Below are positions 1 through 64,000 of a stretch of 64,000 bases of DNA, piece after piece. The stretch spans positions 4,526,001-4,590,000 of the forward strand of contig NZ_CP063458.1 in NCBI RefSeq assembly GCF_015169395.1, in the 5' to 3' direction. The notes under the pieces were generated by a model. It did no database searches, was not told the origin of the DNA, and was given only the letters and a program-made list of their open reading frames with translations. The DNA is from Humisphaera borealis. GTDB taxonomy: Bacteria > Planctomycetota > Phycisphaerae > Tepidisphaerales > Tepidisphaeraceae. The translations under genes and the position numbers were made by a program. The stretch's first letter is position 1, and the number at the start of each line of letters is the position of its first letter.

Positions 1-441
1 CTGACGACCTGGATTAAGACCACCCAGATTGGCAGCGGCACGTTCTGGACCGCGCCCGGAATCACTGGTGTCGAGAAGTACTGGGACAACAACGACATCT
101 TCTGGGGCATCCTCGACGCCCAGGGCCGTATCAGCGTCAAGGCCGGCGACGACCCTGCCGCCACCAGCACCACCGCCGTCAATGACGGCCAGTGGCATCA
201 CCTGGCGTTCACGCGCGACGCGGCGACAGGTGTGCTGCAGGTGTATGTCGATGGCGTGCTGGAAGGGTCGGCGTTGGGCGGCACGGGCGTCAAGTCGACG
301 CCGTTCGCCTCGATCGGCCGCGTGGAGAACACCAATGGCCCGGCCGCCTACCTCCAGGGCTCGCTCGATGACGTGCGGATTTACAACCGCGTTTTGACGG
401 CCCAGGAAGTGATCGACGTGCAGGGGAATCCGGGCGCCTGA
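1..441 (+). CDS. LamG-domain protein, C-terminal fragment
   Basis: An open frame runs from the first base to a TGA at 439-441 (146 residues), so the start lies outside the window. The visible part is a concanavalin A-like/LamG beta-sandwich: 'NDGQWHHLAFTRD' followed by 'YVDG', and then 'GSLDDVRIYNRVLTAQEV', the standard closing strand of LamG_3 domains in large secreted proteins. Such domains bind carbohydrate or protein ligands outside the cell. The protein stops about 10 residues after the domain, with no PEP-CTERM or anchor segment. A strong intrinsic terminator follows 30 bases later. Domain call is confident; the whole protein is unknown. Confidence 0.8.
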   Translation: MTTWIKTTQIGSGTFWTAPGITGVEKYWDNNDIFWGILDAQGRISVKAGDDPAATSTTAVNDGQWHHLAFTRDAATGVLQVYVDGVLEGSALGGTGVKSTPFASIGRVENTNGPAAYLQGSLDDVRIYNRVLTAQEVIDVQGNPGA

Positions 442-470
442 TGCGGCCCAATAACATCATCACTGGCAGA

Positions 471-507
471 CGGGGGCGAATCAGAGGCCTGATTCGCCCC
501 CGTTTTT
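471..507 (+). terminator. Rho-independent terminator after LamG gene
   Basis: A perfect 14-bp stem (471-484 paired with 489-502) with a 4-nt loop is followed by TTTTT at 503-507. It lies 30 bases after the LamG stop codon. Confidence 0.9.
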
Positions 508-826
508 GTTGCACCAGGCGGCACATTATCGGCCGCCCAAGCGTGAGACGTCCGCGAATGACATTTCGCTGGCTTCGAATGCCTGACCTGAAATTCTGGT
601 GTATTGTTCTTGCACAACGCTCGGTCGAATCGTAACGCCGGGCGCCTTCCACTGACCTGACTTCAACAACTCGGGAATGCTCCGCGACAGCGCAAGGGCG
701 TGCTTTGTCGCATCCGCGGAGTGATCACACCGTCCTGCCATGGTGTGATTCGTTGTCGGCATTCGTGCCGTCGCGGCTCCTGTCTGCCCGGGAGATGCGA
801 CCGAGGCAGTTCGACGAGAAACCACC
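508..826. other. Intergenic region, no gene seen
   Basis: About 320 bases between the LamG terminator and the next gene. Short frames here show no family signature. It presumably carries the promoter of the downstream membrane-protein gene, but I found no convincing -35/-10 pair. Confidence 0.5.
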
Positions 827-1282
827 ATGCTGTTTCAAACCACTGTCAAGTTCCTTTCGGCTCTGCTCGGATCGCTTGTGGCGTTCTACCTCGCCTCGCA
901 CTTCTTTCATGCGGCGGGTTTCATGACGGCTTACGAGCTTCAGCACGTGCAGTGGATGTACAACCAGCTTCTGGAGCCCGTCACGACCCTCGACTGGAAG
1001 ACGCAAAAGACTGCACTGATCGCGCTCGGGGCGATCGGCGTCCAGGCAGTGATCGTCGTAGCGCTGTTCCGGAAGTGGGGCTATAAGCCGGTCAGGAACA
1101 TTGACCCGCTCGCCCGTCTCGCCCGGCCGACCGGCGGCATGATCGCATCGGGCGAACGTCTCCCGACCCATGAAATGTCGATGTACACCGGAATGGATGA
1201 CGCTGACGACATCGCGGAATACACCGAAGCGGTGGATGAAGAACAGCGGCTGCTGGCGCTGCTGACTCAGAAGCGGGCCTGA
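827..1282 (+). CDS. Small membrane protein of unknown function
   Basis: 151 residues starting at ATG. Two hydrophobic segments are visible, about residues 7-30 (FLSALLGSLVAFYLASHFF) and 64-82 (LIALGAIGVQAVIVVALF). They enclose a short extracytoplasmic loop and are followed by a ~70-residue acidic cytoplasmic tail (GMDDADDIAEYTEAVDEEQR). I do not recognise a family. The gene stands alone and converges on the squalene-cyclase-like gene, sharing a bidirectional terminator with it. No function can be assigned. Confidence 0.7.
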   Translation: MLFQTTVKFLSALLGSLVAFYLASHFFHAAGFMTAYELQHVQWMYNQLLEPVTTLDWKTQKTALIALGAIGVQAVIVVALFRKWGYKPVRNIDPLARLARPTGGMIASGERLPTHEMSMYTGMDDADDIAEYTEAVDEEQRLLALLTQKRA

Positions 1283-1316
1283 TTGACGAGCGAAACTTTG
1301 GATCTCCAAAAAGAAA

Positions 1317-1362
1317 GACCGAGGCTGAGCGTCCACAAGTGGCCCTCAGCCTCGGTCCTTTT
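1317..1362. terminator. Bidirectional intrinsic terminator
   Basis: A perfect 13-bp stem (1317-1329 with 1345-1357) with CTTTT on its 3' side and an A-rich tract (AAAAAGAAA) on its 5' side. It can terminate both converging genes. Confidence 0.85.
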
Positions 1363-1378
1363 ACGTCGCAGCGAAGCA

Positions 1379-2545
1379 CTACTTCGCGGGATGCTCCTTC
1401 AAATCTGCGATCACTTCCTGCAGCGCCAGCACGGCATAAGCCGTCGCGAGCAGGGGCTTTTCTTCCATCCAGCGCTTGTCGCCTTCCCAGCTTCCATCCG
1501 ACTTTTGAACACTGGTGAGCTTCTGGATCAGCTCAAGGCGCCAGTCGTGCTTGTCTCCCTTGGAATCGGTCAGGACGGGCTCGTTGTACGCGTTGAGGGC
1601 GCGGGCGAGCGTGTGGTAGTAGTAGTAGAGCCCGTTGCGGGCGGCTTCCGGCTTGTTGAGCTTCATGCCGGGGTTTTCCTCGAGCGTCCAGTTCTTGGTG
1701 ATCCAATCCCACGCGGCTTTGACGCGGGGGTCGTCCTTGGTCAGGCCGGCGTAAAGCATGCTCTTGAGTCCGGCATAGGTCATGGAGCCGTAGCTGCGGA
1801 GCAGGCGCTTGCCGTCGGGTCCGGTGTACTCACCGGCCATCGATTCGCCGTTGTTGGCCGGGGTGTAGGTGAAGCCGCCGTCCTCGCCGGCCCACTTCTG
1901 GTCGTTGCTCTCACTGCGGTTCTGCATGCGGGTGATGAACACCAGCGCGGCCTGAAAGGACGGGTCGCTTTCCTTCAGCCCGGCGTCCTTGAGCGCATCG
2001 AGCATCACCTGGGTGTTGGAACCGTCGGGCCTGCCGTGACGGCCGTAGCCGGCTCCGCCGTACCATGTGCTCGACTTGTCGGCCACCTTTTCGCCTTTAG
2101 GGCCCGGCGGTGAGCTTTCGGTGAACTGCAACCCCTTCAGATACGCGACGGCCTTGTCCAATGCGGGCTTGAGCGCCGGGTCATCGGCCGCCGCCAGCGA
2201 ACTGACGGCGATCGCCGTGTTGTAGTTGGCCAGCAGGTCCTTGTAGACCCCGCCGTTGTCGAGCTGATAGCTCAGCAGTTTTTGGTACCCCTTGGCGACG
2301 AAGTCGGTCTTGCTGTCGAACTTCGGTGACTGCACGAACGCCTTGAGGATGATGGCCGAGATGGCCGGCGGCTCTTCGCCCGTCTGCCAGCCGCCGTCGG
2401 GCTTCTGTTGCGCCTTGAGGAAGGTCAGGCCTTTGTCCACAAGGTCCTGGGCTTTGGCGGTGGGATCATCGGCACCGAAAGCCGGCAGCGAGATCAGTGA
2501 AGCTGCCACGACGAACAGCGTGGCCCAGCGCGTCGAGTGAATCAT
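1379..2545 (-). CDS. Secreted prenyltransferase/squalene-oxidase-repeat protein
   Basis: 388 residues from the ATG at 2545. This start is chosen because it gives a classic signal peptide (positively charged start, then 'ATLFVVAASLISLPAFGA') and a GGAG 6 nt upstream. The mature part is an alpha/alpha-toroid with repeats of the squalene-hopene cyclase/prenyltransferase type: 'LTFLKAQQKPDGGWQTG', 'LSYQLDNGGVYKD', 'YLKGLQFTESS' and 'VQKSDGSWEGD'. I do not see the cyclase DXDD motif, and the protein is exported and short (cyclases are about 630 residues). Binding or scaffolding is therefore likelier than terpene cyclisation. Such proteins are common in Planctomycetes with no assigned role. Confidence 0.8.
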   Translation of the reverse strand: MIHSTRWATLFVVAASLISLPAFGADDPTAKAQDLVDKGLTFLKAQQKPDGGWQTGEEPPAISAIILKAFVQSPKFDSKTDFVAKGYQKLLSYQLDNGGVYKDLLANYNTAIAVSSLAAADDPALKPALDKAVAYLKGLQFTESSPPGPKGEKVADKSSTWYGGAGYGRHGRPDGSNTQVMLDALKDAGLKESDPSFQAALVFITRMQNRSESNDQKWAGEDGGFTYTPANNGESMAGEYTGPDGKRLLRSYGSMTYAGLKSMLYAGLTKDDPRVKAAWDWITKNWTLEENPGMKLNKPEAARNGLYYYYHTLARALNAYNEPVLTDSKGDKHDWRLELIQKLTSVQKSDGSWEGDKRWMEEKPLLATAYAVLALQEVIADLKEHPAK

Positions 2546-2720
2546 GTTGGACTCCAAGGAGAGCAGTTTATGAGAAAGCCCGGCCGTCAATCGCCGGAGT
2601 TCCGAATATCAAGCCTATGCCTGACACCGGAGCCGCGTCTCTGCGGGAAATTTTTGCCCAGGCTGGCACCCGGCCCGAAAAGGGTAACGCCCGCAGCTAT
2701 CTGAATCGGCCGAAGCGGTT

Positions 2721-3050
2721 ATGATCATGCCGCAGATGGCTGGCAAAACACAACCCCTGAAGATCGCTTCGAACGGTTGCGCCGCAAAGCTGCGTGTGCT
2801 GGCCGACCCGACGCGCCTCGCCGTGCTCGAGGCGCTGATTGCCGGGCCCAAGCATGTGGGCTCGATACAGAAGCTACTGGACGTCGAGCAGAGCCTGCTT
2901 TCCCATCACCTGCAAACCCTGCGTGAAGCCGGCCTCGTGGAGGCCGAGCGTGACGGCAAATCGGTGCTTTATCGCCTGGCGCCATCGGTCGTCGCACGCA
3001 ACGGGGAATCGATCGATCTGGGGTGCTGCGTGCTGTCGTTCAACGACTGA
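2721..3050 (+). CDS. ArsR-family winged-helix regulator
   Basis: 109 residues. The ArsR signature is clear: 'LRVLADPTRLAVLEAL' (alpha1-2), then the recognition helix 'SLLSHHLQTLREAGLV' and the wing 'VEAERDGKSVLYRL'. A vicinal Cys pair near the C-terminus (DLGCCVLSF) could be a metal or redox sensor site, though the usual alpha3 ELCVC box is absent (it reads LLDVEQS). In-frame ATGs at 2721, 2727 and 2736 are all possible starts. It is divergent from the squalene-cyclase-like gene and upstream of gyrB; no metal-resistance gene is adjacent, so its target is unknown. Confidence 0.85.
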   Translation: MIMPQMAGKTQPLKIASNGCAAKLRVLADPTRLAVLEALIAGPKHVGSIQKLLDVEQSLLSHHLQTLREAGLVEAERDGKSVLYRLAPSVVARNGESIDLGCCVLSFND

Positions 3051-3115
3051 AATGGCGGGCACTTCCGGTCGTCGATCACACCCTTTTCCGAAGCCGGAAT
3101 TCGCGTCGCGGACAG

Positions 3116-3144
3116 TGGCCAAATCGGTCACTTTTGGCGATAAT
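3116..3144 (+). promoter_or_regulatory. Candidate sigma-70 promoter for gyrB
   Basis: TGGCCA (3116-3121), 17 nt, GATAAT (3139-3144). The -35 matches 4/6 and the -10 matches 5/6. It would give a ~170-nt leader before the gyrB ATG. Inference from consensus only. Confidence 0.4.
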
Positions 3145-3195
3145 CAACGGCTTGTCCGGCGTACCGATTTCAGCCCTTCCATCGAGCCTTTCTGA

Positions 3196-5883
<2,688 letters not shown>

Positions 5884-5893
5884 GAACGTGCCG

Positions 5894-6733
5894 ATGGACC
5901 ATGCCGAGATTCTGTCTGCCCTTGATCTCGAACGCCGAACCCTCGTCCGCCGCGGAGAAGTCCTGGAGGCGACGCGGACCGTGGTGCGCGTTCGCGGCGA
6001 GGATCGGTCCTGGCACGCGGTCAGTTGGTCATCGCTGACGGAACAGGATGCCGACGCGGCGATCGAGGCGGAGGTGGAGCACCATCGCCGGCTCGGGGTG
6101 TCATTCGAATGGAAGGTCTACGGCCATGACGCGCCGCGCGACATGGTCGAGAGGCTGTCCCGTCGCGGATTCGAGGTGGGGCCTTGCGAAGCGGTGATGG
6201 TGTACGACCTTTCCGCGGGCTTGCCGCCGGCCCCTGGCGGCATCAGGGTGGTCCGGGCGGATAACCCGGCGCAGGTCGCTCAATTCCGACGGGTCGCCGA
6301 GGCGGTCTTCGACAAGGACTACGCGTTTACAACCAGGCAGCTTCTCGACGCGATCGATTCCGGTTCGTTCGAGCACCGGGGCTATGTCGCTTACACCGCG
6401 GACCAAACGCCCGTTGGCGTCGGCCGGCTCTACACCAACCCCAGGAGCGCATTTGGCGGGCTTTATGGCGGCGGAACGCTGGCTGCCTACCGCGGCAAAG
6501 GCGTGTACCGCGCGATGGTCGCCGCCCGTGCCATCGACGCGGCGGCTTCCGGAGCCCGGTATCTCATCGTCGATGCACTCCCCACGAGCAGGCCGATTCT
6601 CGCTGGCCTCGGCTTTGATCGCGTAAGTTATACCTGGCCGTGTGATTGGCAAGCGAGCAACTTTAATTGCCATTTGAGAGCAACGGATGACAGTCCAATA
6701 CAGTCCGAGCGATTTACTCAGCCGAATCAGTAG
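5894..6733 (+). CDS. GNAT-family N-acetyltransferase
   Basis: About 279 residues from the ATG at 5894; a GTG at 5888 is also possible. It starts 10 nt after gyrB and is probably co-transcribed. The C-terminal half is a GNAT domain: beta-strand 'YVAYTADQTPVGVGRLY', the acetyl-CoA pyrophosphate loop in 'GGGTLAAYRGKGVYRAMV' (R-G-K-G, residues ~195-215), and a last strand 'LGFDRVSYTW'. The N-terminal ~110 residues resemble the degenerate first half of tandem GNAT proteins (WKVYGHDAPRDMVERLSRRGF). The substrate is unknown. The 3' end overlaps the next, opposing gene by 7 bases. Confidence 0.85.
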   Translation: MDHAEILSALDLERRTLVRRGEVLEATRTVVRVRGEDRSWHAVSWSSLTEQDADAAIEAEVEHHRRLGVSFEWKVYGHDAPRDMVERLSRRGFEVGPCEAVMVYDLSAGLPPAPGGIRVVRADNPAQVAQFRRVAEAVFDKDYAFTTRQLLDAIDSGSFEHRGYVAYTADQTPVGVGRLYTNPRSAFGGLYGGGTLAAYRGKGVYRAMVAARAIDAAASGARYLIVDALPTSRPILAGLGFDRVSYTWPCDWQASNFNCHLRATDDSPIQSERFTQPNQ

Positions 6734-7449
6734 CTCCATTCATACCAGGGTCCCCATAGATGCCGAGCCGATTCGGGAGCGGACTTAACGTCCGGCGCGT
6801 AGTAGACGCCAGCTGCTTCTGGGCCGTTCCAAAAATGCGAGATCTGAACCCGATTCCCGTCCCTGGCGGCCTCGCAGTCTGAATAGAGGCCAATTCGTCC
6901 CAAGCGGATCGCAGTACCGTCTGGTTTGCTCATCATTCTGGCGGCGAGGCCTTCGAAGGACTGCAGATGCGCAATGAAGAACAGTCTCCACACGGTTCCC
7001 GAGAGCACGAGTGCGGCCAATACCGCAAGTAACGGAAAGGCAATCCAGCATCGCTCGGTGGTTGGTTGCACCATGTTCGCTTCTTTCCAATAGCGCCAGC
7101 GCACATACTGACGTAACTTGACCCGTCCGTACCAGGAACCGAATACAACGAGCCATGCTGCTGCTGCGTAAAGGCACGCACCTCCGTCGATGCCGGAGAC
7201 TCGTCCCGCCCACACCGTGGACCCTGCCGCGAAAGCAACGCCACACCACCAAAGCTTACCCATAGGATGCAACACGTGGCGGGCTGCCATGGGAAGCAGC
7301 TTCATGTTCATCGATCGCCGAATGTCAGGATCGAACGGTCTCCCGCATTCCGGACAAATGCGCGACTCTAACCCATGAAGTGGGTAGTCGCATGTCCAGC
7401 AGTGACCGCGTTCGCTAGATTGCTGACGATCCACTGGCATCCTGCCCAC
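6727..7449 (-). CDS. Zinc-ribbon membrane protein
   Basis: 240 residues. The N-terminus holds a C4 zinc ribbon, 'CWTCDYPLHGL', then 'CPECGRPFDPD' (Cys17, 20, 32, 35), a module typical of planctomycete membrane proteins. Three hydrophobic segments follow (about 64-82, 88-106, 136-158). The last ~80 residues are a soluble, Trp/Tyr-rich extracytoplasmic domain ending WGPWYEWSY. It starts 8 nt downstream of the RHS gene on the same strand, so it is probably translated from the same mRNA. That position is where immunity genes of RHS toxins sit, but no toxin domain is visible upstream, so this is only a suggestion. Confidence 0.75.
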   Translation of the reverse strand: MGRMPVDRQQSSERGHCWTCDYPLHGLESRICPECGRPFDPDIRRSMNMKLLPMAARHVLHPMGKLWWCGVAFAAGSTVWAGRVSGIDGGACLYAAAAWLVVFGSWYGRVKLRQYVRWRYWKEANMVQPTTERCWIAFPLLAVLAALVLSGTVWRLFFIAHLQSFEGLAARMMSKPDGTAIRLGRIGLYSDCEAARDGNRVQISHFWNGPEAAGVYYAPDVKSAPESARHLWGPWYEWSY

Positions 7450-7457
7450 CTCGTTTG

Positions 7458-10400
7458 CTAAGGGACATCGGCCGATCTCTCATTCTGACCGAACGATGAG
7501 AGGTACTGACCCGTGAACGGGTCAAACCATTGGCCTCCCCCGATCGTGCCGACATCGAACAAGTAGAGTTCCGTCTCGCTATCGAGCCATCCCTGTTTGC
7601 CGCCGATGAAGCCGAAGTCGGTCAGTGCGCTGATGGATGCGCCGGCGCCGTTGGCTCCGCCAGCCTGTGTGCCGGCGGGGTTCAGGCCGAAGGCGCGGTA
7701 ACGGTAGGGGCCGGCCGGCGGATTCGACACATCGGCGACAAGGTTCGTGGACTGCTCGGGGTCCAGAAGCAGATCGTTCAACCCACTACCGACGACCCAC
7801 TGTGACACCAGTGATTCGCCGCCAAGCCCTGACCGGTGCGTATAGAGCACATCGGTCGTGTTCACGTCATCGGTGCGGGCCAGCAGACGGTCGCCGTCGT
7901 AAACGAAGAACCTTGACACGCCCGCCAGCGAAGCTCGGTCGGCCACCTGGCCGTCGCCATTGTATACGTAGTAGACACTGCCGAGCGGCGTCTGGACCTG
8001 CCCCAAGGCGTTTCGCGCGTCGAAGACGTACACAGCAACGTCCGAACCCGCGACTTTTGTCGTCCGGTTGCCGGCTGCATCATAAGTATAGGTGGTGGTA
8101 CCGGCCGGGCCGATCGATTGTGTCAGTCGGCCGCCGGGCGAATAGGTGTAAGTCGTTGCCTGTCCGCTGTCGTCCATGCGGGAACGGCGGCCGGTGAGGT
8201 CGTAGGAATAGGTCACGTTAAAAACCGGGACCCCGCCTTTGGTTCGGCGCTCGCCGGCAAGACGGTCAGCCAGATCGTAGCTCCAAAGGGTGGTTGTGCC
8301 GTCGGTCTCCGTTTGTATCGTTCGGTGACCAGTATGGTCGTAGGCGGCCTCAATTGCGTTCAAGAGCGTGCTGCCCGAGTCATAGTGCCCGACCGCGGTC
8401 AGGTCGTAGCCGTCATAAGCGCGGGTGGTGCGTGCGCCGGTTCCCAGGGTCTGGTCGGTCACGCGGTGCAGTCCGTCATAGCTGAAGGTGCTGGTGTTGC
8501 CGTTGGGGTCAACGACCTCCGTCAGCAATTGACGGGTGTCATAAGAGTAGTGGAACGTTCCGTCGTCGAACGCAGTCATGGACGTGCGGAGCCCGCGATG
8601 GTCATACGCCGATGTGGACGTGAGCCCAGGCTTGCGCGCGTCGGTTCGGATGGTGGGCAAACTGCGGGGATCGTAAGCCGTGGTGCTGGTGCCCCCGATA
8701 TCGACAAGGCGGGTTCGGCGGGACATTGAATCGTAACCCATGGTGATGGTTACGCCGTCGGACCATGCCTCCGCCGTCCGGCGGTTCCCTTCGTCGTACG
8801 AGAACACTGCCGTCGCCGGGCGGGCGTTCTGCTGGCCGGTCAGGTTGCCCCAGGCGTCGTAGGCCCAGGCGCGGGTGTTGCCGTCGGCGTCGAGTGCGCT
8901 GGTTCGGCGGTTGCCCGCGTCGTAGAAGGATTGGGACGAGTTCCCCAGGCCGTCGGTCACGCGCGTGGCTCGCCTGGCCGGGTCATAGGCCCACTGCGTG
9001 GTACTGCCGTCGCCCCGGGTCGTCTTGGTGACCAGGCGCCAACCGTCGTAGTGCCACTGCGTGGAGACGCCGTTGGCGTCGATCGCCAGCGTCTTGTTTC
9101 CCCGCCGATCGTATCGAGATTCTGAAGTGCCGCCCGGGCCGCTGGTCGTGGTCACCCGGCTGCGTGGATCGTACTGCTGCGTTTGGGTGATTCCCTCGGG
9201 CTTGACGACCCGCGTGTTGCGGTCGTTGGGGTCGAATGCGTTGGTCGTTGTGTACCCCTGCTCATCGGTGAACTGCGTTTGCCGACCCCGGCGGTCATAG
9301 CCATAGCTGGTCTGGCTACCATCCTGATTCACCACCGTGGTCTGCTGGCCCGATTCGTTGTACTGAAACTGTTGCTGGTTACCCAACGGATCGGTCGTGC
9401 GTGTCAATCGGTTCTGGGCGTCGTATGCGCTAAGCCAGGTGTTTCCGGCCGGGTCAATCTCCCGGGTCCGATTGCCGGATGGGTCGTAGCTGAAGGCTCG
9501 CGTCGTGCCCGGCGGGTCGATCGTCAACGTCGGTCGATTCACCCCGTCGAATGCCGTTGTAGACGTGTATCCCCGAGCGTTCACGATCATGGTCCGGTTC
9601 GACGAAGCGTCGTAGGCGAATGTCGTGGTATGCGCTAGCGGATCGACGCTCTTGGTGAGCCGACCGGCGGCGTCGTAAGCCAAAACACTGGTGTTGCCGA
9701 GCGTGTCGATACTGCGGGTTGTCCGTCCATTCGCGTCGTATCCCGTCACCGAGGTAAACGAGTACGGATCCACCGCACTTGTAACGCGCCCGAGTGCATC
9801 GCTGTCGAAGCGGGTGGTGTAACCGTCTTCGTCGGTAACCAGCGAGACCCGACTTCGCCCGTCATACGCATAGGTGACGCTACTGAGGAGGGGATCGATC
9901 GCGGAGGTCAGTCGGCCGACCGTGTCATAGCCGCGCGTCCAATGGTTGCCGGCTGGCTCGGTCAGCGACGTCTGCTGGCCCTGTGCGTTGTAGGCGTAGG
10001 TAGTGGTGGCTCCGGCAGCGTCGGTGAAAGTCGTCCGTAAGCGGGACGACCAACCGAGGGCCGACGACCAGCCCGCCTCGTTGGTAAGGCCAGTCAGATC
10101 TCCCGTCGCAGTGTCGTAGGCAAACGTGAACGAACTGATCGGCCCGGTGATCGCGGCGAGCCGACGGGACTGATCGTCCATCAGATCGTAGCTGAGCGAC
10201 GTGATGCTTCCCCGGCCGTCTTGAACACTTTCCAGCCGCTGTGTGGTGCCCGACCAGGTGTAGAGCAACGTCTGGCCCGCAGGCGTTACAACCCGGGTGG
10301 TGTTCAGGTTGCCGTCGGTGGCGATCGTCCACATCCCGCCTCGGGGATCGGTGACCGTCCGCGCGGTCGCACTCGTGTAGGCGATCTGGGTTTGTCCGCC

Positions 10401-11465
10401 GGTCGGGGTGACCAGCGAAGTCAGCCTGCGCGAGCCGTCGTAGGTGAGGGTCGTGGTAGATCCTCCGGCGCTGGCAACCGCCGTCAGCAGGCGTTGGGCG
10501 TCGTAGCGGAACAAGATGTCCGCTACACCGCCTGCGGAAACCTGCGTCAGGTTTCCGGCCGCGTCCATCTGAAAGCCGCTGGTGCGCGACGCGGTGTCGG
10601 TGACAGCGGTGAGGAGCCCGGATGCGTAACCGAAGGTGGTGGCGCGGTTGAAAGGATCGGTGATCTGTTGAACGCGACCGTCGCTGGCGCGGCTGATCGT
10701 CCACGAGGTTCCCGTGGGACCGACCACTTTCGAAAGAGTGAAGGTACCGCCCGCACTCGTGGGATCGACATCTTCGATCCACTGCTTCCACAGGCACGAC
10801 CACCCATATCCGAACTCATGCTGGGCGGCGTCCAGGCTGTTGTAGAAGAAGCGGACGGGCGGGTCGGCCGGCCCGGCATCGGGCAGACTGAAAGTGACCA
10901 GCAGGTTGCCGCTGCCCAGGTGCAGGCCGAATGTCAGCCCGGCGATGCCGCCGTCGCCGCCTGTTGCCGATGACGGAAGATTGAACGGCAGCGTCGCGTT
11001 TGTCGCCAGGCGGAGCGCATGATCCAGCACGTTGGGAGTTCCAACGACTGCCAGCGACGGCTCGGCTCCGGTGGTCCCGGCATAAACACCGCTCGGCGGC
11101 ACGTCCAGTCCGTGCCAGAACTCCTGATCGATGCCGCAGATCGAAGGCTGCCCCGTTTGATCAGACTTCAGACCGTCGGCCGCAGCGAGGCCCACCGGCG
11201 GTCCCACGAACGGCGTGGAGTAGCCACGGCCCTGAAGGTTGTTTGTACAGCCGATGCCGGACACCGGCAGGCTCAATCCCCCGACTGCCGGCGACTCGTA
11301 GTGGAGTTCGAAGCCGTCCGGCTGCAGTTCCACCCAATGCGATCCCCCCAGGTCACGAAGGGAATGGCGATCCTGGTCGTCGGGTGCGTAATATCCGTTC
11401 CCATCGGGCGTGCTGTAGGAGACGACCGAACCAGAGCCTTTGCGGACGCGAATCATGTTGGACAT
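7458..11465 (-). CDS. RHS/YD-repeat protein
   Basis: 1335 residues; the ATG at 11465 has an AGGGAG 7 nt upstream. From about residue 215 to 1220 it is a continuous array of YD repeats (for example YDAAGRLTKSVDPLAHTTTF), which form a beta-cage shell in RHS/teneurin proteins. An N-terminal ~210-residue region precedes the array. The C-terminus has a recognisable but degenerate RHS core: 'YRYRAFGLNPAG', then 'LDSETELYLFDVGTIGGGQW' and 'FDPFTGQYLSSFGQ'. The usual Y-D-A/R-R-Y-Y-D-P motif is lost, and only ~10 residues follow it, so no polymorphic toxin is attached. No signal peptide is evident. It may be an inert or cargo-less shell. It follows the TPR-glycosyltransferase gene by 47 bases. Confidence 0.92.
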   Translation of the reverse strand: MSNMIRVRKGSGSVVSYSTPDGNGYYAPDDQDRHSLRDLGGSHWVELQPDGFELHYESPAVGGLSLPVSGIGCTNNLQGRGYSTPFVGPPVGLAAADGLKSDQTGQPSICGIDQEFWHGLDVPPSGVYAGTTGAEPSLAVVGTPNVLDHALRLATNATLPFNLPSSATGGDGGIAGLTFGLHLGSGNLLVTFSLPDAGPADPPVRFFYNSLDAAQHEFGYGWSCLWKQWIEDVDPTSAGGTFTLSKVVGPTGTSWTISRASDGRVQQITDPFNRATTFGYASGLLTAVTDTASRTSGFQMDAAGNLTQVSAGGVADILFRYDAQRLLTAVASAGGSTTTLTYDGSRRLTSLVTPTGGQTQIAYTSATARTVTDPRGGMWTIATDGNLNTTRVVTPAGQTLLYTWSGTTQRLESVQDGRGSITSLSYDLMDDQSRRLAAITGPISSFTFAYDTATGDLTGLTNEAGWSSALGWSSRLRTTFTDAAGATTTYAYNAQGQQTSLTEPAGNHWTRGYDTVGRLTSAIDPLLSSVTYAYDGRSRVSLVTDEDGYTTRFDSDALGRVTSAVDPYSFTSVTGYDANGRTTRSIDTLGNTSVLAYDAAGRLTKSVDPLAHTTTFAYDASSNRTMIVNARGYTSTTAFDGVNRPTLTIDPPGTTRAFSYDPSGNRTREIDPAGNTWLSAYDAQNRLTRTTDPLGNQQQFQYNESGQQTTVVNQDGSQTSYGYDRRGRQTQFTDEQGYTTTNAFDPNDRNTRVVKPEGITQTQQYDPRSRVTTTSGPGGTSESRYDRRGNKTLAIDANGVSTQWHYDGWRLVTKTTRGDGSTTQWAYDPARRATRVTDGLGNSSQSFYDAGNRRTSALDADGNTRAWAYDAWGNLTGQQNARPATAVFSYDEGNRRTAEAWSDGVTITMGYDSMSRRTRLVDIGGTSTTAYDPRSLPTIRTDARKPGLTSTSAYDHRGLRTSMTAFDDGTFHYSYDTRQLLTEVVDPNGNTSTFSYDGLHRVTDQTLGTGARTTRAYDGYDLTAVGHYDSGSTLLNAIEAAYDHTGHRTIQTETDGTTTLWSYDLADRLAGERRTKGGVPVFNVTYSYDLTGRRSRMDDSGQATTYTYSPGGRLTQSIGPAGTTTYTYDAAGNRTTKVAGSDVAVYVFDARNALGQVQTPLGSVYYVYNGDGQVADRASLAGVSRFFVYDGDRLLARTDDVNTTDVLYTHRSGLGGESLVSQWVVGSGLNDLLLDPEQSTNLVADVSNPPAGPYRYRAFGLNPAGTQAGGANGAGASISALTDFGFIGGKQGWLDSETELYLFDVGTIGGGQWFDPFTGQYLSSFGQNERSADVP

Positions 11466-11512
11466 GGGTGTTCTCCCTGAAGATGGATCGATCGAGGTTA
11501 CGAGAGCACAGG

Positions 11513-13129
11513 TCAGACCGATGGAGGCAGATCGAAGTTCTCGCCCCGACGGTGTCCATCGCTGATGCGGGCGATCGACAGAAGAGATGGGGGCAAGTCC
11601 ACGAGCCGACCGCCACGTTGCAGCAGAAGTTCCCCGAGGACGACGTCGTCCAGCGCCTTGGTCATTCCGCGGTCGGGGTAATCATGAATGCGGAGGTAGT
11701 TCGTGCGGGCCACGAATAGCCCGCCGACGGCGAACGGGCACCATTCCCACAGGTCGGCCGGCAGGTGGCCGTTCGATTTCCACCACGGCCGCTCGCCGAT
11801 GTAAGTCATGTAAGACGGGTCTTGAAACCTGCGCGGACCCCAGCGAGCCCGCTGCCCGGCGACATCAAAAGGGTGTTCACCACGGATAAAGCGGTTCAAC
11901 TCCTGCGACCAGTTGGGGTCGGTGAAGTGCGAATCGTCGTCCAGCCAGAGCACGTAGGGCGTCTGCACCTGCTCCAGGAGGAGCCGCATCATCGGATCCT
12001 TGTTCAGGTTTCTCGTCGAACGCACCAGTCCCGTTGCCGCTCCGCAGCGGACGGCATCATCGGCCGCCCTGATCGTCTCTTCGCCACAGGCATTCAGTCC
12101 GATCAGCAGATCACAATCGGCCGACCGTGTAATGGCGTCCAGAACACTCCTGAGACATCGGATGGAATACTCGGGGTACGACCCGTAGCAACCCACGAGG
12201 ACAGTCAGCAGCTTTCCATTCCCGGGGATTGGAAGGACCCGGTCATCCTGCATCGCTTTTCGTTTGTGTGCTGCTGCTTCGTAAAGCAAACCCAGTCTCG
12301 CGACCTCCCGCGGAACCCCATCCGGCCAGCGCCGCGGTCTGGAGCGGTGAAGCAAGAGGGCCTGTTCATACTGCATGATGGCTTCCGCCCGGTGGCCCTG
12401 TCGTTCGTGTACGACTGCGAGATAGGCATGGCTGTGCACGTCGCCCGGATCCGCCGACAAGGCCTGTTCCAAGGCCTCCCCGGCACCGGCCAGATCTCCT
12501 CCCTGAAGTCGGGCCAGGCCAAGTTCGCGATGTAATTCTGCGAGCGATGACCCGGAGGACGAACGGATCACCTGCTCCAGAAAAACAGCGGACTCGGCAA
12601 ATCGTCCGTCGGTGCGAAGGTGTCTCGCGTAGTCCAGCATCGCGGCCGGCTGATCGGGTTGCAGGCGGAGCCAATTATGGAAAGCCGTATCCGAATCGCC
12701 GGTCCGGCCCATGGCACCAAGTGCTTCGGCAAGAAGGCGATGGGCATCCGGGTAGTGTGCATCTGCTTCGATCGCACGCCGAAACGCCTCGATTGCCTGT
12801 TCCGCGTCTCCCAGCGTCATCAAGGCGACGCCGACATTCCGCGATTGCGCCGCGCCGGGAGCAATCAGCTCCGCCCTTCGGAACTGCTCCAGTGCCTCCT
12901 GCACCCGGCCGTTGCCGGCCAGCGCGATACCGAATGCGGATCGCACGGTCTCATCGTCCGGGTGAGAGGCGATGATTTCTTCGAAGCAGGCGAACGCCTT
13001 TGCAAGCTCGCCCGACCGCAGCAGGGCCTCGGCATCCTGGACCGTTGGCGCCACCGATCCTGCGTGTTTCGCCGGGAGGTCCGATCGACACGGAAGCTCA
13101 ACTTCAGGATGCGCGGATGTGCTGATCAT
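11513..13129 (-). CDS. TPR-repeat glycosyltransferase (GT-A fold)
   Basis: 538 residues from the ATG at 13129, 16 nt after the previous gene; the longer in-frame extension overlaps that gene and is rejected. The N-terminal ~280 residues hold about seven TPR-like units (for example AEALLRSGELAKAFACFEEI and AIEAFRRAIEADAHYPDAHR). The C-terminal ~240 residues form a GT2-like domain: 'LTVLVGCYGSYPEYSIRCLR', the metal-binding D-x-D in 'YVLWLDDDSHF', and an ED-like acceptor region 'DDVVLGELLLQRGG'. It probably acts with the upstream TPR transferase on a protein or glycan acceptor. The acceptor is unknown. Confidence 0.82.
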   Translation of the reverse strand: MISTSAHPEVELPCRSDLPAKHAGSVAPTVQDAEALLRSGELAKAFACFEEIIASHPDDETVRSAFGIALAGNGRVQEALEQFRRAELIAPGAAQSRNVGVALMTLGDAEQAIEAFRRAIEADAHYPDAHRLLAEALGAMGRTGDSDTAFHNWLRLQPDQPAAMLDYARHLRTDGRFAESAVFLEQVIRSSSGSSLAELHRELGLARLQGGDLAGAGEALEQALSADPGDVHSHAYLAVVHERQGHRAEAIMQYEQALLLHRSRPRRWPDGVPREVARLGLLYEAAAHKRKAMQDDRVLPIPGNGKLLTVLVGCYGSYPEYSIRCLRSVLDAITRSADCDLLIGLNACGEETIRAADDAVRCGAATGLVRSTRNLNKDPMMRLLLEQVQTPYVLWLDDDSHFTDPNWSQELNRFIRGEHPFDVAGQRARWGPRRFQDPSYMTYIGERPWWKSNGHLPADLWEWCPFAVGGLFVARTNYLRIHDYPDRGMTKALDDVVLGELLLQRGGRLVDLPPSLLSIARISDGHRRGENFDLPPSV

Positions 13130-13145
13130 GTGGTCTGACCTGCTG

Positions 13146-14762
13146 TTAATGCTGGCCAACAAGTTGAAGCTGAAGTGCCGACGCGACCTCGCTGATGACC
13201 GGTTCCCACTGATCGCGCTGCCTTTGCCGAAACAGCCGCATCGTCGGATACCAAGGGGAGTCCAGGCGATCATTCATCCACCGCCAGTCCACCATGGTCG
13301 AAAGCATGACCCAGACCGGCACGGCCATCGCCCCGGCGAGATGGGCCGGCATCGTGTCGACCGTGACCACCAGATCAACCGAAGCGATCCACGCGGCAAG
13401 GTCGGCAACTGCCGCCGACTCGGATGGTTGATCTCGAATGACCTCTTCGATCGCAAACGGGCAGCTGGACAGCTGCTCTGTTCCCGGGCCGCGTTGCAAC
13501 GAAACCAGCCGAATATCTGGAACCTGTGCCAACGGTGCCAGGCTGCTCAGTGGTACGGACCGATGCCGATCCCATTGATGGCTCGGGTTGCCCTGCCAGA
13601 TGACCCCGACCGTCAAACCATTGAGTTGTGCGAGCCTCTGTCGATGTCGTGCGACAAGCGTTGTGTCGGCGTGCAGGTACGGCACGTCGGCCGGAATGCT
13701 GTCCAAGCGGGTGTGCAGGAGGCGCGGCAGGCTCATCGCAGGGACGACGGCATCCACCGGCGGCAAAGCCGACCCCTCCGGAAAGACGCGATCGATCGCG
13801 GGACAACTGGACATCACCGCCGCCAACGGAGCGGGCGTCTCCAAAAGCACGGTTGCTCCCGCCTTTTTCAGCAATGCCGCATATCGCACGAACATCACCA
13901 TGTCACCCAGGCCCTGTTCGCTGTACACCAGGATTGTCCGCCCGCAAGGCGATCGGCCGTCCCAGGTCGGTGCGTCGTAACTGCGGCGACGAGCGTTGCC
14001 GTCGCGATCCCAGCGGGCTTCGTATTCTTCCCAGCCTCTATCGAAATCGCCGTTCTGAAGCAACGCGAGCGATCGGTTCCATCGCGCGCTGCCGGCATCC
14101 GCATTCAGCAGGATTGCCAGGTCGTAGCATGCGATTGCCTCGGCGATCCTTCCCTGCTCCTTCAGTGCGTTCCCACGATTCACATGGGCTTCGGGCAGAG
14201 AGGGGGACAGCCGTAGTGCCGCCAGGAAGGCTGCCTCGGCGTCTGCGTACCTGGCCAGCGTTGCCAGTGCAAAACCGAGATTGCTCCATCCACCCGCGCA
14301 CCTGGAATCAAGCCTGAGCGCCTGCCGCAACACGATCGTCGCCTCCCTGGCGCGGCCCAGATGCGTCAGCGAAAGGCCTAGCCCATTCAGTGCGTCTACG
14401 CACCGGGGATCGATCGCAAGGGCATCGCGAAATGCCTTGATTGCGTCCAGGTGACGATGGTGCGCCGACAACGCCTTGGCGAGGTTCAGCCGGCCCTCGA
14501 GGTAATCAGGCCATCGCTCCACGACTTGCTCGAACTGCAACAATGCCTCCGCTGGTTCTCCCGCCTGTGCCAACGCGACGCCAAGATTCAGCCGGGGCTC
14601 TCTGGCACCCGGGTCGAGTTTCGACGCCCGCTGGAACGCCTCGATGGCCTTAACGAAACGGCGGTTTCCGGCAGATTCGAGTCCCGATGTATTAAGTGCG
14701 CTGGCAGCTTCAGACGAGACCGAGACGGAAAGCGAGCCGGATGGACTTGAGCAAAGGTTCAT
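13146..14762 (-). CDS. TPR-repeat glycosyltransferase (GT41/GT9-like)
   Basis: 538 residues from the ATG at 14762. This start is supported by a promoter whose start site falls near 14803. Residues ~30-260 are TPRs (NRRFVKAIEAFQRASKLDPG, LRQALRLDSRCAGGWSNLGF). The C-terminal part is a GT-B domain of the O-GlcNAc-transferase/heptosyltransferase type: 'ILVYSEQGLGDMVMFVRYA', 'VGVIWQGNPSHQWDRHRSVP', and the nucleotide-sugar loop 'VDLVVTVDTMPAHLAGAMAV'. Bacterial members of this family often glycosylate surface or flagellar proteins. It heads a minus-strand group with the second TPR transferase and the RHS gene. Confidence 0.85.
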   Translation of the reverse strand: MNLCSSPSGSLSVSVSSEAASALNTSGLESAGNRRFVKAIEAFQRASKLDPGAREPRLNLGVALAQAGEPAEALLQFEQVVERWPDYLEGRLNLAKALSAHHRHLDAIKAFRDALAIDPRCVDALNGLGLSLTHLGRAREATIVLRQALRLDSRCAGGWSNLGFALATLARYADAEAAFLAALRLSPSLPEAHVNRGNALKEQGRIAEAIACYDLAILLNADAGSARWNRSLALLQNGDFDRGWEEYEARWDRDGNARRRSYDAPTWDGRSPCGRTILVYSEQGLGDMVMFVRYAALLKKAGATVLLETPAPLAAVMSSCPAIDRVFPEGSALPPVDAVVPAMSLPRLLHTRLDSIPADVPYLHADTTLVARHRQRLAQLNGLTVGVIWQGNPSHQWDRHRSVPLSSLAPLAQVPDIRLVSLQRGPGTEQLSSCPFAIEEVIRDQPSESAAVADLAAWIASVDLVVTVDTMPAHLAGAMAVPVWVMLSTMVDWRWMNDRLDSPWYPTMRLFRQRQRDQWEPVISEVASALQLQLVGQH

Positions 14763-14808
14763 GATCGCTACCTGCCCGGGGGACGGCTCACCCCGAACCG
14801 ACACGCTA

Positions 14809-14836
14809 ATGATCTACAGGTGTTGTTATATGTCAA
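14809..14836 (-). promoter_or_regulatory. Promoter for the TPR-glycosyltransferase operon
   Basis: On the minus strand TTGACA (14836-14831) is a perfect -35. After 16 nt comes GATCAT (14814-14809, 4/6). The predicted start near 14803 leaves a ~40-nt leader to the ATG at 14762. Confidence 0.6.
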
Positions 14837-14980
14837 TTGTTTTACATCAATCGAGGGTAATCCCGTGCTGGCTTGCTCGGCATCAGGGGTCTCCAGACGA
14901 TCGCCGGACGGTGACAACCGGCGATGGCAATTCAGACTGCGCAAGGGCGGCCGCGGGCTGAACGATCCCGAAGCGTCGAC

Positions 14981-14986
14981 TATGAT
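14981..14986 (+). promoter_or_regulatory. Possible -10 box giving a leaderless mgtE mRNA
   Basis: TATGAT ends 6 nt before the mgtE ATG at 14993, so a transcript from it would begin at or beside the start codon. The -35 at 14958-14963 (CTGAAC) matches only 3/6. Weak inference. Confidence 0.3.
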
Positions 14987-14992
14987 GCTCAG

Positions 14993-16429
14993 ATGCGCGA
15001 GAAGGGCACCGAATCGTCCGACGAAACCACCGATCTGTCCGATGTCTCTAGCCAAGCTGACATCGAAGGTGACGATCTTTTCGATCCGCACGACCGTGAA
15101 ACGCTGCAGCCGCCTTCTGTGTCCGACGCAGAATCCCCGCGCGACGTAGCTGCCAAGATCGAAGAAATTCCCGCGCAGCAGGCCGCGACCATCCTGCAGA
15201 ACCTGAGCACCGCGCAGGCCGCCAACGTCGCCGAGTACCTCGACCCCGATACCGCCAGTCGCATCATGGCCGAAATGGACCCGGCCCTGGCCGCTTCGGT
15301 CCTGACGGGCATGGAGTTCGCCGAGGCCTCCATGGTCATGGCGGCGATGGATCCCGACGACGCCGTCGACATCCTTGCGCACGTACCGCCCGAGACGCAC
15401 GACGAGATTCTTCGGGAGATGGCCGCTCGCGACGCGGCCCTGGTCCGGGCGCTGGAACAGTACCCACCCGATTCGGCCGGCGGCATCATGACGACGGAGG
15501 TCACGGCCCTGGCCGAAGACCTCACCGTCCAGGAGGCGATCGACGAACTGCGTCGACTGAGTGAGCAGCTCGAGCAGATGTTTTATGTCTATGTGGTGGA
15601 CGCCCGGAGCCATCTCGTCGGTGTACTGTCGATGCGCGACCTGATCCTCGCGCGGCCGGACCGGCGACTGGTCCGCGTCATGAACACGCACGTCAAAAGC
15701 GTGCCCACGACCATGGACCGCGAGGAGGTCGCAAGCCTGTTCCGTAAGTTCAATTATCTGGCGATGCCGGTGGTGGACGAGAAGCACCGGCTCGTCGGGC
15801 TCATCACTGTGGACGACGTCGTCCGGGTGCTCGAAGAAGAATCGATGGAGGACGTTCAGAAGCTATTCGGTGCCGGTGCCGACGAGCGGCTCAACAGTCC
15901 CTGGTTCTTCAGCTTCCGCAAACGAACCCCCTGGCTCATCGTGAACCTCGGAACCGCGTTCATGGCGGCGGCCGTGGTGGGGCTCTTCGAACAGACGATC
16001 GCGCTGGTTCCCATCCTCGCCGGGCTTCAAACCGTCGTTTCGGGCATGGGCGGCAACGCCAGCGCCCAGGCGATGGCGGTCTCGGTGCGGGGAATTGCGC
16101 TGGGGGAGGTGGACAACCGCCGGATTCGTAAAGTCCTGCGCAAGGAAATGCTGGTCGGCCTGCTCGCCGGCCTGGTGATCGGGTTCATCACGTTTCTAGC
16201 TGTTGTGCTGTTTTACGGAAAGTTCGGCGTTGCGGTGATTGTCGGGCTGGCCCTGGTGTTCAATCACGTCAACGCATGCGTGAGCGGCGTGAGCATTCCT
16301 TTCATCATGAAGCGACTGGGGTTCGATCCGGCGCAGTCGGCGAGCATCTTCGCGACAACACTCACCGACTGCGGCGGTTTTTTCGCCACCCTCTGGCTCG
16401 CCAGGCTCGCGATGGACTGGATCAAGTGA
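14993..16429 (+). CDS. mgtE: Magnesium transporter MgtE
   Basis: 478 residues from the ATG at 14993; an in-frame start at 14924 would add an unsupported basic extension. All MgtE domains are present in order. An acidic N-terminal superhelical domain ('VAAKIEEIPAQQAATILQNL', 'MDPDDAVDILAHV', ending 'YPPDSAGGIMTTE') is followed by two CBS domains (~residues 170-300, 'FYVYVVDARSHLVGVLSMRD' and 'VVDEKHRLVGLITVDDVVRV'). The C-terminal five-helix pore holds 'GMGGNASAQAMAVSVRGIAL' and 'PFIMKRLGFDPAQSASIFAT'. It imports Mg2+ and is gated by cytosolic Mg2+ through the soluble domains. No M-box leader is visible upstream. Confidence 0.95.
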   Translation: MREKGTESSDETTDLSDVSSQADIEGDDLFDPHDRETLQPPSVSDAESPRDVAAKIEEIPAQQAATILQNLSTAQAANVAEYLDPDTASRIMAEMDPALAASVLTGMEFAEASMVMAAMDPDDAVDILAHVPPETHDEILREMAARDAALVRALEQYPPDSAGGIMTTEVTALAEDLTVQEAIDELRRLSEQLEQMFYVYVVDARSHLVGVLSMRDLILARPDRRLVRVMNTHVKSVPTTMDREEVASLFRKFNYLAMPVVDEKHRLVGLITVDDVVRVLEEESMEDVQKLFGAGADERLNSPWFFSFRKRTPWLIVNLGTAFMAAAVVGLFEQTIALVPILAGLQTVVSGMGGNASAQAMAVSVRGIALGEVDNRRIRKVLRKEMLVGLLAGLVIGFITFLAVVLFYGKFGVAVIVGLALVFNHVNACVSGVSIPFIMKRLGFDPAQSASIFATTLTDCGGFFATLWLARLAMDWIK

Positions 16430-16513
16430 TGCCAGTGCTACGACGCCGGTAGCGCCACGAAGCGTGCCAGTCTCCTCGCGGTAGAGCGATGCCTCCGAAC
16501 GACTCGTGCTGCT

Positions 16514-17605
16514 TCAATCCGCGTTTACTTCAGTCGTCACCCGGTCCATGATCTTGTTCGCTTCGGTACCCAGATCTTCCATCGAAGCGCATTTCTTCAG
16601 CACGTCTGCGGGCGGGTAGATGATGGGATTGTCCAGCAGCTCTTTCTTCACTTTGCTCCGACCCACCCTGTTGGGCGTGGCATATGCGGCAAAGTCCGCG
16701 GCGCGGGCGGCGACGTCGGGTCGCATCAGGAAGTCGACGAGCTTGTGCGCGTTGGCGACGCGCGTGGATGCCGTCGGAATGCTCAGGTTATCGATCCATA
16801 GCGTTGCACCTTCCTTCGGCACGATGAACCCCAGTTCCTCCGGCTTCTTGACCACTTCCTTGTAGAACTGCCCGTTGAATCCCTGCGCCAGCGCGACGTC
16901 CCCGGCGGCCAGCTTCTCGTAGATGCCGTCGACATCGTAGATCGGAGCGACAGCCTTCTTCTGCAACTTCAACACTTCGATGGCGGCGTTAAGGATGGCC
17001 GGGTCCTTGCTGTTGGGTTCCTTGCCGTCGCGTCGCAGGACGGACGTCACCATCTCGCGCGGGTCGTTCAGCATCGCGACCTTGCCCTTGTACTTCGGGT
17101 CAAACAGGATGGCCCAGCTGTTGACGGGGTCGGTGACCTTCTTCTTATTGTAGCCAATGCCCGTCGTCCCCCAGAACAGCGGCACGGAGAACTCGTTGGC
17201 GGTGTCGAACCCTTTGCCGAGCAGCGTGGGGTCGAGGTTCGAAAAGTTCGACAGCTTGGCCCGGTCGAACTTCTGGATGAGTTTCTGGGCCGCCAGCCGC
17301 CGTACCATGTAGTCCGACGGTGAGACGACGTCGAACTCATTAGACCCGCCGGCAAGCTTGGCGAGCAATTGCTCGTTGCTTTCCATGACGGCGACGGCGA
17401 CTTCAATCCCCGTCTCTTTCTTGAAATCCGCCAGGACGTCGTCGGGGATGTACTCGCTGAAGATCAGCAGGTTGACCTTCTTGTCGTCCGCCTGGGCCGC
17501 AGGAGTAGGCGCGGGATCCTTCTTGCAGCCGATCGAACCGATCAGCGGCACCAACGCGACCAGGAGCGGGACAATCAACGACAGGCGGGAACGGCGATTG
17601 GGCAT
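16514..17605 (-). CDS. potD: Spermidine/putrescine ABC transporter substrate-binding lipoprotein
   Basis: 363 residues. The N-terminus is a lipoprotein signal (MPNRRSR, then a hydrophobic core and S-I-G-C at Cys27), suggesting a membrane-anchored receptor. The body matches PotD/PotF: 'LLIFSEYIPDDVLADFKKET', 'FDVVSPSDYMVRRLAAQKLI', 'VPLFWGTTGIGYNKKKV' and 'NAHKLVDFLMRPDVAARAAD'. It follows potC by 6 nt. Neither potA nor potB lies next to the pair. It most likely binds a polyamine in the periplasm. Confidence 0.92.
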   Translation of the reverse strand: MPNRRSRLSLIVPLLVALVPLIGSIGCKKDPAPTPAAQADDKKVNLLIFSEYIPDDVLADFKKETGIEVAVAVMESNEQLLAKLAGGSNEFDVVSPSDYMVRRLAAQKLIQKFDRAKLSNFSNLDPTLLGKGFDTANEFSVPLFWGTTGIGYNKKKVTDPVNSWAILFDPKYKGKVAMLNDPREMVTSVLRRDGKEPNSKDPAILNAAIEVLKLQKKAVAPIYDVDGIYEKLAAGDVALAQGFNGQFYKEVVKKPEELGFIVPKEGATLWIDNLSIPTASTRVANAHKLVDFLMRPDVAARAADFAAYATPNRVGRSKVKKELLDNPIIYPPADVLKKCASMEDLGTEANKIMDRVTTEVNAD

Positions 17606-17611
17606 AGGGCG

Positions 17612-18391
17612 TCACCGAGAGAGGAGTTTCTGTGCAGGAACGATCATAAACGCGGTGACCACCAGTAACAGGGTACAGACGGCATTGGCCTGCGGGTTCA
17701 CCGACGCGCGGAGCATGGAGTATATCTCGACCGGCAGCGTCTGCGAACCGACGCCGCTGACCAGAGAACTGACGACATAGTCATCGAGTGAAAGTGTAAA
17801 CACGAGTAATGCCGCCGCCAGGATCCCCGGAAGCAATTGCGGCAGCGTCACCCTGACAAACGCCCCGACCGGGCCGGCACCAAGGTCGATCGCGGCTTCT
17901 TCGACAGAACGGTCCAGGCCGGCGAGCCGGGCCTTCACCACGACCGCCACGTAACTGACGGTAAACACGATGTGAGCAAGCGCGACCGTAGTCAGGTTCA
18001 TCGAGCGCACGCCCAGCGCGTTGTAGAACGCCAATAGCGACACCGCCAACACGATTTCCGGGATGACGATCGGGAGATAGATCATCGCGCCCGTTATGCC
18101 CTTGCCGCGAAAGCTGTAGCGTGAGAGCCCAATCGCGGCGAGCGTGCCGATCAGGGTGGAACACAGCGTTGCGACGCCCCCAACGATCAGGCTGTTGGTC
18201 GTCGCCCGAATGAGCCGCTCGTTACCCGCCAGCGCGGCATACCACTTGAAGGAGAAGCCCTCCCAGATCGTCGCTTGCCTGCCCGAGTTAAATGACAGGA
18301 CGATCAGCACCAGGATCGGTGCGTAGAGAAAGGTGTAGATCAGTAGGGTGTGGGTCGCGAGGGCGATGGAAGTTCGGCGGCTGGCGTTCAT
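17612..18391 (-). CDS. potC: Spermidine/putrescine ABC transporter permease
   Basis: 259 residues with about six membrane helices. The first is 'THTLLIYTFLYAPILVLIVL'. The EAA loop that contacts the ATPase is 'EEAAIDLGAGPVGAFVRVTL', and 'LDDYVVSSLVSGVG' is the typical PotC/YdcV C-terminal motif. It is the PotC-type half of a heterodimeric permease, yet no PotB-type partner is encoded in the window. The gene upstream is a glycosyltransferase 90 nt away on the same strand. It is probably co-transcribed with potD. Confidence 0.92.
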   Translation of the reverse strand: MNASRRTSIALATHTLLIYTFLYAPILVLIVLSFNSGRQATIWEGFSFKWYAALAGNERLIRATTNSLIVGGVATLCSTLIGTLAAIGLSRYSFRGKGITGAMIYLPIVIPEIVLAVSLLAFYNALGVRSMNLTTVALAHIVFTVSYVAVVVKARLAGLDRSVEEAAIDLGAGPVGAFVRVTLPQLLPGILAAALLVFTLSLDDYVVSSLVSGVGSQTLPVEIYSMLRASVNPQANAVCTLLLVVTAFMIVPAQKLLSR

Positions 18392-18481
18392 GCGGTATCG
18401 CCCGGCGTGCTGGCGTCAGCTTCCTGACTGAAGACTGACCGCGCCCGCTGGCGGATACTAACCGCTGACACAATGCAGCGG

Positions 18482-19504
18482 CTACCTGGCCGGTATGCTG
18501 CGGCCGGGGTTCCAGATGTGAGCCTGGGCCGCGTTGAGATCGCGCGTCGCCTTGGTCTTGCCGAACAGCAGGCAGTTCCACTGGTAGCGCCGCAGGAACC
18601 GGCGGAACTCGGCGTCGCCGTAGCGGGGATTCCGCTTGAACATGCTCTTGAGATATCCCCAGAGCATGGCCATCGAGCCCATGAAGATCGGCGGATGGAA
18701 CATGCGGAAGGTGCAGCTGGCGAGCATGTAACTCAGCCCCGTCCCCATGAAATACTGCCCGAAGCCGTGCCGCTGCCGGCCGACCCACCAGTTCTTGTGG
18801 CTTGTGCCCATCGGCCGCAGGTGCTCGAAGTTGATCTTCGGATCGTCCCAGCTGACGGCGATCCAGCCGAGCGTGCGGCAGCGATGGCAGTCGATGCCGT
18901 CCCACATCAGTTCGCGGACGAACCCGCCGATCTGCTTGAACGCGCTCGTACGGTAGAACTTGACCATGCCGACGCACGTCTCGTCGCCGCACTTTTCGGA
19001 GATCTGCTTTCCGTCGCGGGTGAAATAGGGCTTGCCGCTGGCGGCGGCAATGCGCGGGTTGGCTTCCATCCGCGCCATCAGCTCTTCGAAGTAACCGCGA
19101 GGAAGGTCGAGGTCGAGATCGAGCTTGGTGACGTAATCGAAGTCGTCGGGATTGATGGTGTCGTAGCCAGCGTAGAACGCGTCAATCACGCCGCCGCCCA
19201 GCTTGCGGTCGCCGCGATCACCGCGGGTGACCACCTTGATCCAGGGATACTTGTCGGCGTATTCCTTCAGAATCTGTGGCGTCTCGTCCTTGGAGCCGTC
19301 GTCGACGATGATCCAGAGCGTCGGCAGAACCGTCTGGTTGACGACGCTGTCCAGCGTCCGCCGGGCGTACTTGGCCTCGTCGCGGCAGGGCGTGACGAGA
19401 AGATACTTCCGCGACGGGGCGGCGGAGGTGTTGGCAGTTTGGGTAGGAGTCATACCGGTACGACGCAAAGTCAGCCGCTCGGCGGCATCAAACAAGGACA
19501 GCAT
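18482..19504 (-). CDS. Family 2 glycosyltransferase
   Basis: 340 residues from the ATG at 19504, which has a strong GGAGG 7 nt upstream. This favours it over ATG 19453 and over the longer frame. GT-A signatures: 'KYLLVTPCRDEAKYARRTLD', 'WIIVDDGSKDET', and a triple-Asp motif 'DYVTKLDLDLDLP' in place of the usual DxD. The acceptor region includes 'MWDGIDCHRCRTLGWIAVSW'. The last 60 residues are hydrophobic/basic (FMGSMAMLWGYLKSMFKRNP), so membrane association is likely. It marks the left edge of the polysaccharide locus, next to potCD and divergent from an unknown gene. Confidence 0.85.
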   Translation of the reverse strand: MLSLFDAAERLTLRRTGMTPTQTANTSAAPSRKYLLVTPCRDEAKYARRTLDSVVNQTVLPTLWIIVDDGSKDETPQILKEYADKYPWIKVVTRGDRGDRKLGGGVIDAFYAGYDTINPDDFDYVTKLDLDLDLPRGYFEELMARMEANPRIAAASGKPYFTRDGKQISEKCGDETCVGMVKFYRTSAFKQIGGFVRELMWDGIDCHRCRTLGWIAVSWDDPKINFEHLRPMGTSHKNWWVGRQRHGFGQYFMGTGLSYMLASCTFRMFHPPIFMGSMAMLWGYLKSMFKRNPRYGDAEFRRFLRRYQWNCLLFGKTKATRDLNAAQAHIWNPGRSIPAR

Positions 19505-19816
19505 TCTAGATCCTCCGCAGGCGCTGTCCTCTACATCGGACATTCTACGGGAGGGCGAAAGAAAGTGTTGGAGTCGCGGGAATCGACGCGTAACGGCAAT
19601 AAGTATCGGGATGGCGGGAAGTTGGGTGGCGTGGTCGGTTGCTGATAATCATCGCTCATCGATTCAGGCGAGGGGATCGATCCGCAAGCGACCGCGCGAC
19701 CCCACGGCTCTGTCATGCTCATACCTCCTCCCGCGTCCGGATTTCTGCTACAATGCAGGGCCGGAGCGGTTTTTCAATCGTCCCGCCTGACCGTTCCTTT
19801 AACGGGTCCAATAAGT
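19505..19816. other. Divergent intergenic region
   Basis: 312 bases between a minus-strand glycosyltransferase and a plus-strand unknown gene. A TACAAT at 19749-19754 could be a -10 for the plus gene, but no -35 is visible. Nothing else is recognisable. Confidence 0.4.
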
Positions 19817-20452
19817 ATGCCACCGCCAAAAGACGCCAAGGAAATGCGTACGACCGCCCCGAAGAATTTTAATGAGGCGTTCGAGAAGGTCAGCCCGAAA
19901 GATCGCGCTAATCTGCAAAAGCACCTCGATGCCGTGGCATCGATGCCGCACGCCTTTACGGACACGTGGAAGGGCTTGCTGCTGACGCTGTCTCAGCATG
20001 CGCCCCACGCCTGCCAGACCGTTGGCACCGAGGCCGTCCGTTTCTTCGTGCAGGACGGCACGTACAAGCTGCAGATGTTTGCGTTGGAAGACAAGCTTGC
20101 CGAGCCCATCCGCGTTTACCTCCCGAACGTGCTTGAGGCGTCGATCAAGGCCAAGCTGATCTCCCGAACGGCGGCTCCGAATGCATTCACCGTTGCCGGT
20201 GAGTCGGGCGAGCCCATCCTGATCGACGAACTGGACGCCTCGACAACGATCGACGCGCCTGTGCACTTCAAGTTCATGATCGGGCTGAATCGAAAGGCGC
20301 TGCGGGTGACGTTCCCGTCGCGAGATCGAACCGGGTTAGTGAAGCTGATCTCGGCGATGTGCGATCTGGCCATCAGGGCCAACGAGGCCGCCGAAGCACG
20401 AAACAAGGAAGCACTAACCAAGCAGCAGGCGACGCCGGCGGGCAAGCGATAG
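19817..20452 (+). CDS. Conserved-looking cytoplasmic protein of unknown function
   Basis: 211 residues from the ATG at 19817; the upstream in-frame ATG at 19715 would add an odd Pro/Cys-rich leader crossing a likely promoter. No signal peptide or membrane segment. A helical N-terminus (NFNEAFEKVSPKDRANLQKHL) precedes a mixed alpha/beta domain ending 'RTGLVKLISAMCDLAIRANE' and a polar tail. I do not recognise the family. The gene is followed 22 nt later by a small membrane protein and is probably co-transcribed with it. Confidence 0.65.
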   Translation: MPPPKDAKEMRTTAPKNFNEAFEKVSPKDRANLQKHLDAVASMPHAFTDTWKGLLLTLSQHAPHACQTVGTEAVRFFVQDGTYKLQMFALEDKLAEPIRVYLPNVLEASIKAKLISRTAAPNAFTVAGESGEPILIDELDASTTIDAPVHFKFMIGLNRKALRVTFPSRDRTGLVKLISAMCDLAIRANEAAEARNKEALTKQQATPAGKR

Positions 20453-20474
20453 GATTTCAATTGGAGGGCGGAGG

Positions 20475-20813
20475 ATGGTTCCAACGCTCGACTATTCCTC
20501 TCCGCGCGAGGGTCGGCAGCGTCTTATTGTGCCGCTGCTTGTGTCCCTCGTGGCCACGCCAGTCTTGTCGATCGGTGCGGCCGTGGTCGGCTGCAACATC
20601 GGGTTGGGCGGATGGTCGCTCTCGCCTTCTGACCTCGACTACAGCGTGATGTGGGGTGCGGTTTGGGGAGGGATCGGCGGCATGCAGACCGCAGCGTTCT
20701 CGTTGGCTTTGCAAAGAACTGCCGTGCTCGCAAGCTGCGTTGGCGCGGTCATCGTCTCCATGCTGAGCGGGGGATCGCTCCTCGTGTATGCACTTGCTTC
20801 AGCGGCCTGCTAA
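20475..20813 (+). CDS. Small membrane protein of unknown function
   Basis: 112 residues; GGAGGG lies upstream of the ATG. Three hydrophobic stretches are visible: 'IVPLLVSLVATPVLSIGAAV', 'VMWGAVWGGIGGMQTAAFSL' and 'VLASCVGAVIVSMLSGGSLL'. This makes it an integral membrane protein with short loops. No family is recognised. Its neighbour upstream is the unknown 211-residue protein; the gene downstream is on the other strand. Confidence 0.6.
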   Translation: MVPTLDYSSPREGRQRLIVPLLVSLVATPVLSIGAAVVGCNIGLGGWSLSPSDLDYSVMWGAVWGGIGGMQTAAFSLALQRTAVLASCVGAVIVSMLSGGSLLVYALASAAC

Positions 20814-20845
20814 CACAGAGCGGGGGATGACCTGGTCCTGCGGAA

Positions 20846-22096
20846 TCAGGGCAATCGCACTGCCAGCACCTTGCCCGCCAACGCCGCCGTCATCACTTCT
20901 GTCAGTCGGGCTGCCTCACTGTAGATGTTGAACTCGGCTTCGACTTTCGTCCGGCCGGCGGTGCCGAGCTGCTGGCGCAGCGAGGCGTCTTTCAGCAGTG
21001 CGTTCACGCGTTCGGCCAAGGCATCTGCGTCGCCGGGCGGAACGAGATAGCCGTTGATGCCCGGCTCGACCAGCTCCGGAATGCCGGCGATCTGCGTTGC
21101 AACAACGGGCACGCCCGCCGCGAGCGCTTCCATCAGCACAACGGGAACGCCTTCGGCGAAACTGGCCATCACGAACACATCGGTTTGGTAGAGCAGTTCG
21201 CGCACCTGCTGCTGCGATTGATACCCCAGGAACTTGACGTTGGCTTCGATTCCCAGTCGGCGGCATTGCTCTGTCAGGCGCTGGCGGTCCGGGCCGTCGC
21301 CGGCGACGGTGAGTAAGACGTCAGGATGGTCGGCCTTCAGTTTCGCAAGCGCATCGAGCAGAACAGGCATCCCCTTCACGCCGGCCAGCCGACCGACGAA
21401 CAGCAGCCGCTTGCCGACACCCGTGTGCGTGACCGGTGTGAACAGTGCCGGGTCGACGCCACAGTGGATGATGTGCATCTTCGGCCACTTGTCCTGCGGG
21501 CCGAAGATCATCGCCTGGCTGCGGCAGAAGTGGCTGATGCAGGCGACAAAGGTCGCCCGGCGGATTTTCTCGTCGATCCGCCAGTATTTGGGCTCGAAGA
21601 ACTCCATCGGGCCGTGCATCGTGAAGCTGAACGTGAAGTTCGCCATCTCGGCGGCGATCATTGCGACCGAGCAGCTCGAATTACTGAAGTGGTTGTGCAG
21701 GTGCGAGAGGTTCTCGAGCTGCATCTTCCGCGCGATAACGCCTGCCTCCATGAAGTACGCCATCTGCCACACGAGCGACTTCAAGCCCGGGGCACGAACG
21801 CACATCGCCGTCTTCATCGCCTTCAGGTATCGCACCGGCGATGAGGCGAACAACTTCAGGTGCGAACCCAGAATCTGCACCGGCTTTGGCGGAAACACGT
21901 AGAACGTGCGGTCCCGCTCGGCCTGCGTCTCGGGGCCGACGTTTTCCTTGTTGTGCGGCTTGCGAATGGAGAGCGTCTGCACGTGGATGCCGCGCGTACG
22001 CAATGCGGCGACTTCACGCTGGATGAAGGTGTCCGTCGCGCGCGGATACTCGCCGGTCATGTAGGCGATGCGGAGATTGGCCTGGGTGTTGGTCAT
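20846..22096 (-). CDS. Family 4 glycosyltransferase
   Basis: 416 residues, GT-B fold. N-terminal acceptor domain: 'RIAYMTGEYPRATDTFIQRE', a start typical of Wca/ExoL-like capsule and colanic-acid transferases. C-terminal donor domain: 'RLLFVGRLAGVKGMPVLLDA', 'LTVAGDGPDRQRL', and the E-x7-E motif in 'FAEGVPVVLMEALAAGVPVV' followed by 'GIPELVEPG'. It is the last gene of the leftward polysaccharide operon, 21 nt after the SDR gene. Confidence 0.92.
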   Translation of the reverse strand: MTNTQANLRIAYMTGEYPRATDTFIQREVAALRTRGIHVQTLSIRKPHNKENVGPETQAERDRTFYVFPPKPVQILGSHLKLFASSPVRYLKAMKTAMCVRAPGLKSLVWQMAYFMEAGVIARKMQLENLSHLHNHFSNSSCSVAMIAAEMANFTFSFTMHGPMEFFEPKYWRIDEKIRRATFVACISHFCRSQAMIFGPQDKWPKMHIIHCGVDPALFTPVTHTGVGKRLLFVGRLAGVKGMPVLLDALAKLKADHPDVLLTVAGDGPDRQRLTEQCRRLGIEANVKFLGYQSQQQVRELLYQTDVFVMASFAEGVPVVLMEALAAGVPVVATQIAGIPELVEPGINGYLVPPGDADALAERVNALLKDASLRQQLGTAGRTKVEAEFNIYSEAARLTEVMTAALAGKVLAVRLP

Positions 22097-22117
22097 TCGA
22101 TATTCGCATCCGCGCCT

Positions 22118-23140
22118 TCACCGAGACTTAACCTCCGCCAGTCCCGCATCCACTTCCGACAAACTCCGATCCAGCGATTCCTTCAAATTGAACCGCGGTT
22201 TCCAGCCCATCGTGTTCTTGATGCCCTGGTTCGTGTACTTCAGCGGCTTGGCACGGGCGGCAAGGCGGCAGGGGACGAACAAGCCGGGGATTTTCGCGCC
22301 GCCGCCGCAGAACCACTTGTTGAACAGTTGTCCGCCGCCGGCGATCGCCCACATCAGGCTGTAGGGCACCGGCACGATCCATGGCCGGCGCTTCTGCCGC
22401 TTGGCGAGCAGCTTGACGTATTTCCGTTGCGTCGGCGTTTCGTCGTCGACGACGTTGAGGATCTGGTTCTTCGCCCCTTCGGCCTCGGCGGCGGCGACGA
22501 TCGCCTCGGCACAGTTTTCGACGTATGTCAGCGGCAGGTGGGCCCAGGCGCCGATGCGAATCCACGCCTTGCCACCTTTCATACCCATCCGGGCCGACCA
22601 GAGGTTGTCGCGGCCGAAGATGACGCCGGGGCGAAGGATGGTGAACGTCCAGTTCCGCTCCGTACACCACATGCGGACGAGCCGTTCCTGAACGAGCTTG
22701 GTGTGCGCGTATTCGTCGCGATCAAAGGCGTCCTTCTCCACCGGCGACATCTCGTCGACCGTGGAGAAGTATGAGATCGCCATGTAGTCGTAGACGCTGA
22801 ACGAGCTGATCGACACGATGCGGGTGACGTTGGCCTGCTCCATGGCCCAGAGCAGGTTTTCCGTCGCGACGACGGTGCCGCCGTACTGGGCGTACATGTC
22901 GCCGGCCTTGGCGGCCGCAAGGTGAAGCACGGCGTCGCAGCCGCGAATGACATCGGGCAATTCCCTGCGCTTCCGCAGGTCACCCTGCACGGCTTCGATC
23001 TGCGGGTGGCCGGTCCAGCCGTTCTTGTCGGCGTCTTTGGGCGAACGGACCATCGCGCGCACCGAATGCCCGCGTCGCAGCGCTTCGGCCACGACGTACT
23101 TGCCCAGGAATCCGTTGGCACCGGTGATGAGGAGCTTCAT
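22118..23140 (-). CDS. NAD-dependent epimerase/dehydratase (extended SDR)
   Basis: 340 residues. The Rossmann motif is 'LLITGANGFLGKYV' (residues 4-16), with 'DAVLHLAAAKAG' at 69-80. The catalytic triad is visible as Ser112/113, Tyr144 and Lys148 (DEYAHTK). Family members act on nucleotide-sugars, or sometimes on sterol/isoprenoid-like substrates; the substrate cannot be told from sequence. It lies between a Gfo/Idh/MocA oxidoreductase and a GT4, so a role in making or modifying a nucleotide-sugar precursor is likely. Confidence 0.88.
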   Translation of the reverse strand: MKLLITGANGFLGKYVVAEALRRGHSVRAMVRSPKDADKNGWTGHPQIEAVQGDLRKRRELPDVIRGCDAVLHLAAAKAGDMYAQYGGTVVATENLLWAMEQANVTRIVSISSFSVYDYMAISYFSTVDEMSPVEKDAFDRDEYAHTKLVQERLVRMWCTERNWTFTILRPGVIFGRDNLWSARMGMKGGKAWIRIGAWAHLPLTYVENCAEAIVAAAEAEGAKNQILNVVDDETPTQRKYVKLLAKRQKRRPWIVPVPYSLMWAIAGGGQLFNKWFCGGGAKIPGLFVPCRLAARAKPLKYTNQGIKNTMGWKPRFNLKESLDRSLSEVDAGLAEVKSR

Positions 23141-23149
23141 CGCGTATTC

Positions 23150-23302
23150 GTAGGGTGGGCTTCAGCCCACCAAGACCCTTTCGTCTACTGTGTGTGTCAA
23201 TCTCGTCGAAACCATGCAAACAGGACCCATCACGAACGTCTCTCGCAAGGTGAACACAACAGGTGTTCGATCGCGATGCGGTGGGGTCAACCCCACCCTA
23301 CG
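23150..23302. repeat. Inverted pair of GTAGGGT-headed palindromes
   Basis: The first element (23150-23174, plus) is GTAGGGT followed by GGGCTTCAGCCC. The second (23280-23302, minus) is GTAGGGT followed by GGGGTTGACCCC. They share the head but have different palindrome cores, face each other across about 105 bases, and fill the gap between the SDR and oxidoreductase genes. Confidence 0.75.
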
Positions 23303-23321
23303 TGGTCCGTGGCACGCGTCG

Positions 23322-24416
23322 TCACACCCGATTCTTCTCGTCCAACAATGCGTCAATCAATCGGCTGGCGCGATCCATGTCGTTGTAAGTCACCGGCGGT
23401 TCGCCGCCGGTGCGGAACGCCTCATACGTTCGGCCGAGGAAGGTCTTCAAGCCTTCGTACGGCGTGTGCTGCATGATCTTATTCCGGAAGCCTCGCACCG
23501 CCGCCCGCTTGAACATCTTTCCGTTCAGGTAATGGTTAATCAGTGGCGAAAGCTGCGCGCCGCCCTTCCGCGGGATCGTCACCCGGAGGTAGGGCTGGAA
23601 CAGGTCCGTCTCCGCCCAGCCTTTCTCGCCGCGAACGGTGACCATGAACGTGTCGGGGGCGGCATGCGTGGTGAACCGGATGCGGCCATGAACGACGCCG
23701 GCCATCACCAGCGCGTCCAGGTCGTCGAACTTGAACAGCGGTTCGGTGCCGTGCTTGCTCCAGCCGGCGGCGATGCGGTCGACGTCACCCGGGATGAACC
23801 GCAGGGCGAGATAGCACAGGTGCGAGATGAACTCGTGTAACACACCGGCCGGCAGGTTATGGCTGGGGTGTGGCATGCTGGTGTCGGCGTACCGGCCGGC
23901 ACCGCGAATCTGCAGGGCCATCCGCACTTCCACCTCGCGCGGTGCGCCGAGCTTGCCGTCGTTCATGAGTTTTTCGATCGCGAGGATCGGCTCGTTGAAC
24001 CGGTAGTTGTGATCTTCAACCAGACGCAGGCCCTTGGCCTGGGCCATGGTCCAGAGATCGAGGAACTGCTGCCGCTGCGGGGCGATCGGCTTCTCGCAGA
24101 CAACGTGGGCACCGTGCGACAAGGCATCCGTCACGATGCCGACATGCGTGTGCGGCGGCGTCAGAACGTGTACGACGTCCGGCTTGGCGGTGCGGAGCAT
24201 GACGCCGGAGTCGGTAAACGCTTCGGCCGCCCCGAATCGCGTCGCGGCGTACTTCGCGAGCGACGGCGACAAGTCGCAGACGCCGATCAGATCCACCTGC
24301 GGATCGGACTTGAGGTACTTCAGGTGCTCTTCGGAAATCTTGCCGGTGCCGATGACGGCGGCGCGCAATTTCTTTCCGGAAGTCACGGGAGCGGGGGTTG
24401 TCGACAGGGATGACAT
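23322..24416 (-). CDS. Gfo/Idh/MocA-family oxidoreductase
   Basis: 364 residues from the ATG at 24416; a TTG 33 nt upstream is less likely. N-terminal NAD(P)-binding fold: 'RAAVIGTGKISEEHLKYLKS'. The family EKP motif is in 'HVVCEKPIAPQ', where the Lys takes part in hydride transfer. The C-terminal alpha/beta domain (from about residue 140) carries 'HNYRFNEP'. Members oxidise or reduce sugars and nucleotide-sugars. In this cluster it is a candidate for making a modified sugar donor together with the SDR and the hexapeptide acetyltransferase. Confidence 0.9.
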   Translation of the reverse strand: MSSLSTTPAPVTSGKKLRAAVIGTGKISEEHLKYLKSDPQVDLIGVCDLSPSLAKYAATRFGAAEAFTDSGVMLRTAKPDVVHVLTPPHTHVGIVTDALSHGAHVVCEKPIAPQRQQFLDLWTMAQAKGLRLVEDHNYRFNEPILAIEKLMNDGKLGAPREVEVRMALQIRGAGRYADTSMPHPSHNLPAGVLHEFISHLCYLALRFIPGDVDRIAAGWSKHGTEPLFKFDDLDALVMAGVVHGRIRFTTHAAPDTFMVTVRGEKGWAETDLFQPYLRVTIPRKGGAQLSPLINHYLNGKMFKRAAVRGFRNKIMQHTPYEGLKTFLGRTYEAFRTGGEPPVTYNDMDRASRLIDALLDEKNRV

Positions 24417-24561
24417 CAGTGCCGGGGTAGTCGTGGCGTTGCGCAACAAACCGTATGTGTGTTAACGGTGCAACGGGGTCAGGACTTTAGGACATCGTCC
24501 CGTAAAGGTGAAGCGCGGCAGGCGTTCGCCTTGTCGAATGCAAACGAGAGACGCGATGCCG

Positions 24562-24585
24562 CGCGTCCGCCAAGGCGGACCCTAC
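24562..24585 (-). repeat. GTAGGGTCCGCC palindrome, copy 1 (single)
   Basis: Read on the minus strand it begins GTAGGGTCCGCCTTGGCGG and ends GACGCG. Its TAG is the stop codon of the adjacent acetyltransferase gene. Confidence 0.8.
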
Positions 24586-25085
24586 TTGGAGATGATTCGC
24601 GCGGGAATGCCGACGGCTGTTGCGCCGGGCGGGACATCCTGAAGCACCACACTCATGGCGCCAATGCGAGCGCCCTTACCGACGCGTATGCCGCCGAGCA
24701 CCTGGGCATACGCGCCGAGTTCGACATCATCCTCCAGCACCGGCGTCGGCCCGTCGGGAACGCGGTTGCCAATGGTCACGCCTTGCCGCAGGACGCAGTT
24801 GGCACCGATCTTCACATCCTTGTGAATGAAGATGTTGCCGAAGTGGTGAATCTTCAGGCCTGGCCCGATCTCGACGCTCTTGGGAATGCTGATGCCGGTC
24901 AGCGTCTCGACGATGCGGTAGTAGAGCCAGTAGCGCTTCTCGGCGAGCTTGCGGAAAATGCCCGGTGAGCGGCGGTCGACCCGCCTGCCGAAACGGTAGA
25001 CGCAGATCGCCCAGATCGACTGTTCCTTGAAGAACGGTCGGCGTGGGTACCTGGCGAGGTCGGCTTGGTAGTCGGGGTCGGGCAT
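24582..25085 (-). CDS. Serine-acetyltransferase-like hexapeptide O-acetyltransferase
   Basis: 167 residues from the ATG at 25085; an upstream TTG is rejected. The N-terminal helix 'KEQSIWAICVYRFGRRV' is shared with the two paralogues at 26-27.6 kb. From residue ~80 it is a left-handed beta-helix built of [LIV]-G-x4 hexapeptides ('IGPGLKIHHFGNIFIHKDVK', 'IGANCVLRQGVTIGNR', 'IGAMSVVLQDVPPGATAVGI'). The His pair in IHHFG corresponds to the catalytic region of CysE/WcaB-type acetyl-CoA transferases. Given the context, it more likely acetylates a polysaccharide sugar than serine. Its stop codon lies inside a palindromic repeat. Confidence 0.88.
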   Translation of the reverse strand: MPDPDYQADLARYPRRPFFKEQSIWAICVYRFGRRVDRRSPGIFRKLAEKRYWLYYRIVETLTGISIPKSVEIGPGLKIHHFGNIFIHKDVKIGANCVLRQGVTIGNRVPDGPTPVLEDDVELGAYAQVLGGIRVGKGARIGAMSVVLQDVPPGATAVGIPARIISK

Positions 25086-25140
25086 GGTTGGTCGTGGCAC
25101 GGACGTCTGGCCCGCGTTCAGGTTATCGGCAAAACGCAAA

Positions 25141-26232
25141 TCACGGGCGAGGTGCCTGTGCCACCGTTCCGGCCGATTTGTAATCGATCATGCGGGTCAA
25201 CTTTCCGGATTTGCGGTCGCGAAGGTATTGCATGTGTCCCTTCCAGTTGGCCCACTTGCCGATCATCGTCAGGACGCCATACGCGAATGCCGTCTTCATG
25301 TCAGGGGCACGACGGCGGACGCCTCTGGCGATACGGATGCTTTGCACGCCCGCGAGCAGCCCGTACACGACTAAGACGCCGACGGCTCCGAAAACCGATC
25401 GCAGAAGCATCTTCTTCGGCGTCTCTGCGGTCCACCCGCTCAGTATCTCTGACAGCGGCAAGCCCACCGTCAGGACGAGAAATGCCATCATAAAGTTCGC
25501 GGACCACGCGTTCGCCGACTTCACCTGCTTCACAAACAGACCGTCTTTGCCTTTTCGAAACCGCGTCGCGACGTCCATCGCGCCGTAGCCGCTGCGGACG
25601 GACCGTTTCCACCACTGGGCAAATCGCGTCATTGCCGAATCGTGGATCGTCATCTCGGCGTCGATGCGGAAGACCTTCCACCCCTTCTCGCGCAGCCGCT
25701 GGCACAACTCCGGCTCTTCGCCGGCGACAACGCTGTTGTCGTACCCGCCGGCCTCCTGAAACGCGCTGACGCGAAACATCGCGTCGCCGCCACAGCTTCG
25801 GGCTTCACCAATCGGCGAGTTCCACTCGACGTCGGCGATGCGGTTGTAGATCGACGCCTCGGGGAACCGTTCCCGTCGGCGGCCGCAGACGACGGCGATC
25901 TTCGGGTTGGCATCGAGCTCGGCCTTGGCTCGTTCGATCCAACCGGCGACCACTTCGCAGTCGCCGTCGACCATCTGCACGCACGTCACGTCCGGTGCCA
26001 CGGCCAGCAGTTTCGCCATGCCCTCATTACGGGCCCGGGCGGCAGAGAACGGGATCGACATGTCGAGATCGACCACTTCCGCGCCCATCTCACGGGCGAT
26101 GGCGGGAGAGCCATCTGTGCTCGCCGAGTCGACGTAGATCACCGGCCAGCCGCGGCCGACGATGGATGTGAGGCACTTGCGAAGGCGTTCACCTTCGTTG
26201 CGGCCGATGGCGATGATTCCGATCTGGGGCAT
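25141..26232 (-). CDS. Family 2 glycosyltransferase with C-terminal membrane segments
   Basis: 363 residues. GT-A domain: 'GIIAIGRNEGERLRKCLTSI', 'PVIYVDSASTDGSPAIAREM', the DxD-like 'VQMVDGDCEVVAGWIERA', and the acceptor motif 'EEPELCQRLREKGWKVFRID'. After the catalytic part are hydrophobic segments (FMMAFLVLTVGLPLSEIL, FGAVGVLVVYGLLAGV), so it is membrane-anchored. This architecture resembles ExoA/ExoM-like transferases that elongate lipid-linked glycans. It sits between two acetyltransferase genes in the leftward operon. Confidence 0.88.
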   Translation of the reverse strand: MPQIGIIAIGRNEGERLRKCLTSIVGRGWPVIYVDSASTDGSPAIAREMGAEVVDLDMSIPFSAARARNEGMAKLLAVAPDVTCVQMVDGDCEVVAGWIERAKAELDANPKIAVVCGRRRERFPEASIYNRIADVEWNSPIGEARSCGGDAMFRVSAFQEAGGYDNSVVAGEEPELCQRLREKGWKVFRIDAEMTIHDSAMTRFAQWWKRSVRSGYGAMDVATRFRKGKDGLFVKQVKSANAWSANFMMAFLVLTVGLPLSEILSGWTAETPKKMLLRSVFGAVGVLVVYGLLAGVQSIRIARGVRRRAPDMKTAFAYGVLTMIGKWANWKGHMQYLRDRKSGKLTRMIDYKSAGTVAQAPRP

Positions 26233-26244
26233 TCTCTCTTGTTC

Positions 26245-26333
26245 GTAGGGTCCGCCTTGGCGGACGCGCCGTCTTCATCCTCTTCTTCATCGACCTCGCA
26301 CGATTCGCCCGCGTCCGCCAAGGCGGACCCTAC
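26245..26333. repeat. Inverted pair of GTAGGGTCCGCC palindromes, copies 2 and 3
   Basis: Copy 2 is on the plus strand (26245-26268) and copy 3 on the minus strand (26310-26333), separated by 41 bases rich in CTTCAT. They face each other like a BIME. The TAG of copy 3 is the stop codon of the acetyltransferase gene ending at 26330. Confidence 0.85.
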
Positions 26334-26911
26334 GTTTCCACGTGCTCCGGAGTGGTCGCGATCTTCTTCTGCAGCGGCTTGGCGGGTACGCCGACAGCGG
26401 TTGCATCGGCGGGGATGTCACTGACCACCACCGCGCCGGCACCGATCTTTGCCCGGTCGCCAACCTTGACGGGGCCGAGGATACAGACGTGGCACGCGAC
26501 CTGCACGTGGTCGCCGACGATCGGCATGCCGGGTTTGGCGCCGGCGCCGATCGTCACCAGGTGGTGAATGGCGCAGTCGGCACCGATCTTCGACTTCGGC
26601 GCGATCTGGATCAGCCCGACGTGCGGGAGCAGCAAGCCAGGGCCGATCTCGGCCGAAGGGTGGAGGTTGATGTGCGTGAAGAAGGTCAGCACCTTGCGTT
26701 TAAGCGCCAGCAGGATCTTGAGCGGAAGCAGCAGGGGGCCGAGCTTTGACTTGCGGGTCCACCGCTGCAGGCGGTAGATCGTTAGCATCCAGAATGTTTC
26801 GGAAAACCAGCCGCTGTAGCCGTGCTTGCGAAAGCGGGCCAGGTCGGCGCGCCAGCATCGCCATTGGCTGTCACCGGCCCATTCTTTGACTGTGTCGCCG
26901 TTGTAGTTCAT
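26330..26911 (-). CDS. Serine-acetyltransferase-like hexapeptide O-acetyltransferase
   Basis: 193 residues. The helical N-terminus 'FSETFWMLTIYRLQRWT' matches the paralogues. A hydrophobic 'LGPLLLPLKILLALKRKVLT' segment precedes a left-handed beta-helix: 'PSAEIGPGLLLPHVGLIQIA', 'IGADCAIHHLVTIGAG', 'IVGDHVQVACHVCILGPVKV', 'IGAGAVVVSDIPADATAVGV'. It probably acetylates a sugar of the exported polysaccharide. The next gene upstream is a second paralogue, 50-odd bases away. Its TAG stop is contributed by a palindromic repeat. Confidence 0.88.
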   Translation of the reverse strand: MNYNGDTVKEWAGDSQWRCWRADLARFRKHGYSGWFSETFWMLTIYRLQRWTRKSKLGPLLLPLKILLALKRKVLTFFTHINLHPSAEIGPGLLLPHVGLIQIAPKSKIGADCAIHHLVTIGAGAKPGMPIVGDHVQVACHVCILGPVKVGDRAKIGAGAVVVSDIPADATAVGVPAKPLQKKIATTPEHVET

Positions 26912-26964
26912 GGGGCAGTCGTCAATACGCAGTAGTCAGCAGTCGGTCGTGCTTCGACCAGGGT

Positions 26965-27558
26965 CTAGCTCCCAGCTTCAAGTTCCTCTTTCCTCTTAAT
27001 CACCTTTGCCGGCACGCCGACGGCGACGCTGTGCGGCGGAATATCCTTCGTCACGACAGCGTTTGCGCCGACCGTGGAGTCGTGCCCGACTCGCACCGGG
27101 CCGAGGACCGCGACGCCGCAGCCGAGATCTACGCGGTCTTCGATGATCGGCAACTGGTGCAGCGCGTCGCGCCGGGCGACACCGAATGTCGTGTACTGGC
27201 GGATGTGGACGTCGTCGCCGATCGAATCGGCGTGCAGAATCATCGCGCCGTGATGCCAGATCCGCACCCGCCGGCCCACCTTGACTGTGTACGGCAGCGT
27301 AATGCCGCAGGTCCATTCGACCCACTTGAACATGAAACGGTAGAGAATTGTAAAGGGAGGTCGAAGGAGTTTCGGAAGTCCCATCCGCCAGTTGCCGAAC
27401 CGATGCACTCCAATCGCCCAGAAGCCTTGTTCGAACAGTTTGCCGTCGTGCGTGCGCAGGTCTTCGCGCAGCAGCGCGAGAATGCCGAGACCCGAAGGGT
27501 TCATGTTCCGGGAGCCGGGCATTGGCGTGGCGGCGGGGATGGCAAGGTCGGCAGTCAT
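26965..27558 (-). CDS. Serine-acetyltransferase-like hexapeptide O-acetyltransferase
   Basis: 197 residues from the ATG at 27558; the upstream GTG is less likely. 'FEQGFWAIGVHRFGNWRM' is the shared N-terminal helix. The beta-helix domain includes 'VRIWHHGAMILHADSIGDDV', where the His pair is the presumed catalytic region, 'IIEDRVDLGCGVAVLGPVRV' and 'VGANAVVTKDIPPHSVAVGV'. Three such genes within 3 kb suggest acetylation at several positions of the repeat unit. It follows the GT2 gene in the operon by 49 bases. Confidence 0.88.
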   Translation of the reverse strand: MTADLAIPAATPMPGSRNMNPSGLGILALLREDLRTHDGKLFEQGFWAIGVHRFGNWRMGLPKLLRPPFTILYRFMFKWVEWTCGITLPYTVKVGRRVRIWHHGAMILHADSIGDDVHIRQYTTFGVARRDALHQLPIIEDRVDLGCGVAVLGPVRVGHDSTVGANAVVTKDIPPHSVAVGVPAKVIKRKEELEAGS

Positions 27559-27607
27559 GGTGGCAGCGAAGTCGAATATCACAGCGGGGAAACGGATTCA
27601 TCCGGCA

Positions 27608-28570
27608 TCACCGCGCCCCTGTCAGCACGCTGTTACGGGCGAAGTCGCCGAGCAGTTTCTCCGGATCGGTATCGGGCTTTCGCTGGATCTTTCTTCGCAA
27701 TCGAAAACTCGCAAACCCGGCCATCCACAGCAGATCGGCTACCGCGGTCTTTATCACACCATGATTCCGGACGAAGAACCGCCGCCGGCTTTGGAACCAG
27801 TATTTGGGGCGGCGCTTATTGGCTTGCTTGATGTCCGTCACACCTGACGACTGTCCGACGAGGTGGACGACGCGCGACGCCGGCACGTACCAGCAACGCC
27901 AGCCGGCGCGCGCCGCGCGGAGGCAGAAGTCGACCTCCTCGAAGTACATAAAGTACCCGTCGTCGAGCAGGCCGATGGCGTCGAATACTTCCCGGCGGAT
28001 GATCATGCTCGCGCCGGCGACCCAGTCTGTCGGTACCGGCTGATCGCCTTGCGGCACCGGCGGGGCGACGATGCGCCCCTTGAGCACTTTCGACACCGGA
28101 CCCAGTCTCAGGCCGGCTTCGAGCTCGCCGAGGACCGAATGAAATCGAAAGGCCGACCGCTGCGGCTGGCCGTCCGGATGTTCCAGTCGCGAGCCGGCGA
28201 TTCCAGCCTTGGGATTGGCGTCCATGAACGACAGCAGCGAGCCGATCGCCCCGGGTCGCACGACGGTATCGGGATTCAGCAGAAGAACATATTGCGGCTT
28301 GTCATCCCCGGCGAGCGCAGGGCGGATTGCCTCGTTGTTGCCGTAAGCAAAGCCGCCGTTCTTGGGCAGTGGAACGAGTGCACACCAGTGACCCCACTGG
28401 TTGTCGGTGATCGCCGCGCCGATCCTCGCCACCGAATCGTCGCCGCTGGGGGCATCGGTGACGACGACGCTGGTACCGGGGTTGGCGACAATCTCAGGCG
28501 CAATGGACTTGAGGCAGTCGATGCAGAGCGACGCCGATCGGTAATTGAGAATGACAACAAGAAGGCGCAT
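27608..28570 (-). CDS. Family 2 glycosyltransferase (WbbL/rhamnosyltransferase-like)
   Basis: 320 residues. 'LLVVILNYRSASLCIDCLKS' opens the GT-A domain. The donor site has 'YVLLLNPDTVVRPGAIGSLL' (NPD form of DxD). The acceptor region is 'VAGASMIIRREVFDAIGLLD' and 'DGYFMYFEEVDFCLRAARAG', strongly characteristic of WbbL/RfbF-like rhamnosyl- or fucosyltransferases. The last 60 residues are basic with a weak hydrophobic stretch. It probably adds a deoxyhexose to the growing repeat unit; the sugar is inferred, not shown. Confidence 0.9.
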   Translation of the reverse strand: MRLLVVILNYRSASLCIDCLKSIAPEIVANPGTSVVVTDAPSGDDSVARIGAAITDNQWGHWCALVPLPKNGGFAYGNNEAIRPALAGDDKPQYVLLLNPDTVVRPGAIGSLLSFMDANPKAGIAGSRLEHPDGQPQRSAFRFHSVLGELEAGLRLGPVSKVLKGRIVAPPVPQGDQPVPTDWVAGASMIIRREVFDAIGLLDDGYFMYFEEVDFCLRAARAGWRCWYVPASRVVHLVGQSSGVTDIKQANKRRPKYWFQSRRRFFVRNHGVIKTAVADLLWMAGFASFRLRRKIQRKPDTDPEKLLGDFARNSVLTGAR

Positions 28571-28656
28571 GGAAAACGAAAGATCGGAAGCTGTGGATTG
28601 CGGAGCCTGGTCGAGTATTCACAACGGGGTTAACAGGGCTCCGAGGGTCCGGGCAA

Positions 28657-30300
28657 TCAGCGCCTCCGCCGAGGTTGGGGGATTGGCCCGGCCTGCAGTC
28701 CGGCAAGCGACGGAAAAGCGCCTCCGCCCGGCTGCGCGGGCGAGTATGCGGCCGGCACGACCGGCGGAAATCCTGTCGGAAGTCCATAAGCCGGACCCTG
28801 CCCCGGTGGCGGCTGGACTGGAAACGCACCATACGGCGACGGCAGACCTGCCGACCCTGGCAGATGCTGGTTGAGTGTCGCAATCGCCGCGGCGGGGCCG
28901 TAGAGCCGGCTTGTCTTTCGGACGATCGGGACGATTCCGCAGAGCCCGCCCAGGGCCAGCAGGTACAGCGAGTTAATCATGCCGTTCAGGAGATTGTCGA
29001 TCATGTGCAGCAGCAACAGGATCGCCATGGCGGCGGCGGTCGCGACCGCCGGATGAGCCCAGAACTTCAATGGCACGCGTTTCCACAGGACGAATGCCGG
29101 CAGGATGATGGTCAGCGTCAGCGCTGTGACGCCGATCAGACCATACTGGCCCATCGTGATGATCCAGAGGCCGTCGGTGGGCGCGATGTCGCGGACGATT
29201 CGCGTCGGCATGCCGTCGAGGCCCTTCTTTTCATACTCCATGTAAACGCGCCACGGCGTACGCCTGGTGTCGTTCGGGTCCCACTTGCCCCAGCCCCACC
29301 ACGGATTCGGTGCGCTCAGTGCTTGCGCGGTGACCAGGTCTTCTGCTTTCAATCGAACTTCCAGCGAGACCAGGCGGTCGTCGCTGGTGAACGTTCCCAT
29401 GGCGGTAAGGATGGTGTCCTTATTGACCAGTTCGCTCGCCCGGGCATACATGTAGACCGCTGGCGCGATCGCCAGTGCAAGAATGGGCAGCCCGGCTATC
29501 AATCCCCCGGACTTGCCCATCCATTTGATCCAATAGAGGGCCGCGATTCCCATGAACATGAAGGCAGTCGCTGCCATCGTTTTGCAGAGAATCTGCGTCA
29601 CTACCAGTATGCCGACCACCCAGAGAATGGGCATGCCCATGATCTTTTTCTGCGCCTTGGTCACCCAGAGCCAGAAAGCGATCAGCACGGCTGTAGTCAT
29701 GTACATCGCCAGCGCAAGGCTGCTCTGCATGAAGACCATCGGCCTGAAGGCACCCCAGCGCTTGGCCTGGGCAATCGAGTGCTGCACGAAGCCGTAGATG
29801 TATTTGTGCAGGAGCGGGCTGATGACCATCTCGAGATAACAGAACGGCAGGTACACCAACGCGCCGATGATGATCCCGATCCCCAGTTCGGTGAACCCTT
29901 CCATGTCGGCGAAGTACACTCGACCAATGAAGTAAGGAATTCCCCAAAGCCCGAGCTGCTGGACGATGCTCGATACACCGTCGTACACGCCCAGGTCGTT
30001 GACAATACTCGTGAAGAACGGGGAGACGCACCAGGCGACGATGGGCAGGTCGTAGAGGCTCGGGCGGAACTTCAGCAGGGTCTTGTAGTCGAACAGTCCC
30101 GCGCCCAGCAGCACACCGAATGACGACGCAGTAATTTTTGTGAGGTCGGGGATGCCGCTGAAGTTGATCGACAGCATGGGCAGAAAAAGCCACCCGCCGA
30201 CATACGCGAAGATGACCGCCCGTCGCGGCTTCATCACCGCGAAGACCAGGAGCACAAAGGGCACCCAGGCGTAGAGGGCAATTTTGGCGAGTGCGATCAT
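28657..30300 (-). CDS. O-antigen polymerase/ligase-like membrane protein (Wzy candidate)
   Basis: 547 residues with about eleven hydrophobic segments, starting 'IALYAWVPFVLLVFAVM'. A long loop between segments (about residues 300-390) holds 'ALSAPNPWWGWGKWDPN' and 'APTDGLWIITMGQYGLIGVT'. The G-x-W-G plus D-x-x-W/Y pattern is typical of the large periplasmic loop of Wzy_C/O-antigen ligase proteins. The final ~80 residues are Pro/Gly/Ala-rich and presumably disordered (AFPVQPPPGQGPAYGLPTG), which is unusual for the family. It should polymerise or ligate lipid-linked glycan at the outer face of the inner membrane. Confidence 0.75.
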   Translation of the reverse strand: MIALAKIALYAWVPFVLLVFAVMKPRRAVIFAYVGGWLFLPMLSINFSGIPDLTKITASSFGVLLGAGLFDYKTLLKFRPSLYDLPIVAWCVSPFFTSIVNDLGVYDGVSSIVQQLGLWGIPYFIGRVYFADMEGFTELGIGIIIGALVYLPFCYLEMVISPLLHKYIYGFVQHSIAQAKRWGAFRPMVFMQSSLALAMYMTTAVLIAFWLWVTKAQKKIMGMPILWVVGILVVTQILCKTMAATAFMFMGIAALYWIKWMGKSGGLIAGLPILALAIAPAVYMYARASELVNKDTILTAMGTFTSDDRLVSLEVRLKAEDLVTAQALSAPNPWWGWGKWDPNDTRRTPWRVYMEYEKKGLDGMPTRIVRDIAPTDGLWIITMGQYGLIGVTALTLTIILPAFVLWKRVPLKFWAHPAVATAAAMAILLLLHMIDNLLNGMINSLYLLALGGLCGIVPIVRKTSRLYGPAAAIATLNQHLPGSAGLPSPYGAFPVQPPPGQGPAYGLPTGFPPVVPAAYSPAQPGGGAFPSLAGLQAGPIPQPRRRR

Positions 30301-30409
30301 AAATCGACTTTGTCGATAGGCATTGGCTGTCAGAGGTCAGAAGCCCAGGGTCATAAGCATGGCGCTCGGCCCCGGGAATGAGCGCCACTGTCCGAATCCA
30401 TTCGACCAA

Positions 30410-31045
30410 CTATTGACGAGTCACTTCCGACGGCCCGTTTCCGAAGTAATGGGCTACCCTACGACGCTGAAGCTCCGGCTCCAGTTTCGGATCGTATCCG
30501 CCTTGCCGGGCGTTGATCAGGTCGATCCAGGGCAGTTCGGCGGTTTTTTGTTTCAGTTTCTCGACAAACGCTTCCACTTTGCCGATCGGCTTGGCCGGCA
30601 CACCGGCGACGATGTCCCCCTCGGCGACATCTTTCGTAACCACAGCGCCGGCGGCGACGATCGCGTTCGGGCCGATCGTTACGTTCGGCATGATCAGCGC
30701 GTTGTACCCGATGAAGACGTTGTCACGGATGTCTATCTTGCCGACCGAATCAAGCTTTAGACCATACGCATGATTCAGCATCGCAACCGAGCCATCATGC
30801 CCGATCAGGGCGCAGGTGCTGAAGTGAACGTTATTGCCCAGCCGGGTGAGGTACGGATCGCCGAACACCACGCCCGGCAGAATGCTGCAATGATCCCCGA
30901 CCGCATTTAGGCCGCCGTGCCGCTTGACGAACTCTGCGTACTCCAGGCCCATCGGCCGACAAAGCTTGATGTACAGCCCGCGCAGACGCCCGGTGCGAAG
31001 GGCGATCTTGCGAACGCGGTTGGCGATGAGGCGTTTGATACCCAT
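30410..31045 (-). CDS. Hexapeptide (LbH) acyltransferase
   Basis: 211 residues. A left-handed beta-helix spans about residues 45-155: 'VGDHCSILPGVVFGDPYLTR', 'LGNNVHFSTCALIGHDGSVA', 'IDIRDNVFIGYNALIMPNVT', 'IGPNAIVAAGAVVTKDVAEG', 'VAGVPAKPIGKV'. His83 in LIGHDGS lies where sugar O-acyltransferases of the WbbJ/NeuD type place the catalytic His. It differs from the three serine-acetyltransferase-like genes of the operon in its N-terminus and C-terminal helical tail. It probably acylates a sugar hydroxyl or amine. Confidence 0.85.
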   Translation of the reverse strand: MGIKRLIANRVRKIALRTGRLRGLYIKLCRPMGLEYAEFVKRHGGLNAVGDHCSILPGVVFGDPYLTRLGNNVHFSTCALIGHDGSVAMLNHAYGLKLDSVGKIDIRDNVFIGYNALIMPNVTIGPNAIVAAGAVVTKDVAEGDIVAGVPAKPIGKVEAFVEKLKQKTAELPWIDLINARQGGYDPKLEPELQRRRVAHYFGNGPSEVTRQ

Positions 31046-31099
31046 AAGTGAACGTTCTCAATCAGAAGTCTCTGGCGTTGGGCTTTCCCGGCACGCCAG

Positions 31100-32209
31100 T
31101 CATCCGGCGACCTTCATGTCCGTTCTTTTAGTCGCACGTTTCAGTGCGGCCTCGAACTCATCGGTCGCGACGTCCCAGTTGTGTCGTTGGGCCGTGTCGA
31201 ATGCTTTGTCGCTCATGGACTTCCACTCGTCTTGGCGCATCGCGACGACCTTCAGGATGGCATCGGCCATCGCCTGCGGGTCTTCCATCGGGACGAGGAT
31301 GCCGCCGCCTTCGCCGACCAGTTCAGGTGCGGCGCCAGCGGGCGTCGCGATCACCGGTGTGCGGCACGACATCGACTCCAGGATCGGCAACCCGAACCCT
31401 TCGCTGCGACTTCCGAACAGCCAGGCGTCGCACTTGCCGTAGTAATTCTTGATTTCGCTCTGCGGCGGACGGAACCGGAACTCGATGCCATCGGGCAGGG
31501 GGAGGCTCGGATGCGGATCGACGGCACCGATGCTCACCATTTTCAGGTCGGGCACCTTCTGTTTTGCGATTTCGTATGCCTTGAAGCTGATGTCGCAGCC
31601 CTTGAAATCGACCCAGGAGTACATCACGCCCACCGTCGGTATCGGCTGCTTGCCGCGCGGCGGGGCGGTGAACTGTTCGAGGTCCACCGCGTTGCTCACC
31701 AGTTCTGCGGTTGGGTCGTTGAACTTCTCGCGCGCCAGGTCCACCAGCCATTGGGCGACACAAACCTTGTGCATGGGCAACCGCCAGGTCGCCTCGACCT
31801 GATGTTCCGGGCCGGCGAAGGTCTCGAAGTGCTGAAGAAAGTAGACCTTGGCCCCTTTGCGGGCGGGGAACAGGTCCACCCATTCGGCCGTCTCCCACCA
31901 GGTGGCGATGACGACATCGGCATCGGGCACATCCGCCGCGGTGGCGGGGCGATGCTCGGGAAGAAACTTGAACTCGTAGTCGCGCGGGTACTTGTCCTTG
32001 TCGAAGTAGCTTTCGCTCGGCTGGGCACTTGCCGGGACTGGCTTCTTCAGAAGCTTCCACCGGAGGGTCTCACGCAGGGTCGCCTTCCGCGGCGGACGAG
32101 CGATCACCAGTACCTGGTGTCCACGCTCGGTGAGCTTCTGCGCGTAGATGTGAATAACGCGCTGCCCGCCGCACAGGTCGGCTCGTCCGACGAAGATCGT
32201 GATTCTCAT
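31100..32209 (-). CDS. Family 4 glycosyltransferase
   Basis: 369 residues from the ATG at 32209, which has AGGAG 8 nt upstream. GT-B fold: 'RITIFVGRADLCGGQRVIHI' at the N-terminus, then 'PTVGVMYSWVDFKGCDISFK' opening the donor domain. The E-x7-E motif is in 'GSRSEGFGLPILESMSCRTP', followed by 'GAAPELVGEGGGILVPMEDP'. This arrangement matches GT4 enzymes such as the RfaG/WsaF group. It is the second gene of the leftward polysaccharide operon, after the OafA-type acyltransferase. Confidence 0.9.
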   Translation of the reverse strand: MRITIFVGRADLCGGQRVIHIYAQKLTERGHQVLVIARPPRKATLRETLRWKLLKKPVPASAQPSESYFDKDKYPRDYEFKFLPEHRPATAADVPDADVVIATWWETAEWVDLFPARKGAKVYFLQHFETFAGPEHQVEATWRLPMHKVCVAQWLVDLAREKFNDPTAELVSNAVDLEQFTAPPRGKQPIPTVGVMYSWVDFKGCDISFKAYEIAKQKVPDLKMVSIGAVDPHPSLPLPDGIEFRFRPPQSEIKNYYGKCDAWLFGSRSEGFGLPILESMSCRTPVIATPAGAAPELVGEGGGILVPMEDPQAMADAILKVVAMRQDEWKSMSDKAFDTAQRHNWDVATDEFEAALKRATKRTDMKVAG

Positions 32210-32266
32210 ATCGTTGCTCCTGCGCAATTCTATGTCTGCTTGCTTGTCGAAGGCGGCACCAGATCG

Positions 32267-33553
32267 TCAGGTTTTTGCGACGATCGATTCGTTGGGCTTA
32301 AAGCCTTCCATCGTCGGGGCGCGGTACTCGAAGTACTTCTTGAGCTTCAGGAAGTGCTTCTCATAAAGGTGCCAGCTCAGCAGGGCCAGACCGATCGAAA
32401 GCAGCATTGCCGTCACCACGTAAACAACGTACGCCAGCCAGTATGACCCGACCATCTGCTGGATTCGTTTCAGCGGATACTCGTGCATCATCCAGTGGTG
32501 CAGAAAGCTGTGGATCACGTAAATGCCGTAACTGTACTTCCCTAAAAACCGGAGGCTGGTGGCAGTAAAGACCCGGGTCAGAATGTTCCCCGGCTTTGCA
32601 GTGATCGTGAGCACCAGCAGTGCCGCAGCACCAACAGCGACGGTCGTGTAGCCGACGGCCTGGATCAACTTGTGTGGCTGGTAGGAGAACGACCCGTACT
32701 TTGCCACCATCGCTCCGCAACCCGCGATCGAAGCAAGCAGCACCCAGGGGGCGAATCGCCTGAAGCGGGACAGATCAGCGGCGATCCCGTTGACGGCCAG
32801 CGCCAGCAGCGATCCGATCGCGAGCGAGTCCATCCTGCAGATCGTCCAGAGGTAGGTCATCTGGGCGTTGATGTAAGTGCTCGGGAGCATTGTGACGCGG
32901 CCGATGCGAATGGCCAGTGCGCCGGCGATCATCAGCACGCAAGCCACCATCGCGCCACGCCGCCCGCAGAAGAACAGAACGGCCGGCCACACCAGGTAAA
33001 AGTGCTCTTCAACAGCAAGCGACCAGAAGTGCGAGAATGCCAACCAGTCGATCTGGATGAAGTTCTGAACGTAGAGCCAGAGGGCCCATTGGTCCTTATA
33101 AACGTGCTCGTACGCCGGGTCGCGACCAAACACCAGTGGCAGGATCACGAATGCGACCAGAAGGGTTCCGAAGTAAAGCGGGAAGATGCGGAGCGTTCGG
33201 CGGGCGTAGAAGTTTTTAAAGTAGCCCTTCGTGCCGACGGCTTCACAAAGAATGGAGGTGATGAGGAAGCCCGAAAGCACGAAAAACAAATCGACCCCGA
33301 CCCAACCGGCACCCATGACACGCTGGACCAGGCTTTGAAGTCCCTTCGCCGCCGGATCGTAAGCGACTTGGGAAAAGTGAAAGATCAGGACGAGAAGGAT
33401 GGCCAGCCCGCGAATGCCGTCCAACGCTGGTATGTGAAGGCTGCGTTTGGGCTTATGCGCAGCGGAAGCGGATTGCGTGCCGGCGTGTCCGATTGAAGCG
33501 GGCATGCCGGCACCCGTGATCGGTGCAGGGGTTGTAGTTGAAACGGACGACAT
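32267..33553 (-). CDS. OafA/YrhL-type membrane acyltransferase (Acyl_transf_3)
   Basis: 428 residues. After a ~35-residue polar N-terminus comes the family start 'HIPALDGIRGLAILLVLIFH', with the catalytic-region His at its end, then 'GWVGVDLFFVLSGFLITSIL' and 'FYARRTLRIFPLYF'. About ten membrane helices are visible, ending 'LLSWHLYEKHFLKLKKYFEY'. There is no C-terminal SGNH domain. Such enzymes transfer acetyl or other acyl groups to extracytoplasmic glycans. It is the first gene of the leftward operon, divergent from the 2OG oxygenase. Confidence 0.93.
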   Translation of the reverse strand: MSSVSTTTPAPITGAGMPASIGHAGTQSASAAHKPKRSLHIPALDGIRGLAILLVLIFHFSQVAYDPAAKGLQSLVQRVMGAGWVGVDLFFVLSGFLITSILCEAVGTKGYFKNFYARRTLRIFPLYFGTLLVAFVILPLVFGRDPAYEHVYKDQWALWLYVQNFIQIDWLAFSHFWSLAVEEHFYLVWPAVLFFCGRRGAMVACVLMIAGALAIRIGRVTMLPSTYINAQMTYLWTICRMDSLAIGSLLALAVNGIAADLSRFRRFAPWVLLASIAGCGAMVAKYGSFSYQPHKLIQAVGYTTVAVGAAALLVLTITAKPGNILTRVFTATSLRFLGKYSYGIYVIHSFLHHWMMHEYPLKRIQQMVGSYWLAYVVYVVTAMLLSIGLALLSWHLYEKHFLKLKKYFEYRAPTMEGFKPNESIVAKT

Positions 33554-33926
33554 TACGAAGGCGGTTTGGCCTATCAGACTTATCGCCTTGAGGCTGGTCG
33601 GGCATGAATGTACACCGATCGCGGGGAAATGGCAGCGGATACCGGACGCCCTTAAGTGGAGGCTACATAGGCCTGGAATCCGTGTGTGTTCCAGCTAACG
33701 CATTGAGCATTGATCGTTATCCCGCCAGATTTGAGGGACAAATCTAGACACTTTGCTCATACGTGACTTAGATTGTCCGATGAACCTCCCTCATCGCGCG
33801 AGAACTGTCGGTCGAACGAATCACACGCCGATGTTCGTCCGATGACTGTGCAGCGAGATTCCCTCTGCAGGCGTTACCGTTCTTTCGTGAGGAACGGTAG
33901 CCGCCGCAACCGAGATTGGATGACCC
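33554..33926. promoter_or_regulatory. Divergent control region of the polysaccharide locus
   Basis: This 373-base gene-free stretch separates the leftward and rightward halves of the locus and must hold both promoters. Visible elements are a dyad CTGGAA-N10-TTCCAG at 33673-33694 (a possible operator) and a weak plus-strand pair TAGACA (33745-33750)-N17-TTAGAT (33768-33773). A hairpin TACCGTTC...GAACGGTA (33875-33899) lies in the presumed leader just upstream of the 2OG-oxygenase ATG. All are inferences from pattern. Confidence 0.5.
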
Positions 33927-34739
33927 ATGAGCCTGGATTTGATTAACCCGATCGACAAAAACGCGCTTCGCAACGAGTTCCAGAATGCCAAGCCGGTCCC
34001 CTGGTTCAAGATCGACAACTTCCTCAAGGCCGACTTCGCGGATGCGTGCGAGGCAGCTTTCCCGACGTACGACGAGGTGCAGAAGCTGGGTGTCACCTTC
34101 ACGAACATCAACGAGAAGGGCAAGTTCCAGGTCTCCGACAGCCGTAAGATGCCGCCGGCGCTCAAGCAGCTCAACGATCTGCTTAACGGCAAAGAGTTTC
34201 TCGAACTGATGGAATACGTCACCGGCATGCCAGCCCTGTTGCCCGACGAGAAACTCGTCGGCGGCGGTCTGCATTCGACCGGTGCCCGCGGCCACCTCGA
34301 CGTACACCTGGACTTCAATCAGCTGAAAGACCGCGGCTGGCACCGCCGGCTGAACATCCTCGTCTACCTCAATAAGGGCTGGAAGGATGACTGGGGTGGA
34401 GAGTTCGAGTTATGGGACAAAGACGTGCAGGTCTGTCACAAGACGTTCCTGCCGATCTTCAACCGCTGCGTGATGTTCAACACGAACGAAGTGAGCTTCC
34501 ACGGCGTCAATGCCGTCAAGTGCCCGGACGGCCAGGCCCGCAAGAGCTTCGCCGCGTACTACTACACGGAGAAGGCACCTGCGGAGTTCAAGGAGTTCCA
34601 CGACACGATCTTCAAGGCGCGTCCCGACGAGAAGCTCAAGAGCGTGATGATGCCCGTCGGCCAGGCGACCAAGGGAATCCGCAAGTTCCTCCAGCGCGGG
34701 GCGAGCAAGTTGAAGTCGGTCGTCAGCGGCGGCAAGTAG
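33927..34739 (+). CDS. 2OG-Fe(II) oxygenase (prolyl-hydroxylase-like)
   Basis: 270 residues. The double-stranded beta-helix iron site is readable: H127-x-D129 in 'HLDVHLDFN', distal His192 in 'VSFHGV', and Arg205 for the 2-oxoglutarate carboxylate in 'ARKSFAAYYYTE'. The 'RRLNILVYLNKGWKDDWGG' strand and 'ELWD' are hallmarks of the 2OG-FeII_Oxy_3 group (Tpa1/Ofd1-like prolyl hydroxylases and bacterial cluster-associated relatives). It lacks a signal peptide, so it acts in the cytoplasm. In polysaccharide loci such enzymes may hydroxylate a sugar, lipid or protein; the substrate is unknown. It is the first gene of the rightward half. Confidence 0.88.
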   Translation: MSLDLINPIDKNALRNEFQNAKPVPWFKIDNFLKADFADACEAAFPTYDEVQKLGVTFTNINEKGKFQVSDSRKMPPALKQLNDLLNGKEFLELMEYVTGMPALLPDEKLVGGGLHSTGARGHLDVHLDFNQLKDRGWHRRLNILVYLNKGWKDDWGGEFELWDKDVQVCHKTFLPIFNRCVMFNTNEVSFHGVNAVKCPDGQARKSFAAYYYTEKAPAEFKEFHDTIFKARPDEKLKSVMMPVGQATKGIRKFLQRGASKLKSVVSGGK

Positions 34740-34766
34740 TCGGCCCTTCCTAACACTGTACTGAAT

Positions 34767-34795
34767 GCGGCCGCGACACATGGTGTCGCGGCCGC
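34767..34795 (+). terminator. Stem-loop after the 2OG oxygenase
   Basis: A perfect 13-bp GC-rich stem (34767-34779 with 34783-34795) with a 3-nt ATG loop. It is followed by TTCTGATTCTG, with only a weak U tract. It may terminate or stabilise the upstream mRNA. Confidence 0.6.
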
Positions 34796-35005
34796 TTCTG
34801 ATTCTGCCGGAGACTCGAAACGCCGAAACCGGCGCGATTCGAACGAGGATCAGTGTGGCTCTGCCAGTGATTCTCGGACGCATCGGCTGAAGTTTTGCCG
34901 GTCGTGCCGATTGGCGAAGTTCGACCCGCGCGGCAACCGGGGGAAACACATAATTATCGGTGAATCTGGCCTCATCGTGCGACGTGCTCATCCGATGTCA
35001 CAGGC

Positions 35006-37720
35006 ATGAGCCAGAAAGCCCGCAAGCCAGGCAGTATGCGCGACCGGTCCGATGCTCAGTGGTCCGGCGCGCAGGTTGAAACCCATCCTTTGCTGGTTGC
35101 GTTCGCCGACCCGCCGACGCCGTTCGGTGGCTTTGCCGCGACCCCCAACGCGATCGACCAGGCCATCGCCGAGGTGCTCGAAGACCGCACCATGATGTCC
35201 ACCGTCACGCTGACCAATGGCGTGCTGACCATCGACGCAGCCGGTGACGCGCGCCTCAAGGCGAACGTAACGCAGAACGCCGCCGCCGATAAGATTCGTG
35301 TTTTTGCCTCTGGCTCGGATGACCGCCGCCAGTCATTCCCCAGGGTTCAGGTTCGCGAGATCGAAATCATCGGTTCCAATGGCGACGACAGCATTCATCT
35401 GGCCAAAAATGTGAACGTGCCTGCCGTGATTCAGTCCGGCGAAGGCAACGACCGGATCGTCGGCGGTGCCGGCGATGACGTGATCGACGCCGGTCTCGGC
35501 AACGATAAAGTGAAGGGTGGGCGTGGGGACGACATCCTGGCGGGCGCCGAGGGTGACGATCTTCTCCGCGGCGGCGACGGGAATGACGAACTTCGCGGCG
35601 GCGAAGGTGCAGACACGCTGGCCGGCGACGACGGCAACGACACGATACTGGGACAGGCGGGCAATGACCGCATGTTAGGCGGGGCCGGCAACGACACCCT
35701 GACCGGTGGCGAAGGCCGTGACCGATTCTACGGTGGAGCCGGATCCAACGACCTGACCGACAGTTCCGCCGGCGATCGCGGCGGCCGCTCGCAGCCTCCG
35801 GTCATCGGCGACGGCAATTCCACCAACAATGGCGGAAGCACCGACAACACCAACCCGACGCCTCCGTCGACCGATACGCCCGATCCCACCGACGAAGTGC
35901 CGGGCAACAACGGCAGCAACAACGGCTCGTCCAACAACAACGGATCGACCAACGGCAGCAACAACGGCGGCAACACCAGCAACAACGGCGGCAGTACCAC
36001 TTCGGCGGGCGCAAACAGCTCGGGCGACTGGGGCGGCGCGTTCGACGCCTCGCAGGCCAAAAGTGCCGCGCCAAAGGCGGTGCTGCGCTTCGTGGCCGGT
36101 TCACAGTCAGGCCCGGCCGGCCACACCGTGAACGTCAACGCCAACAGCACGCAGTTCTTCAACGGCGATTTTATCGGCGCCAGTTTCGAGTGGGACTTCG
36201 GCGACGCCGGATCGGAATACAACAAGCTGATCGGATGGAACGCCGCGCACACGTACGACAAGCCCGGCACCTATACGGTCAAGCTCACGGTGACGGATAT
36301 CGGCGGTAAGTCCACGACCGTCACCAGTACGGTGCTCATCACGCCTGATGCGCGGGAGTCGATCTTCGTGGATGCCAAGTCTGGCAACGACAACAATGAC
36401 GGATCGAGCGACGCCAAGGCCGTCCGCACCCTTGAGCGTGCGTCTAAGCTCGCGGGCGATAACACTCGAATCCTGCTCAAGAAGGGGCAGACGTTCGAAG
36501 TAAGCGATTCCATTCGCATCGCCGGCCGGAATGTGATTGTCGACTCCTACGGTCCCGGCAGCAGTGCACCGACGATCAAGAAGATCGCCGGCCTCGGCAA
36601 CAGCATCTTCTACATTGCCCCGACCGCCACCGGTTTCATCGCCCAGAACATCTGGCTCGACAGCATGTGGGACTTCGCCAGCGCCTACGGCAAGAAAAAG
36701 ATTCCGGCCGAAGGCTTTACCGTCACGGCCGACAACTTCACCGTTCGCAACTCGGCGTTTTTCAACATCAACACCGGCGTGCAGACGGAGACCGGTCCCA
36801 CCGGCGTGCTCGTGCAGAAAAACTACTTCTCGCACGGCATACGGTCTTATGGCATCTGGGCCCAGGGGTACGATCACGCTTACCTGGGCAACGTGATGGT
36901 CAACAGCCAGGTGGAACACCTGATCCGCGCCGATGGCGCCGACGGTAAAGGCGTCATCCGTGTCCTCATCCATGACAACGACCTGTCGCGGACCGTTGAC
37001 AACGGCAAAGGTACCATCGAGCTGCGAACGGCCAGTTGGTTTTACGTGTCCGACAACCGCATCAAAGGCGGAACGCTTCGGGCGGGCCTGCAGGCGATCG
37101 ACCAGACCCAGTTTCCCAACTGGGCCGCGTACAAAACCGAGTACGGCGTCATCGAGAACAACATTACGGAGAAGGTTTACATAAATATCCGTCCGGGCAC
37201 CGACCACTTGGCGATTCGCAACAACGTCGTCAGGCTCGACGATTTCTACGCCATCCAGCTAGAGAACATCGAAGCCGGCTACGACCAGGTCCGCAAGACC
37301 GAAGACGTCCGCATCGAGCGGAACACGGTCATTTCGATGGGATCGACGGGGCAGTTCCTGCGGGTCCACGGCAAGGCGTCGGGCGTGGTGGTCAAAAACA
37401 ATCTCTACGTCGCGCCGCACCTGAACCTCGACGGGAGTGGCCGTACCGCGGCAATTTCTGTCTCGTCGGTCGGCGACCTCAGCGGTTTCGTGGAGATCAG
37501 CGGCAACGTCTGGCCGGACCTGGAAGGCAACAGCAAGCAGGGCGGCCTGAACTACGTCGGCCCCGACATGCCGATCCGCACCGGTTACAAGGATGCCGAC
37601 GACTGGGAATCCCTCCCCCAGGTCAAAAGCGACGTCTACCGCAACGTGACGCTCGGCAATGGTTATCAGGCTCGCATCGGGTCGGTCGCGGCGGGAAGCT
37701 CGGTCGCCAAGGCGGCGTAG
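35006..37720 (+). CDS. Secreted RTX / PKD / right-handed beta-helix protein
   Basis: 904 residues. Order: a ~57-residue N-terminus without a classical signal peptide, containing LEDRTMMS (58-65), which resembles the planctomycete LEPR-XLL motif. Then RTX calcium-binding nonapeptides (about 124-248, GGAGDDVIDAGLGNDKVKGG and many more), an Asn/Gly/Ser-rich linker (~262-345), a PKD domain (~358-448, 'FEWDFGDAGSEY' and 'HTYDKPGTYTVKLTV'), and a beta-helix from ~452 that begins 'IFVDAKSGNDNNDGSSDAKA'. Such parallel beta-helices are found in polysaccharide lyases and in AlgE-type epimerases, which also carry RTX modules. A role in binding or modifying the exported polysaccharide is inferred; no catalytic residues were identified. 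Confidence 0.88.
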   Translation: MSQKARKPGSMRDRSDAQWSGAQVETHPLLVAFADPPTPFGGFAATPNAIDQAIAEVLEDRTMMSTVTLTNGVLTIDAAGDARLKANVTQNAAADKIRVFASGSDDRRQSFPRVQVREIEIIGSNGDDSIHLAKNVNVPAVIQSGEGNDRIVGGAGDDVIDAGLGNDKVKGGRGDDILAGAEGDDLLRGGDGNDELRGGEGADTLAGDDGNDTILGQAGNDRMLGGAGNDTLTGGEGRDRFYGGAGSNDLTDSSAGDRGGRSQPPVIGDGNSTNNGGSTDNTNPTPPSTDTPDPTDEVPGNNGSNNGSSNNNGSTNGSNNGGNTSNNGGSTTSAGANSSGDWGGAFDASQAKSAAPKAVLRFVAGSQSGPAGHTVNVNANSTQFFNGDFIGASFEWDFGDAGSEYNKLIGWNAAHTYDKPGTYTVKLTVTDIGGKSTTVTSTVLITPDARESIFVDAKSGNDNNDGSSDAKAVRTLERASKLAGDNTRILLKKGQTFEVSDSIRIAGRNVIVDSYGPGSSAPTIKKIAGLGNSIFYIAPTATGFIAQNIWLDSMWDFASAYGKKKIPAEGFTVTADNFTVRNSAFFNINTGVQTETGPTGVLVQKNYFSHGIRSYGIWAQGYDHAYLGNVMVNSQVEHLIRADGADGKGVIRVLIHDNDLSRTVDNGKGTIELRTASWFYVSDNRIKGGTLRAGLQAIDQTQFPNWAAYKTEYGVIENNITEKVYINIRPGTDHLAIRNNVVRLDDFYAIQLENIEAGYDQVRKTEDVRIERNTVISMGSTGQFLRVHGKASGVVVKNNLYVAPHLNLDGSGRTAAISVSSVGDLSGFVEISGNVWPDLEGNSKQGGLNYVGPDMPIRTGYKDADDWESLPQVKSDVYRNVTLGNGYQARIGSVAAGSSVAKAA

Positions 37721-38136
37721 CACCGGGCCGGAGCAACACGCCGTCGGATTCTGGGGAGCGACAGGGGGGATGACGCGGGGGCGACGCGGCGCGTGAAATA
37801 CTGGAATGGAACGCGCCGCGCCAAGGGGGCTGTGCGATTCTTCTGCGCGCCGCTACAATTCTTGGACCAACTGACTCACACCGTCGATAGCGCTTCACAG
37901 GTTGTTCCCAACGCGTTTCCAGCCAACTCGAGCCGCGCAGGTTTCGCGTTACACCCGTTTAAAGGCACTGGCGGATTCGCGCCGGTTGTCGTAAGTGTGG
38001 CGGTATCAGCCGAACCGGCTGTCGAGTCGCCACTTGAGAAGCACCCGCGTACCGCCGATGAGGGATCGTCGAGCCGCATTTTCCCGATCAACCGGGATGC
38101 GGATCGGCAAGGTCCGATAGCGAGCCGTGCGTGCCC
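37721..38136. other. Intergenic region before the ABC exporter
   Basis: About 415 bases without a convincing gene. A 10-bp GC stem (37785-37794 with 37811-37820) lies 65 bases after the RTX stop codon and could end that transcript, but it has no U tract. TACAAT at 37854-37859 is a possible -10 for the exporter genes, with no good -35. I see nothing else. Confidence 0.45.
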
Positions 38137-39096
38137 ATGAACTTTATGTCAACTTCCGCCAGCAATATTCCCGCCGCACCGGCTCCCGTCCGCGAGGGGA
38201 TGCCACCGGGACGCCCGAGTAATTCAGTGAACGGCACAACAGAACCGCTCGAAGAAACAATCATTCAGCCACAAAAAGGCTGGATCGCGATCGACTGGCA
38301 CGAATTAGGTCGCCAACGTGAGCTGCTTTACTTTCTCGTCTGGCGCGACATCAAGGTTCGCTACAAGCAGGCCGCCCTGGGCGTGCTCTGGGCGGTGCTC
38401 GTGCCAGTGGTGCAGGTCACCATGTTCGCGCTGATCTTCGGGTCAGGCCTGAGCCTCGCGAGCAAGCTGGGTGCGAACTTCGACCCCAAGCAGTATCCGA
38501 TTTACATTTTCTCCGCGATGCTCGGCTGGCAACTGATCAGCCGATCGATGTCGGACGGCGGGCTCTCTCTCGTCAACCAACAGAATCTGCTGACCAAGAT
38601 CTATTTTCCAAGGTTGTTCGTTCCGTCGGCTTCGGTGGGCGGGGCGATGTTCGACCTGGCGATCTCGCTGCCGGTGTTCATCCTTGGCATGGTCATCTTT
38701 AAGGTGCAACCGACCTGGCACCTGGTGTTCTTCCCATTGCTCGTGGTGCATGCGGCGATGCTGGGTGCGGGGCTGGCCTATACGCTCGCCGCGCTTACCG
38801 TCACATACCGCGATTTCCGCTTCATCATTCCGTTCTTCAACCAGATCCTGATGTGGATCAGCTTCGTGATGATCCCCGTGCCTGAAGCTTGGCTGAACAA
38901 CACCAAGTGGAGCATCCTGTTCCACCTCAACCCGGTCTATGGCATCGTCGCGGCGTTCCGGCGGGTGCTGATGGACCTGTCCTATGGTTGGTCCTGGTCG
39001 TATTACCTGTGCTCGCTGGCGATCACGATCGGCGTGTTCGTCTTCGGCTTGTTCTACTTCAGGAGGACCGAGCGACGGTTCGCAGACATCGCGTAG
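38137..39096 (+). CDS. wzm: Polysaccharide ABC exporter permease (Wzm/KpsM type)
   Basis: About 319 residues from the ATG at 38137; a GTG at 38131 and an ATG at 38146 are alternatives. A ~50-residue polar N-terminus is followed by the ABC-2 family motif 'ELLYFLVWRDIKVRYKQAAL' and 'GVLWAVLVPVVQVTMFALIF'. Six membrane helices follow, and the signature 'FHLNPVYGIVAAFRRVLMDL' lies before the last one. With the downstream Wzt it forms a transporter that exports a lipid-linked polysaccharide across the inner membrane. The stop codon TAG lies inside a palindromic repeat. Confidence 0.93.
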   Translation: MNFMSTSASNIPAAPAPVREGMPPGRPSNSVNGTTEPLEETIIQPQKGWIAIDWHELGRQRELLYFLVWRDIKVRYKQAALGVLWAVLVPVVQVTMFALIFGSGLSLASKLGANFDPKQYPIYIFSAMLGWQLISRSMSDGGLSLVNQQNLLTKIYFPRLFVPSASVGGAMFDLAISLPVFILGMVIFKVQPTWHLVFFPLLVVHAAMLGAGLAYTLAALTVTYRDFRFIIPFFNQILMWISFVMIPVPEAWLNNTKWSILFHLNPVYGIVAAFRRVLMDLSYGWSWSYYLCSLAITIGVFVFGLFYFRRTERRFADIA

Positions 39097-39164
39097 GGTC
39101 CGCCTTGGCGGACGCGACGGGTTGGGTCACACGATTACGACAGGTCCGCCAAGGCGGACCCTAC
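39093..39164. repeat. Inverted pair of GTAGGGTCCGCC palindromes, copies 4 and 5
   Basis: Copy 4 (plus, 39093-39116) and copy 5 (minus, 39141-39164, slightly diverged at its outer end) face each other and fill almost the whole wzm-wzt gap. The TAG of copy 4 is the wzm stop codon. Confidence 0.85.
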
Positions 39165-39177
39165 GAGTTCAGCACTT

Positions 39178-40563
39178 ATGTCCGACAAGCCAGTCATCTC
39201 CGTCGAAAACCTCGGTAAGGCCTACTTTCTCGGTAAGGCCGCCGACAAGCATGCAACCTTTGCCGACGTGCTCGTGGGAGCCGCCAAGGGAGCCGTTCGC
39301 CGCTTTACCGATCGGGTTGCCGACGCTTCGAAATCCTCGGACGCGTACTGGGCGGTCCGCAACGCCTCGTTCGACGTCAATCGTGGCGAAGTTCTCGGCT
39401 TGGTGGGTCGCAACGGGGCCGGTAAGAGCACGATGCTGAAGATGCTCAGCCGTATCACCGAGCCGACCGAAGGCCGGGCTGTGATTCGTGGTCGCGTCGC
39501 CTCATTGCTGGAAGTGGGAACAGGATTCCACCCTGAACTGACCGGCCGCGAGAACATCTTCCTCAATGGCGCGATCCTGGGCATGCGCCGGACCGAGATC
39601 ACCCGCAAGTTCGACGAGATCGTCGCATTTTCCGAAGTCGAACAGTTTCTCGACACGCCGGTGAAGCGCTACTCGAGCGGCATGTACGTTCGCTTGGCGT
39701 TCGCCGTTGCGGCGCACCTGGACCCTGAAGTGCTGATTGTTGACGAAGTGCTTGCCGTCGGTGACGCGACATTCCAGAAGAAGTGCCTCGGCAAGATGGG
39801 CGACGTCATGCGGGCGGGACGAACGGTCTTGTTCGTCAGCCACAACATGGATGCCGTCACCAACCTTTGCACGCACGTCGTGCTGGTGAACAAGGGCAAG
39901 GTCAGCGATCGGCTGCACCCCGAAGACGGCGTCAAGCAGTACCTGGCGACCACCGCCGAAGGCATGGGCGTGCCGCTGTCGCAGAAACAGCGCACCCAGT
40001 ACAAGCCTCGGCCTGCGGTTTTCACGGATCTGAAGATCGAAACCGAGACCGGTCACGATCGCGTGCTGCACACCGGCGGGCGAGTCCGTTTCGATATTGA
40101 GCTCAGCGATTGCCAGGACATCAAGGCCGCAACAGTCGGGCTGGCGATCTCCGATAACCGCGGTAAGCGCGTCGCGCTGTTCCATTCGATGTATCACAGC
40201 GGGCTCTGGATTCGCGGCGCGCAGTCCGGCCGGATGACCCTCGAGGTCCCCAGCCTTCCGCTGACGCCCGGCAACTATTACGTCGAACTGGTCATGGCCG
40301 ATGATCAGGGGTACATCGATCGCGTCGAAAGGGCCGACAAACTTGATATCGTGTTCGGAGACATGCTCGGCACGGGAAAGATCCCCAGCGCCAGTCAGAG
40401 CGTGGTTGTCCTGCCCGCCCACTGGGATATCGCCGGCGGCCTGGACCGTGCGGCAGCGTCGGACATCCCCGGCGAAGTCGGCGGCGTTCAGGCCTACCAG
40501 GGTGGAAGCGACGTCAAGGCCGGCGGCGCAATTGCGATGAATGCGATTCCTGCCGCGGTTTAG
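39178..40563 (+). CDS. wzt: Polysaccharide ABC exporter ATPase with carbohydrate-binding domain (Wzt)
   Basis: 461 residues. The nucleotide-binding domain has Walker A GRNGAGKST (77-85), a family 'LEVGTGFHPELTGRENIFLN' loop, the signature RYSSGM (164-169), Walker B 'EVLIVDEVLAVGD' and the switch His in 'FVSHNMDAV'. From ~270 a Wzt_C beta-sandwich follows (RVRFDIELSDCQDIKAATVG, LPLTPGNYYVELVMAD), the domain that recognises the modified non-reducing end of O-antigens exported by this pathway. Its presence implies that chain length or termination is read by the exporter. An ~60-residue tail beyond the domain is Gly/Ala-rich. Codons are like those of neighbouring genes. Confidence 0.95.
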   Translation: MSDKPVISVENLGKAYFLGKAADKHATFADVLVGAAKGAVRRFTDRVADASKSSDAYWAVRNASFDVNRGEVLGLVGRNGAGKSTMLKMLSRITEPTEGRAVIRGRVASLLEVGTGFHPELTGRENIFLNGAILGMRRTEITRKFDEIVAFSEVEQFLDTPVKRYSSGMYVRLAFAVAAHLDPEVLIVDEVLAVGDATFQKKCLGKMGDVMRAGRTVLFVSHNMDAVTNLCTHVVLVNKGKVSDRLHPEDGVKQYLATTAEGMGVPLSQKQRTQYKPRPAVFTDLKIETETGHDRVLHTGGRVRFDIELSDCQDIKAATVGLAISDNRGKRVALFHSMYHSGLWIRGAQSGRMTLEVPSLPLTPGNYYVELVMADDQGYIDRVERADKLDIVFGDMLGTGKIPSASQSVVVLPAHWDIAGGLDRAAASDIPGEVGGVQAYQGGSDVKAGGAIAMNAIPAAV

Positions 40564-40587
40564 TGCCGGTTACTCGTCTGATCTTCC

Positions 40588-41862
40588 ATGCGAATTGTTC
40601 ACCTCAGCACCTCCGATACCGCCGGCGGCGCTTCGCGAGCGGCGTATCGCGTGCACACCGGTCTCAAGGGGCTGGGGCACGACTCACGCATGTTCGTGCA
40701 GAAGAAGTGGTCGGTGGATCCGACTGTCACCGGGTTCACCCCCTCCGGTGGACTCGTGGACCGCCTGCGCGTTCGAGTCCGCCAGCGCCGCATCACCGCC
40801 GATTTCGCACCTTATCCCGGCAAACGACCTCCCGGGGCCGAGCCCTTTGCCGACGACCGAACGCCCTACGGCGATCAACCGCTTCGAGGGCTTCCCGAGT
40901 GCGACATCATCAATCTCCACTGGGTCGCGGGTTTCGTCGATCACCTGCCGTTCTTCGAGACGTTCAAGCGACGATTCCCGAAGGTCCCTCTCGTCTGGCG
41001 GCTGGCCGACATGGCGCCGGCGACGGGTGGCTGCCATTACGACCGCGGCTGTGGACGATTTAAGGCTCAGTGCGGCGCGTGCCCTGAACTCGGATCGAAC
41101 ATCGACGCCGATCTCTCCCGGCAGATCTGGCAGCGCAAGCACGACGCACTGGCGAATGTCGGCGACGCCGGGATGCACATTGTCGCCACCAGCCGCTGGG
41201 TCGCGGAAGTCGCCTCTCAGTCGTCGCTGCTCGGTCGGTTCAAACGAACCATCATTCCCAACGCACTCGATACGAGTGTTTATCAGCCGCGGGACAAAGG
41301 CTTCTCGCGTGACCTGCTGGGCATTCCGCGGAACGCAAAGGTCGTGCTGTTTGCCGCCGATTCGTCGAAGCATCCCCGCAAGGGCTTTGCCCAGCTGACC
41401 GAGGCGCTGGAAGGCATTCGCGGCGTGGACAACCTGACCCTCGCAAGCGTCGGTGGCGGCAAACCGGCGATCGGCGGAAACATTCCGCTCATCAACGTCG
41501 GCAAGGTCGATGACGATCGTGTCCTTTCCATGGCGTACTCGGCGGCAGACGTCTACGTCATTCCTTCGCTCCAGGAAGCTTTCGGGCAGACCGTCATCGA
41601 ATCCATGGCGTGTGGAACGCCAATCGTCGGGTTCGCGTCCGGCGGAATCACGGACACCGTCCGCCCCGGCCAGACCGGACTGCTGGCGCCCACGGGCGAT
41701 GTCGGTGCGCTGCGGCAGGCGATTGTTGACCTGCTACAGGATGACGCGGCACGCCATCGCCTGGCAGAAACCTGTAGGGCGACGGCGCTGGCCGAATACG
41801 CGTTGCCTGTTCAGGCCAGGCAGTATGAAGCGTTGTACCGGTCGTTGCTCGGCAATTCGTAG
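40588..41862 (+). CDS. Family 4 glycosyltransferase, WcaC-like
   Basis: 424 residues. 'RIVHLSTSDTAGGASRAAYR' is the WcaC-type start. A Cys-rich insertion GGCHY-x3-C-x5-C-x2-CP at about residues 147-168, after 'VWRLADMAPATGG', is typical of colanic-acid WcaC relatives and could bind a metal. The donor domain includes 'VVLFAADSSKHPRKGFAQLT' and the E-x7-E motif in 'LQEAFGQTVIESMACGTPIV'. Substrate is not known; colanic-acid homologues transfer galactose or fucose. It begins 24 nt after wzt. Confidence 0.9.
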   Translation: MRIVHLSTSDTAGGASRAAYRVHTGLKGLGHDSRMFVQKKWSVDPTVTGFTPSGGLVDRLRVRVRQRRITADFAPYPGKRPPGAEPFADDRTPYGDQPLRGLPECDIINLHWVAGFVDHLPFFETFKRRFPKVPLVWRLADMAPATGGCHYDRGCGRFKAQCGACPELGSNIDADLSRQIWQRKHDALANVGDAGMHIVATSRWVAEVASQSSLLGRFKRTIIPNALDTSVYQPRDKGFSRDLLGIPRNAKVVLFAADSSKHPRKGFAQLTEALEGIRGVDNLTLASVGGGKPAIGGNIPLINVGKVDDDRVLSMAYSAADVYVIPSLQEAFGQTVIESMACGTPIVGFASGGITDTVRPGQTGLLAPTGDVGALRQAIVDLLQDDAARHRLAETCRATALAEYALPVQARQYEALYRSLLGNS

Positions 41863-41887
41863 CGACCGGAGACTTGGGCGCGACCAT

Positions 41888-41970
41888 TTTTCCGGGCGGT
41901 ATGGAACAAACGGCGTTTGTGCAGCGGAAATGCAGGCTGAAAGCCCGCACCACAATTGCCGCCCGGAAAA
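41888..41970. repeat. Long inverted repeat between two GT4 genes
   Basis: TTTTCCGGGCGG at 41888-41899 pairs with CCGCCCGGAAAA at 41959-41970. A smaller GGCTGAAAGCC hairpin core lies at 41935-41945. This could fold into an ~83-nt structure in the gap between the two glycosyltransferase genes; no U tract follows. Confidence 0.55.
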
Positions 41971-42020
41971 CTGATCACGCCCGGCGAACCGTGCTTCCCG
42001 CGTGCGTTGGAGTGTGACTT

Positions 42021-43241
42021 ATGCGCATCACCGTTGTTTGCAGTGTCTACCCTCCGGCCCAGGCGGGCGAAGCCGCGCACGCCGCCCATCTCTGCAAACA
42101 TCTTGTCGCGGCAGGTCAGTCTGTCACGCTCATCACCAGCAAGATCGACGGCGTCACACCGGAAGGTGAAGGCTTCGCGATCAACACCGACATGAAGAAC
42201 TGGGGTTGGAGCGAAATGCGGACGCTCAAGCGTGCGCTGGGACAAAGCAGGCCCGACGCCGTGCTGCTGATCTATCTCGGGCCGATCTATCGGCGGCATC
42301 CGATGATCACCTTCCTGCCAACGTTCTGCCGGGGGCTGAAGCCAAGGCCGGTCGTCATCTCTCAGTTCGAAAACACGCCCGGTGCCGACCCGACGACAAT
42401 GGAAGCGCGGTTGGGGCGAAAGCTGGCGTCCATCTGGGCCGGCTCGGCCGGACTCGAGTATCGCTACGGCACCCTGCTTCGTGATAGCGACGCCGTCATC
42501 ACCCTCTGCCGTCCGCATCTGGACGTCCTCGCGGGGTTCTATCCCGCGGTCGAGAAGAAGTCGCGCGTCATTCCCGCGCCGCCACTCCTCGAAGTGCTTA
42601 GTGACCCCGACGGGACGATCAGGGCCGAAACCCGCAGAAAGCTCGGCTACACCGACGACGATTTTGTTGTCAGCTATTTCGGCTTCATCTACCCGCAGAA
42701 GGGCGTCGAGACCGCGATCGAGGCCGTCAGCTTCGCTGCGGCGAAGGTGCCGAACATCAAGCTGCTGTTGATCGGCGGCAGCCCGACGGGCGCGGATCAG
42801 AAAGATCCCGGTTACGCCGGTCGCATGCGAAAGATGGCCGACGACATGGGTTTGGCATCAAGGGCGACCTGGACCGGCCACATCGCCGAGGAGACCGATG
42901 TCTCTCGGCACCTGCATGCGTCGGACGTCAGTCTGATGCCCTTCGTGCAAGGGATTCGGCTCAACAACAGCTCCTGTGCCGTTGTCACGAGTCATGGCCT
43001 GCCGGTGGTTGCCTCGCGCGGCGAAACCTTGGAGCCGGAGTTTGTCGATCGGGAGAACGTGTTGTTGTTCCCGGCCGGTAACTCCCGCGCCGCCGCCGAC
43101 GCGCTGTCCGAGGTGGCGAACGATCCATCACTGCGACAGAAACTGCGAAGCGGTGCGGCGGCATTTTCGCAGGGTCGTTCATCCTGGACGGCCGTCATCC
43201 GTCAGACCCTGGAAGTCTGTCGGCCGGCTCCCGCTGCCTGA
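42021..43241 (+). CDS. Family 4 glycosyltransferase
   Basis: 406 residues. N-terminal domain: 'RITVVCSVYPPAQAGEAAHA'. Donor domain: 'FVVSYFGFIYPQKGVETAIE', 'IKLLLIGGSPTGAD', and a C-terminal region 'DVSLMPFVQGIRLNNSSCAV' with 'GLPVVASRGETLEPEF' instead of the standard E-x7-E box. The general GT-B fold is clear, but the catalytic Glu pair is not in the canonical place. The second half resembles exopolysaccharide transferases that use GDP- or UDP-sugars. It lies directly upstream of the GDP-fucose genes. Confidence 0.82.
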   Translation: MRITVVCSVYPPAQAGEAAHAAHLCKHLVAAGQSVTLITSKIDGVTPEGEGFAINTDMKNWGWSEMRTLKRALGQSRPDAVLLIYLGPIYRRHPMITFLPTFCRGLKPRPVVISQFENTPGADPTTMEARLGRKLASIWAGSAGLEYRYGTLLRDSDAVITLCRPHLDVLAGFYPAVEKKSRVIPAPPLLEVLSDPDGTIRAETRRKLGYTDDDFVVSYFGFIYPQKGVETAIEAVSFAAAKVPNIKLLLIGGSPTGADQKDPGYAGRMRKMADDMGLASRATWTGHIAEETDVSRHLHASDVSLMPFVQGIRLNNSSCAVVTSHGLPVVASRGETLEPEFVDRENVLLFPAGNSRAAADALSEVANDPSLRQKLRSGAAAFSQGRSSWTAVIRQTLEVCRPAPAA

Positions 43242-43433
43242 GAGAAGTGACGCCAAGCCATCAAGACGAAAATTGTCGTTCGCCAATGGTTCCTGCCCCG
43301 TTGCACACAGGGCCGTTTCCACTATTGTCACCGCCGCGTTTCGCCGAAAAGAAGGTGTGCGCAACGAACCACACATCGGTTCGTGCGGGTCTCGTTTCTG
43401 GTGCCCCATTAGGTCCCTTTGCCTCGAATTGTT

Positions 43434-44477
43434 ATGCAAGCCACACAACCCAAGAAAGCGCTGATCACCGGTATCACCGGCCAGGATGGTTCTTACCTGG
43501 CGGAGCTTCTGCTGGGCAAAGGGTATGAAGTCCACGGCATTATCCGCCGGAGCAGTTCCTTCAATACCGATCGTATCGAGCATCTGTATGCCGACCGGCA
43601 CATCACCGGGGCCAAGATGTTCCTGCACTACGGCGACCTGGTCGACGGCATGGGCATGCGTGAGGTGCTCAGCCGCGTCAAACCCGACGAGGTCTACAAC
43701 CTGGCGGCCCAGTCGCACGTCCGCGTGAGCTACGATCAGCCGGTCTACACCGTGCAGGCCGATGCACTGGGTACGATGAACCTGCTGGAGGCGATCCGCG
43801 ATACGGGTCTGCCGACGCGCATTTATCAGGCCAGCAGCAGCGAGATGTACGGCAAGGTGCGGGAAACCCCGCAGACCGAGTTGACGCCGTTCCATCCGCG
43901 CAGCCCGTATGCCTGTGCCAAGGTGTTCAGCTATTGGCAGACGGTGAACTACCGCGAGGCGTACAACATGTACGCCGTCAACGGCATTCTCTTCAACCAC
44001 GAGTCGCCGCGCCGTGGCGAAACGTTCGTGACCCGCAAGATCACCCGCGCCGCGACGCGCATCAAGGAAGGTTTGCAGGACGCCCTGTACATGGGCAACC
44101 TCGAAGCCAAGCGCGACTGGGGCTTTGCCGGCGACTACGTCGAGGCGATGTGGCTGATGCTGCAGCAGGACAAGCCGGAAGACTACGTCATCGCGACCGG
44201 CGAAACGCACAGCGTTCAGGAGTTCCTGGAAGTCGTCTTCAGCCAGCTCAATCTAGACTGGAAGCAGTACGTGAAGCAGGACCCGAAGTACTTCCGCCCG
44301 GCGGAAGTGGATCTGCTCCTCGGCGACGCGACCAAGGCCAAGAAGAACCTCGGCTGGACGCCGAAGGTGACGTTCAAAGGCCTGGCCGACATGATGGTCA
44401 AGGCCGACTGGGAACTGGCGAAGCGCGAACGCGTGATCGCCGAGTCGGAAGGCAAAAAGGTCGGCAGCAAGCGGTAG
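43434..44477 (+). CDS. gmd: GDP-mannose 4,6-dehydratase
   Basis: 347 residues from the ATG at 43434. NADP-binding TGITGQDG (12-19) and '[15 protein letters not shown]' (39-52), the Gmd-specific arginine/nucleotide region. The catalytic site is 'QASSSEMYG' (Ser-Glu, 132-140) with Tyr159 and Lys163 in SPYACAK. '[16 protein letters not shown]' is the family signature. It makes GDP-4-keto-6-deoxymannose, the first step of GDP-L-fucose synthesis; fcl follows, so the pathway is complete to GDP-fucose from GDP-mannose. Confidence 0.97.
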
Positions 44478-44492
44478 TAGGTCGAGGCTTCT

Positions 44493-44627
44493 CAGTGACA
44501 CGGGCTTCCAGCCCGTGCGAGCGGCGCCTGAGTAGTTGGTTGCTCATACGCCGCTCCTCAATGATCTGATACGACAGGTAGTCTCGACTACACCATCGCC
44601 CGCACGGGCTGGAAGCCCGTGTCACTG
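44493..44627. repeat. Inverted pair of ACGGGCTTCCAGCCCGT palindromes
   Basis: One copy on each strand (44493-44517 and 44602-44627), identical over about 25 bases including a CAGTGAC flank. They face each other across ~85 bases between gmd and fcl. A third, diverged copy is at 46603-46623. Confidence 0.85.
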
Positions 44628-44654
44628 ATAGGGCCGTCCAATTGGACCCCAACT

Positions 44655-45608
44655 ATGATCTCGAAGACAGATCGCATCCTCATCACCGGCGGCGCCGGGT
44701 TCCTGGGCAGCTTTGTGACCGCCAAGCTCAAGAGCCTGGGTTACAACGACCAGGTCGTCCCGCGCCGGAAGGACTACGACCTGACGCGCCAGGACGCCGT
44801 CGAAAAGTTGTATGCCGATGTGAAGCCGAATGTCGTGCTGCACCTTGCGGCGGAAGTCGGCGGCATTGGGGCCAATCGTGAGAACCCCGGCCGCTACTTC
44901 TACGCCAACGCCACCATGGGTATTCATCTCATGGAAGGTGCGCGGGTGAACAAGGTGAAGAAGTTCGTGCAGGTGGGCACAATTTGTGCCTACCCGAACA
45001 TGACGCCGGTGCCGTTCAAGGAAGAGAACCTGTGGGCGGGTTTCCCCGAGGTCACCAACGCGCCTTATGGCATCGCGAAGAAGGCGCTGCTGACGATGGC
45101 GCAGGGTTATCGCGAACAGTACGGTCTGAACGCGATCTACCTGTTGCCGGTGAACCTGTACGGCCCGCGCGACAACTTTGACCTGCACTCGTCGCACGTC
45201 ATTCCGGCGCTGGTGCGCAAGTACATCGAGGCCCAGAACCGCGGCGACAAGGAAGTGGTTGCTTGGGGCACGGGCTCGGCGAGCCGTGAGTTCCTGTACG
45301 CAGAAGACTGTGCCGAAGGCATCGTGGCGGCGATGGAGAAGTACGACAAGCCCGATCCGGTGAATCTCGGCAACGGCCGGGAGATCAAGATCAAGGAGCT
45401 GACCGAGATCATCGCCCGGCTGACGGGTTTCCAGGGCAAGATAGTCTGGGATGCCACCAAGCCCGACGGCCAGCCACGCCGTTGCCTCGATACCTCGCGG
45501 GCCAAGGCCGAGTTCGGCTTTGAAGCCAAGACGACCTTTGAAGACGGGCTGAAAAAGACGATCGACTGGTACCGGGCGAACCCCTTGCCCGCGACCAAGA
45601 CCGCCTGA
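44655..45608 (+). CDS. fcl: GDP-L-fucose synthase
   Basis: 317 residues from the ATG at 44655; an in-frame GTG inside the upstream palindrome (44619) is rejected. NADP-binding '[10 protein letters not shown]' (10-19). Catalytic positions by comparison with E. coli Fcl: Thr109 in place of Ser (VGTICAYPN), Cys111, Tyr138 and Lys142 (NAPYGIAKK), and His181 ([11 protein letters not shown]). It performs the 3,5-epimerisation and 4-reduction that turn Gmd product into GDP-L-fucose. The Ser-to-Thr change is conservative. Confidence 0.95.
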
Positions 45609-45621
45609 TCCCGCCGCCGAC

Positions 45622-46590
45622 ATGGAAGCCGCCGCGCCGATCGTTTCCGTCGTCATGCCCGTCTACAACACGGCGGCTTATGTCGCGCAGACGATCGAAG
45701 CGATCCTCGCCCAGACGTTTCGCGATTTCGAACTGCTCATCCTGGACGACGGCTCGACGGACGATACACCGGCGGTGTTGAAGCGGTACGCCGCTTTGGA
45801 CTCGCGGATCCGCATCATCTCGCGAGAGAACAAGGGTATCGTCGCCTCCCGGAACGAGTTGATCGCGGCCTGTCGCGGCAAGTACATGGCCGCCAACGAC
45901 GCCGACGACCTATCCGTGCCGGATCGTTTCGAGAAGCAGGTGGCATACCTCGAGTCGCACCCAGAATGCGTCTTGCTCGGCTCGCGCGTGGTCGTGATGG
46001 ACCCGTACGGCTCGCCAAGCTACATCACCGATCACAAGCTGACGCACGAGGACATAGAGAAGCAGTTGCTCGGCAACGGCGGCGGCTGGGCGGTGGTGCA
46101 GTCGTCGATGATGTGCCGGACAGAGGCGGCTCGAAAGGTCGGCGGCTATCGCGGGGAGCACCCGGTGTTTTCGGAGGACCACGACTTCTACCTTCGGGTC
46201 GCCGAACTGGGCAAGTTCGCGAACCTGCCTGAGCCGCTGACCTGGTATCGCCGGCATTACAGCAGCACGACGCGCACCTACTATCTGGAGAAGGTCAAAA
46301 GGCACGCCGAGACCCGCGAGAAGGTGCTGCGGGAAGCTCACCAACGGCGCGGCTTGCCTTTCCCGGCCGACTGGACCTTTTCGCCGATCACCGCGCCGCC
46401 GCGCGACGAGCAGGCCCGCCTCTGGGGCTGGGCGGCGCTGAAGCACGGCAATATCGCGGTGGCCCGAAAACACGCGAAATCGGCCGTCCGATACGGGCCC
46501 TTCAAACTGGCATCCTGGAAGCTGCTCCTGACGGCGTTTCGGCGATCGGCCGATACAAAAGGGCAGGTGTTTCCGAATGCGTATCGGTAG
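45622..46590 (+). CDS. Family 2 glycosyltransferase, tandem copy 1
   Basis: 322 residues, beginning 13 nt after fcl. GT-A domain: 'IVSVVMPVYNTAAYVAQTIE', 'FELLILDDGSTDDTPAVL', the DxD equivalent 'KYMAANDADDLSVPDRFEKQ', and the acceptor motif 'FSEDHDFYLRVAELGKFANL'. The last ~45 residues (LWGWAALKHGNIAVARKHA then FKLASWKLLLTAFRR) form a small helical module shared with the next two genes. It probably adds a sugar to the repeat unit, using GDP-fucose or another donor. Confidence 0.9.
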   Translation: MEAAAPIVSVVMPVYNTAAYVAQTIEAILAQTFRDFELLILDDGSTDDTPAVLKRYAALDSRIRIISRENKGIVASRNELIAACRGKYMAANDADDLSVPDRFEKQVAYLESHPECVLLGSRVVVMDPYGSPSYITDHKLTHEDIEKQLLGNGGGWAVVQSSMMCRTEAARKVGGYRGEHPVFSEDHDFYLRVAELGKFANLPEPLTWYRRHYSSTTRTYYLEKVKRHAETREKVLREAHQRRGLPFPADWTFSPITAPPRDEQARLWGWAALKHGNIAVARKHAKSAVRYGPFKLASWKLLLTAFRRSADTKGQVFPNAYR

Positions 46591-46602
46591 AAATCTGCCG
46601 TA

Positions 46603-46623
46603 GCACGGGCTGGAAGCCTGTGC
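46603..46623. repeat. Single diverged ACGGGCT palindrome
   Basis: GCACGGGCTGGAAGCCTGTG, with one mismatch from the gmd-fcl family, in the 66-base gap between tandem glycosyltransferase copies 1 and 2. Confidence 0.7.
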
Positions 46624-46656
46624 CGCGAACTGTGATCAGTCTGGAGTATCACCGAA

Positions 46657-47589
46657 GTGAGTGACCCGTCCGAGAAAAGTCCGACCGTCTCCGTCCTGAT
46701 GTCCGTTTACAACGGCGGGGCGTACCTGCCTCCGTGCATCGATAGCATCCTCGGCCAGACGTTCAAGGACTTCGAGTTCATCATTATCGACGACGGATCG
46801 AAGGACGATTCTCCCGCCGTGCTGAAAGAGTACGCCGACCGCGACTCGCGCATTCGGCTGGTCGTCCGAGCGAACAAGGGGCTGACGAAAACGCTGAACG
46901 AGGCGTACAAACTGTCTCGCGGCAAGTACCTGGCACGGATGGACTGCGATGACGTCGCCGTGCCCACGCGATTTGCGGCGCAGGTGGCATTCCTCGGTGA
47001 CCATCCGGATGTCGCCTGCACCGGTGGATACTTTCAACTGATCGACGGCGAAAGCCGGTTGCTGACGACGCTCAAGCCGCCGACCGATGACGCGGCGATT
47101 CAGGCTGATTGCCTTGCCGGGCATAACCCGATCTGCCATCCGTCGGCGATGATCCGCCGCACCGCGATGGACGCCGTCAACGGTTACGACGAGCGGTTCA
47201 AGACGACGCAAGACCTGGACCTTTGGCTTCGACTCGGTGAAGTCGGCAAGCTGGCGAACGTCCCGGAAGTGGTCCTGAAGTTCCGCCTGCACGAAAGCAG
47301 CGTGAGCGAAACCAAGCGGCAGGAACAGCGCAAGGCCGGCGAGCTGGCGTGCAGCGAGGCGTGGGAACGCCGAAAACTGCCCCCGGAGCGACGAAAATAC
47401 GAAGCAAGCGAGCCGTGGCGTCCCGGAAAGGACCGATCAAGTCGGCACCAGCACGCACTGCAGTACGGCTGGTGGGCGTACAACAGCGGCGAGAAGAAGA
47501 CGGCGCGGCACTACGGATGGAAAGCGATCGGCGCCAAGCCGCTGAGCCCCAAGGGCTGGAAGCTGGTCGCGGTTGCGACGCTCAAGTAA
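46657..47589 (+). CDS. Family 2 glycosyltransferase, tandem copy 2
   Basis: 310 residues, starting at GTG with GGAG about 10 nt upstream; no ATG precedes the conserved 'VSVLMSVYNGGAYLPPCIDS'. 'FEFIIIDDGSKDDSPAVLKE' and 'KYLARMDCDDVAVPTRFAAQ' carry the nucleotide- and metal-binding residues, and 'FKTTQDLDLWLRLGEVGKLA' is the acceptor motif. The C-terminal module (YGWWAYNSGEKKTARHYGW, GWKLVAVATLK) matches copies 1 and 3. The sugar transferred is unknown. Confidence 0.9.
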   Translation: MSDPSEKSPTVSVLMSVYNGGAYLPPCIDSILGQTFKDFEFIIIDDGSKDDSPAVLKEYADRDSRIRLVVRANKGLTKTLNEAYKLSRGKYLARMDCDDVAVPTRFAAQVAFLGDHPDVACTGGYFQLIDGESRLLTTLKPPTDDAAIQADCLAGHNPICHPSAMIRRTAMDAVNGYDERFKTTQDLDLWLRLGEVGKLANVPEVVLKFRLHESSVSETKRQEQRKAGELACSEAWERRKLPPERRKYEASEPWRPGKDRSSRHQHALQYGWWAYNSGEKKTARHYGWKAIGAKPLSPKGWKLVAVATLK

Positions 47590-47601
47590 CGGAATGCACA
47601 T

Positions 47602-47706
47602 GCGAGCATCGAACATCGAACATCCAACATCGAACGCCGAACGGCTTCGGCATTCTGTGTTCCATTCGATGTTCTGCGTTCGATGTTCGATGTTCGATGT
47701 TCGCCT
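47602..47706. repeat. Heptamer-based inverted repeat (CATCGAA units)
   Basis: The left arm (about 47606-47638) repeats CATCGAA/CATCCAA units. The right arm (about 47668-47706) carries the complement (TTCGATG units). They would fold into a ~100-nt hairpin filling the gap between tandem copies 2 and 3. Confidence 0.8.
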
Positions 47707-47728
47707 CTAGAATCGCCGTCGACCTGCT

Positions 47729-48628
47729 ATGTCCACCTCTCCCGCCATCTCCGTTCTCATGCCGGTGTACAACGCCGAGGAATTCGTAGCCGAGACGATG
47801 GACTCCATCCTCGCGCAAACGTTCCGCGACTTTGAGTTCATCTGCATCAATGACGGATCGAAGGACGGCTCCCTGGCGGTGATGCAAAAGTACGCCGACC
47901 GAGATTCGAGGGTGAAGATCATCAGCCGGCCGAACACGGGCCTGGTACCCGCGCTGAACGAAGGTCTTGCCGCTTCGCGCGGCAAGTACGTCGCCCGCAT
48001 TGACTCTGACGACCTGTCGGCCCCCGAGCGGTTCGATCTGCAGTTCACGCGAATGGAAGCCGAGCCCGAACTGGTCGCATTGGGATCCAATGCCAACGCG
48101 ATGGACGAGTACGGCAACCTTCTCGGTTCGTACGACAATCCGCTGACGCACGAAGCGATCGAAAAGGCACACCTGCTTGGCATGTCGAGCATTCATCATC
48201 CGGCTGTGATGTTTCGGCCTGATGCCGTACGACGGGTCGGGGGGTATCGCAAAGAGACCTGGCCGTGCGAGGACTACGATCTGTGGATGCGCCTCGGCGA
48301 AGTTGGCCGATTGGCGAACCTGCCGCAGCGACTGCTCACGAAGCGCCTGATGAGCAGCAGCATCGTCGCTACTACGCTCGATCGGCAGGAAGCCAAGCAG
48401 TTGCTCGTCCTCACGGAAACCTGGAAGCGCCGCAACCTTCCCGGCGAGCCGAAACTGCCCCGGCGTGAGCTCAATTCCCAGGGGGACATGTTCCGCCAGT
48501 GGGGTTGGATGGCGCTCAAGGCCGGGCACCTGAAGACATCGCGGCGGTACGCGATCAAAACGCTCAAGGCACAGCCCTTCAAGAGCACCTCATGGAAGCT
48601 GCTGGCATGCGCGATTCGCGGGCGGTAG
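47729..48628 (+). CDS. Family 2 glycosyltransferase, tandem copy 3
   Basis: 299 residues. 'ISVLMPVYNAEEFVAETMDS', 'FEFICINDGSKDGSLAVMQK', the DxD form in 'KYVARIDSDDLSAPERFDLQ', and the acceptor motif 'CEDYDLWMRLGEVGRLANLP'. The C-terminal module 'QWGWMALKAGHLKTSRRYA' with 'STSWKLLACAIRGR' is shared with copies 1 and 2. The three genes are tandem duplicates that have diverged substantially, suggesting different linkages or donors. This is the right edge of the polysaccharide locus. Confidence 0.9.
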   Translation: MSTSPAISVLMPVYNAEEFVAETMDSILAQTFRDFEFICINDGSKDGSLAVMQKYADRDSRVKIISRPNTGLVPALNEGLAASRGKYVARIDSDDLSAPERFDLQFTRMEAEPELVALGSNANAMDEYGNLLGSYDNPLTHEAIEKAHLLGMSSIHHPAVMFRPDAVRRVGGYRKETWPCEDYDLWMRLGEVGRLANLPQRLLTKRLMSSSIVATTLDRQEAKQLLVLTETWKRRNLPGEPKLPRRELNSQGDMFRQWGWMALKAGHLKTSRRYAIKTLKAQPFKSTSWKLLACAIRGR

Positions 48629-48680
48629 CCGCGGGGTTGGCCGATTGCAGGCCGTTCTCGATGCCATGGTGAACGCTCGG

Positions 48681-48709
48681 TTCACAGACGCTTTGGCAAT
48701 CCTTATACT
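48681..48709 (+). promoter_or_regulatory. Sigma-70 promoter for xylB
   Basis: TTCACA (48681-48686, 5/6), 17-nt spacer, TATACT (48704-48709, 5/6). The predicted start near 48716 leaves a ~49-nt leader before the xylB ATG. Confidence 0.75.
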
Positions 48710-48764
48710 CCCGCCTCGATAGTCATTTGACACCTCCCTCGGAATCCGCGGAGCGAACCCCATC

Positions 48765-50297
48765 ATGGCCTATCTGCTCGGTATCGACATTGGAACCAGT
48801 GCTACCAAAACCCTGATTTGTGACGGCAAAGGGAAGGTAATCGCGACCGCGATGGCCGACCACCCGATCTACTCGCCCAAGCCCGGTTGGTCGGAACAGG
48901 AGCCTGAAGACTGGTGGAAGAGCACTTGCGACGCCACCAAGGCCGTGCTGAAGAAGGCGAAGGTCAAGGCGACGGATGTCGGCGGGATCGGCCTGTCGGG
49001 CCAGATGCACGGATCGGTCTTTCTCGATAAGAATGGAAAGTCGCTCCGGCGTGCCCTGCTGTGGAACGACCAGCGAACCGCCGAACAGTGTGCAGATATC
49101 GAAGCCAAAGCCGGCGGGCGAGAAGCGCTGATCGGCATGGTCGCAAACCCGGCCCTGACCGGCTTTACTGCTCCCAAGATCCTCTGGCTGCGCGATAAAG
49201 AGCCGAAGGTGTACGACAAGGTCAAGCGCATCCTGCTCCCCAAGGACTACATCCGCCTGCGGATGACCGGCGAGTACGCCACCGAAGTCTCCGACGCCAG
49301 CGGCATGCTGCTGCTCGACGTCCGCAACCGCACCTGGTCGGACAAGCTCTTGTCGCTGTTGGAGATCGATAAGGCGATGCTCGGCAAGCTCTACGAGAGC
49401 CAGGAGATCACGGGAACCCTGCACGAGGAAGGCGCCAAGGCCCTGGGATTGAAGCCCGGCATTCCGGTGGTTGGTGGCGCGGGCGATCAGGCGGCCGGGG
49501 CCGTCGGCAACGGCATCGTCAATGCGGGCATCGTCAGTGCGACGCTCGGCACCAGTGGCGTCGTCTTTGCCCACGCCGAGCAACCGACCCTCGATCCAAA
49601 GGGTCGCGTCCACACGATGTGCCACGCAGTTCCGGGCAAGTGGTGTATCTTCGGCTGCATGCTCTCGGCCGGCGGCAGCTTCCAGTGGCTGCGAAATACG
49701 CTCGGATCTTCCGAGATCGCGCTGGCCAAAAAGAAGGGTGTCGATCCTTACGAACTGCTGGTGGATGAAGCTGCGACCGCACCGGCCGGCTGCGAAGGGC
49801 TCTTCTTCCTCCCATACCTCACTGGCGAACGCTGCCCGCATCCCGATCCCACCGCCCGCGGGGGCTGGATCGGCATCACCGCTCGTACCACCCGGGCCAT
49901 GCTCATCCGCTCGCTGCTGGAAGGCGTCACCTTCGGCATGCGAGACGCACTGGAAATCATGCGGCAGATGAATGTCGCTGTTACCCAGGTGCGCGCCAGT
50001 GGCGGCGGGGCCCGCAGTGCGTTCTGGCGGCAGCTGCAGGCCGACATCTACAAGTCGCCTATCGTCCTCACCAACGCGGCCGAAGGTCCGGCATACGGCG
50101 TAGCGCTGTTGGCGGGTGTCGGCACGGGAGCGTTCAAGAGCGTTGAAGAGGCCTGCAAGGCGTCCATCAAGCAGACGTTGAAGGTTTCCCCCAACAAGAA
50201 GTCGGTCGCAAAATACGATCTCAGCTTCCGAACCTACGACAAGCTGTACCCCGATCTGAAGGAACGCTTCGGCGAGATGGCCGCCCTGGCAGAGTAG
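48765..50297 (+). CDS. xylB: Xylulokinase (FGGY carbohydrate kinase)
   Basis: 510 residues. 'LLGIDIGTSATKTLICD' is the phosphate-1 motif, and 'GGIGLSGQMHGSVFLD' is the XylB-type substrate motif (Q-M-H-G). The catalytic base is in 'VSDASGMLLLDVRNRTW', and the C-terminal FGGY signature is 'VRASGGGARSAFWRQLQADI'. It phosphorylates D-xylulose to xylulose 5-phosphate, feeding the pentose phosphate pathway. No xylA, transporter or regulator is adjacent. It has its own promoter and terminator, so it is a single-gene unit, separate from the polysaccharide operon. Confidence 0.93.
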   Translation: MAYLLGIDIGTSATKTLICDGKGKVIATAMADHPIYSPKPGWSEQEPEDWWKSTCDATKAVLKKAKVKATDVGGIGLSGQMHGSVFLDKNGKSLRRALLWNDQRTAEQCADIEAKAGGREALIGMVANPALTGFTAPKILWLRDKEPKVYDKVKRILLPKDYIRLRMTGEYATEVSDASGMLLLDVRNRTWSDKLLSLLEIDKAMLGKLYESQEITGTLHEEGAKALGLKPGIPVVGGAGDQAAGAVGNGIVNAGIVSATLGTSGVVFAHAEQPTLDPKGRVHTMCHAVPGKWCIFGCMLSAGGSFQWLRNTLGSSEIALAKKKGVDPYELLVDEAATAPAGCEGLFFLPYLTGERCPHPDPTARGGWIGITARTTRAMLIRSLLEGVTFGMRDALEIMRQMNVAVTQVRASGGGARSAFWRQLQADIYKSPIVLTNAAEGPAYGVALLAGVGTGAFKSVEEACKASIKQTLKVSPNKKSVAKYDLSFRTYDKLYPDLKERFGEMAALAE

Positions 50298-50322
50298 TCG
50301 GCGATCGCTTGAATTGAGACGC

Positions 50323-50370
50323 AAAGCCGCCCCGGTGTGTCACGCATGTGTCACACACCGGGGCGGCTTT
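50323..50370. terminator. Bidirectional intrinsic terminator after xylB
   Basis: A perfect 18-bp stem (50323-50340 with 50353-50370) with a 12-nt loop, AAA on the left and TTT on the right. It lies between xylB and the converging pseudopilin gene. Confidence 0.85.
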
Positions 50371-50398
50371 GTGTTGATCAGGCGCCAGTCTTCGGAGG

Positions 50399-51274
50399 TT
50401 ACTGGTCGATCCGGGCGTACCAGAACCCCTCGCCGCCAGTGGTTGCCGGGTTGATGCTCTCGACCCGGCCGTCAAAGAAAGTGATGTTGCAGCGGGCGGC
50501 TGCATCGTATTCGGGCGTGCCGTACTGGAGGGCATCAACCTTCCCGTGTCGGCCCGACATGCGGTCGTCGTCGCTTTGGGCAGTGTCCTGTTTCCGCATC
50601 ACGCAATAGCTGTCGTTCGGGCCCACTTCCTCGTAGATCATGACGCGTTGTGCGGGCTGCTTGACCCGGCGCATCAGGTAAAGGATGCGAAGGTCGCCGC
50701 CCTGGGCGTCCTGCAGGATGACGTTCGCCGAGTCCCTGACTTCGGCCCTGAGATACCAGTTGATCGAGTAGCTGAAGTTGCGGTCGACCGCGCCCTTGTT
50801 GCCCGCGCTAACCTGTACTTCGAGGCTGTCCGAGGGGCACCAGATCATCCGCTGCCGGGAAGCCGACGTATCCGGCGACAATGCCGGCGCGTTTACACCG
50901 GAAGGGCCGCCGTCGAGGTACTTCCAGATCGCGCCGACTTTAAGGTTGGCCTTCTTCCCCGGATCCATCGCCCAGATGCAGTTGCGGGCGGTCCAATCAT
51001 TGGTCGGCTGGTCGCCGGTCTTCGACGGTGACGGAAGGCCGCCGGCATGGTCCGCCGCGAACGCGATGCACGCGTTGTAAAGCGTCCGCATGTTGGTCTG
51101 GCACCCGATATTGCGTGCATGAGAGCGCGCGCGACTGACGGTGGGAAGGATGATTCCCACCAGCAGGCCAATGATGCTGATGGCGACAAGCAACTCGACA
51201 AGCGTAAAGCCGCCCGGCCGATTGCGCTTTCGCAAGAGCGAACCACTGACAGAGCGGCGGAAGGGAGTGCCCAT
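50399..51274 (-). CDS. Type II pseudopilin-like protein (prepilin N-terminus)
   Basis: 291 residues from the ATG at 51274; the upstream GTG is rejected. A basic leader ends in Gly22, followed by '[20 protein letters not shown]' with Glu27 at position +5, the prepilin-peptidase site and transmembrane helix. The large C-terminal domain ends with 'CNITFFDGRVESINP', a relative of the planctomycete H-X9-DG motif. It is a solitary pseudopilin with no secretion genes nearby; Planctomycetes carry hundreds of these with unknown roles. Confidence 0.85.
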   Translation of the reverse strand: MGTPFRRSVSGSLLRKRNRPGGFTLVELLVAISIIGLLVGIILPTVSRARSHARNIGCQTNMRTLYNACIAFAADHAGGLPSPSKTGDQPTNDWTARNCIWAMDPGKKANLKVGAIWKYLDGGPSGVNAPALSPDTSASRQRMIWCPSDSLEVQVSAGNKGAVDRNFSYSINWYLRAEVRDSANVILQDAQGGDLRILYLMRRVKQPAQRVMIYEEVGPNDSYCVMRKQDTAQSDDDRMSGRHGKVDALQYGTPEYDAAARCNITFFDGRVESINPATTGGEGFWYARIDQ

Positions 51275-51674
51275 GATGGCCTCTGGAGTTGTGTTTTCTG
51301 GTAAACGAGCCCGACGCACGATCGCCGAGGACGTCTGTACCGATTGAAAAACAATGACGACGAATACGAAGTGTTGCCCGGACCACCCTATTCTAACGTC
51401 TCGGTTGCCGTATGGTTAGCGAAATCATGTCCGATTCGGCCGAACCTGCCGGGCTCGACCTTTCGAACGAGTCATCCATGCAACGTCTGCGCACCCAAGG
51501 TATACTCAGAAGGGTAGAGGTCGATCAGCAGGTCCATGTTTTTGCCTTCGCTCCGATCCGGTAAGTAGGCGGCGACGTACTGTAAAGTAGAAGCCCTCTC
51601 GGCGATGGACATTGCGTAACGTCTGCTGATCGCCGTTCAGTGAGATCACGTCTTCAGAAGCGCGGAGTTGAAAA
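51275..51674. other. Divergent region between two pseudopilin genes
   Basis: 400 bases without a gene. TATACT at 51501-51506 could be a -10 for the rightward gene, but the -35 window (ATGCAA) is poor. GGAG lies 8 nt before the rightward ATG. Nothing else is recognised. Confidence 0.4.
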
Positions 51675-52520
51675 ATGTGGCGTACTCAATCCCTTCGCAG
51701 GGTTCGTCGGCGGTGTGCTTTCACGCTCGTCGAACTGCTCGTCGTCATCGGCATTATTGCGCTGCTGATCTCCATTCTGCTGCCGTCGCTGGCTAAGGCC
51801 CGCGAACAGGGCAAGAAGATCGCGTGCCTCAGTAATCTGCGATCCTTCGGCAATGCTTTGAACATGTATGCCGGCGAAAACAAGGGGCGTGCACCGATCG
51901 GCTACGCCGGGCAGAAGCACGCCGGCTACATGGTTCATCAGGGAGGTTTTTCGGTCCTGGGAACGCTCTGGCTGACCGGACACCTGCAGGCCGGTACGGC
52001 GGCGTACTTCTGTCCCAGCCAGGAAGACGTGCGTTGGCAGTACCAGACCAATGAGAACTTCTGGCCACCGCCATCCCCGAGTGGCGTTCTGACGCGCCTG
52101 GGCATGACAGTGCGTCCCGAGGTTCAGTTCGGCGGTACAGGGGTTCCGGCGACGGTTCCATTTTCCTCGACGAACGACGCGCCGCTGTTCCGAGGCAAGT
52201 GGCCGCAGCTCAGCGGGTTCAAGGAAAAGGCGATCGCAGCCGAGATGTTTGGCGAGCCCATGAACGCCGGCACAGTCGGCGTCTCCCCCACGCTGCCGCG
52301 CCATGGCGCGTTTATCAACGTGCTGTTTTCGGACTTCAGCGCTACGGCGATTAACACGAAAGGTGTCGATCCGGCGGATGGTGAGTCCATCGACACGCTT
52401 CTGGCGAAACTCGCGGCACTTAAGGCCGTGCCCAGCGGCGCTGCGATGAACGATATCTATCTCAATCCAAACGTCACCCCAAACCGCGGTATTTGGGCGA
52501 AGTTTGACAAGAGCAAGTAA
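51675..52520 (+). CDS. Type II pseudopilin-like protein (prepilin N-terminus)
   Basis: 281 residues. '[20 protein letters not shown]' gives the prepilin site and helix, but the residue before the cleavage point is Ala15 rather than the near-invariant Gly; Glu20 is in place. '[20 protein letters not shown]' and '[18 protein letters not shown]' are typical of planctomycete pseudopilins. The C-terminal '[17 protein letters not shown]' corresponds to the H-X9-DG region with the DG changed. It is divergent from a second pseudopilin gene. Confidence 0.83.
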
Positions 52521-52572
52521 TGGCGTTCCCGCAATTTGAGCCCATGTGCTGACTGCCTGCAGATCTTCGTCC

Positions 52573-53637
52573 CTAACCGAAAAATAGTACGCTCGCCCCG
52601 GCCACTGCCATCACAGCGGCGAGCCAGATGTCCCAGCCAATGCGCGTGCGATAGCGGATGATCGTCACCGGGATTGCGAACAGCGGACTGGTCGCGACCA
52701 GCGTGCTGACAAGGCCCGCCGGCGTCGTCTTCAACGCCGCCACGTAGCAGGACATGCCGATGAACGGGCCGAGCAACGTGCCGACGCAGATCCGGCTGAG
52801 GACGTGGGGATCGCGGAGCAGCGCGAGGGTCTCGGGAATTTTCCGGCGGACCAACGGCGCGAGCCACAGGAAACCGCCCGCGACACCCACACGAACGAAA
52901 GTTGCCATGTAGGTGTCCATGGGCACGGTTGCCCCGGCGAAGGCCTGCCGCCCGGTGACGGCACCGGCGGCCATGCAGATCGCGCCACCGATCGCGCAGA
53001 GAATACCCGTCGCCGTGACATGGCCCGGCTCGTCGCCGCGGGTGGTTTTTCCTGGCGTTTCTTCCTGGATCGACTCGACGTCGCCGGACTCGCCACCGGC
53101 CAAAACGGGGGCCGGTGACAAGGCTTCCGAGCCTGGTCGCGCATCCGGCAGACCAGCGGGTAGGGTGGAAAATCCGCGTTGAACCGGCCGCCGCTGTCCG
53201 GCCAGGACGGCGTAGGAAGTCGCGCCGAGGATGATCATGACGCCCAGCAGCGTCGTGCCGGAGAGGACTTCTCCCAGTGCCAGCCAGCCGATGACAACCG
53301 CGACAGCGGGGGCAAGAACGAGTGTCTGGGTTGTTCGTCGCGGCCCGAGCGAAACGAACGCCTCGTAGATCAGCACGTCGCCTATGCCCATGCCGAGCAA
53401 GCCGGAGACCGCGAGCCAGGCTGCCTGTCGCGCATCAGGCAGCGCCGGCCACTTTCCGCTCTGCAAAGCCATGACCCCGATCACGACGGCCAGCAGGACC
53501 GACGCCAGCAGGCTGCGAAGCAGCACGACAGGAAACGAACCGATCCGACGGCCCGCGCTCGCCATGAACATCGGCGACACTGCCCATAGAGCAGCGGCGG
53601 ATAGTGCAAAGAACGGACCGGGGCCGAACACAGTCAT
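52573..53637 (-). CDS. DMT/EamA-family exporter
   Basis: 354 residues with ten predicted helices in two EamA repeats. The first has 'LSAAALWAVSPMFMASAGRR' and 'SLGPRRTTQTLVLAPAVAVV', the second 'AAGAVTGRQAFAG' and 'ALKTTPAGLVSTLVATSPLF'. The two repeats are joined by an unusually long polar loop (about residues 150-210, LPDARPGSEALSPAPVLAGG). Family members export amino acids, metabolites or drugs; the substrate cannot be inferred. It lies 50 bases downstream of serB on the same strand and may be co-transcribed with it. Confidence 0.88.
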   Translation of the reverse strand: MTVFGPGPFFALSAAALWAVSPMFMASAGRRIGSFPVVLLRSLLASVLLAVVIGVMALQSGKWPALPDARQAAWLAVSGLLGMGIGDVLIYEAFVSLGPRRTTQTLVLAPAVAVVIGWLALGEVLSGTTLLGVMIILGATSYAVLAGQRRPVQRGFSTLPAGLPDARPGSEALSPAPVLAGGESGDVESIQEETPGKTTRGDEPGHVTATGILCAIGGAICMAAGAVTGRQAFAGATVPMDTYMATFVRVGVAGGFLWLAPLVRRKIPETLALLRDPHVLSRICVGTLLGPFIGMSCYVAALKTTPAGLVSTLVATSPLFAIPVTIIRYRTRIGWDIWLAAVMAVAGASVLFFG

Positions 53638-53687
53638 GGCGTAATCAGCTGGTGATTGAAAGACGCGAACATCGCGGAGCGGACCGC

Positions 53688-54917
53688 TTAACCCTCGGCG
53701 ACGCTCGCCAGCACGTCGCGGTCGCGAACGCCGACGAGGTACAGGATACCGTCCAGCCCGAGCGTGGAGATCTTGTGCCTTGCCGACTGTGCCACGACCG
53801 GCTTGGCGTGAAACGCGATTCCCAGCCCGGCGACGGCGAGCATCGGCAGGTCATTGGCGCCGTCGCCAACGGCGATCGTCTGACGCAGTGAGATGTTTTC
53901 CTTCGCCGCAATCTCCTTGAGCAACTGCGCCTTACGCTCGGCGTCAACGATCTCGCCTTTCACTTTCCCGGTCAGTTTGCCCCCGACGACCTCGAGATCG
54001 TTCGTGCAGACGTGGTCGATGCCGAGTTTCTGCTGCAGGTATCTCCCAAAGTAGGCGAACCCGCCGGAGATGATCGCGGTCTTGTAGCCGAAACTCTTGA
54101 GGGTTGAGATCAGTCGCTCCGCGCCTTCGGTCAGACGAAGCCGGTCGGCGACACGCTGCATGACCGAATCGCTCAGCCCTTCCAGCAGTGCGACGCGCCG
54201 CGAGAGCGATGTTCGGAAGTCCAGCTCCCCGCGCATCGCCTCTTCGGTCACCGCCGACACCTGCTCGTACACGCCGGCCTCGCGGGCCAGTTCGTCGATG
54301 ACCTCGGCCTGGATGAGCGTCGAATCCATGTCGAATGCGACCAGGCGGCGCATGCGGCGATAGACGTCGTCGTGTTGCCAGGCGATATCGACAGGATGCT
54401 GCTGCGTGATCGCCATGATCGCCGCCCGGAGATCACTTTCGTTCTTCGGCTTGCCGCGCACGGAGAACTCGACGCACGCCCGGCGGGGCTTGCCGTCGTC
54501 ATTCCGTGGCGGCCGCCCTGACAGCCGGGTGATGATGTCGATGTTCAAGCCCTGCTCGGCGATCAGCGATGACACCGCCTGGACGTGCCGTGCGTGCAGC
54601 TCGCGGGCGAGCAGCGTCAGGATGTACCGGGGCTTGCCCTCGCGGCCGACCCACGCATCGTACTCGGCGTCTTCGACGGGCGTCATGCGAAGCCGCAGGC
54701 CTTCGTGATGGGCCGTGAATAGCAGGTCCTTCAGCACGTTGGTCGATTCGACGGACCGCGAGATGCGCACGAGCATGCCCAGCAGCAGCGTGCGGTGGAT
54801 GACGGTCTGGTTCAGGTCGAGAATCTGGATGTCATGCTGCGCGAGGATGCCCGAGAGAGAAGCGGTAAGTCCGGGGCGGTCTTCACCGGTGACGTGGAGG
54901 AGGAGAATTTCTTGCAT
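53688..54917 (-). CDS. serB: Phosphoserine phosphatase with ACT domains
   Basis: 409 residues. Two N-terminal ACT-like domains (about 1-78, 'LLHVTGEDRPGLTASLSGIL', and 95-170) are followed by a HAD phosphatase. Nucleophile Asp196 and general acid Asp198 lie in 'LVAFDMDSTLIQAE'; motif II is 'KTAIISGGFAYF' (Ser), and motif III/IV is 'TIAVGDGANDLPMLAVAGLG'. It catalyses the last step of serine synthesis, hydrolysis of phosphoserine, with the ACT pair as a probable serine sensor. A RAYT gene lies immediately upstream on the same strand. Confidence 0.95.
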   Translation of the reverse strand: MQEILLLHVTGEDRPGLTASLSGILAQHDIQILDLNQTVIHRTLLLGMLVRISRSVESTNVLKDLLFTAHHEGLRLRMTPVEDAEYDAWVGREGKPRYILTLLARELHARHVQAVSSLIAEQGLNIDIITRLSGRPPRNDDGKPRRACVEFSVRGKPKNESDLRAAIMAITQQHPVDIAWQHDDVYRRMRRLVAFDMDSTLIQAEVIDELAREAGVYEQVSAVTEEAMRGELDFRTSLSRRVALLEGLSDSVMQRVADRLRLTEGAERLISTLKSFGYKTAIISGGFAYFGRYLQQKLGIDHVCTNDLEVVGGKLTGKVKGEIVDAERKAQLLKEIAAKENISLRQTIAVGDGANDLPMLAVAGLGIAFHAKPVVAQSARHKISTLGLDGILYLVGVRDRDVLASVAEG

Positions 54918-54940
54918 CGGACCAATTCGGGTGAGCGCGG

Positions 54941-55593
54941 CGTGGTCGCTTCAGCGACCATGATTCCTGAGACGCGATCGTTCGTATCTAGCGTAGGGGA
55001 TCTTCTCGAGAAACGCATTGAGTTCAACCGCACGTGGCACGGCGCGTTCAATATCGACGTTTACGATGGTATGCGGATACTCCCGGTGATCCCGCACCAG
55101 TTTCGCTCGCACCGCCTGCAATAGCGTGTATCGGTATGCACGTCGCGCCTGAAGAACGTCGCGAATGCATCCGTCAAAATAGTCCTGATTCCCAGCCCTT
55201 CGCCAGAAAGGGAGGTGTCGAGTTGGCAAAGTGTCGTTTACCAGCTTTGCGACGGAGCCGTGTAAACGTTGCATGAGCGGCCCCAGATTCTCACCAACTT
55301 TCAAGTATCCAAGCGTGTGATAGTGGTTGTTCAGAAGCGAAGTAACCCATGGCACGAATCCGTAGTGTGTGGTCCAGTGATGGAAGCGGTCCCAGAAAAC
55401 CGTCTTTGCTGGATCGCTTTCGAACGCGGGGAACTTGTCCCTGCAACGCGCGGTGATGAAGTAGACACTATTGTCGCGATACCAGTGTTCGAAACGGTGC
55501 TGCTCCTCGTAGAACTCGTGTGCGGTGTACGAGCTTTTGCGGAACTTCCCCATTCATTCGAATATACCCATCATGGTCGCTGAAGCGACCACG
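54941..55593 (-). mobile_element. REP-RAYT element: transposase between identical inverted palindromes
   Basis: The outer 22 bases (54941-54962 and 55572-55593) are identical inverted copies. Each is itself a near-palindrome with core TGGTCGCTTCAGCGACCA. The RAYT gene lies between them, and its TGA stop falls inside the left copy. This is the classic organisation of REP-associated tyrosine transposases. Confidence 0.88.
54951..55553 (-). CDS. REP-associated tyrosine transposase (RAYT, Y1_Tnp/IS200-like)
   Basis: 200 residues. The HUH-type active site is degenerate but recognisable: 'VYFITARCRDKFPAF' (first strand) and 'SLLNNHYHTLGYLKVGENLG', with His-x-His-equivalent NHYH supplying the metal ligands. 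'SVAKLVNDTLPTRHLPFWRR' and 'YFDGCIRDVLQARRAYRYTL' hold the catalytic-Tyr helix region, followed by 'NPVRAKLV'-like 'LLQAVRAKLVRD'. The expected role is cutting and joining single-stranded REP hairpins. Its position between palindromes supports this. Confidence 0.88.
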   Translation of the reverse strand: MGKFRKSSYTAHEFYEEQHRFEHWYRDNSVYFITARCRDKFPAFESDPAKTVFWDRFHHWTTHYGFVPWVTSLLNNHYHTLGYLKVGENLGPLMQRLHGSVAKLVNDTLPTRHLPFWRRAGNQDYFDGCIRDVLQARRAYRYTLLQAVRAKLVRDHREYPHTIVNVDIERAVPRAVELNAFLEKIPYARYERSRLRNHGR

Positions 55594-55606
55594 CCGGCAG
55601 CCACAT

Positions 55607-55643
55607 CCCAAAAAACAAGGCACCCGGTTTGCACCGGGTGCCT
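55607..55643 (-). terminator. Rho-independent terminator of ppdK
   Basis: On the minus strand an 11-bp stem (55643-55633 with 55628-55618) with a 4-nt loop is followed by a T-rich tract (TTGTTTTTTGGG). It lies ~25 bases after the ppdK stop codon. Confidence 0.88.
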
Positions 55644-55668
55644 CTTGGTTACTTGAAATCGATATCTT

Positions 55669-58413
55669 TTACTTCTTCTTTGTCGCCGCATTGGCGCTCT
55701 TGATCGCGGCCTGAGCCGCGGCCAGTCGGGCGATGGGGACGCGGAAGGGGCTGCAGCTGACGTAGTTCAAGCCGACCTTGTGGCAGAACTCGACGGACTT
55801 GGGGTCGCCGCCGTGCTCACCGCAGATGCCGCACTTGAGGTCCTTGTTCGTGCCGCGCCCGAGCTTGACAGCCATCTCGATCAGCTTGCCGACGCCGCCG
55901 ATGTCCAGGCTCTGGAACGGGTCGCGCGGCAGGATCTCCTTCTTGATGTATTCCGGCAGGAAGACGCCGGCGTCGTCTCGGCTGTAGCCGAACGTCATCT
56001 GCGTCAGGTCGTTCGTGCCGAAGCTGAAGAACTCGGCGGTCTGAGCCATCTCGTCGGCGGTGATCGCGGCGCGGGGCACCTCGATCATCGTGCCGTACAT
56101 GTACTCGACCTTGGTGCCGGCTTCCTTGAAGACCGCATCGGCCGTCTGGACCGTGATCTTCTTGAGGTAGTCCAGCTCTTCCTTGGTGCCGGCGAGCGGG
56201 ATCATGATTTCCGGCAGAACCTTGACCTTCTCCTTCTTGACCGCGACGGCGGCTTCGAGGATCGCCCGGACCTGCATCTCAAGGATTTCGGGGTAGGTGA
56301 TCGCCAGGCGGTCGCCGCGATGGCCGAGCATCGGGTTGCTCTCGTGGAGCTGATCGACGCGGTTCTTCACCTGCGCCAGCGTCAGGCCGAGGGAGTCGGC
56401 GAGGACCTTCTGGTCCCTCTCGTTGTGGGGCAGGAACTCGTGCAGCGGCGGGTCCAGCAGGCGGATGGTCACCGGCAGGCCGGCCATCGCCTTGAAGATG
56501 CCGATGAAGTCTTCCCGCTGGTAGGGCAGGAGCTTGGCCAACGCCTTCTTGCGGGCTTCGATGTCCGTCGCCAGGATCATCTCACGCATGTGCTGAATGC
56601 GTTCCGGGTCGAAGAACATGTGTTCGGTGCGGGTCAGGCCGATGCCTTCAGCGCCGAAGTTACGAGCCACCTCTGCGTCATTCGGGGTGTCGGCGTTCGT
56701 GCGGACCTTCAGGGTGCGGTGCTTGTCGGCCAGGACCATGAGCTGCTTAAACGGGCCGGTCAGGCTGGCTTCGACCGTGGGGACCGAGCCTTCCATGACG
56801 TCGCCGGTGCCGCCGTCCAGCGAAATGACGTCCTTGTCCGTGTACGTCTTGCCGTTGATGACCAGGGTGCGAGCCTTGGCGTCGATCTGCAGGGCACCTG
56901 CGCCGGCGACGCAGGGGGTGCCCATGCCGCGGGCCACGACCGCCGCGTGCGACGTCATGCCGCCGGTGCTGGTCAGGATGCCTTCCGAGACGTGCATGCC
57001 GCCGATGTCGGCCGGCTCGGTCTCGCGGCGGACAAGGATGATCTGCTCGCCCTTGCCGACGCGTTCCTCGGCCTCTTCGGCCGTGAATGCGATCTTGCCG
57101 ACGGCCGCGCCCGGCGAGGCCGGCAGGCCCTTGGCGACGATCGTCTTGGGGAAGTTCGGATTGAAGGTCGGGTGCAGGAGCTGGTCGAGGGCGGCCGGAT
57201 CGACCCGCAGGATCGCGGTCTTCTCGTCGATCAGCTTTTCCTTGAGCATCTCGATAGCGATGCGGACGGCGGCCGGGGCGGTGCGCTTGCCGTTGCGCGT
57301 CTGCAGCATGTAGAACGTGCCGCGTTCGATCGTGAACTCAAAGTCCTGCACGTCTTTGTAGCGGGCTTCCAGCTTCTTCTTGACTTCCAGCAGTTCCTGC
57401 CAGCCCTTCTTGCTCCACTTGGCCATCTCGGACTTGCATTCGAGCGGCGTGCGAATGCCGGCGACCACGTCTTCGCCCTGGGCGTTGACGAGGAACTCGC
57501 CGTAGAACTCGTTCTCGCCGGTGCTGGGGTTGCGGGTGAACGCCACGCCGGTCGCGCAGTCGTCGCCCATGTTGCCGAAGACCATCGCCTGGACGTTGAC
57601 GGCGGTTCCGAGCAGGCCGCGGATTTCGTTGATCTCGCGGTAGCGGATGGCGCGATCGCCCATCCAGCTCTTGAAGACGGCTTCGATCGCCAGCGTGAGC
57701 TGCTCGATCGGGTCGGTCGGGAACGGCGAGCCGACGTGCTCTGCGTAGACCTTCTTGTAGCGTTCGACGACGTCCTTCAGGCCGTCGGCGTCGAGGTCGG
57801 TATCGAGTTCAACGCCCTTGGCGTTCTTGACGGCCGACAGCTCATGTTCGAAGTGGTGGTGGTCGACGCCCATGACGGTGTCGCCGTACATGTTGATCAG
57901 CCGGCGATAGCTGTCGTAGGCGAAGCGGTCGTTCTTGGTGAGGGCGGCCATGCCGGCGACGACGGCGTCGTTGAGGCCGATGTTGAGCACCGTGTCCATC
58001 ATGCCGGGCATGGAGTCTTTGGCGCCCGATCGACAGGCCAGCAGGAGCGGGTTCTTGGGGTCGCCGAACTTCTTGCCGGTCGCCTTTTCGACGCGGGCCA
58101 GGTGCAGCTTCACTTCGTCGAGCAGGCCCTTGGGGAGCTTTTGGCCGGCGTCGTTGTATTCCTTGCAGGTCGCGGTGGTGATGGTGAAGCCCGGCGGCAC
58201 GTTCAGGCCGGCGGAGGTCATGTCGGCGAGGTTCGAACCTTTGCCGCCGAGCAGGTCGCGCATGGTCACGTTGCCTTCGGCCTTGCCGGAGCCGAAGAAG
58301 TAAACGCGCTTGATGCCGGCTTTGGCGGCGGTCTTCGGGGCGGCTTTGCTGGCGGACTTGGCAGCGGGCTTGGCGGCCGGCTTCTTGGCAGGCTTGGTCT
58401 TGGTTTTGGCCAT
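55669..58413 (-). CDS. ppdK: Pyruvate, phosphate dikinase
   Basis: 914 residues from the ATG at 58413. A ~33-residue Lys/Ala/Pro tail (AKTKTKPAKKPAAKPAAKSA) precedes the conserved core, which starts 'KRVYFFGSGKAEGNVTMRDL'. ATP-grasp domain: 'LGGKGSNLADMTSAGLNVPP'. Swivel phosphohistidine: His489 in 'GGMTSHAAVVARGMGTP'. C-terminal PEP/pyruvate TIM barrel: 'SFGTNDLTQMTFGYSRDDAG' and catalytic Cys864 in 'CGICGEHGGDP'. It interconverts pyruvate + ATP + Pi and PEP + AMP + PPi. The basic tail is not part of the family and resembles H1/AlgP-like repeats. It has its own promoter, long leader and terminator. Confidence 0.97.
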   Translation of the reverse strand: MAKTKTKPAKKPAAKPAAKSASKAAPKTAAKAGIKRVYFFGSGKAEGNVTMRDLLGGKGSNLADMTSAGLNVPPGFTITTATCKEYNDAGQKLPKGLLDEVKLHLARVEKATGKKFGDPKNPLLLACRSGAKDSMPGMMDTVLNIGLNDAVVAGMAALTKNDRFAYDSYRRLINMYGDTVMGVDHHHFEHELSAVKNAKGVELDTDLDADGLKDVVERYKKVYAEHVGSPFPTDPIEQLTLAIEAVFKSWMGDRAIRYREINEIRGLLGTAVNVQAMVFGNMGDDCATGVAFTRNPSTGENEFYGEFLVNAQGEDVVAGIRTPLECKSEMAKWSKKGWQELLEVKKKLEARYKDVQDFEFTIERGTFYMLQTRNGKRTAPAAVRIAIEMLKEKLIDEKTAILRVDPAALDQLLHPTFNPNFPKTIVAKGLPASPGAAVGKIAFTAEEAEERVGKGEQIILVRRETEPADIGGMHVSEGILTSTGGMTSHAAVVARGMGTPCVAGAGALQIDAKARTLVINGKTYTDKDVISLDGGTGDVMEGSVPTVEASLTGPFKQLMVLADKHRTLKVRTNADTPNDAEVARNFGAEGIGLTRTEHMFFDPERIQHMREMILATDIEARKKALAKLLPYQREDFIGIFKAMAGLPVTIRLLDPPLHEFLPHNERDQKVLADSLGLTLAQVKNRVDQLHESNPMLGHRGDRLAITYPEILEMQVRAILEAAVAVKKEKVKVLPEIMIPLAGTKEELDYLKKITVQTADAVFKEAGTKVEYMYGTMIEVPRAAITADEMAQTAEFFSFGTNDLTQMTFGYSRDDAGVFLPEYIKKEILPRDPFQSLDIGGVGKLIEMAVKLGRGTNKDLKCGICGEHGGDPKSVEFCHKVGLNYVSCSPFRVPIARLAAAQAAIKSANAATKKK

Positions 58414-58684
58414 GATCTTGGGGTCTCCGGTTCGATCCGTGAACGAGTGCCTGAAGGTCGCGCGGTCGCTGTAAAATGGAGTGGGAGCGGCCATGCCCGA
58501 GACATCGGGCTTAAAAGCGTCGCAGCGATTGTGGGCGTTCGTTCGTTTCCTTCCCGAACATGCGGTCGGGTGTGCCGCCGGTGGCAATACCGAATCCCTC
58601 TCGGGTCGCGCCACCGGCTTGCGTGCGACCCGCTTTACTTACGGTTTTCAACTGGCTATGCGAATGCTTCGCCGGGCGAAAGAG
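58414..58684 (-). promoter_or_regulatory. Long structured 5' leader of ppdK
   Basis: About 270 nt separate the predicted start from the ATG. It contains a 9-bp GCCGGTGGC/GCCACCGGC stem (58577-58585 with 58610-58618) enclosing a smaller CCGA/TCGG pairing. A 6-bp GCCCGA/TCGGGC hairpin lies at about 58495-58510. No known riboswitch class is recognised. Confidence 0.5.
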
Positions 58685-58690
58685 GCAGGG

Positions 58691-58718
58691 AGTATAGAGT
58701 CGGCGGGGGTACTGTCAA
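58691..58718 (-). promoter_or_regulatory. Consensus sigma-70 promoter of ppdK
   Basis: On the minus strand TTGACA (58718-58713, 6/6), 16-nt spacer, TATACT (58696-58691, 5/6). It lies just after the MFS stop codon. Confidence 0.82.
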
Positions 58719-58719
58719 A

Positions 58720-59943
58720 TCACGTTTGTGCGGTATTTGCAAGGGTTTTCGTATGGGTGCCGCGTCGATCCGTCCGTCCGGCGATGACACTCGCGGCGAC
58801 CACCGCGATCACGCTCAGCCCGATCACCGACCCGACCGCCACGACGGCCAGGCCGCGGTTGTCGGGGGCCAGCACCTGCATCAGCACGCCCGCCCCCGGG
58901 CCCAGAATCCAGCCGAGTCCGATGAGCGCTTCGTGATAACCACTGTGTTCGGTGCTTCCCTCGCTCAGCACCATTCCGAAGTAGAGGCTGCCAGAGTAGA
59001 TCACCCCAAGCGACGCTCCCAAAACGACTTGCCACAACAGGAGGGCGGCCATGTCGGCCGTCGGAGAGATGGCCGTTCCCAAGAATTGAGACGGCGGCAG
59101 GGCACAGCCCAGAAACGCGATCCCCATCGCCACCGCCGCCGCCACCATGACCCGCGGCCGGGTGTGCCACCAGGTGCCCGCCGCCAGGGCGACGAAAGCC
59201 AGCCATCGTGCGGCAGGCCAGGCCGAACTGACGAAGGTTTGTGTTGAGGTGTCGAGGCGTTCCATCGCCGGCAGCGAGGGCAGCAGGGGCATTAAGCCGT
59301 AGATCACCGCATAGGTGGCGGGCAGCCCCAGGCGCGACACCCATAGGGCAACCGTGCGAACTCGCATGAGTTCCGGGCTTGGCAGAAGTGCCGCGTGTGG
59401 CGCGTGCTGCGACTGATCATCGGCGGCATGAGTGGCAGTCGGAACGCCTTTTGACGAGGTTCTGGCCATCCAAGCCAAGCCGATGCAGACCAGGTGCGCG
59501 ATCGCTGGCACGAGGAAGACGCCGATCGGAAGCCTTTCGATCACGGTCCCGCTGATCGCCAGTACAACGGCACCGACGGCCGGCCAGACGACGTTGTAGA
59601 CGCCCAGTCGGCGGGCAAGCGTAGGGCCCGTCGTACCGACCGAGACAAGACTCTCGAGAATCGGCCAGGCTACGGCGCTGAAGAACGTGTACGCGAACAG
59701 CACGGCGACGACCGCGGCGACTGCCGATCGATCAGCGGCGAGAACTCCCGCAAGGCAGGCAAGGGCCATCGCCGAGTGCAGGGCGATCGTGGCAACTCTG
59801 TGGGACAGTCGGCTCGTCAGCGCGTGTGCGGAAAGAGCCCCCATGACGTAGACGACACCCTGCGCGGCGGCGAGCCGGAAGTTCTCCGTCAGGCCCCATC
59901 CGAAGCGGTCCTTGGTGTAGAAAACGATGCCGATGGTGAACAT
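58720..59943 (-). CDS. MFS transporter (start uncertain; probably extends to ATC at 60036)
   Basis: 407 residues from the first ATG (59943). That start cuts into the first membrane helix: the frame continues upstream with 'AWPLYFILALASTGGT', completing helix 1, back to an in-frame stop. No ATG, GTG or TTG occurs in that 5' part, but an ATC at 60036 has GGAGG 5 nt upstream and would give 438 residues. Twelve helices are then visible, with a loop between halves (MARTSSKGVPTATHAADD). Family-typical motifs are 'GALSAHALTSRLSHR' after helix 2 and 'WPILESLVSVGTTGPTLARR' in the first half. The transported substrate is unknown. Confidence 0.82.
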   Translation of the reverse strand: MFTIGIVFYTKDRFGWGLTENFRLAAAQGVVYVMGALSAHALTSRLSHRVATIALHSAMALACLAGVLAADRSAVAAVVAVLFAYTFFSAVAWPILESLVSVGTTGPTLARRLGVYNVVWPAVGAVVLAISGTVIERLPIGVFLVPAIAHLVCIGLAWMARTSSKGVPTATHAADDQSQHAPHAALLPSPELMRVRTVALWVSRLGLPATYAVIYGLMPLLPSLPAMERLDTSTQTFVSSAWPAARWLAFVALAAGTWWHTRPRVMVAAAVAMGIAFLGCALPPSQFLGTAISPTADMAALLLWQVVLGASLGVIYSGSLYFGMVLSEGSTEHSGYHEALIGLGWILGPGAGVLMQVLAPDNRGLAVVAVGSVIGLSVIAVVAASVIAGRTDRRGTHTKTLANTAQT

Positions 59944-60036
59944 CGTGCCACCGGTCGAGGCCAGCGCAAGAATGAAATAGAGCGGCCATGCCGTTACCGG
60001 CGTTGGCCGGCCGGTCGCAGAATCTGGGGTCGAGAT

Positions 60037-60464
60037 AAGAGCCTCCGCGCCGGGAGACTCCCGGCAAGACGCGAAAGTTGTACGCGCCAGGCGAAGCCAT
60101 CACAAATCGTGCGCTGTCACAACGCATACGGGGATTCGGCGGATCGGCGCGAATGTTGGCGTTTGTGTTCTTGAACTCACTTGTCAAAGAGGGCGGAGTC
60201 TTTGTGTGAGCAATTGATCGATATACGGCGGTTTTTGCCCAGCGGATGCGTGTTGTGTGCATAACTGATTGCAATAAATTGGCTTACGATTAATCCTGCT
60301 GCCTCCGCCCTGCATGTGAACCGAATACCCCAATTCGGGCATCCTCACCGTCGACTAATTCCCGGTACATTCATTCCATATGGTTCTCGGACGCGACGCC
60401 CGACAGTTTTTTGGCCGGATGCGTTCCTGAATCGTAGTGTTGCTTTGCCAGAAGGGAGCAGACG
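60037..60464. other. Intergenic region upstream of a small exported protein
   Basis: About 430 bases, partly AT-rich (60250-60300), which is unlike the surroundings. It should hold the promoters of the MFS gene and of the rightward small gene; no -35/-10 pair is convincing. A CCGAAT/ATTCGG hairpin lies near 60320-60345. No gene is seen. Confidence 0.4.
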
Positions 60465-60821
60465 GTGTTTAAGTCATTTGTGATCTTCGTCCTCGGTATT
60501 GCCCTGATTCTCGCCGGCTTCGTGACTCGTCCATCGGAGACGAGCGCGGCGGCGTTTATGACAAACAGCGTTCAGCCCATCGCCGCCGGCCCCCGCACGG
60601 TCGCCGACACCCTTAAAGATGCGCTGGTGAAGAGCGTGGACGTCGGTAAGCCCGGCGTGCCCAGCGGGTTTGAGTTCAAAGACCGCGTCCTCTGGACAGA
60701 GGTCGTCAAAGACGGCCAGACGGTCTACACCGGCGTGCTCTCGCACTGGATCAAGCACGAAGCCCCGCCGCCGCTCAAGAGCGAGCCGAGGGACACGAAG
60801 CTGGCTTCTGCGACGAAGTAA
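60465..60821 (+). CDS. Small exported or membrane-anchored protein of unknown function
   Basis: 118 residues starting at GTG, with AAGGGAG upstream at a 6-nt spacing. A hydrophobic N-terminus (FKSFVIFVLGIALILAGFV) acts as signal or anchor. The remaining ~90 residues are polar, with 'VADTLKDALVKSVDVGKPGV' and a beta-like 'DRVLWTEVVKDGQTVYTGVL'. No family is recognised. The gene is alone between divergent and convergent neighbours; a heptamer repeat lies right after its stop. Confidence 0.65.
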   Translation: MFKSFVIFVLGIALILAGFVTRPSETSAAAFMTNSVQPIAAGPRTVADTLKDALVKSVDVGKPGVPSGFEFKDRVLWTEVVKDGQTVYTGVLSHWIKHEAPPPLKSEPRDTKLASATK

Positions 60822-60834
60822 CCGGCGGTCAGAA

Positions 60835-60970
60835 TGAAGAATGACGAAAATCGAATGACGAATGAAGGTCGAAAGCTGAATGATCGAACCGGGGCCTGAC
60901 GCGTCGCTTCAATCCTTCGGATTTTGAGCTTGATTCGTCAATCGATTTTCGTCATTCGTCATTTTCAGGA
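60835..60970. repeat. Heptamer-based inverted repeat (GAATGAC/GAAAATC units)
   Basis: The left arm (about 60835-60868) reads as GAATGAC, GAAAATC, GAATGAC, GAATGAA. The right arm (about 60940-60967) holds the complement, ATTTTCGTCATTCGTCATTT. It lies between two converging genes, and its right arm encodes the last residues of the flippase. Confidence 0.8.
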
Positions 60971-62330
60971 CATACCACGGCATCCAGATCGCACACCGGG
61001 CGACAACGACGATGATCGTCGCTAGCACGATTCCTTTCAGGCCCCACCCGACCGGCCCGGCGAGAGTCGCACCCAGAACGACATTGGCAGAACCGGCAAT
61101 CAGAGACGATTTCATAAAGACGCGTACCCGGCCCATTCCCAGGAGCACTGCCCGTCCGACTCCGCTCGCCCCGCCAATTACCGTATGCACCAACAGCAGC
61201 GGCAGCAGCATCAAGGTCTGCGGGGAAACGTCGCCTAGCCAGAGGCGCAGGGCAAACGCGCCCAACAGCATAGTTGCGATTCCGGCGGCAATGAGCAGGG
61301 CGAGACTGGTTAGCGTTCCGCGCACGTAGAGGTGGCGGAGCTCGCGCAGGTTGCCGGCAGCGAACGACCTCGCTGCCCGCGGGAAGACCGCCCCGGCAAT
61401 TCCGGCGACAACCAGCAGGAGTGCCGAGTCGATCTGCACGAGCGGCGCGTAGGTGGCGACCTCACTCGGGCCGAGCAGTGATTGAATGATCAGGTAGCTG
61501 CAGGGCGCGTAGAGGAAGTCGGCCGTCTGGGCGAGTGTGATGCCACCCCCGAATCGAAGCAGCGACCGCATAATGGCAGGATCTTTAGGTCCCCCGGTCT
61601 CGAAATCAGGCACAAGGCGTGTCACCGCGACGACACGGGTGACCGTTGTTCCAAGGCAGCAGAGTGCCCACGCACCGGCCACGCTATCGATCTGCCGCAG
61701 GGGAATGAGCACGACCACGAGTAGCCAGCACACCTCGGCACCGGCCAGAATAAAGTTGTCGAGCGCGAGAAGTCCCCGTACCTGAAGGATGGCAGACGCC
61801 GGCTCACCCGCAATTCGAGTTGCCACGCCGCAGCCTAGCGCTAACGTTGCCAGCAGAATCCATCCCGCGTTGACCTCTCGCGACGCGAAATAGGATTCGG
61901 TCGCGAGCGCCATCCCAATTGCCCCGGCGAACGCGAAGGCAGTCAAGAGCCGCGCGACATGCAGCCCGGTCGTGATGACGGCTTGTTCGTGATTCCCCGC
62001 AGGAACTGGTTCTGCCGCTGTATTGGCATAACCAAGCGCAACGATGCCCGGCGGTGCAACCGTGGTATCGGCCGACAGCGGCTCTGCTGGAATGGCGTCT
62101 CTGGCATTGGCCTTGGCGATCGCATGGACTAGCGCCGGCCCCAGTCCGAGCGATGTGTAGCTGAGAATTGAAATCGTTCCCCGTAGAAGAGCGAAGATGC
62201 CGAATGCGACCGGCCCGGCTTCACGGTAGAGAAAGGCTGTTACGCCCGCCCACGAGAGGATGCGGAACAGCGCCAGCAAGTAACCGCTCGCCACATCCAA
62301 GCGGAGCGATCCCGTCGGTCGCGACTCCAT
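60909..62330 (-). CDS. Polysaccharide flippase-like membrane protein (Wzx/MVF family)
   Basis: 473 residues from the ATG at 62330; the longer frame begins at TTG with a basic low-complexity leader. About fourteen hydrophobic segments are visible. The opening 'VASGYLLALFRILSWAGVTA' with 'YREAGPVAFGIFALLRGTIS' is typical of the Wzx/RfbX start, and mid-protein 'ADFLYAPCSYLIIQSLLGPS' and 'EVATYAPLVQIDSALLLVVA' match the family. A loop of ~60 residues after helix 2 is unusually long. It should flip lipid-linked glycans. The C-terminal ~14 residues (TNDENRLTNQAQNPKD) are encoded by a repeat. It lies 12 kb from the main locus. Confidence 0.78.
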   Translation of the reverse strand: MESRPTGSLRLDVASGYLLALFRILSWAGVTAFLYREAGPVAFGIFALLRGTISILSYTSLGLGPALVHAIAKANARDAIPAEPLSADTTVAPPGIVALGYANTAAEPVPAGNHEQAVITTGLHVARLLTAFAFAGAIGMALATESYFASREVNAGWILLATLALGCGVATRIAGEPASAILQVRGLLALDNFILAGAEVCWLLVVVLIPLRQIDSVAGAWALCCLGTTVTRVVAVTRLVPDFETGGPKDPAIMRSLLRFGGGITLAQTADFLYAPCSYLIIQSLLGPSEVATYAPLVQIDSALLLVVAGIAGAVFPRAARSFAAGNLRELRHLYVRGTLTSLALLIAAGIATMLLGAFALRLWLGDVSPQTLMLLPLLLVHTVIGGASGVGRAVLLGMGRVRVFMKSSLIAGSANVVLGATLAGPVGWGLKGIVLATIIVVVARCAIWMPWYVLKMTNDENRLTNQAQNPKD

Positions 62331-62487
62331 TTTGTTGGGCGTGGATGGGTTGGGGCCGGATGTCGTCAAGCGGAATCCACGCTTACGCCGGAGTCTGAGC
62401 GTACTCGCGAAGACCCGGATTCCTCGCAATTGCCGCGCAGATCATCCGGGTCTGTGGACCATTGACACCGGCGTCGCTCGGTTCGTC

Positions 62488-62655
62488 TCAGCCGGGGTTC
62501 GTCGCCGGCAGCGGCGCAGGTTGAGTCACCGGCGTTCCGGGGGTCGCGGGCTGCTTGGCCCGTTCTTTCTCGTCGGATTTACGGTTGAAGTACAGCACCG
62601 CCCACACGATCAGCAGCACCACGCCAAGCCATTGCCAGATATTCAGTTTTCCCAT
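62488..62655 (-). CDS. 55-residue single-pass membrane protein
   Basis: Frame of 55 residues from the ATG at 62655 to the TGA at 62488-62490, with an excellent AGGAGG 5 nt upstream. One membrane helix (WLGVVLLIVWAVLYF, residues ~9-23) is followed by a charged stretch (NRKSDEKERAKQ) and a Pro/Thr/Ala-rich tail. No family is recognised. The strong ribosome site and clean membrane topology argue that it is real. It lies 140 bases after nuoI on the same strand. Confidence 0.7.
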   Translation of the reverse strand: MGKLNIWQWLGVVLLIVWAVLYFNRKSDEKERAKQPATPGTPVTQPAPLPATNPG

Positions 62656-62703
62656 AGTTCCTCCTCAAATCGATGATTGGCCCGGTACCTTTACTCGTAC
62701 CGC

Positions 62704-62733
62704 ATTCTATACCAACCAGGTTACTGACGTCAT
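62704..62733 (-). promoter_or_regulatory. Candidate promoter for the 55-residue membrane protein
   Basis: On the minus strand ATGACG (62733-62728, 4/6), 18-nt spacer, TAGAAT (62709-62704, 5/6). The start would fall ~45 nt before the ATG. Consensus-based inference. Confidence 0.4.
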
Positions 62734-62795
62734 CGGTCCTTGGCATGCCGATCCGTCACGATCCTCAACACATCGCAATTGGCATTCGTCACCAG

Positions 62796-63389
62796 CTACT
62801 TCACCGGCGTGATGTCCCCCGCGTGGTTCGCCAGCTTTCCGGCCTTCACCCGTTCGTACTCGTCGCCAACCCATTCGATCTTGTCCTTGTTCCGCTCCAT
62901 CCAGAGCGGGATCGGGGTCCGCAGGTTCTCTTTGTCGAGCTCCGCGAACTCCACCACCGCATCATCGCGGCTGTAGCCGCTTAAATCGTGCAGCTTTCCC
63001 ATATGGATGCAGAGCGTCGGGCAGGGCTCGGTGCATAGTGCGCAGAACAGGCATTTGCTGTAGTCGATCGCGAACCGCAGGAGCTTGCCGGTCTTGGGGT
63101 CGTCCTCGTTGACGATGCCGGTCGCCTTGTCGATTTTTCTCGGGCCGGATTTATCGATGTAGATGCAATCCACCGGGCAGGCCTTGGCACACAGGTCGCA
63201 AGCAATGCACTTGTTGGCTTCGAACTCGTGAATGCCCCGGTACCGCGGCGCGAAGCTCAGGTGCTGCTCGGGGTAATTGACCGTCACCGTCTTCTGGAAA
63301 CAGTACTTCAACGTGATCTTCATTCCGATCACGATCGAAGTGATGTTGTCGTAGATGTTGCGGAAGTATTCGCGGACGGGGGATGACAT
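62796..63389 (-). CDS. nuoI: NADH-quinone oxidoreductase subunit I
   Basis: 197 residues. Two 4Fe-4S motifs of the ferredoxin type: Cys61, 64, 67, 71 (CIACDLCAKACP) and Cys113, 116, 119, 123 (CLFCALCTEPCP), binding clusters N6a and N6b that pass electrons towards quinone. The N-terminal amphipathic helix (NIYDNITSIVIGMKITLKY) and 'PRYRGIHEFEANKCIACDLC' are typical of NuoI. The region between the motifs is normal in length. No other nuo genes are visible in the ~0.6 kb left before the window ends or on its other side, where unrelated genes follow. Confidence 0.95.
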   Translation of the reverse strand: MSSPVREYFRNIYDNITSIVIGMKITLKYCFQKTVTVNYPEQHLSFAPRYRGIHEFEANKCIACDLCAKACPVDCIYIDKSGPRKIDKATGIVNEDDPKTGKLLRFAIDYSKCLFCALCTEPCPTLCIHMGKLHDLSGYSRDDAVVEFAELDKENLRTPIPLWMERNKDKIEWVGDEYERVKAGKLANHAGDITPVK

Positions 63390-63496
63390 CGGGCCGGATT
63401 GTGCGAGGTCGCGTCTCGAAAGTCGAGTCGGGCGGCGCGCAAGATCAGCCGGCGGAGTTGATCACAGCCATCGGGAATTACTTTCAGGCCGGTCCG

Positions 63497-64000
63497 TCAA
63501 GGCAGTGGATTTGGCAGTTTGTTCGGCGGCGGGGGCGGTGCCGGCGTGACAGGAGGTGTCGTCGGCGGCGGGGGCGTCGTTGGTGGCGTGGGTGCGACCA
63601 CGGGCAAAAGCCCGAAGAACGTGTAGCCGTTGCCGCTGCGATTATCGAACTGCAGGGTCGAGCGCCCCCGCAGATTCTGCAGCGGGCCGTCGTACATCTC
63701 CCGGCCCCAGTCGGCCACATGACCGTCGGCGTACAAGACGGCCTGGCGGTCCACCTCTCCGGTCTTGGACTGGATCGGGTGATTGATGTGATACCGTCGT
63801 CCGGCGCCAGCCGAGTAATACACCGCATCGGCGGCCAGAATCAGTTCGGTGGAGTTGCGGCTGTGAGAGCGTACCGCCGGCACGTACAGCGTTCCCCATC
63901 GGGCCACGCTTTTGCCGAGGGTGGCGGTGTTGTTCACCAGACCGCCGACGTACGCGTAGTCGGTGTAGACGATTTCACCCCAGGCCGGGTCGGCGGGAAT
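63497..64000 (-). CDS. Pseudopilin-like/H-X9-DG protein, C-terminal fragment
   Basis: The frame is open to the right end of the window and stops at TGA 63497-63499 (167 residues visible), so the start is missing. 'DRQAVLYADGHVADWGREM' matches the H-X9-DG signature of planctomycete DUF1559 prepilin-like proteins, and 'ELILAADAVYYSAGAGRRY' is also typical. The C-terminal 30 residues are a Pro/Thr-rich tail (TPPPPTTPPVTPAPPPPP) that is probably surface-exposed. It is on the same strand as nuoI. Confidence 0.75.
   Translation of the reverse strand: MPADPAWGEIVYTDYAYVGGLVNNTATLGKSVARWGTLYVPAVRSHSRNSTELILAADAVYYSAGAGRRYHINHPIQSKTGEVDRQAVLYADGHVADWGREMYDGPLQNLRGRSTLQFDNRSGNGYTFFGLLPVVAPTPPTTPPPPTTPPVTPAPPPPPNKLPNPLP

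Follow-up and report, generated by a model that had tools for sequence, protein, structure and literature searches.

The window, the 64,000-nucleotide stretch of Humisphaera borealis DNA analysed here, very probably holds a REP-associated Y1 (HUH/tyrosine) transposase with its own small REP family, from a mainly planctomycete (Planctomycetota) branch whose REPs lack a GTAG head. We observed the anatomy of the element, the dispersal of its repeat, the conservation of a loop and of a fixed spacing, the covariation of the stem and a match in fold to a known RAYT. On comparative grounds we class it as a putative new RAYT-like subclass with non-GTAG REPs and a predicted biochemical activity.

A transposase gene between two inverted REPs

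The gene lies between serB and a pyruvate phosphate dikinase gene and is bounded by a perfect inverted repeat of 27 nt, the two copies being 605 nt apart (Table 1). Each copy contains the hairpin TGGTCGC-TTCA-GCGACCA, and 20 nt separate the end of the upstream palindrome from the start codon. When the window was searched for the repeat with up to three mismatches, just the two flanking sites matched, each on both strands; as 0.05 matches are expected by chance, the pair is not a chance occurrence. A sequence-only reading of this DNA had described a RAYT gene with identical inverted repeats of its own, 22 bases long, and with its stop codon inside one of them. The gene is indeed flanked by REPs of its own. 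These recur elsewhere in the genome; the two at the gene form an identical inverted pair, with the stop where that reading placed it, and are 27 nt long rather than 22. As single-stranded DNA, the TTCA strand folds better than its complement (-10.5 versus -7.6 kcal/mol). The transposase gene has a GC content of 54% and a GC3 of 63%, compared to 64% for its neighbours and a GC3 of 83% for serB, and this low GC is consistent with acquisition from elsewhere.

Table 1. Window coordinates of the RAYT-like element and its surroundings
Feature	Position	Strand	Details
RAYT-like Y1 transposase gene, 200 aa	54951-55553	minus	N76-H77-Y78-H79 HUH motif, catalytic Tyr142, Gln146
TGA stop of RAYT-like gene	54951-54953	minus	bases 1-3 of the TGAA loop (gene sense)
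Last residues of transposase, HGR			codons contributed by the downstream REP
Upstream REP (gene sense)	55570-55596	minus	reverse complement of CGGCGTGGTCGCTTCAGCGACCATGAT; head GGCG 55592-55595, palindrome 55574-55591, loop TTCA 55581-55584
Downstream REP, inverted	54938-54964	plus	CGGCGTGGTCGCTTCAGCGACCATGAT; head GGCG 54939-54942, palindrome 54943-54960, loop TTCA 54950-54953
Terminator-like 11-bp hairpin AGGCACCCGGT/ACCGGGTGCCT	55618-55643		between the element and the PPDK gene; a neighbour, outside the REP family
serB (phosphoserine phosphatase with ACT domains)	53688-54917		adjoins the RAYT-like gene
Pyruvate phosphate dikinase (PPDK)	55669-58614		other neighbour of the RAYT-like gene

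Pattern searches of the whole genome located the exact 18-mer at seven sites, five of them distant from the gene. A pattern with three stem bases left open added three variant copies: two with compensated stems, in which both arms are altered together (TGGTCGG-TTCA-CCGACCA and TGGTTGC-TTCA-GCAACCA), and one with a single mismatch. A fourth variant has a TGCA loop. This brings the GGC[AG]-headed copies to 11, flanking pair included, and the reversed control pattern had no match in the genome. The sequence-only reading had proposed such a search and had held that a 22-base repeat found nowhere else would not be a REP family; the repeat does recur, at five further exact sites and, with variants, in 11 copies. 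According to an ORF scan, several copies sit right behind a likely gene end, 4 nt past a TAG (L001), 6 nt past a TGA (L003) or 6 nt from the TAA of a gene that faces the repeat (L007), and one (L006) is within a long ORF. No second copy of the transposase was found in the genome, and a single gene with a recurring palindrome points to a REP/RAYT pair rather than an insertion sequence. With a gene between two inverted REPs, dispersed REPs and a low-copy transposase, the system falls within RAYT/REP in the broad sense. The low number of REP copies in its own genome counts against this reading, about 11 compared to 37-427 for Stenotrophomonas REPs (PMC2817692).

Conservation across planctomycete loci

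The transposase product had no match to Pfam PF01797, a PDB search with its sequence found nothing, and its 53.1 bits on the REP_Tyr_transpos model (NF047646) is below the cut-off of 80. A structure model built from 45 homologues reached a pLDDT of 85 (46 when built from nine sequences), and its best fold match was 4er8, the complex of the E. coli RAYT with a REP hairpin (E 4.4e-7, TM 0.62/0.74), followed by the IS608 and ISDra2 transposases. N76, H77, H79, W117, Y142 and Q146 are invariant in all 45 homologues. The HUH histidines and catalytic tyrosine on a TnpA fold place the protein in the HUH/Y1 (TnpA-Y1) superfamily. Within it, class 2 enzymes have Y---NP, and a W-Q pair is tied to reading of the GTAG guide, whereas NHVH, Y----Q and a CnGA foot characterise class 3, likewise planctomycete (PMC6006769). 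Neither class fits. The tyrosine motif is Y---Q in 45/45 homologues, not Y---NP; the residue following W117 is R, V, S or A in most, mainly R, not the Q or E of the class 2 W[QE]; the middle HUH residue is Y in 43 of the 45 (NHYH); and CnGA is absent from the REP logo. The combination of NHYH with Y---Q is likewise absent from the published table of 12 TnpA-Y1 subclasses (PMC6006769).

At E values up to 0.001, homologues occur in 10 of 61 near genomes and in 38 of the 397 genomes of the class, with clear homologues (E below 1e-50) in 19 of the latter. We collected 48 homologous loci, nearly all from Planctomycetota, including Phycisphaerae and Pirellulales MAGs, Lacipirellula limnantheis, Bythopirellula polymerisocia and strain ZRK34; one is from a Vicinamibacteraceae MAG. 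Genomes that bear the gene have one copy as a rule. Its position between inverted REPs is common to most of these loci, and at many of them there are inverted REP pairs on one side, in a REPIN-like arrangement. At a minority of loci one or both sides lack a recognisable REP, which in some but not all cases is due to a nearby contig end. We sought an empty donor site and found none: in the relatives examined, serB and the PPDK gene lie apart, which leaves no pre-insertion site to be read. In two near-identical RAYT loci (L081 and L083) similarity stops near the outer REPs, which is suggestive only as to the boundary of the element. In another pair, from two planctomycete MAGs (L062 and L068), the upstream flank is 64-90% identical and most of the RAYT 92-100%, a comparison that suggests replacement of the RAYT allele by recombination.

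For the REPs themselves, we aligned 57 flanking copies from 34 non-redundant loci, with a TT[ACT]A loop and a paired stem as the only criteria for selection. As the loop was a selection criterion, its conservation was judged not from the logo but from a census of perfect hairpins with 4-nt loops and arms of at least 7 bp. TTNA/TNAA-loop hairpins numbered 71 in 19.4 kb of flanking DNA compared to 13 in 319.6 kb of background, and those with other 4-nt loops 7 and 41, respectively. A G at position -11, 11 nt before the loop, was no search criterion and is present in 57/57 REPs and 34/34 loci (2.00 bits). An extension of the stem to this G was considered and rejected: the mirror position, +15, is weakly conserved (0.38 bits, mostly C or T) and forms a Watson-Crick pair with it in just 44% of the REPs. 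The same G precedes 17 of 19 dispersed TTHA hairpins elsewhere in the loci examined. In published GTAG REPs with TTNA loops, known from Haemophilus influenzae, Thioalkalivibrio, P. putida GB-1 and P. entomophila, the head G is also 11 nt from the loop (sequences from PMC2817692). The remainder of the head differs from the class 2 GT[AG]G, being GGCG or GGCA in H. borealis and mostly GGC in relatives (GGC at -12 to -10 in 48/57 REPs).

The inner stem prefers CRC/GYG and the rest of it is variable (TGGTCGC, CTGGTCAC, GCCCGC, CTGGCCGC, TGGGCAC, TGCCGAC and others). Upstream and downstream REPs of the same locus differ on average in 0.9 of 8 arm bases, those of different loci in 4.2, and the distance between stems tracks that between RAYT proteins (Mantel r 0.435, reached by 0 of 5000 permutations). 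Mutagenesis of a Marinomonas enzyme has shown that T, T and A of the loop are needed with the third position free, and that the stem must pair, complementing changes having a moderate effect and mismatches being harmful (PMC8266576). Judged by sequence comparison, our REP pattern matches these requirements, save the GTAG letters beyond the first G.

The pattern GGNNTGGTCRCTTNAGYGACCA matched in 12 of the 397 class genomes and its control in none. Matches occurred in 6 of 19 gene-positive and 6 of 378 gene-negative genomes (odds ratio 29, p 4e-6, uncorrected for relatedness). Among the six REP-positive genomes without a detected homologue, two (G022 and G017) are 95-100% complete and have 9-10 matches, which indicates that the REPs can outlast the gene or spread without it. 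All eight genomes whose loci have the stem of this pattern contain matches, the most being in Lacipirellula limnantheis, where 44 matches correspond to about 30 sites because palindromic TTAA sites count on both strands. Strain ZRK34, whose RAYTs have other stems, has none.

Other palindromes and RAYT-model loci of the genome

Because the palindromes elsewhere in the window have other cores, the sequence-only reading had supposed that a single RAYT would have to serve several cores unless there were more RAYTs. There are more: we found 15 RAYT-model loci in the genome, and at least five others besides the studied one are flanked by different palindromes. About 1.3 Mb away, L040 (genome 5924311-5924760) encodes a canonical RAYT with 173 bits on NF047646; its flanks are GTAGGGTGGGCG REPs, and it is surrounded by five or more REPs with a GTGGGCG core, the GTAGGGT foot being intact in several. 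The palindrome CACGGGCTtccAGCCCGTG, an inverted pair in the window (44499-44517 and 44603-44621), also flanks L045, and L041, L043 and L044 have further, different palindromes at their flanks. Separate RAYTs thus carry separate palindromes. The dominant GTAGGGTCCGCC/GTAGGGTCCGCCTTGGCGGAC-type palindromes form a high-copy GTAG REP family (239 pattern matches, none with the control), with GTAGGGTCCGCCTTGGCGGAC sites in the window at, for example, 24565, 26245, 26313, 39093 and 39144, often as close inverted pairs. Among the RAYT loci examined in the genome, none has the exact GTAGGGTCCGCCTTGGCGGAC (GTAGGGTCCGCC) core at its flanks, and so a strict pairing of one core with one RAYT is not shown for every palindrome. 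A RAYT-model gene flanked by the palindrome itself, which the sequence-only reading had proposed to look for in each family, is present for GTAGGGTGGGCG (L040) and CACGGGCTtccAGCCCGTG (L045) but was not found for the GTAGGGTCCGCC family, which may be served in trans by L040 or may have lost its own RAYT. One other REP of the window, GTAGGGTGGGC-TTCA-GCCCACC (23150), has the 11-nt spacing and TTCA loop of the studied REP.

Several other Y1 transposase genes were observed along the way. The domain in L045 (genome 3416035-3416346) is within a 935-aa frame that, read by eye, appears to continue into a helicase-like region. L039, in another genome (G004:C487), encodes a different Y1 transposase domain in a 579-aa open frame that continues, also by eye, from a thiamine-phosphate-synthase-like region, with GTAGGACAGACATTCCTGTCTGTC REPs in-frame between its two parts. 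L017 and L018 (genome 4158921-4160221) are near-identical Y1 transposase genes in tandem, each preceded by the same ATAAGGGGACATCACTCTTTTC leader, and a third relative, L019, is located elsewhere in the genome.

The stop codon and the nature of the element

A downstream REP is recognisable in 31 non-redundant loci. Among these, the stop codon overlaps the palindrome in 17 and the loop in 12, and it overlaps the REP or has it within 15 nt in 26. In the 14 remaining loci the stop is not within the palindrome, and in five the REP begins at least 28 nt past it. An inverted TTYA loop (TTCA or TTTA) reads TRAA (TGAA or TAAA), so that an in-frame ORF ends there, and this geometry is the simplest reason for a stop within the REP. 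The sequence-only reading had drawn a parallel with the GTAGGGT family, in which repeats supply stops; the arrangement is not special in that sense, as it follows from the TTYA loop being read on the opposite strand. REPs overlapping RAYT 3' ends, and GTAG termini providing TAG stops, were noted earlier by Di Nocera (PMC3733652). In E. coli, REPs up to 15 nt from a stop lower translation (Liang 2015, as cited in PMC12306157), and this makes self-limitation of the transposase plausible by analogy.

We consider it very unlikely that the element is an ordinary IS200/IS605-type insertion sequence, with the repeats as subterminal hairpins and the other copies as remnants of dead elements. The Y---Q motif is as in class 1 (PMC6006769, Table 1), and the modelled HUH fold is near those of the IS608 and ISDra2 transposases, but its top match is the RAYT 4er8. 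Several near-identical transposase copies would be expected, yet there is one gene per genome as a rule and no such second copy here, and the additional repeats are solitary palindromes of 22-27 nt between or behind genes. The left and right ends of IS200/605 elements are distinct, unlike the two repeats, which are identical and inverted.

Still less probable is that the repeats are mRNA elements, stabilisers or terminators, that flank the gene by accident and are not recognised by the enzyme. A hairpin that contains the stop or is at most 15 nt from it at 26/31 loci, and the E. coli effect (PMC12306157), would suit such elements, but the upstream hairpin is equally conserved, shares the loop and is inverted; the TTNA loop and the -11 G are strand-specific and no features of a stem; stems track the protein; and the RNA near the stop folds no more stably than shuffled sequences do (z -0.36). 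A proposal that would add to the REP/RAYT reading rather than exclude it is that selection has made the stop in the downstream REP an autoregulatory device, termination in the hairpin limiting the transposase and coupling it to REP integrity. We regard this as unlikely: the recurrence of the stop in the palindrome, in the loop or within the 15-nt range favours it, but a gene that abuts a TRAA loop should show this arrangement even in the absence of selection, and five loci have the REP at 28 nt or more past the stop.

The element is a genuine REP/RAYT pair, belonging to a known type of system and to a branch marked by a distinct signature. With canonical class 2 RAYT/TnpAREP systems (Nunvar 2010, PMC2817692; Quentin 2018, PMC6006769) it shares the HUH and tyrosine enzyme, a gene between inverted REPs, dispersed REPs, stem diversity that tracks the enzyme and a head G 11 nt before a TTNA loop, but it differs in Y---Q, in the residue following W117, in the mostly GGC head and in its score on NF047646. 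REPtron Mb of Marinomonas sp. MWYL1 (PMC8266576) is similar in that its TTTA loop is required at positions 1, 2 and 4 with position 3 free, its stem is largely exchangeable if paired, and GTAG plus 2 plus 5 nt places the loop at 11 nt; it differs in keeping the GTAG guide and in its group 3 enzyme from a gammaproteobacterium. TnpA-Y1 class 3 (PMC6006769) has similar hosts (Planctomycetes, Acidobacteria), atypical non-GTAG structures and a Gln in the tyrosine motif, but NHVH, Y----Q and a CnGA foot, as opposed to NHYH, Y---Q and a G-N10 head, mostly GGC, here. In TIRtrons (TIRYT; Di Nocera 2013, PMC3733652), according to the available part of that report, non-GTAG inverted repeats also flank a transposase gene, some self-complementary and some overlapping its 3' end, but they are long, many with GGGGWSAS, and a fixed spacing or TTNA loop is not among the features that part reports.

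We infer binding, cleavage, mobility and an effect on translation from these comparisons. On single-stranded DNA, the enzyme would recognise a REP through the TTNA loop and the G fixed 11 nt 5' of it, with a stem that must pair and whose sequence would drift along with the enzyme. Tyr142 would nick beside the hairpin, and new sites, often close behind genes, could thereby receive copied or relocated REPs, either singly or as an inverted pair. Where the gene extends to the REP boundary, the inverted TTYA would read TRAA and place the stop within the downstream REP, and a REP at or just past the stop may damp translation of the transposase. A broader proposal is tentative, and we think it rather doubtful as a whole: a separate planctomycete subclass of REP transposases that dropped the GTAG guide for a G-N10-TTNA rule, with free stem drift leading to fast REP diversification and the REP-supplied stop as built-in expression control.

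What is known of REP recognition by RAYTs and of the reasons for stem variability comes from a small number of GTAG-using gammaproteobacterial enzymes. In the planctomycete family, a natural series, the stem has changed and so has most of the head, but the loop and a single G at constant spacing are retained, and this points to a minimal recognition code that is directly testable. The TTYA loop, a stop codon on the other strand, offers a simple account of how a REP can end a reading frame.
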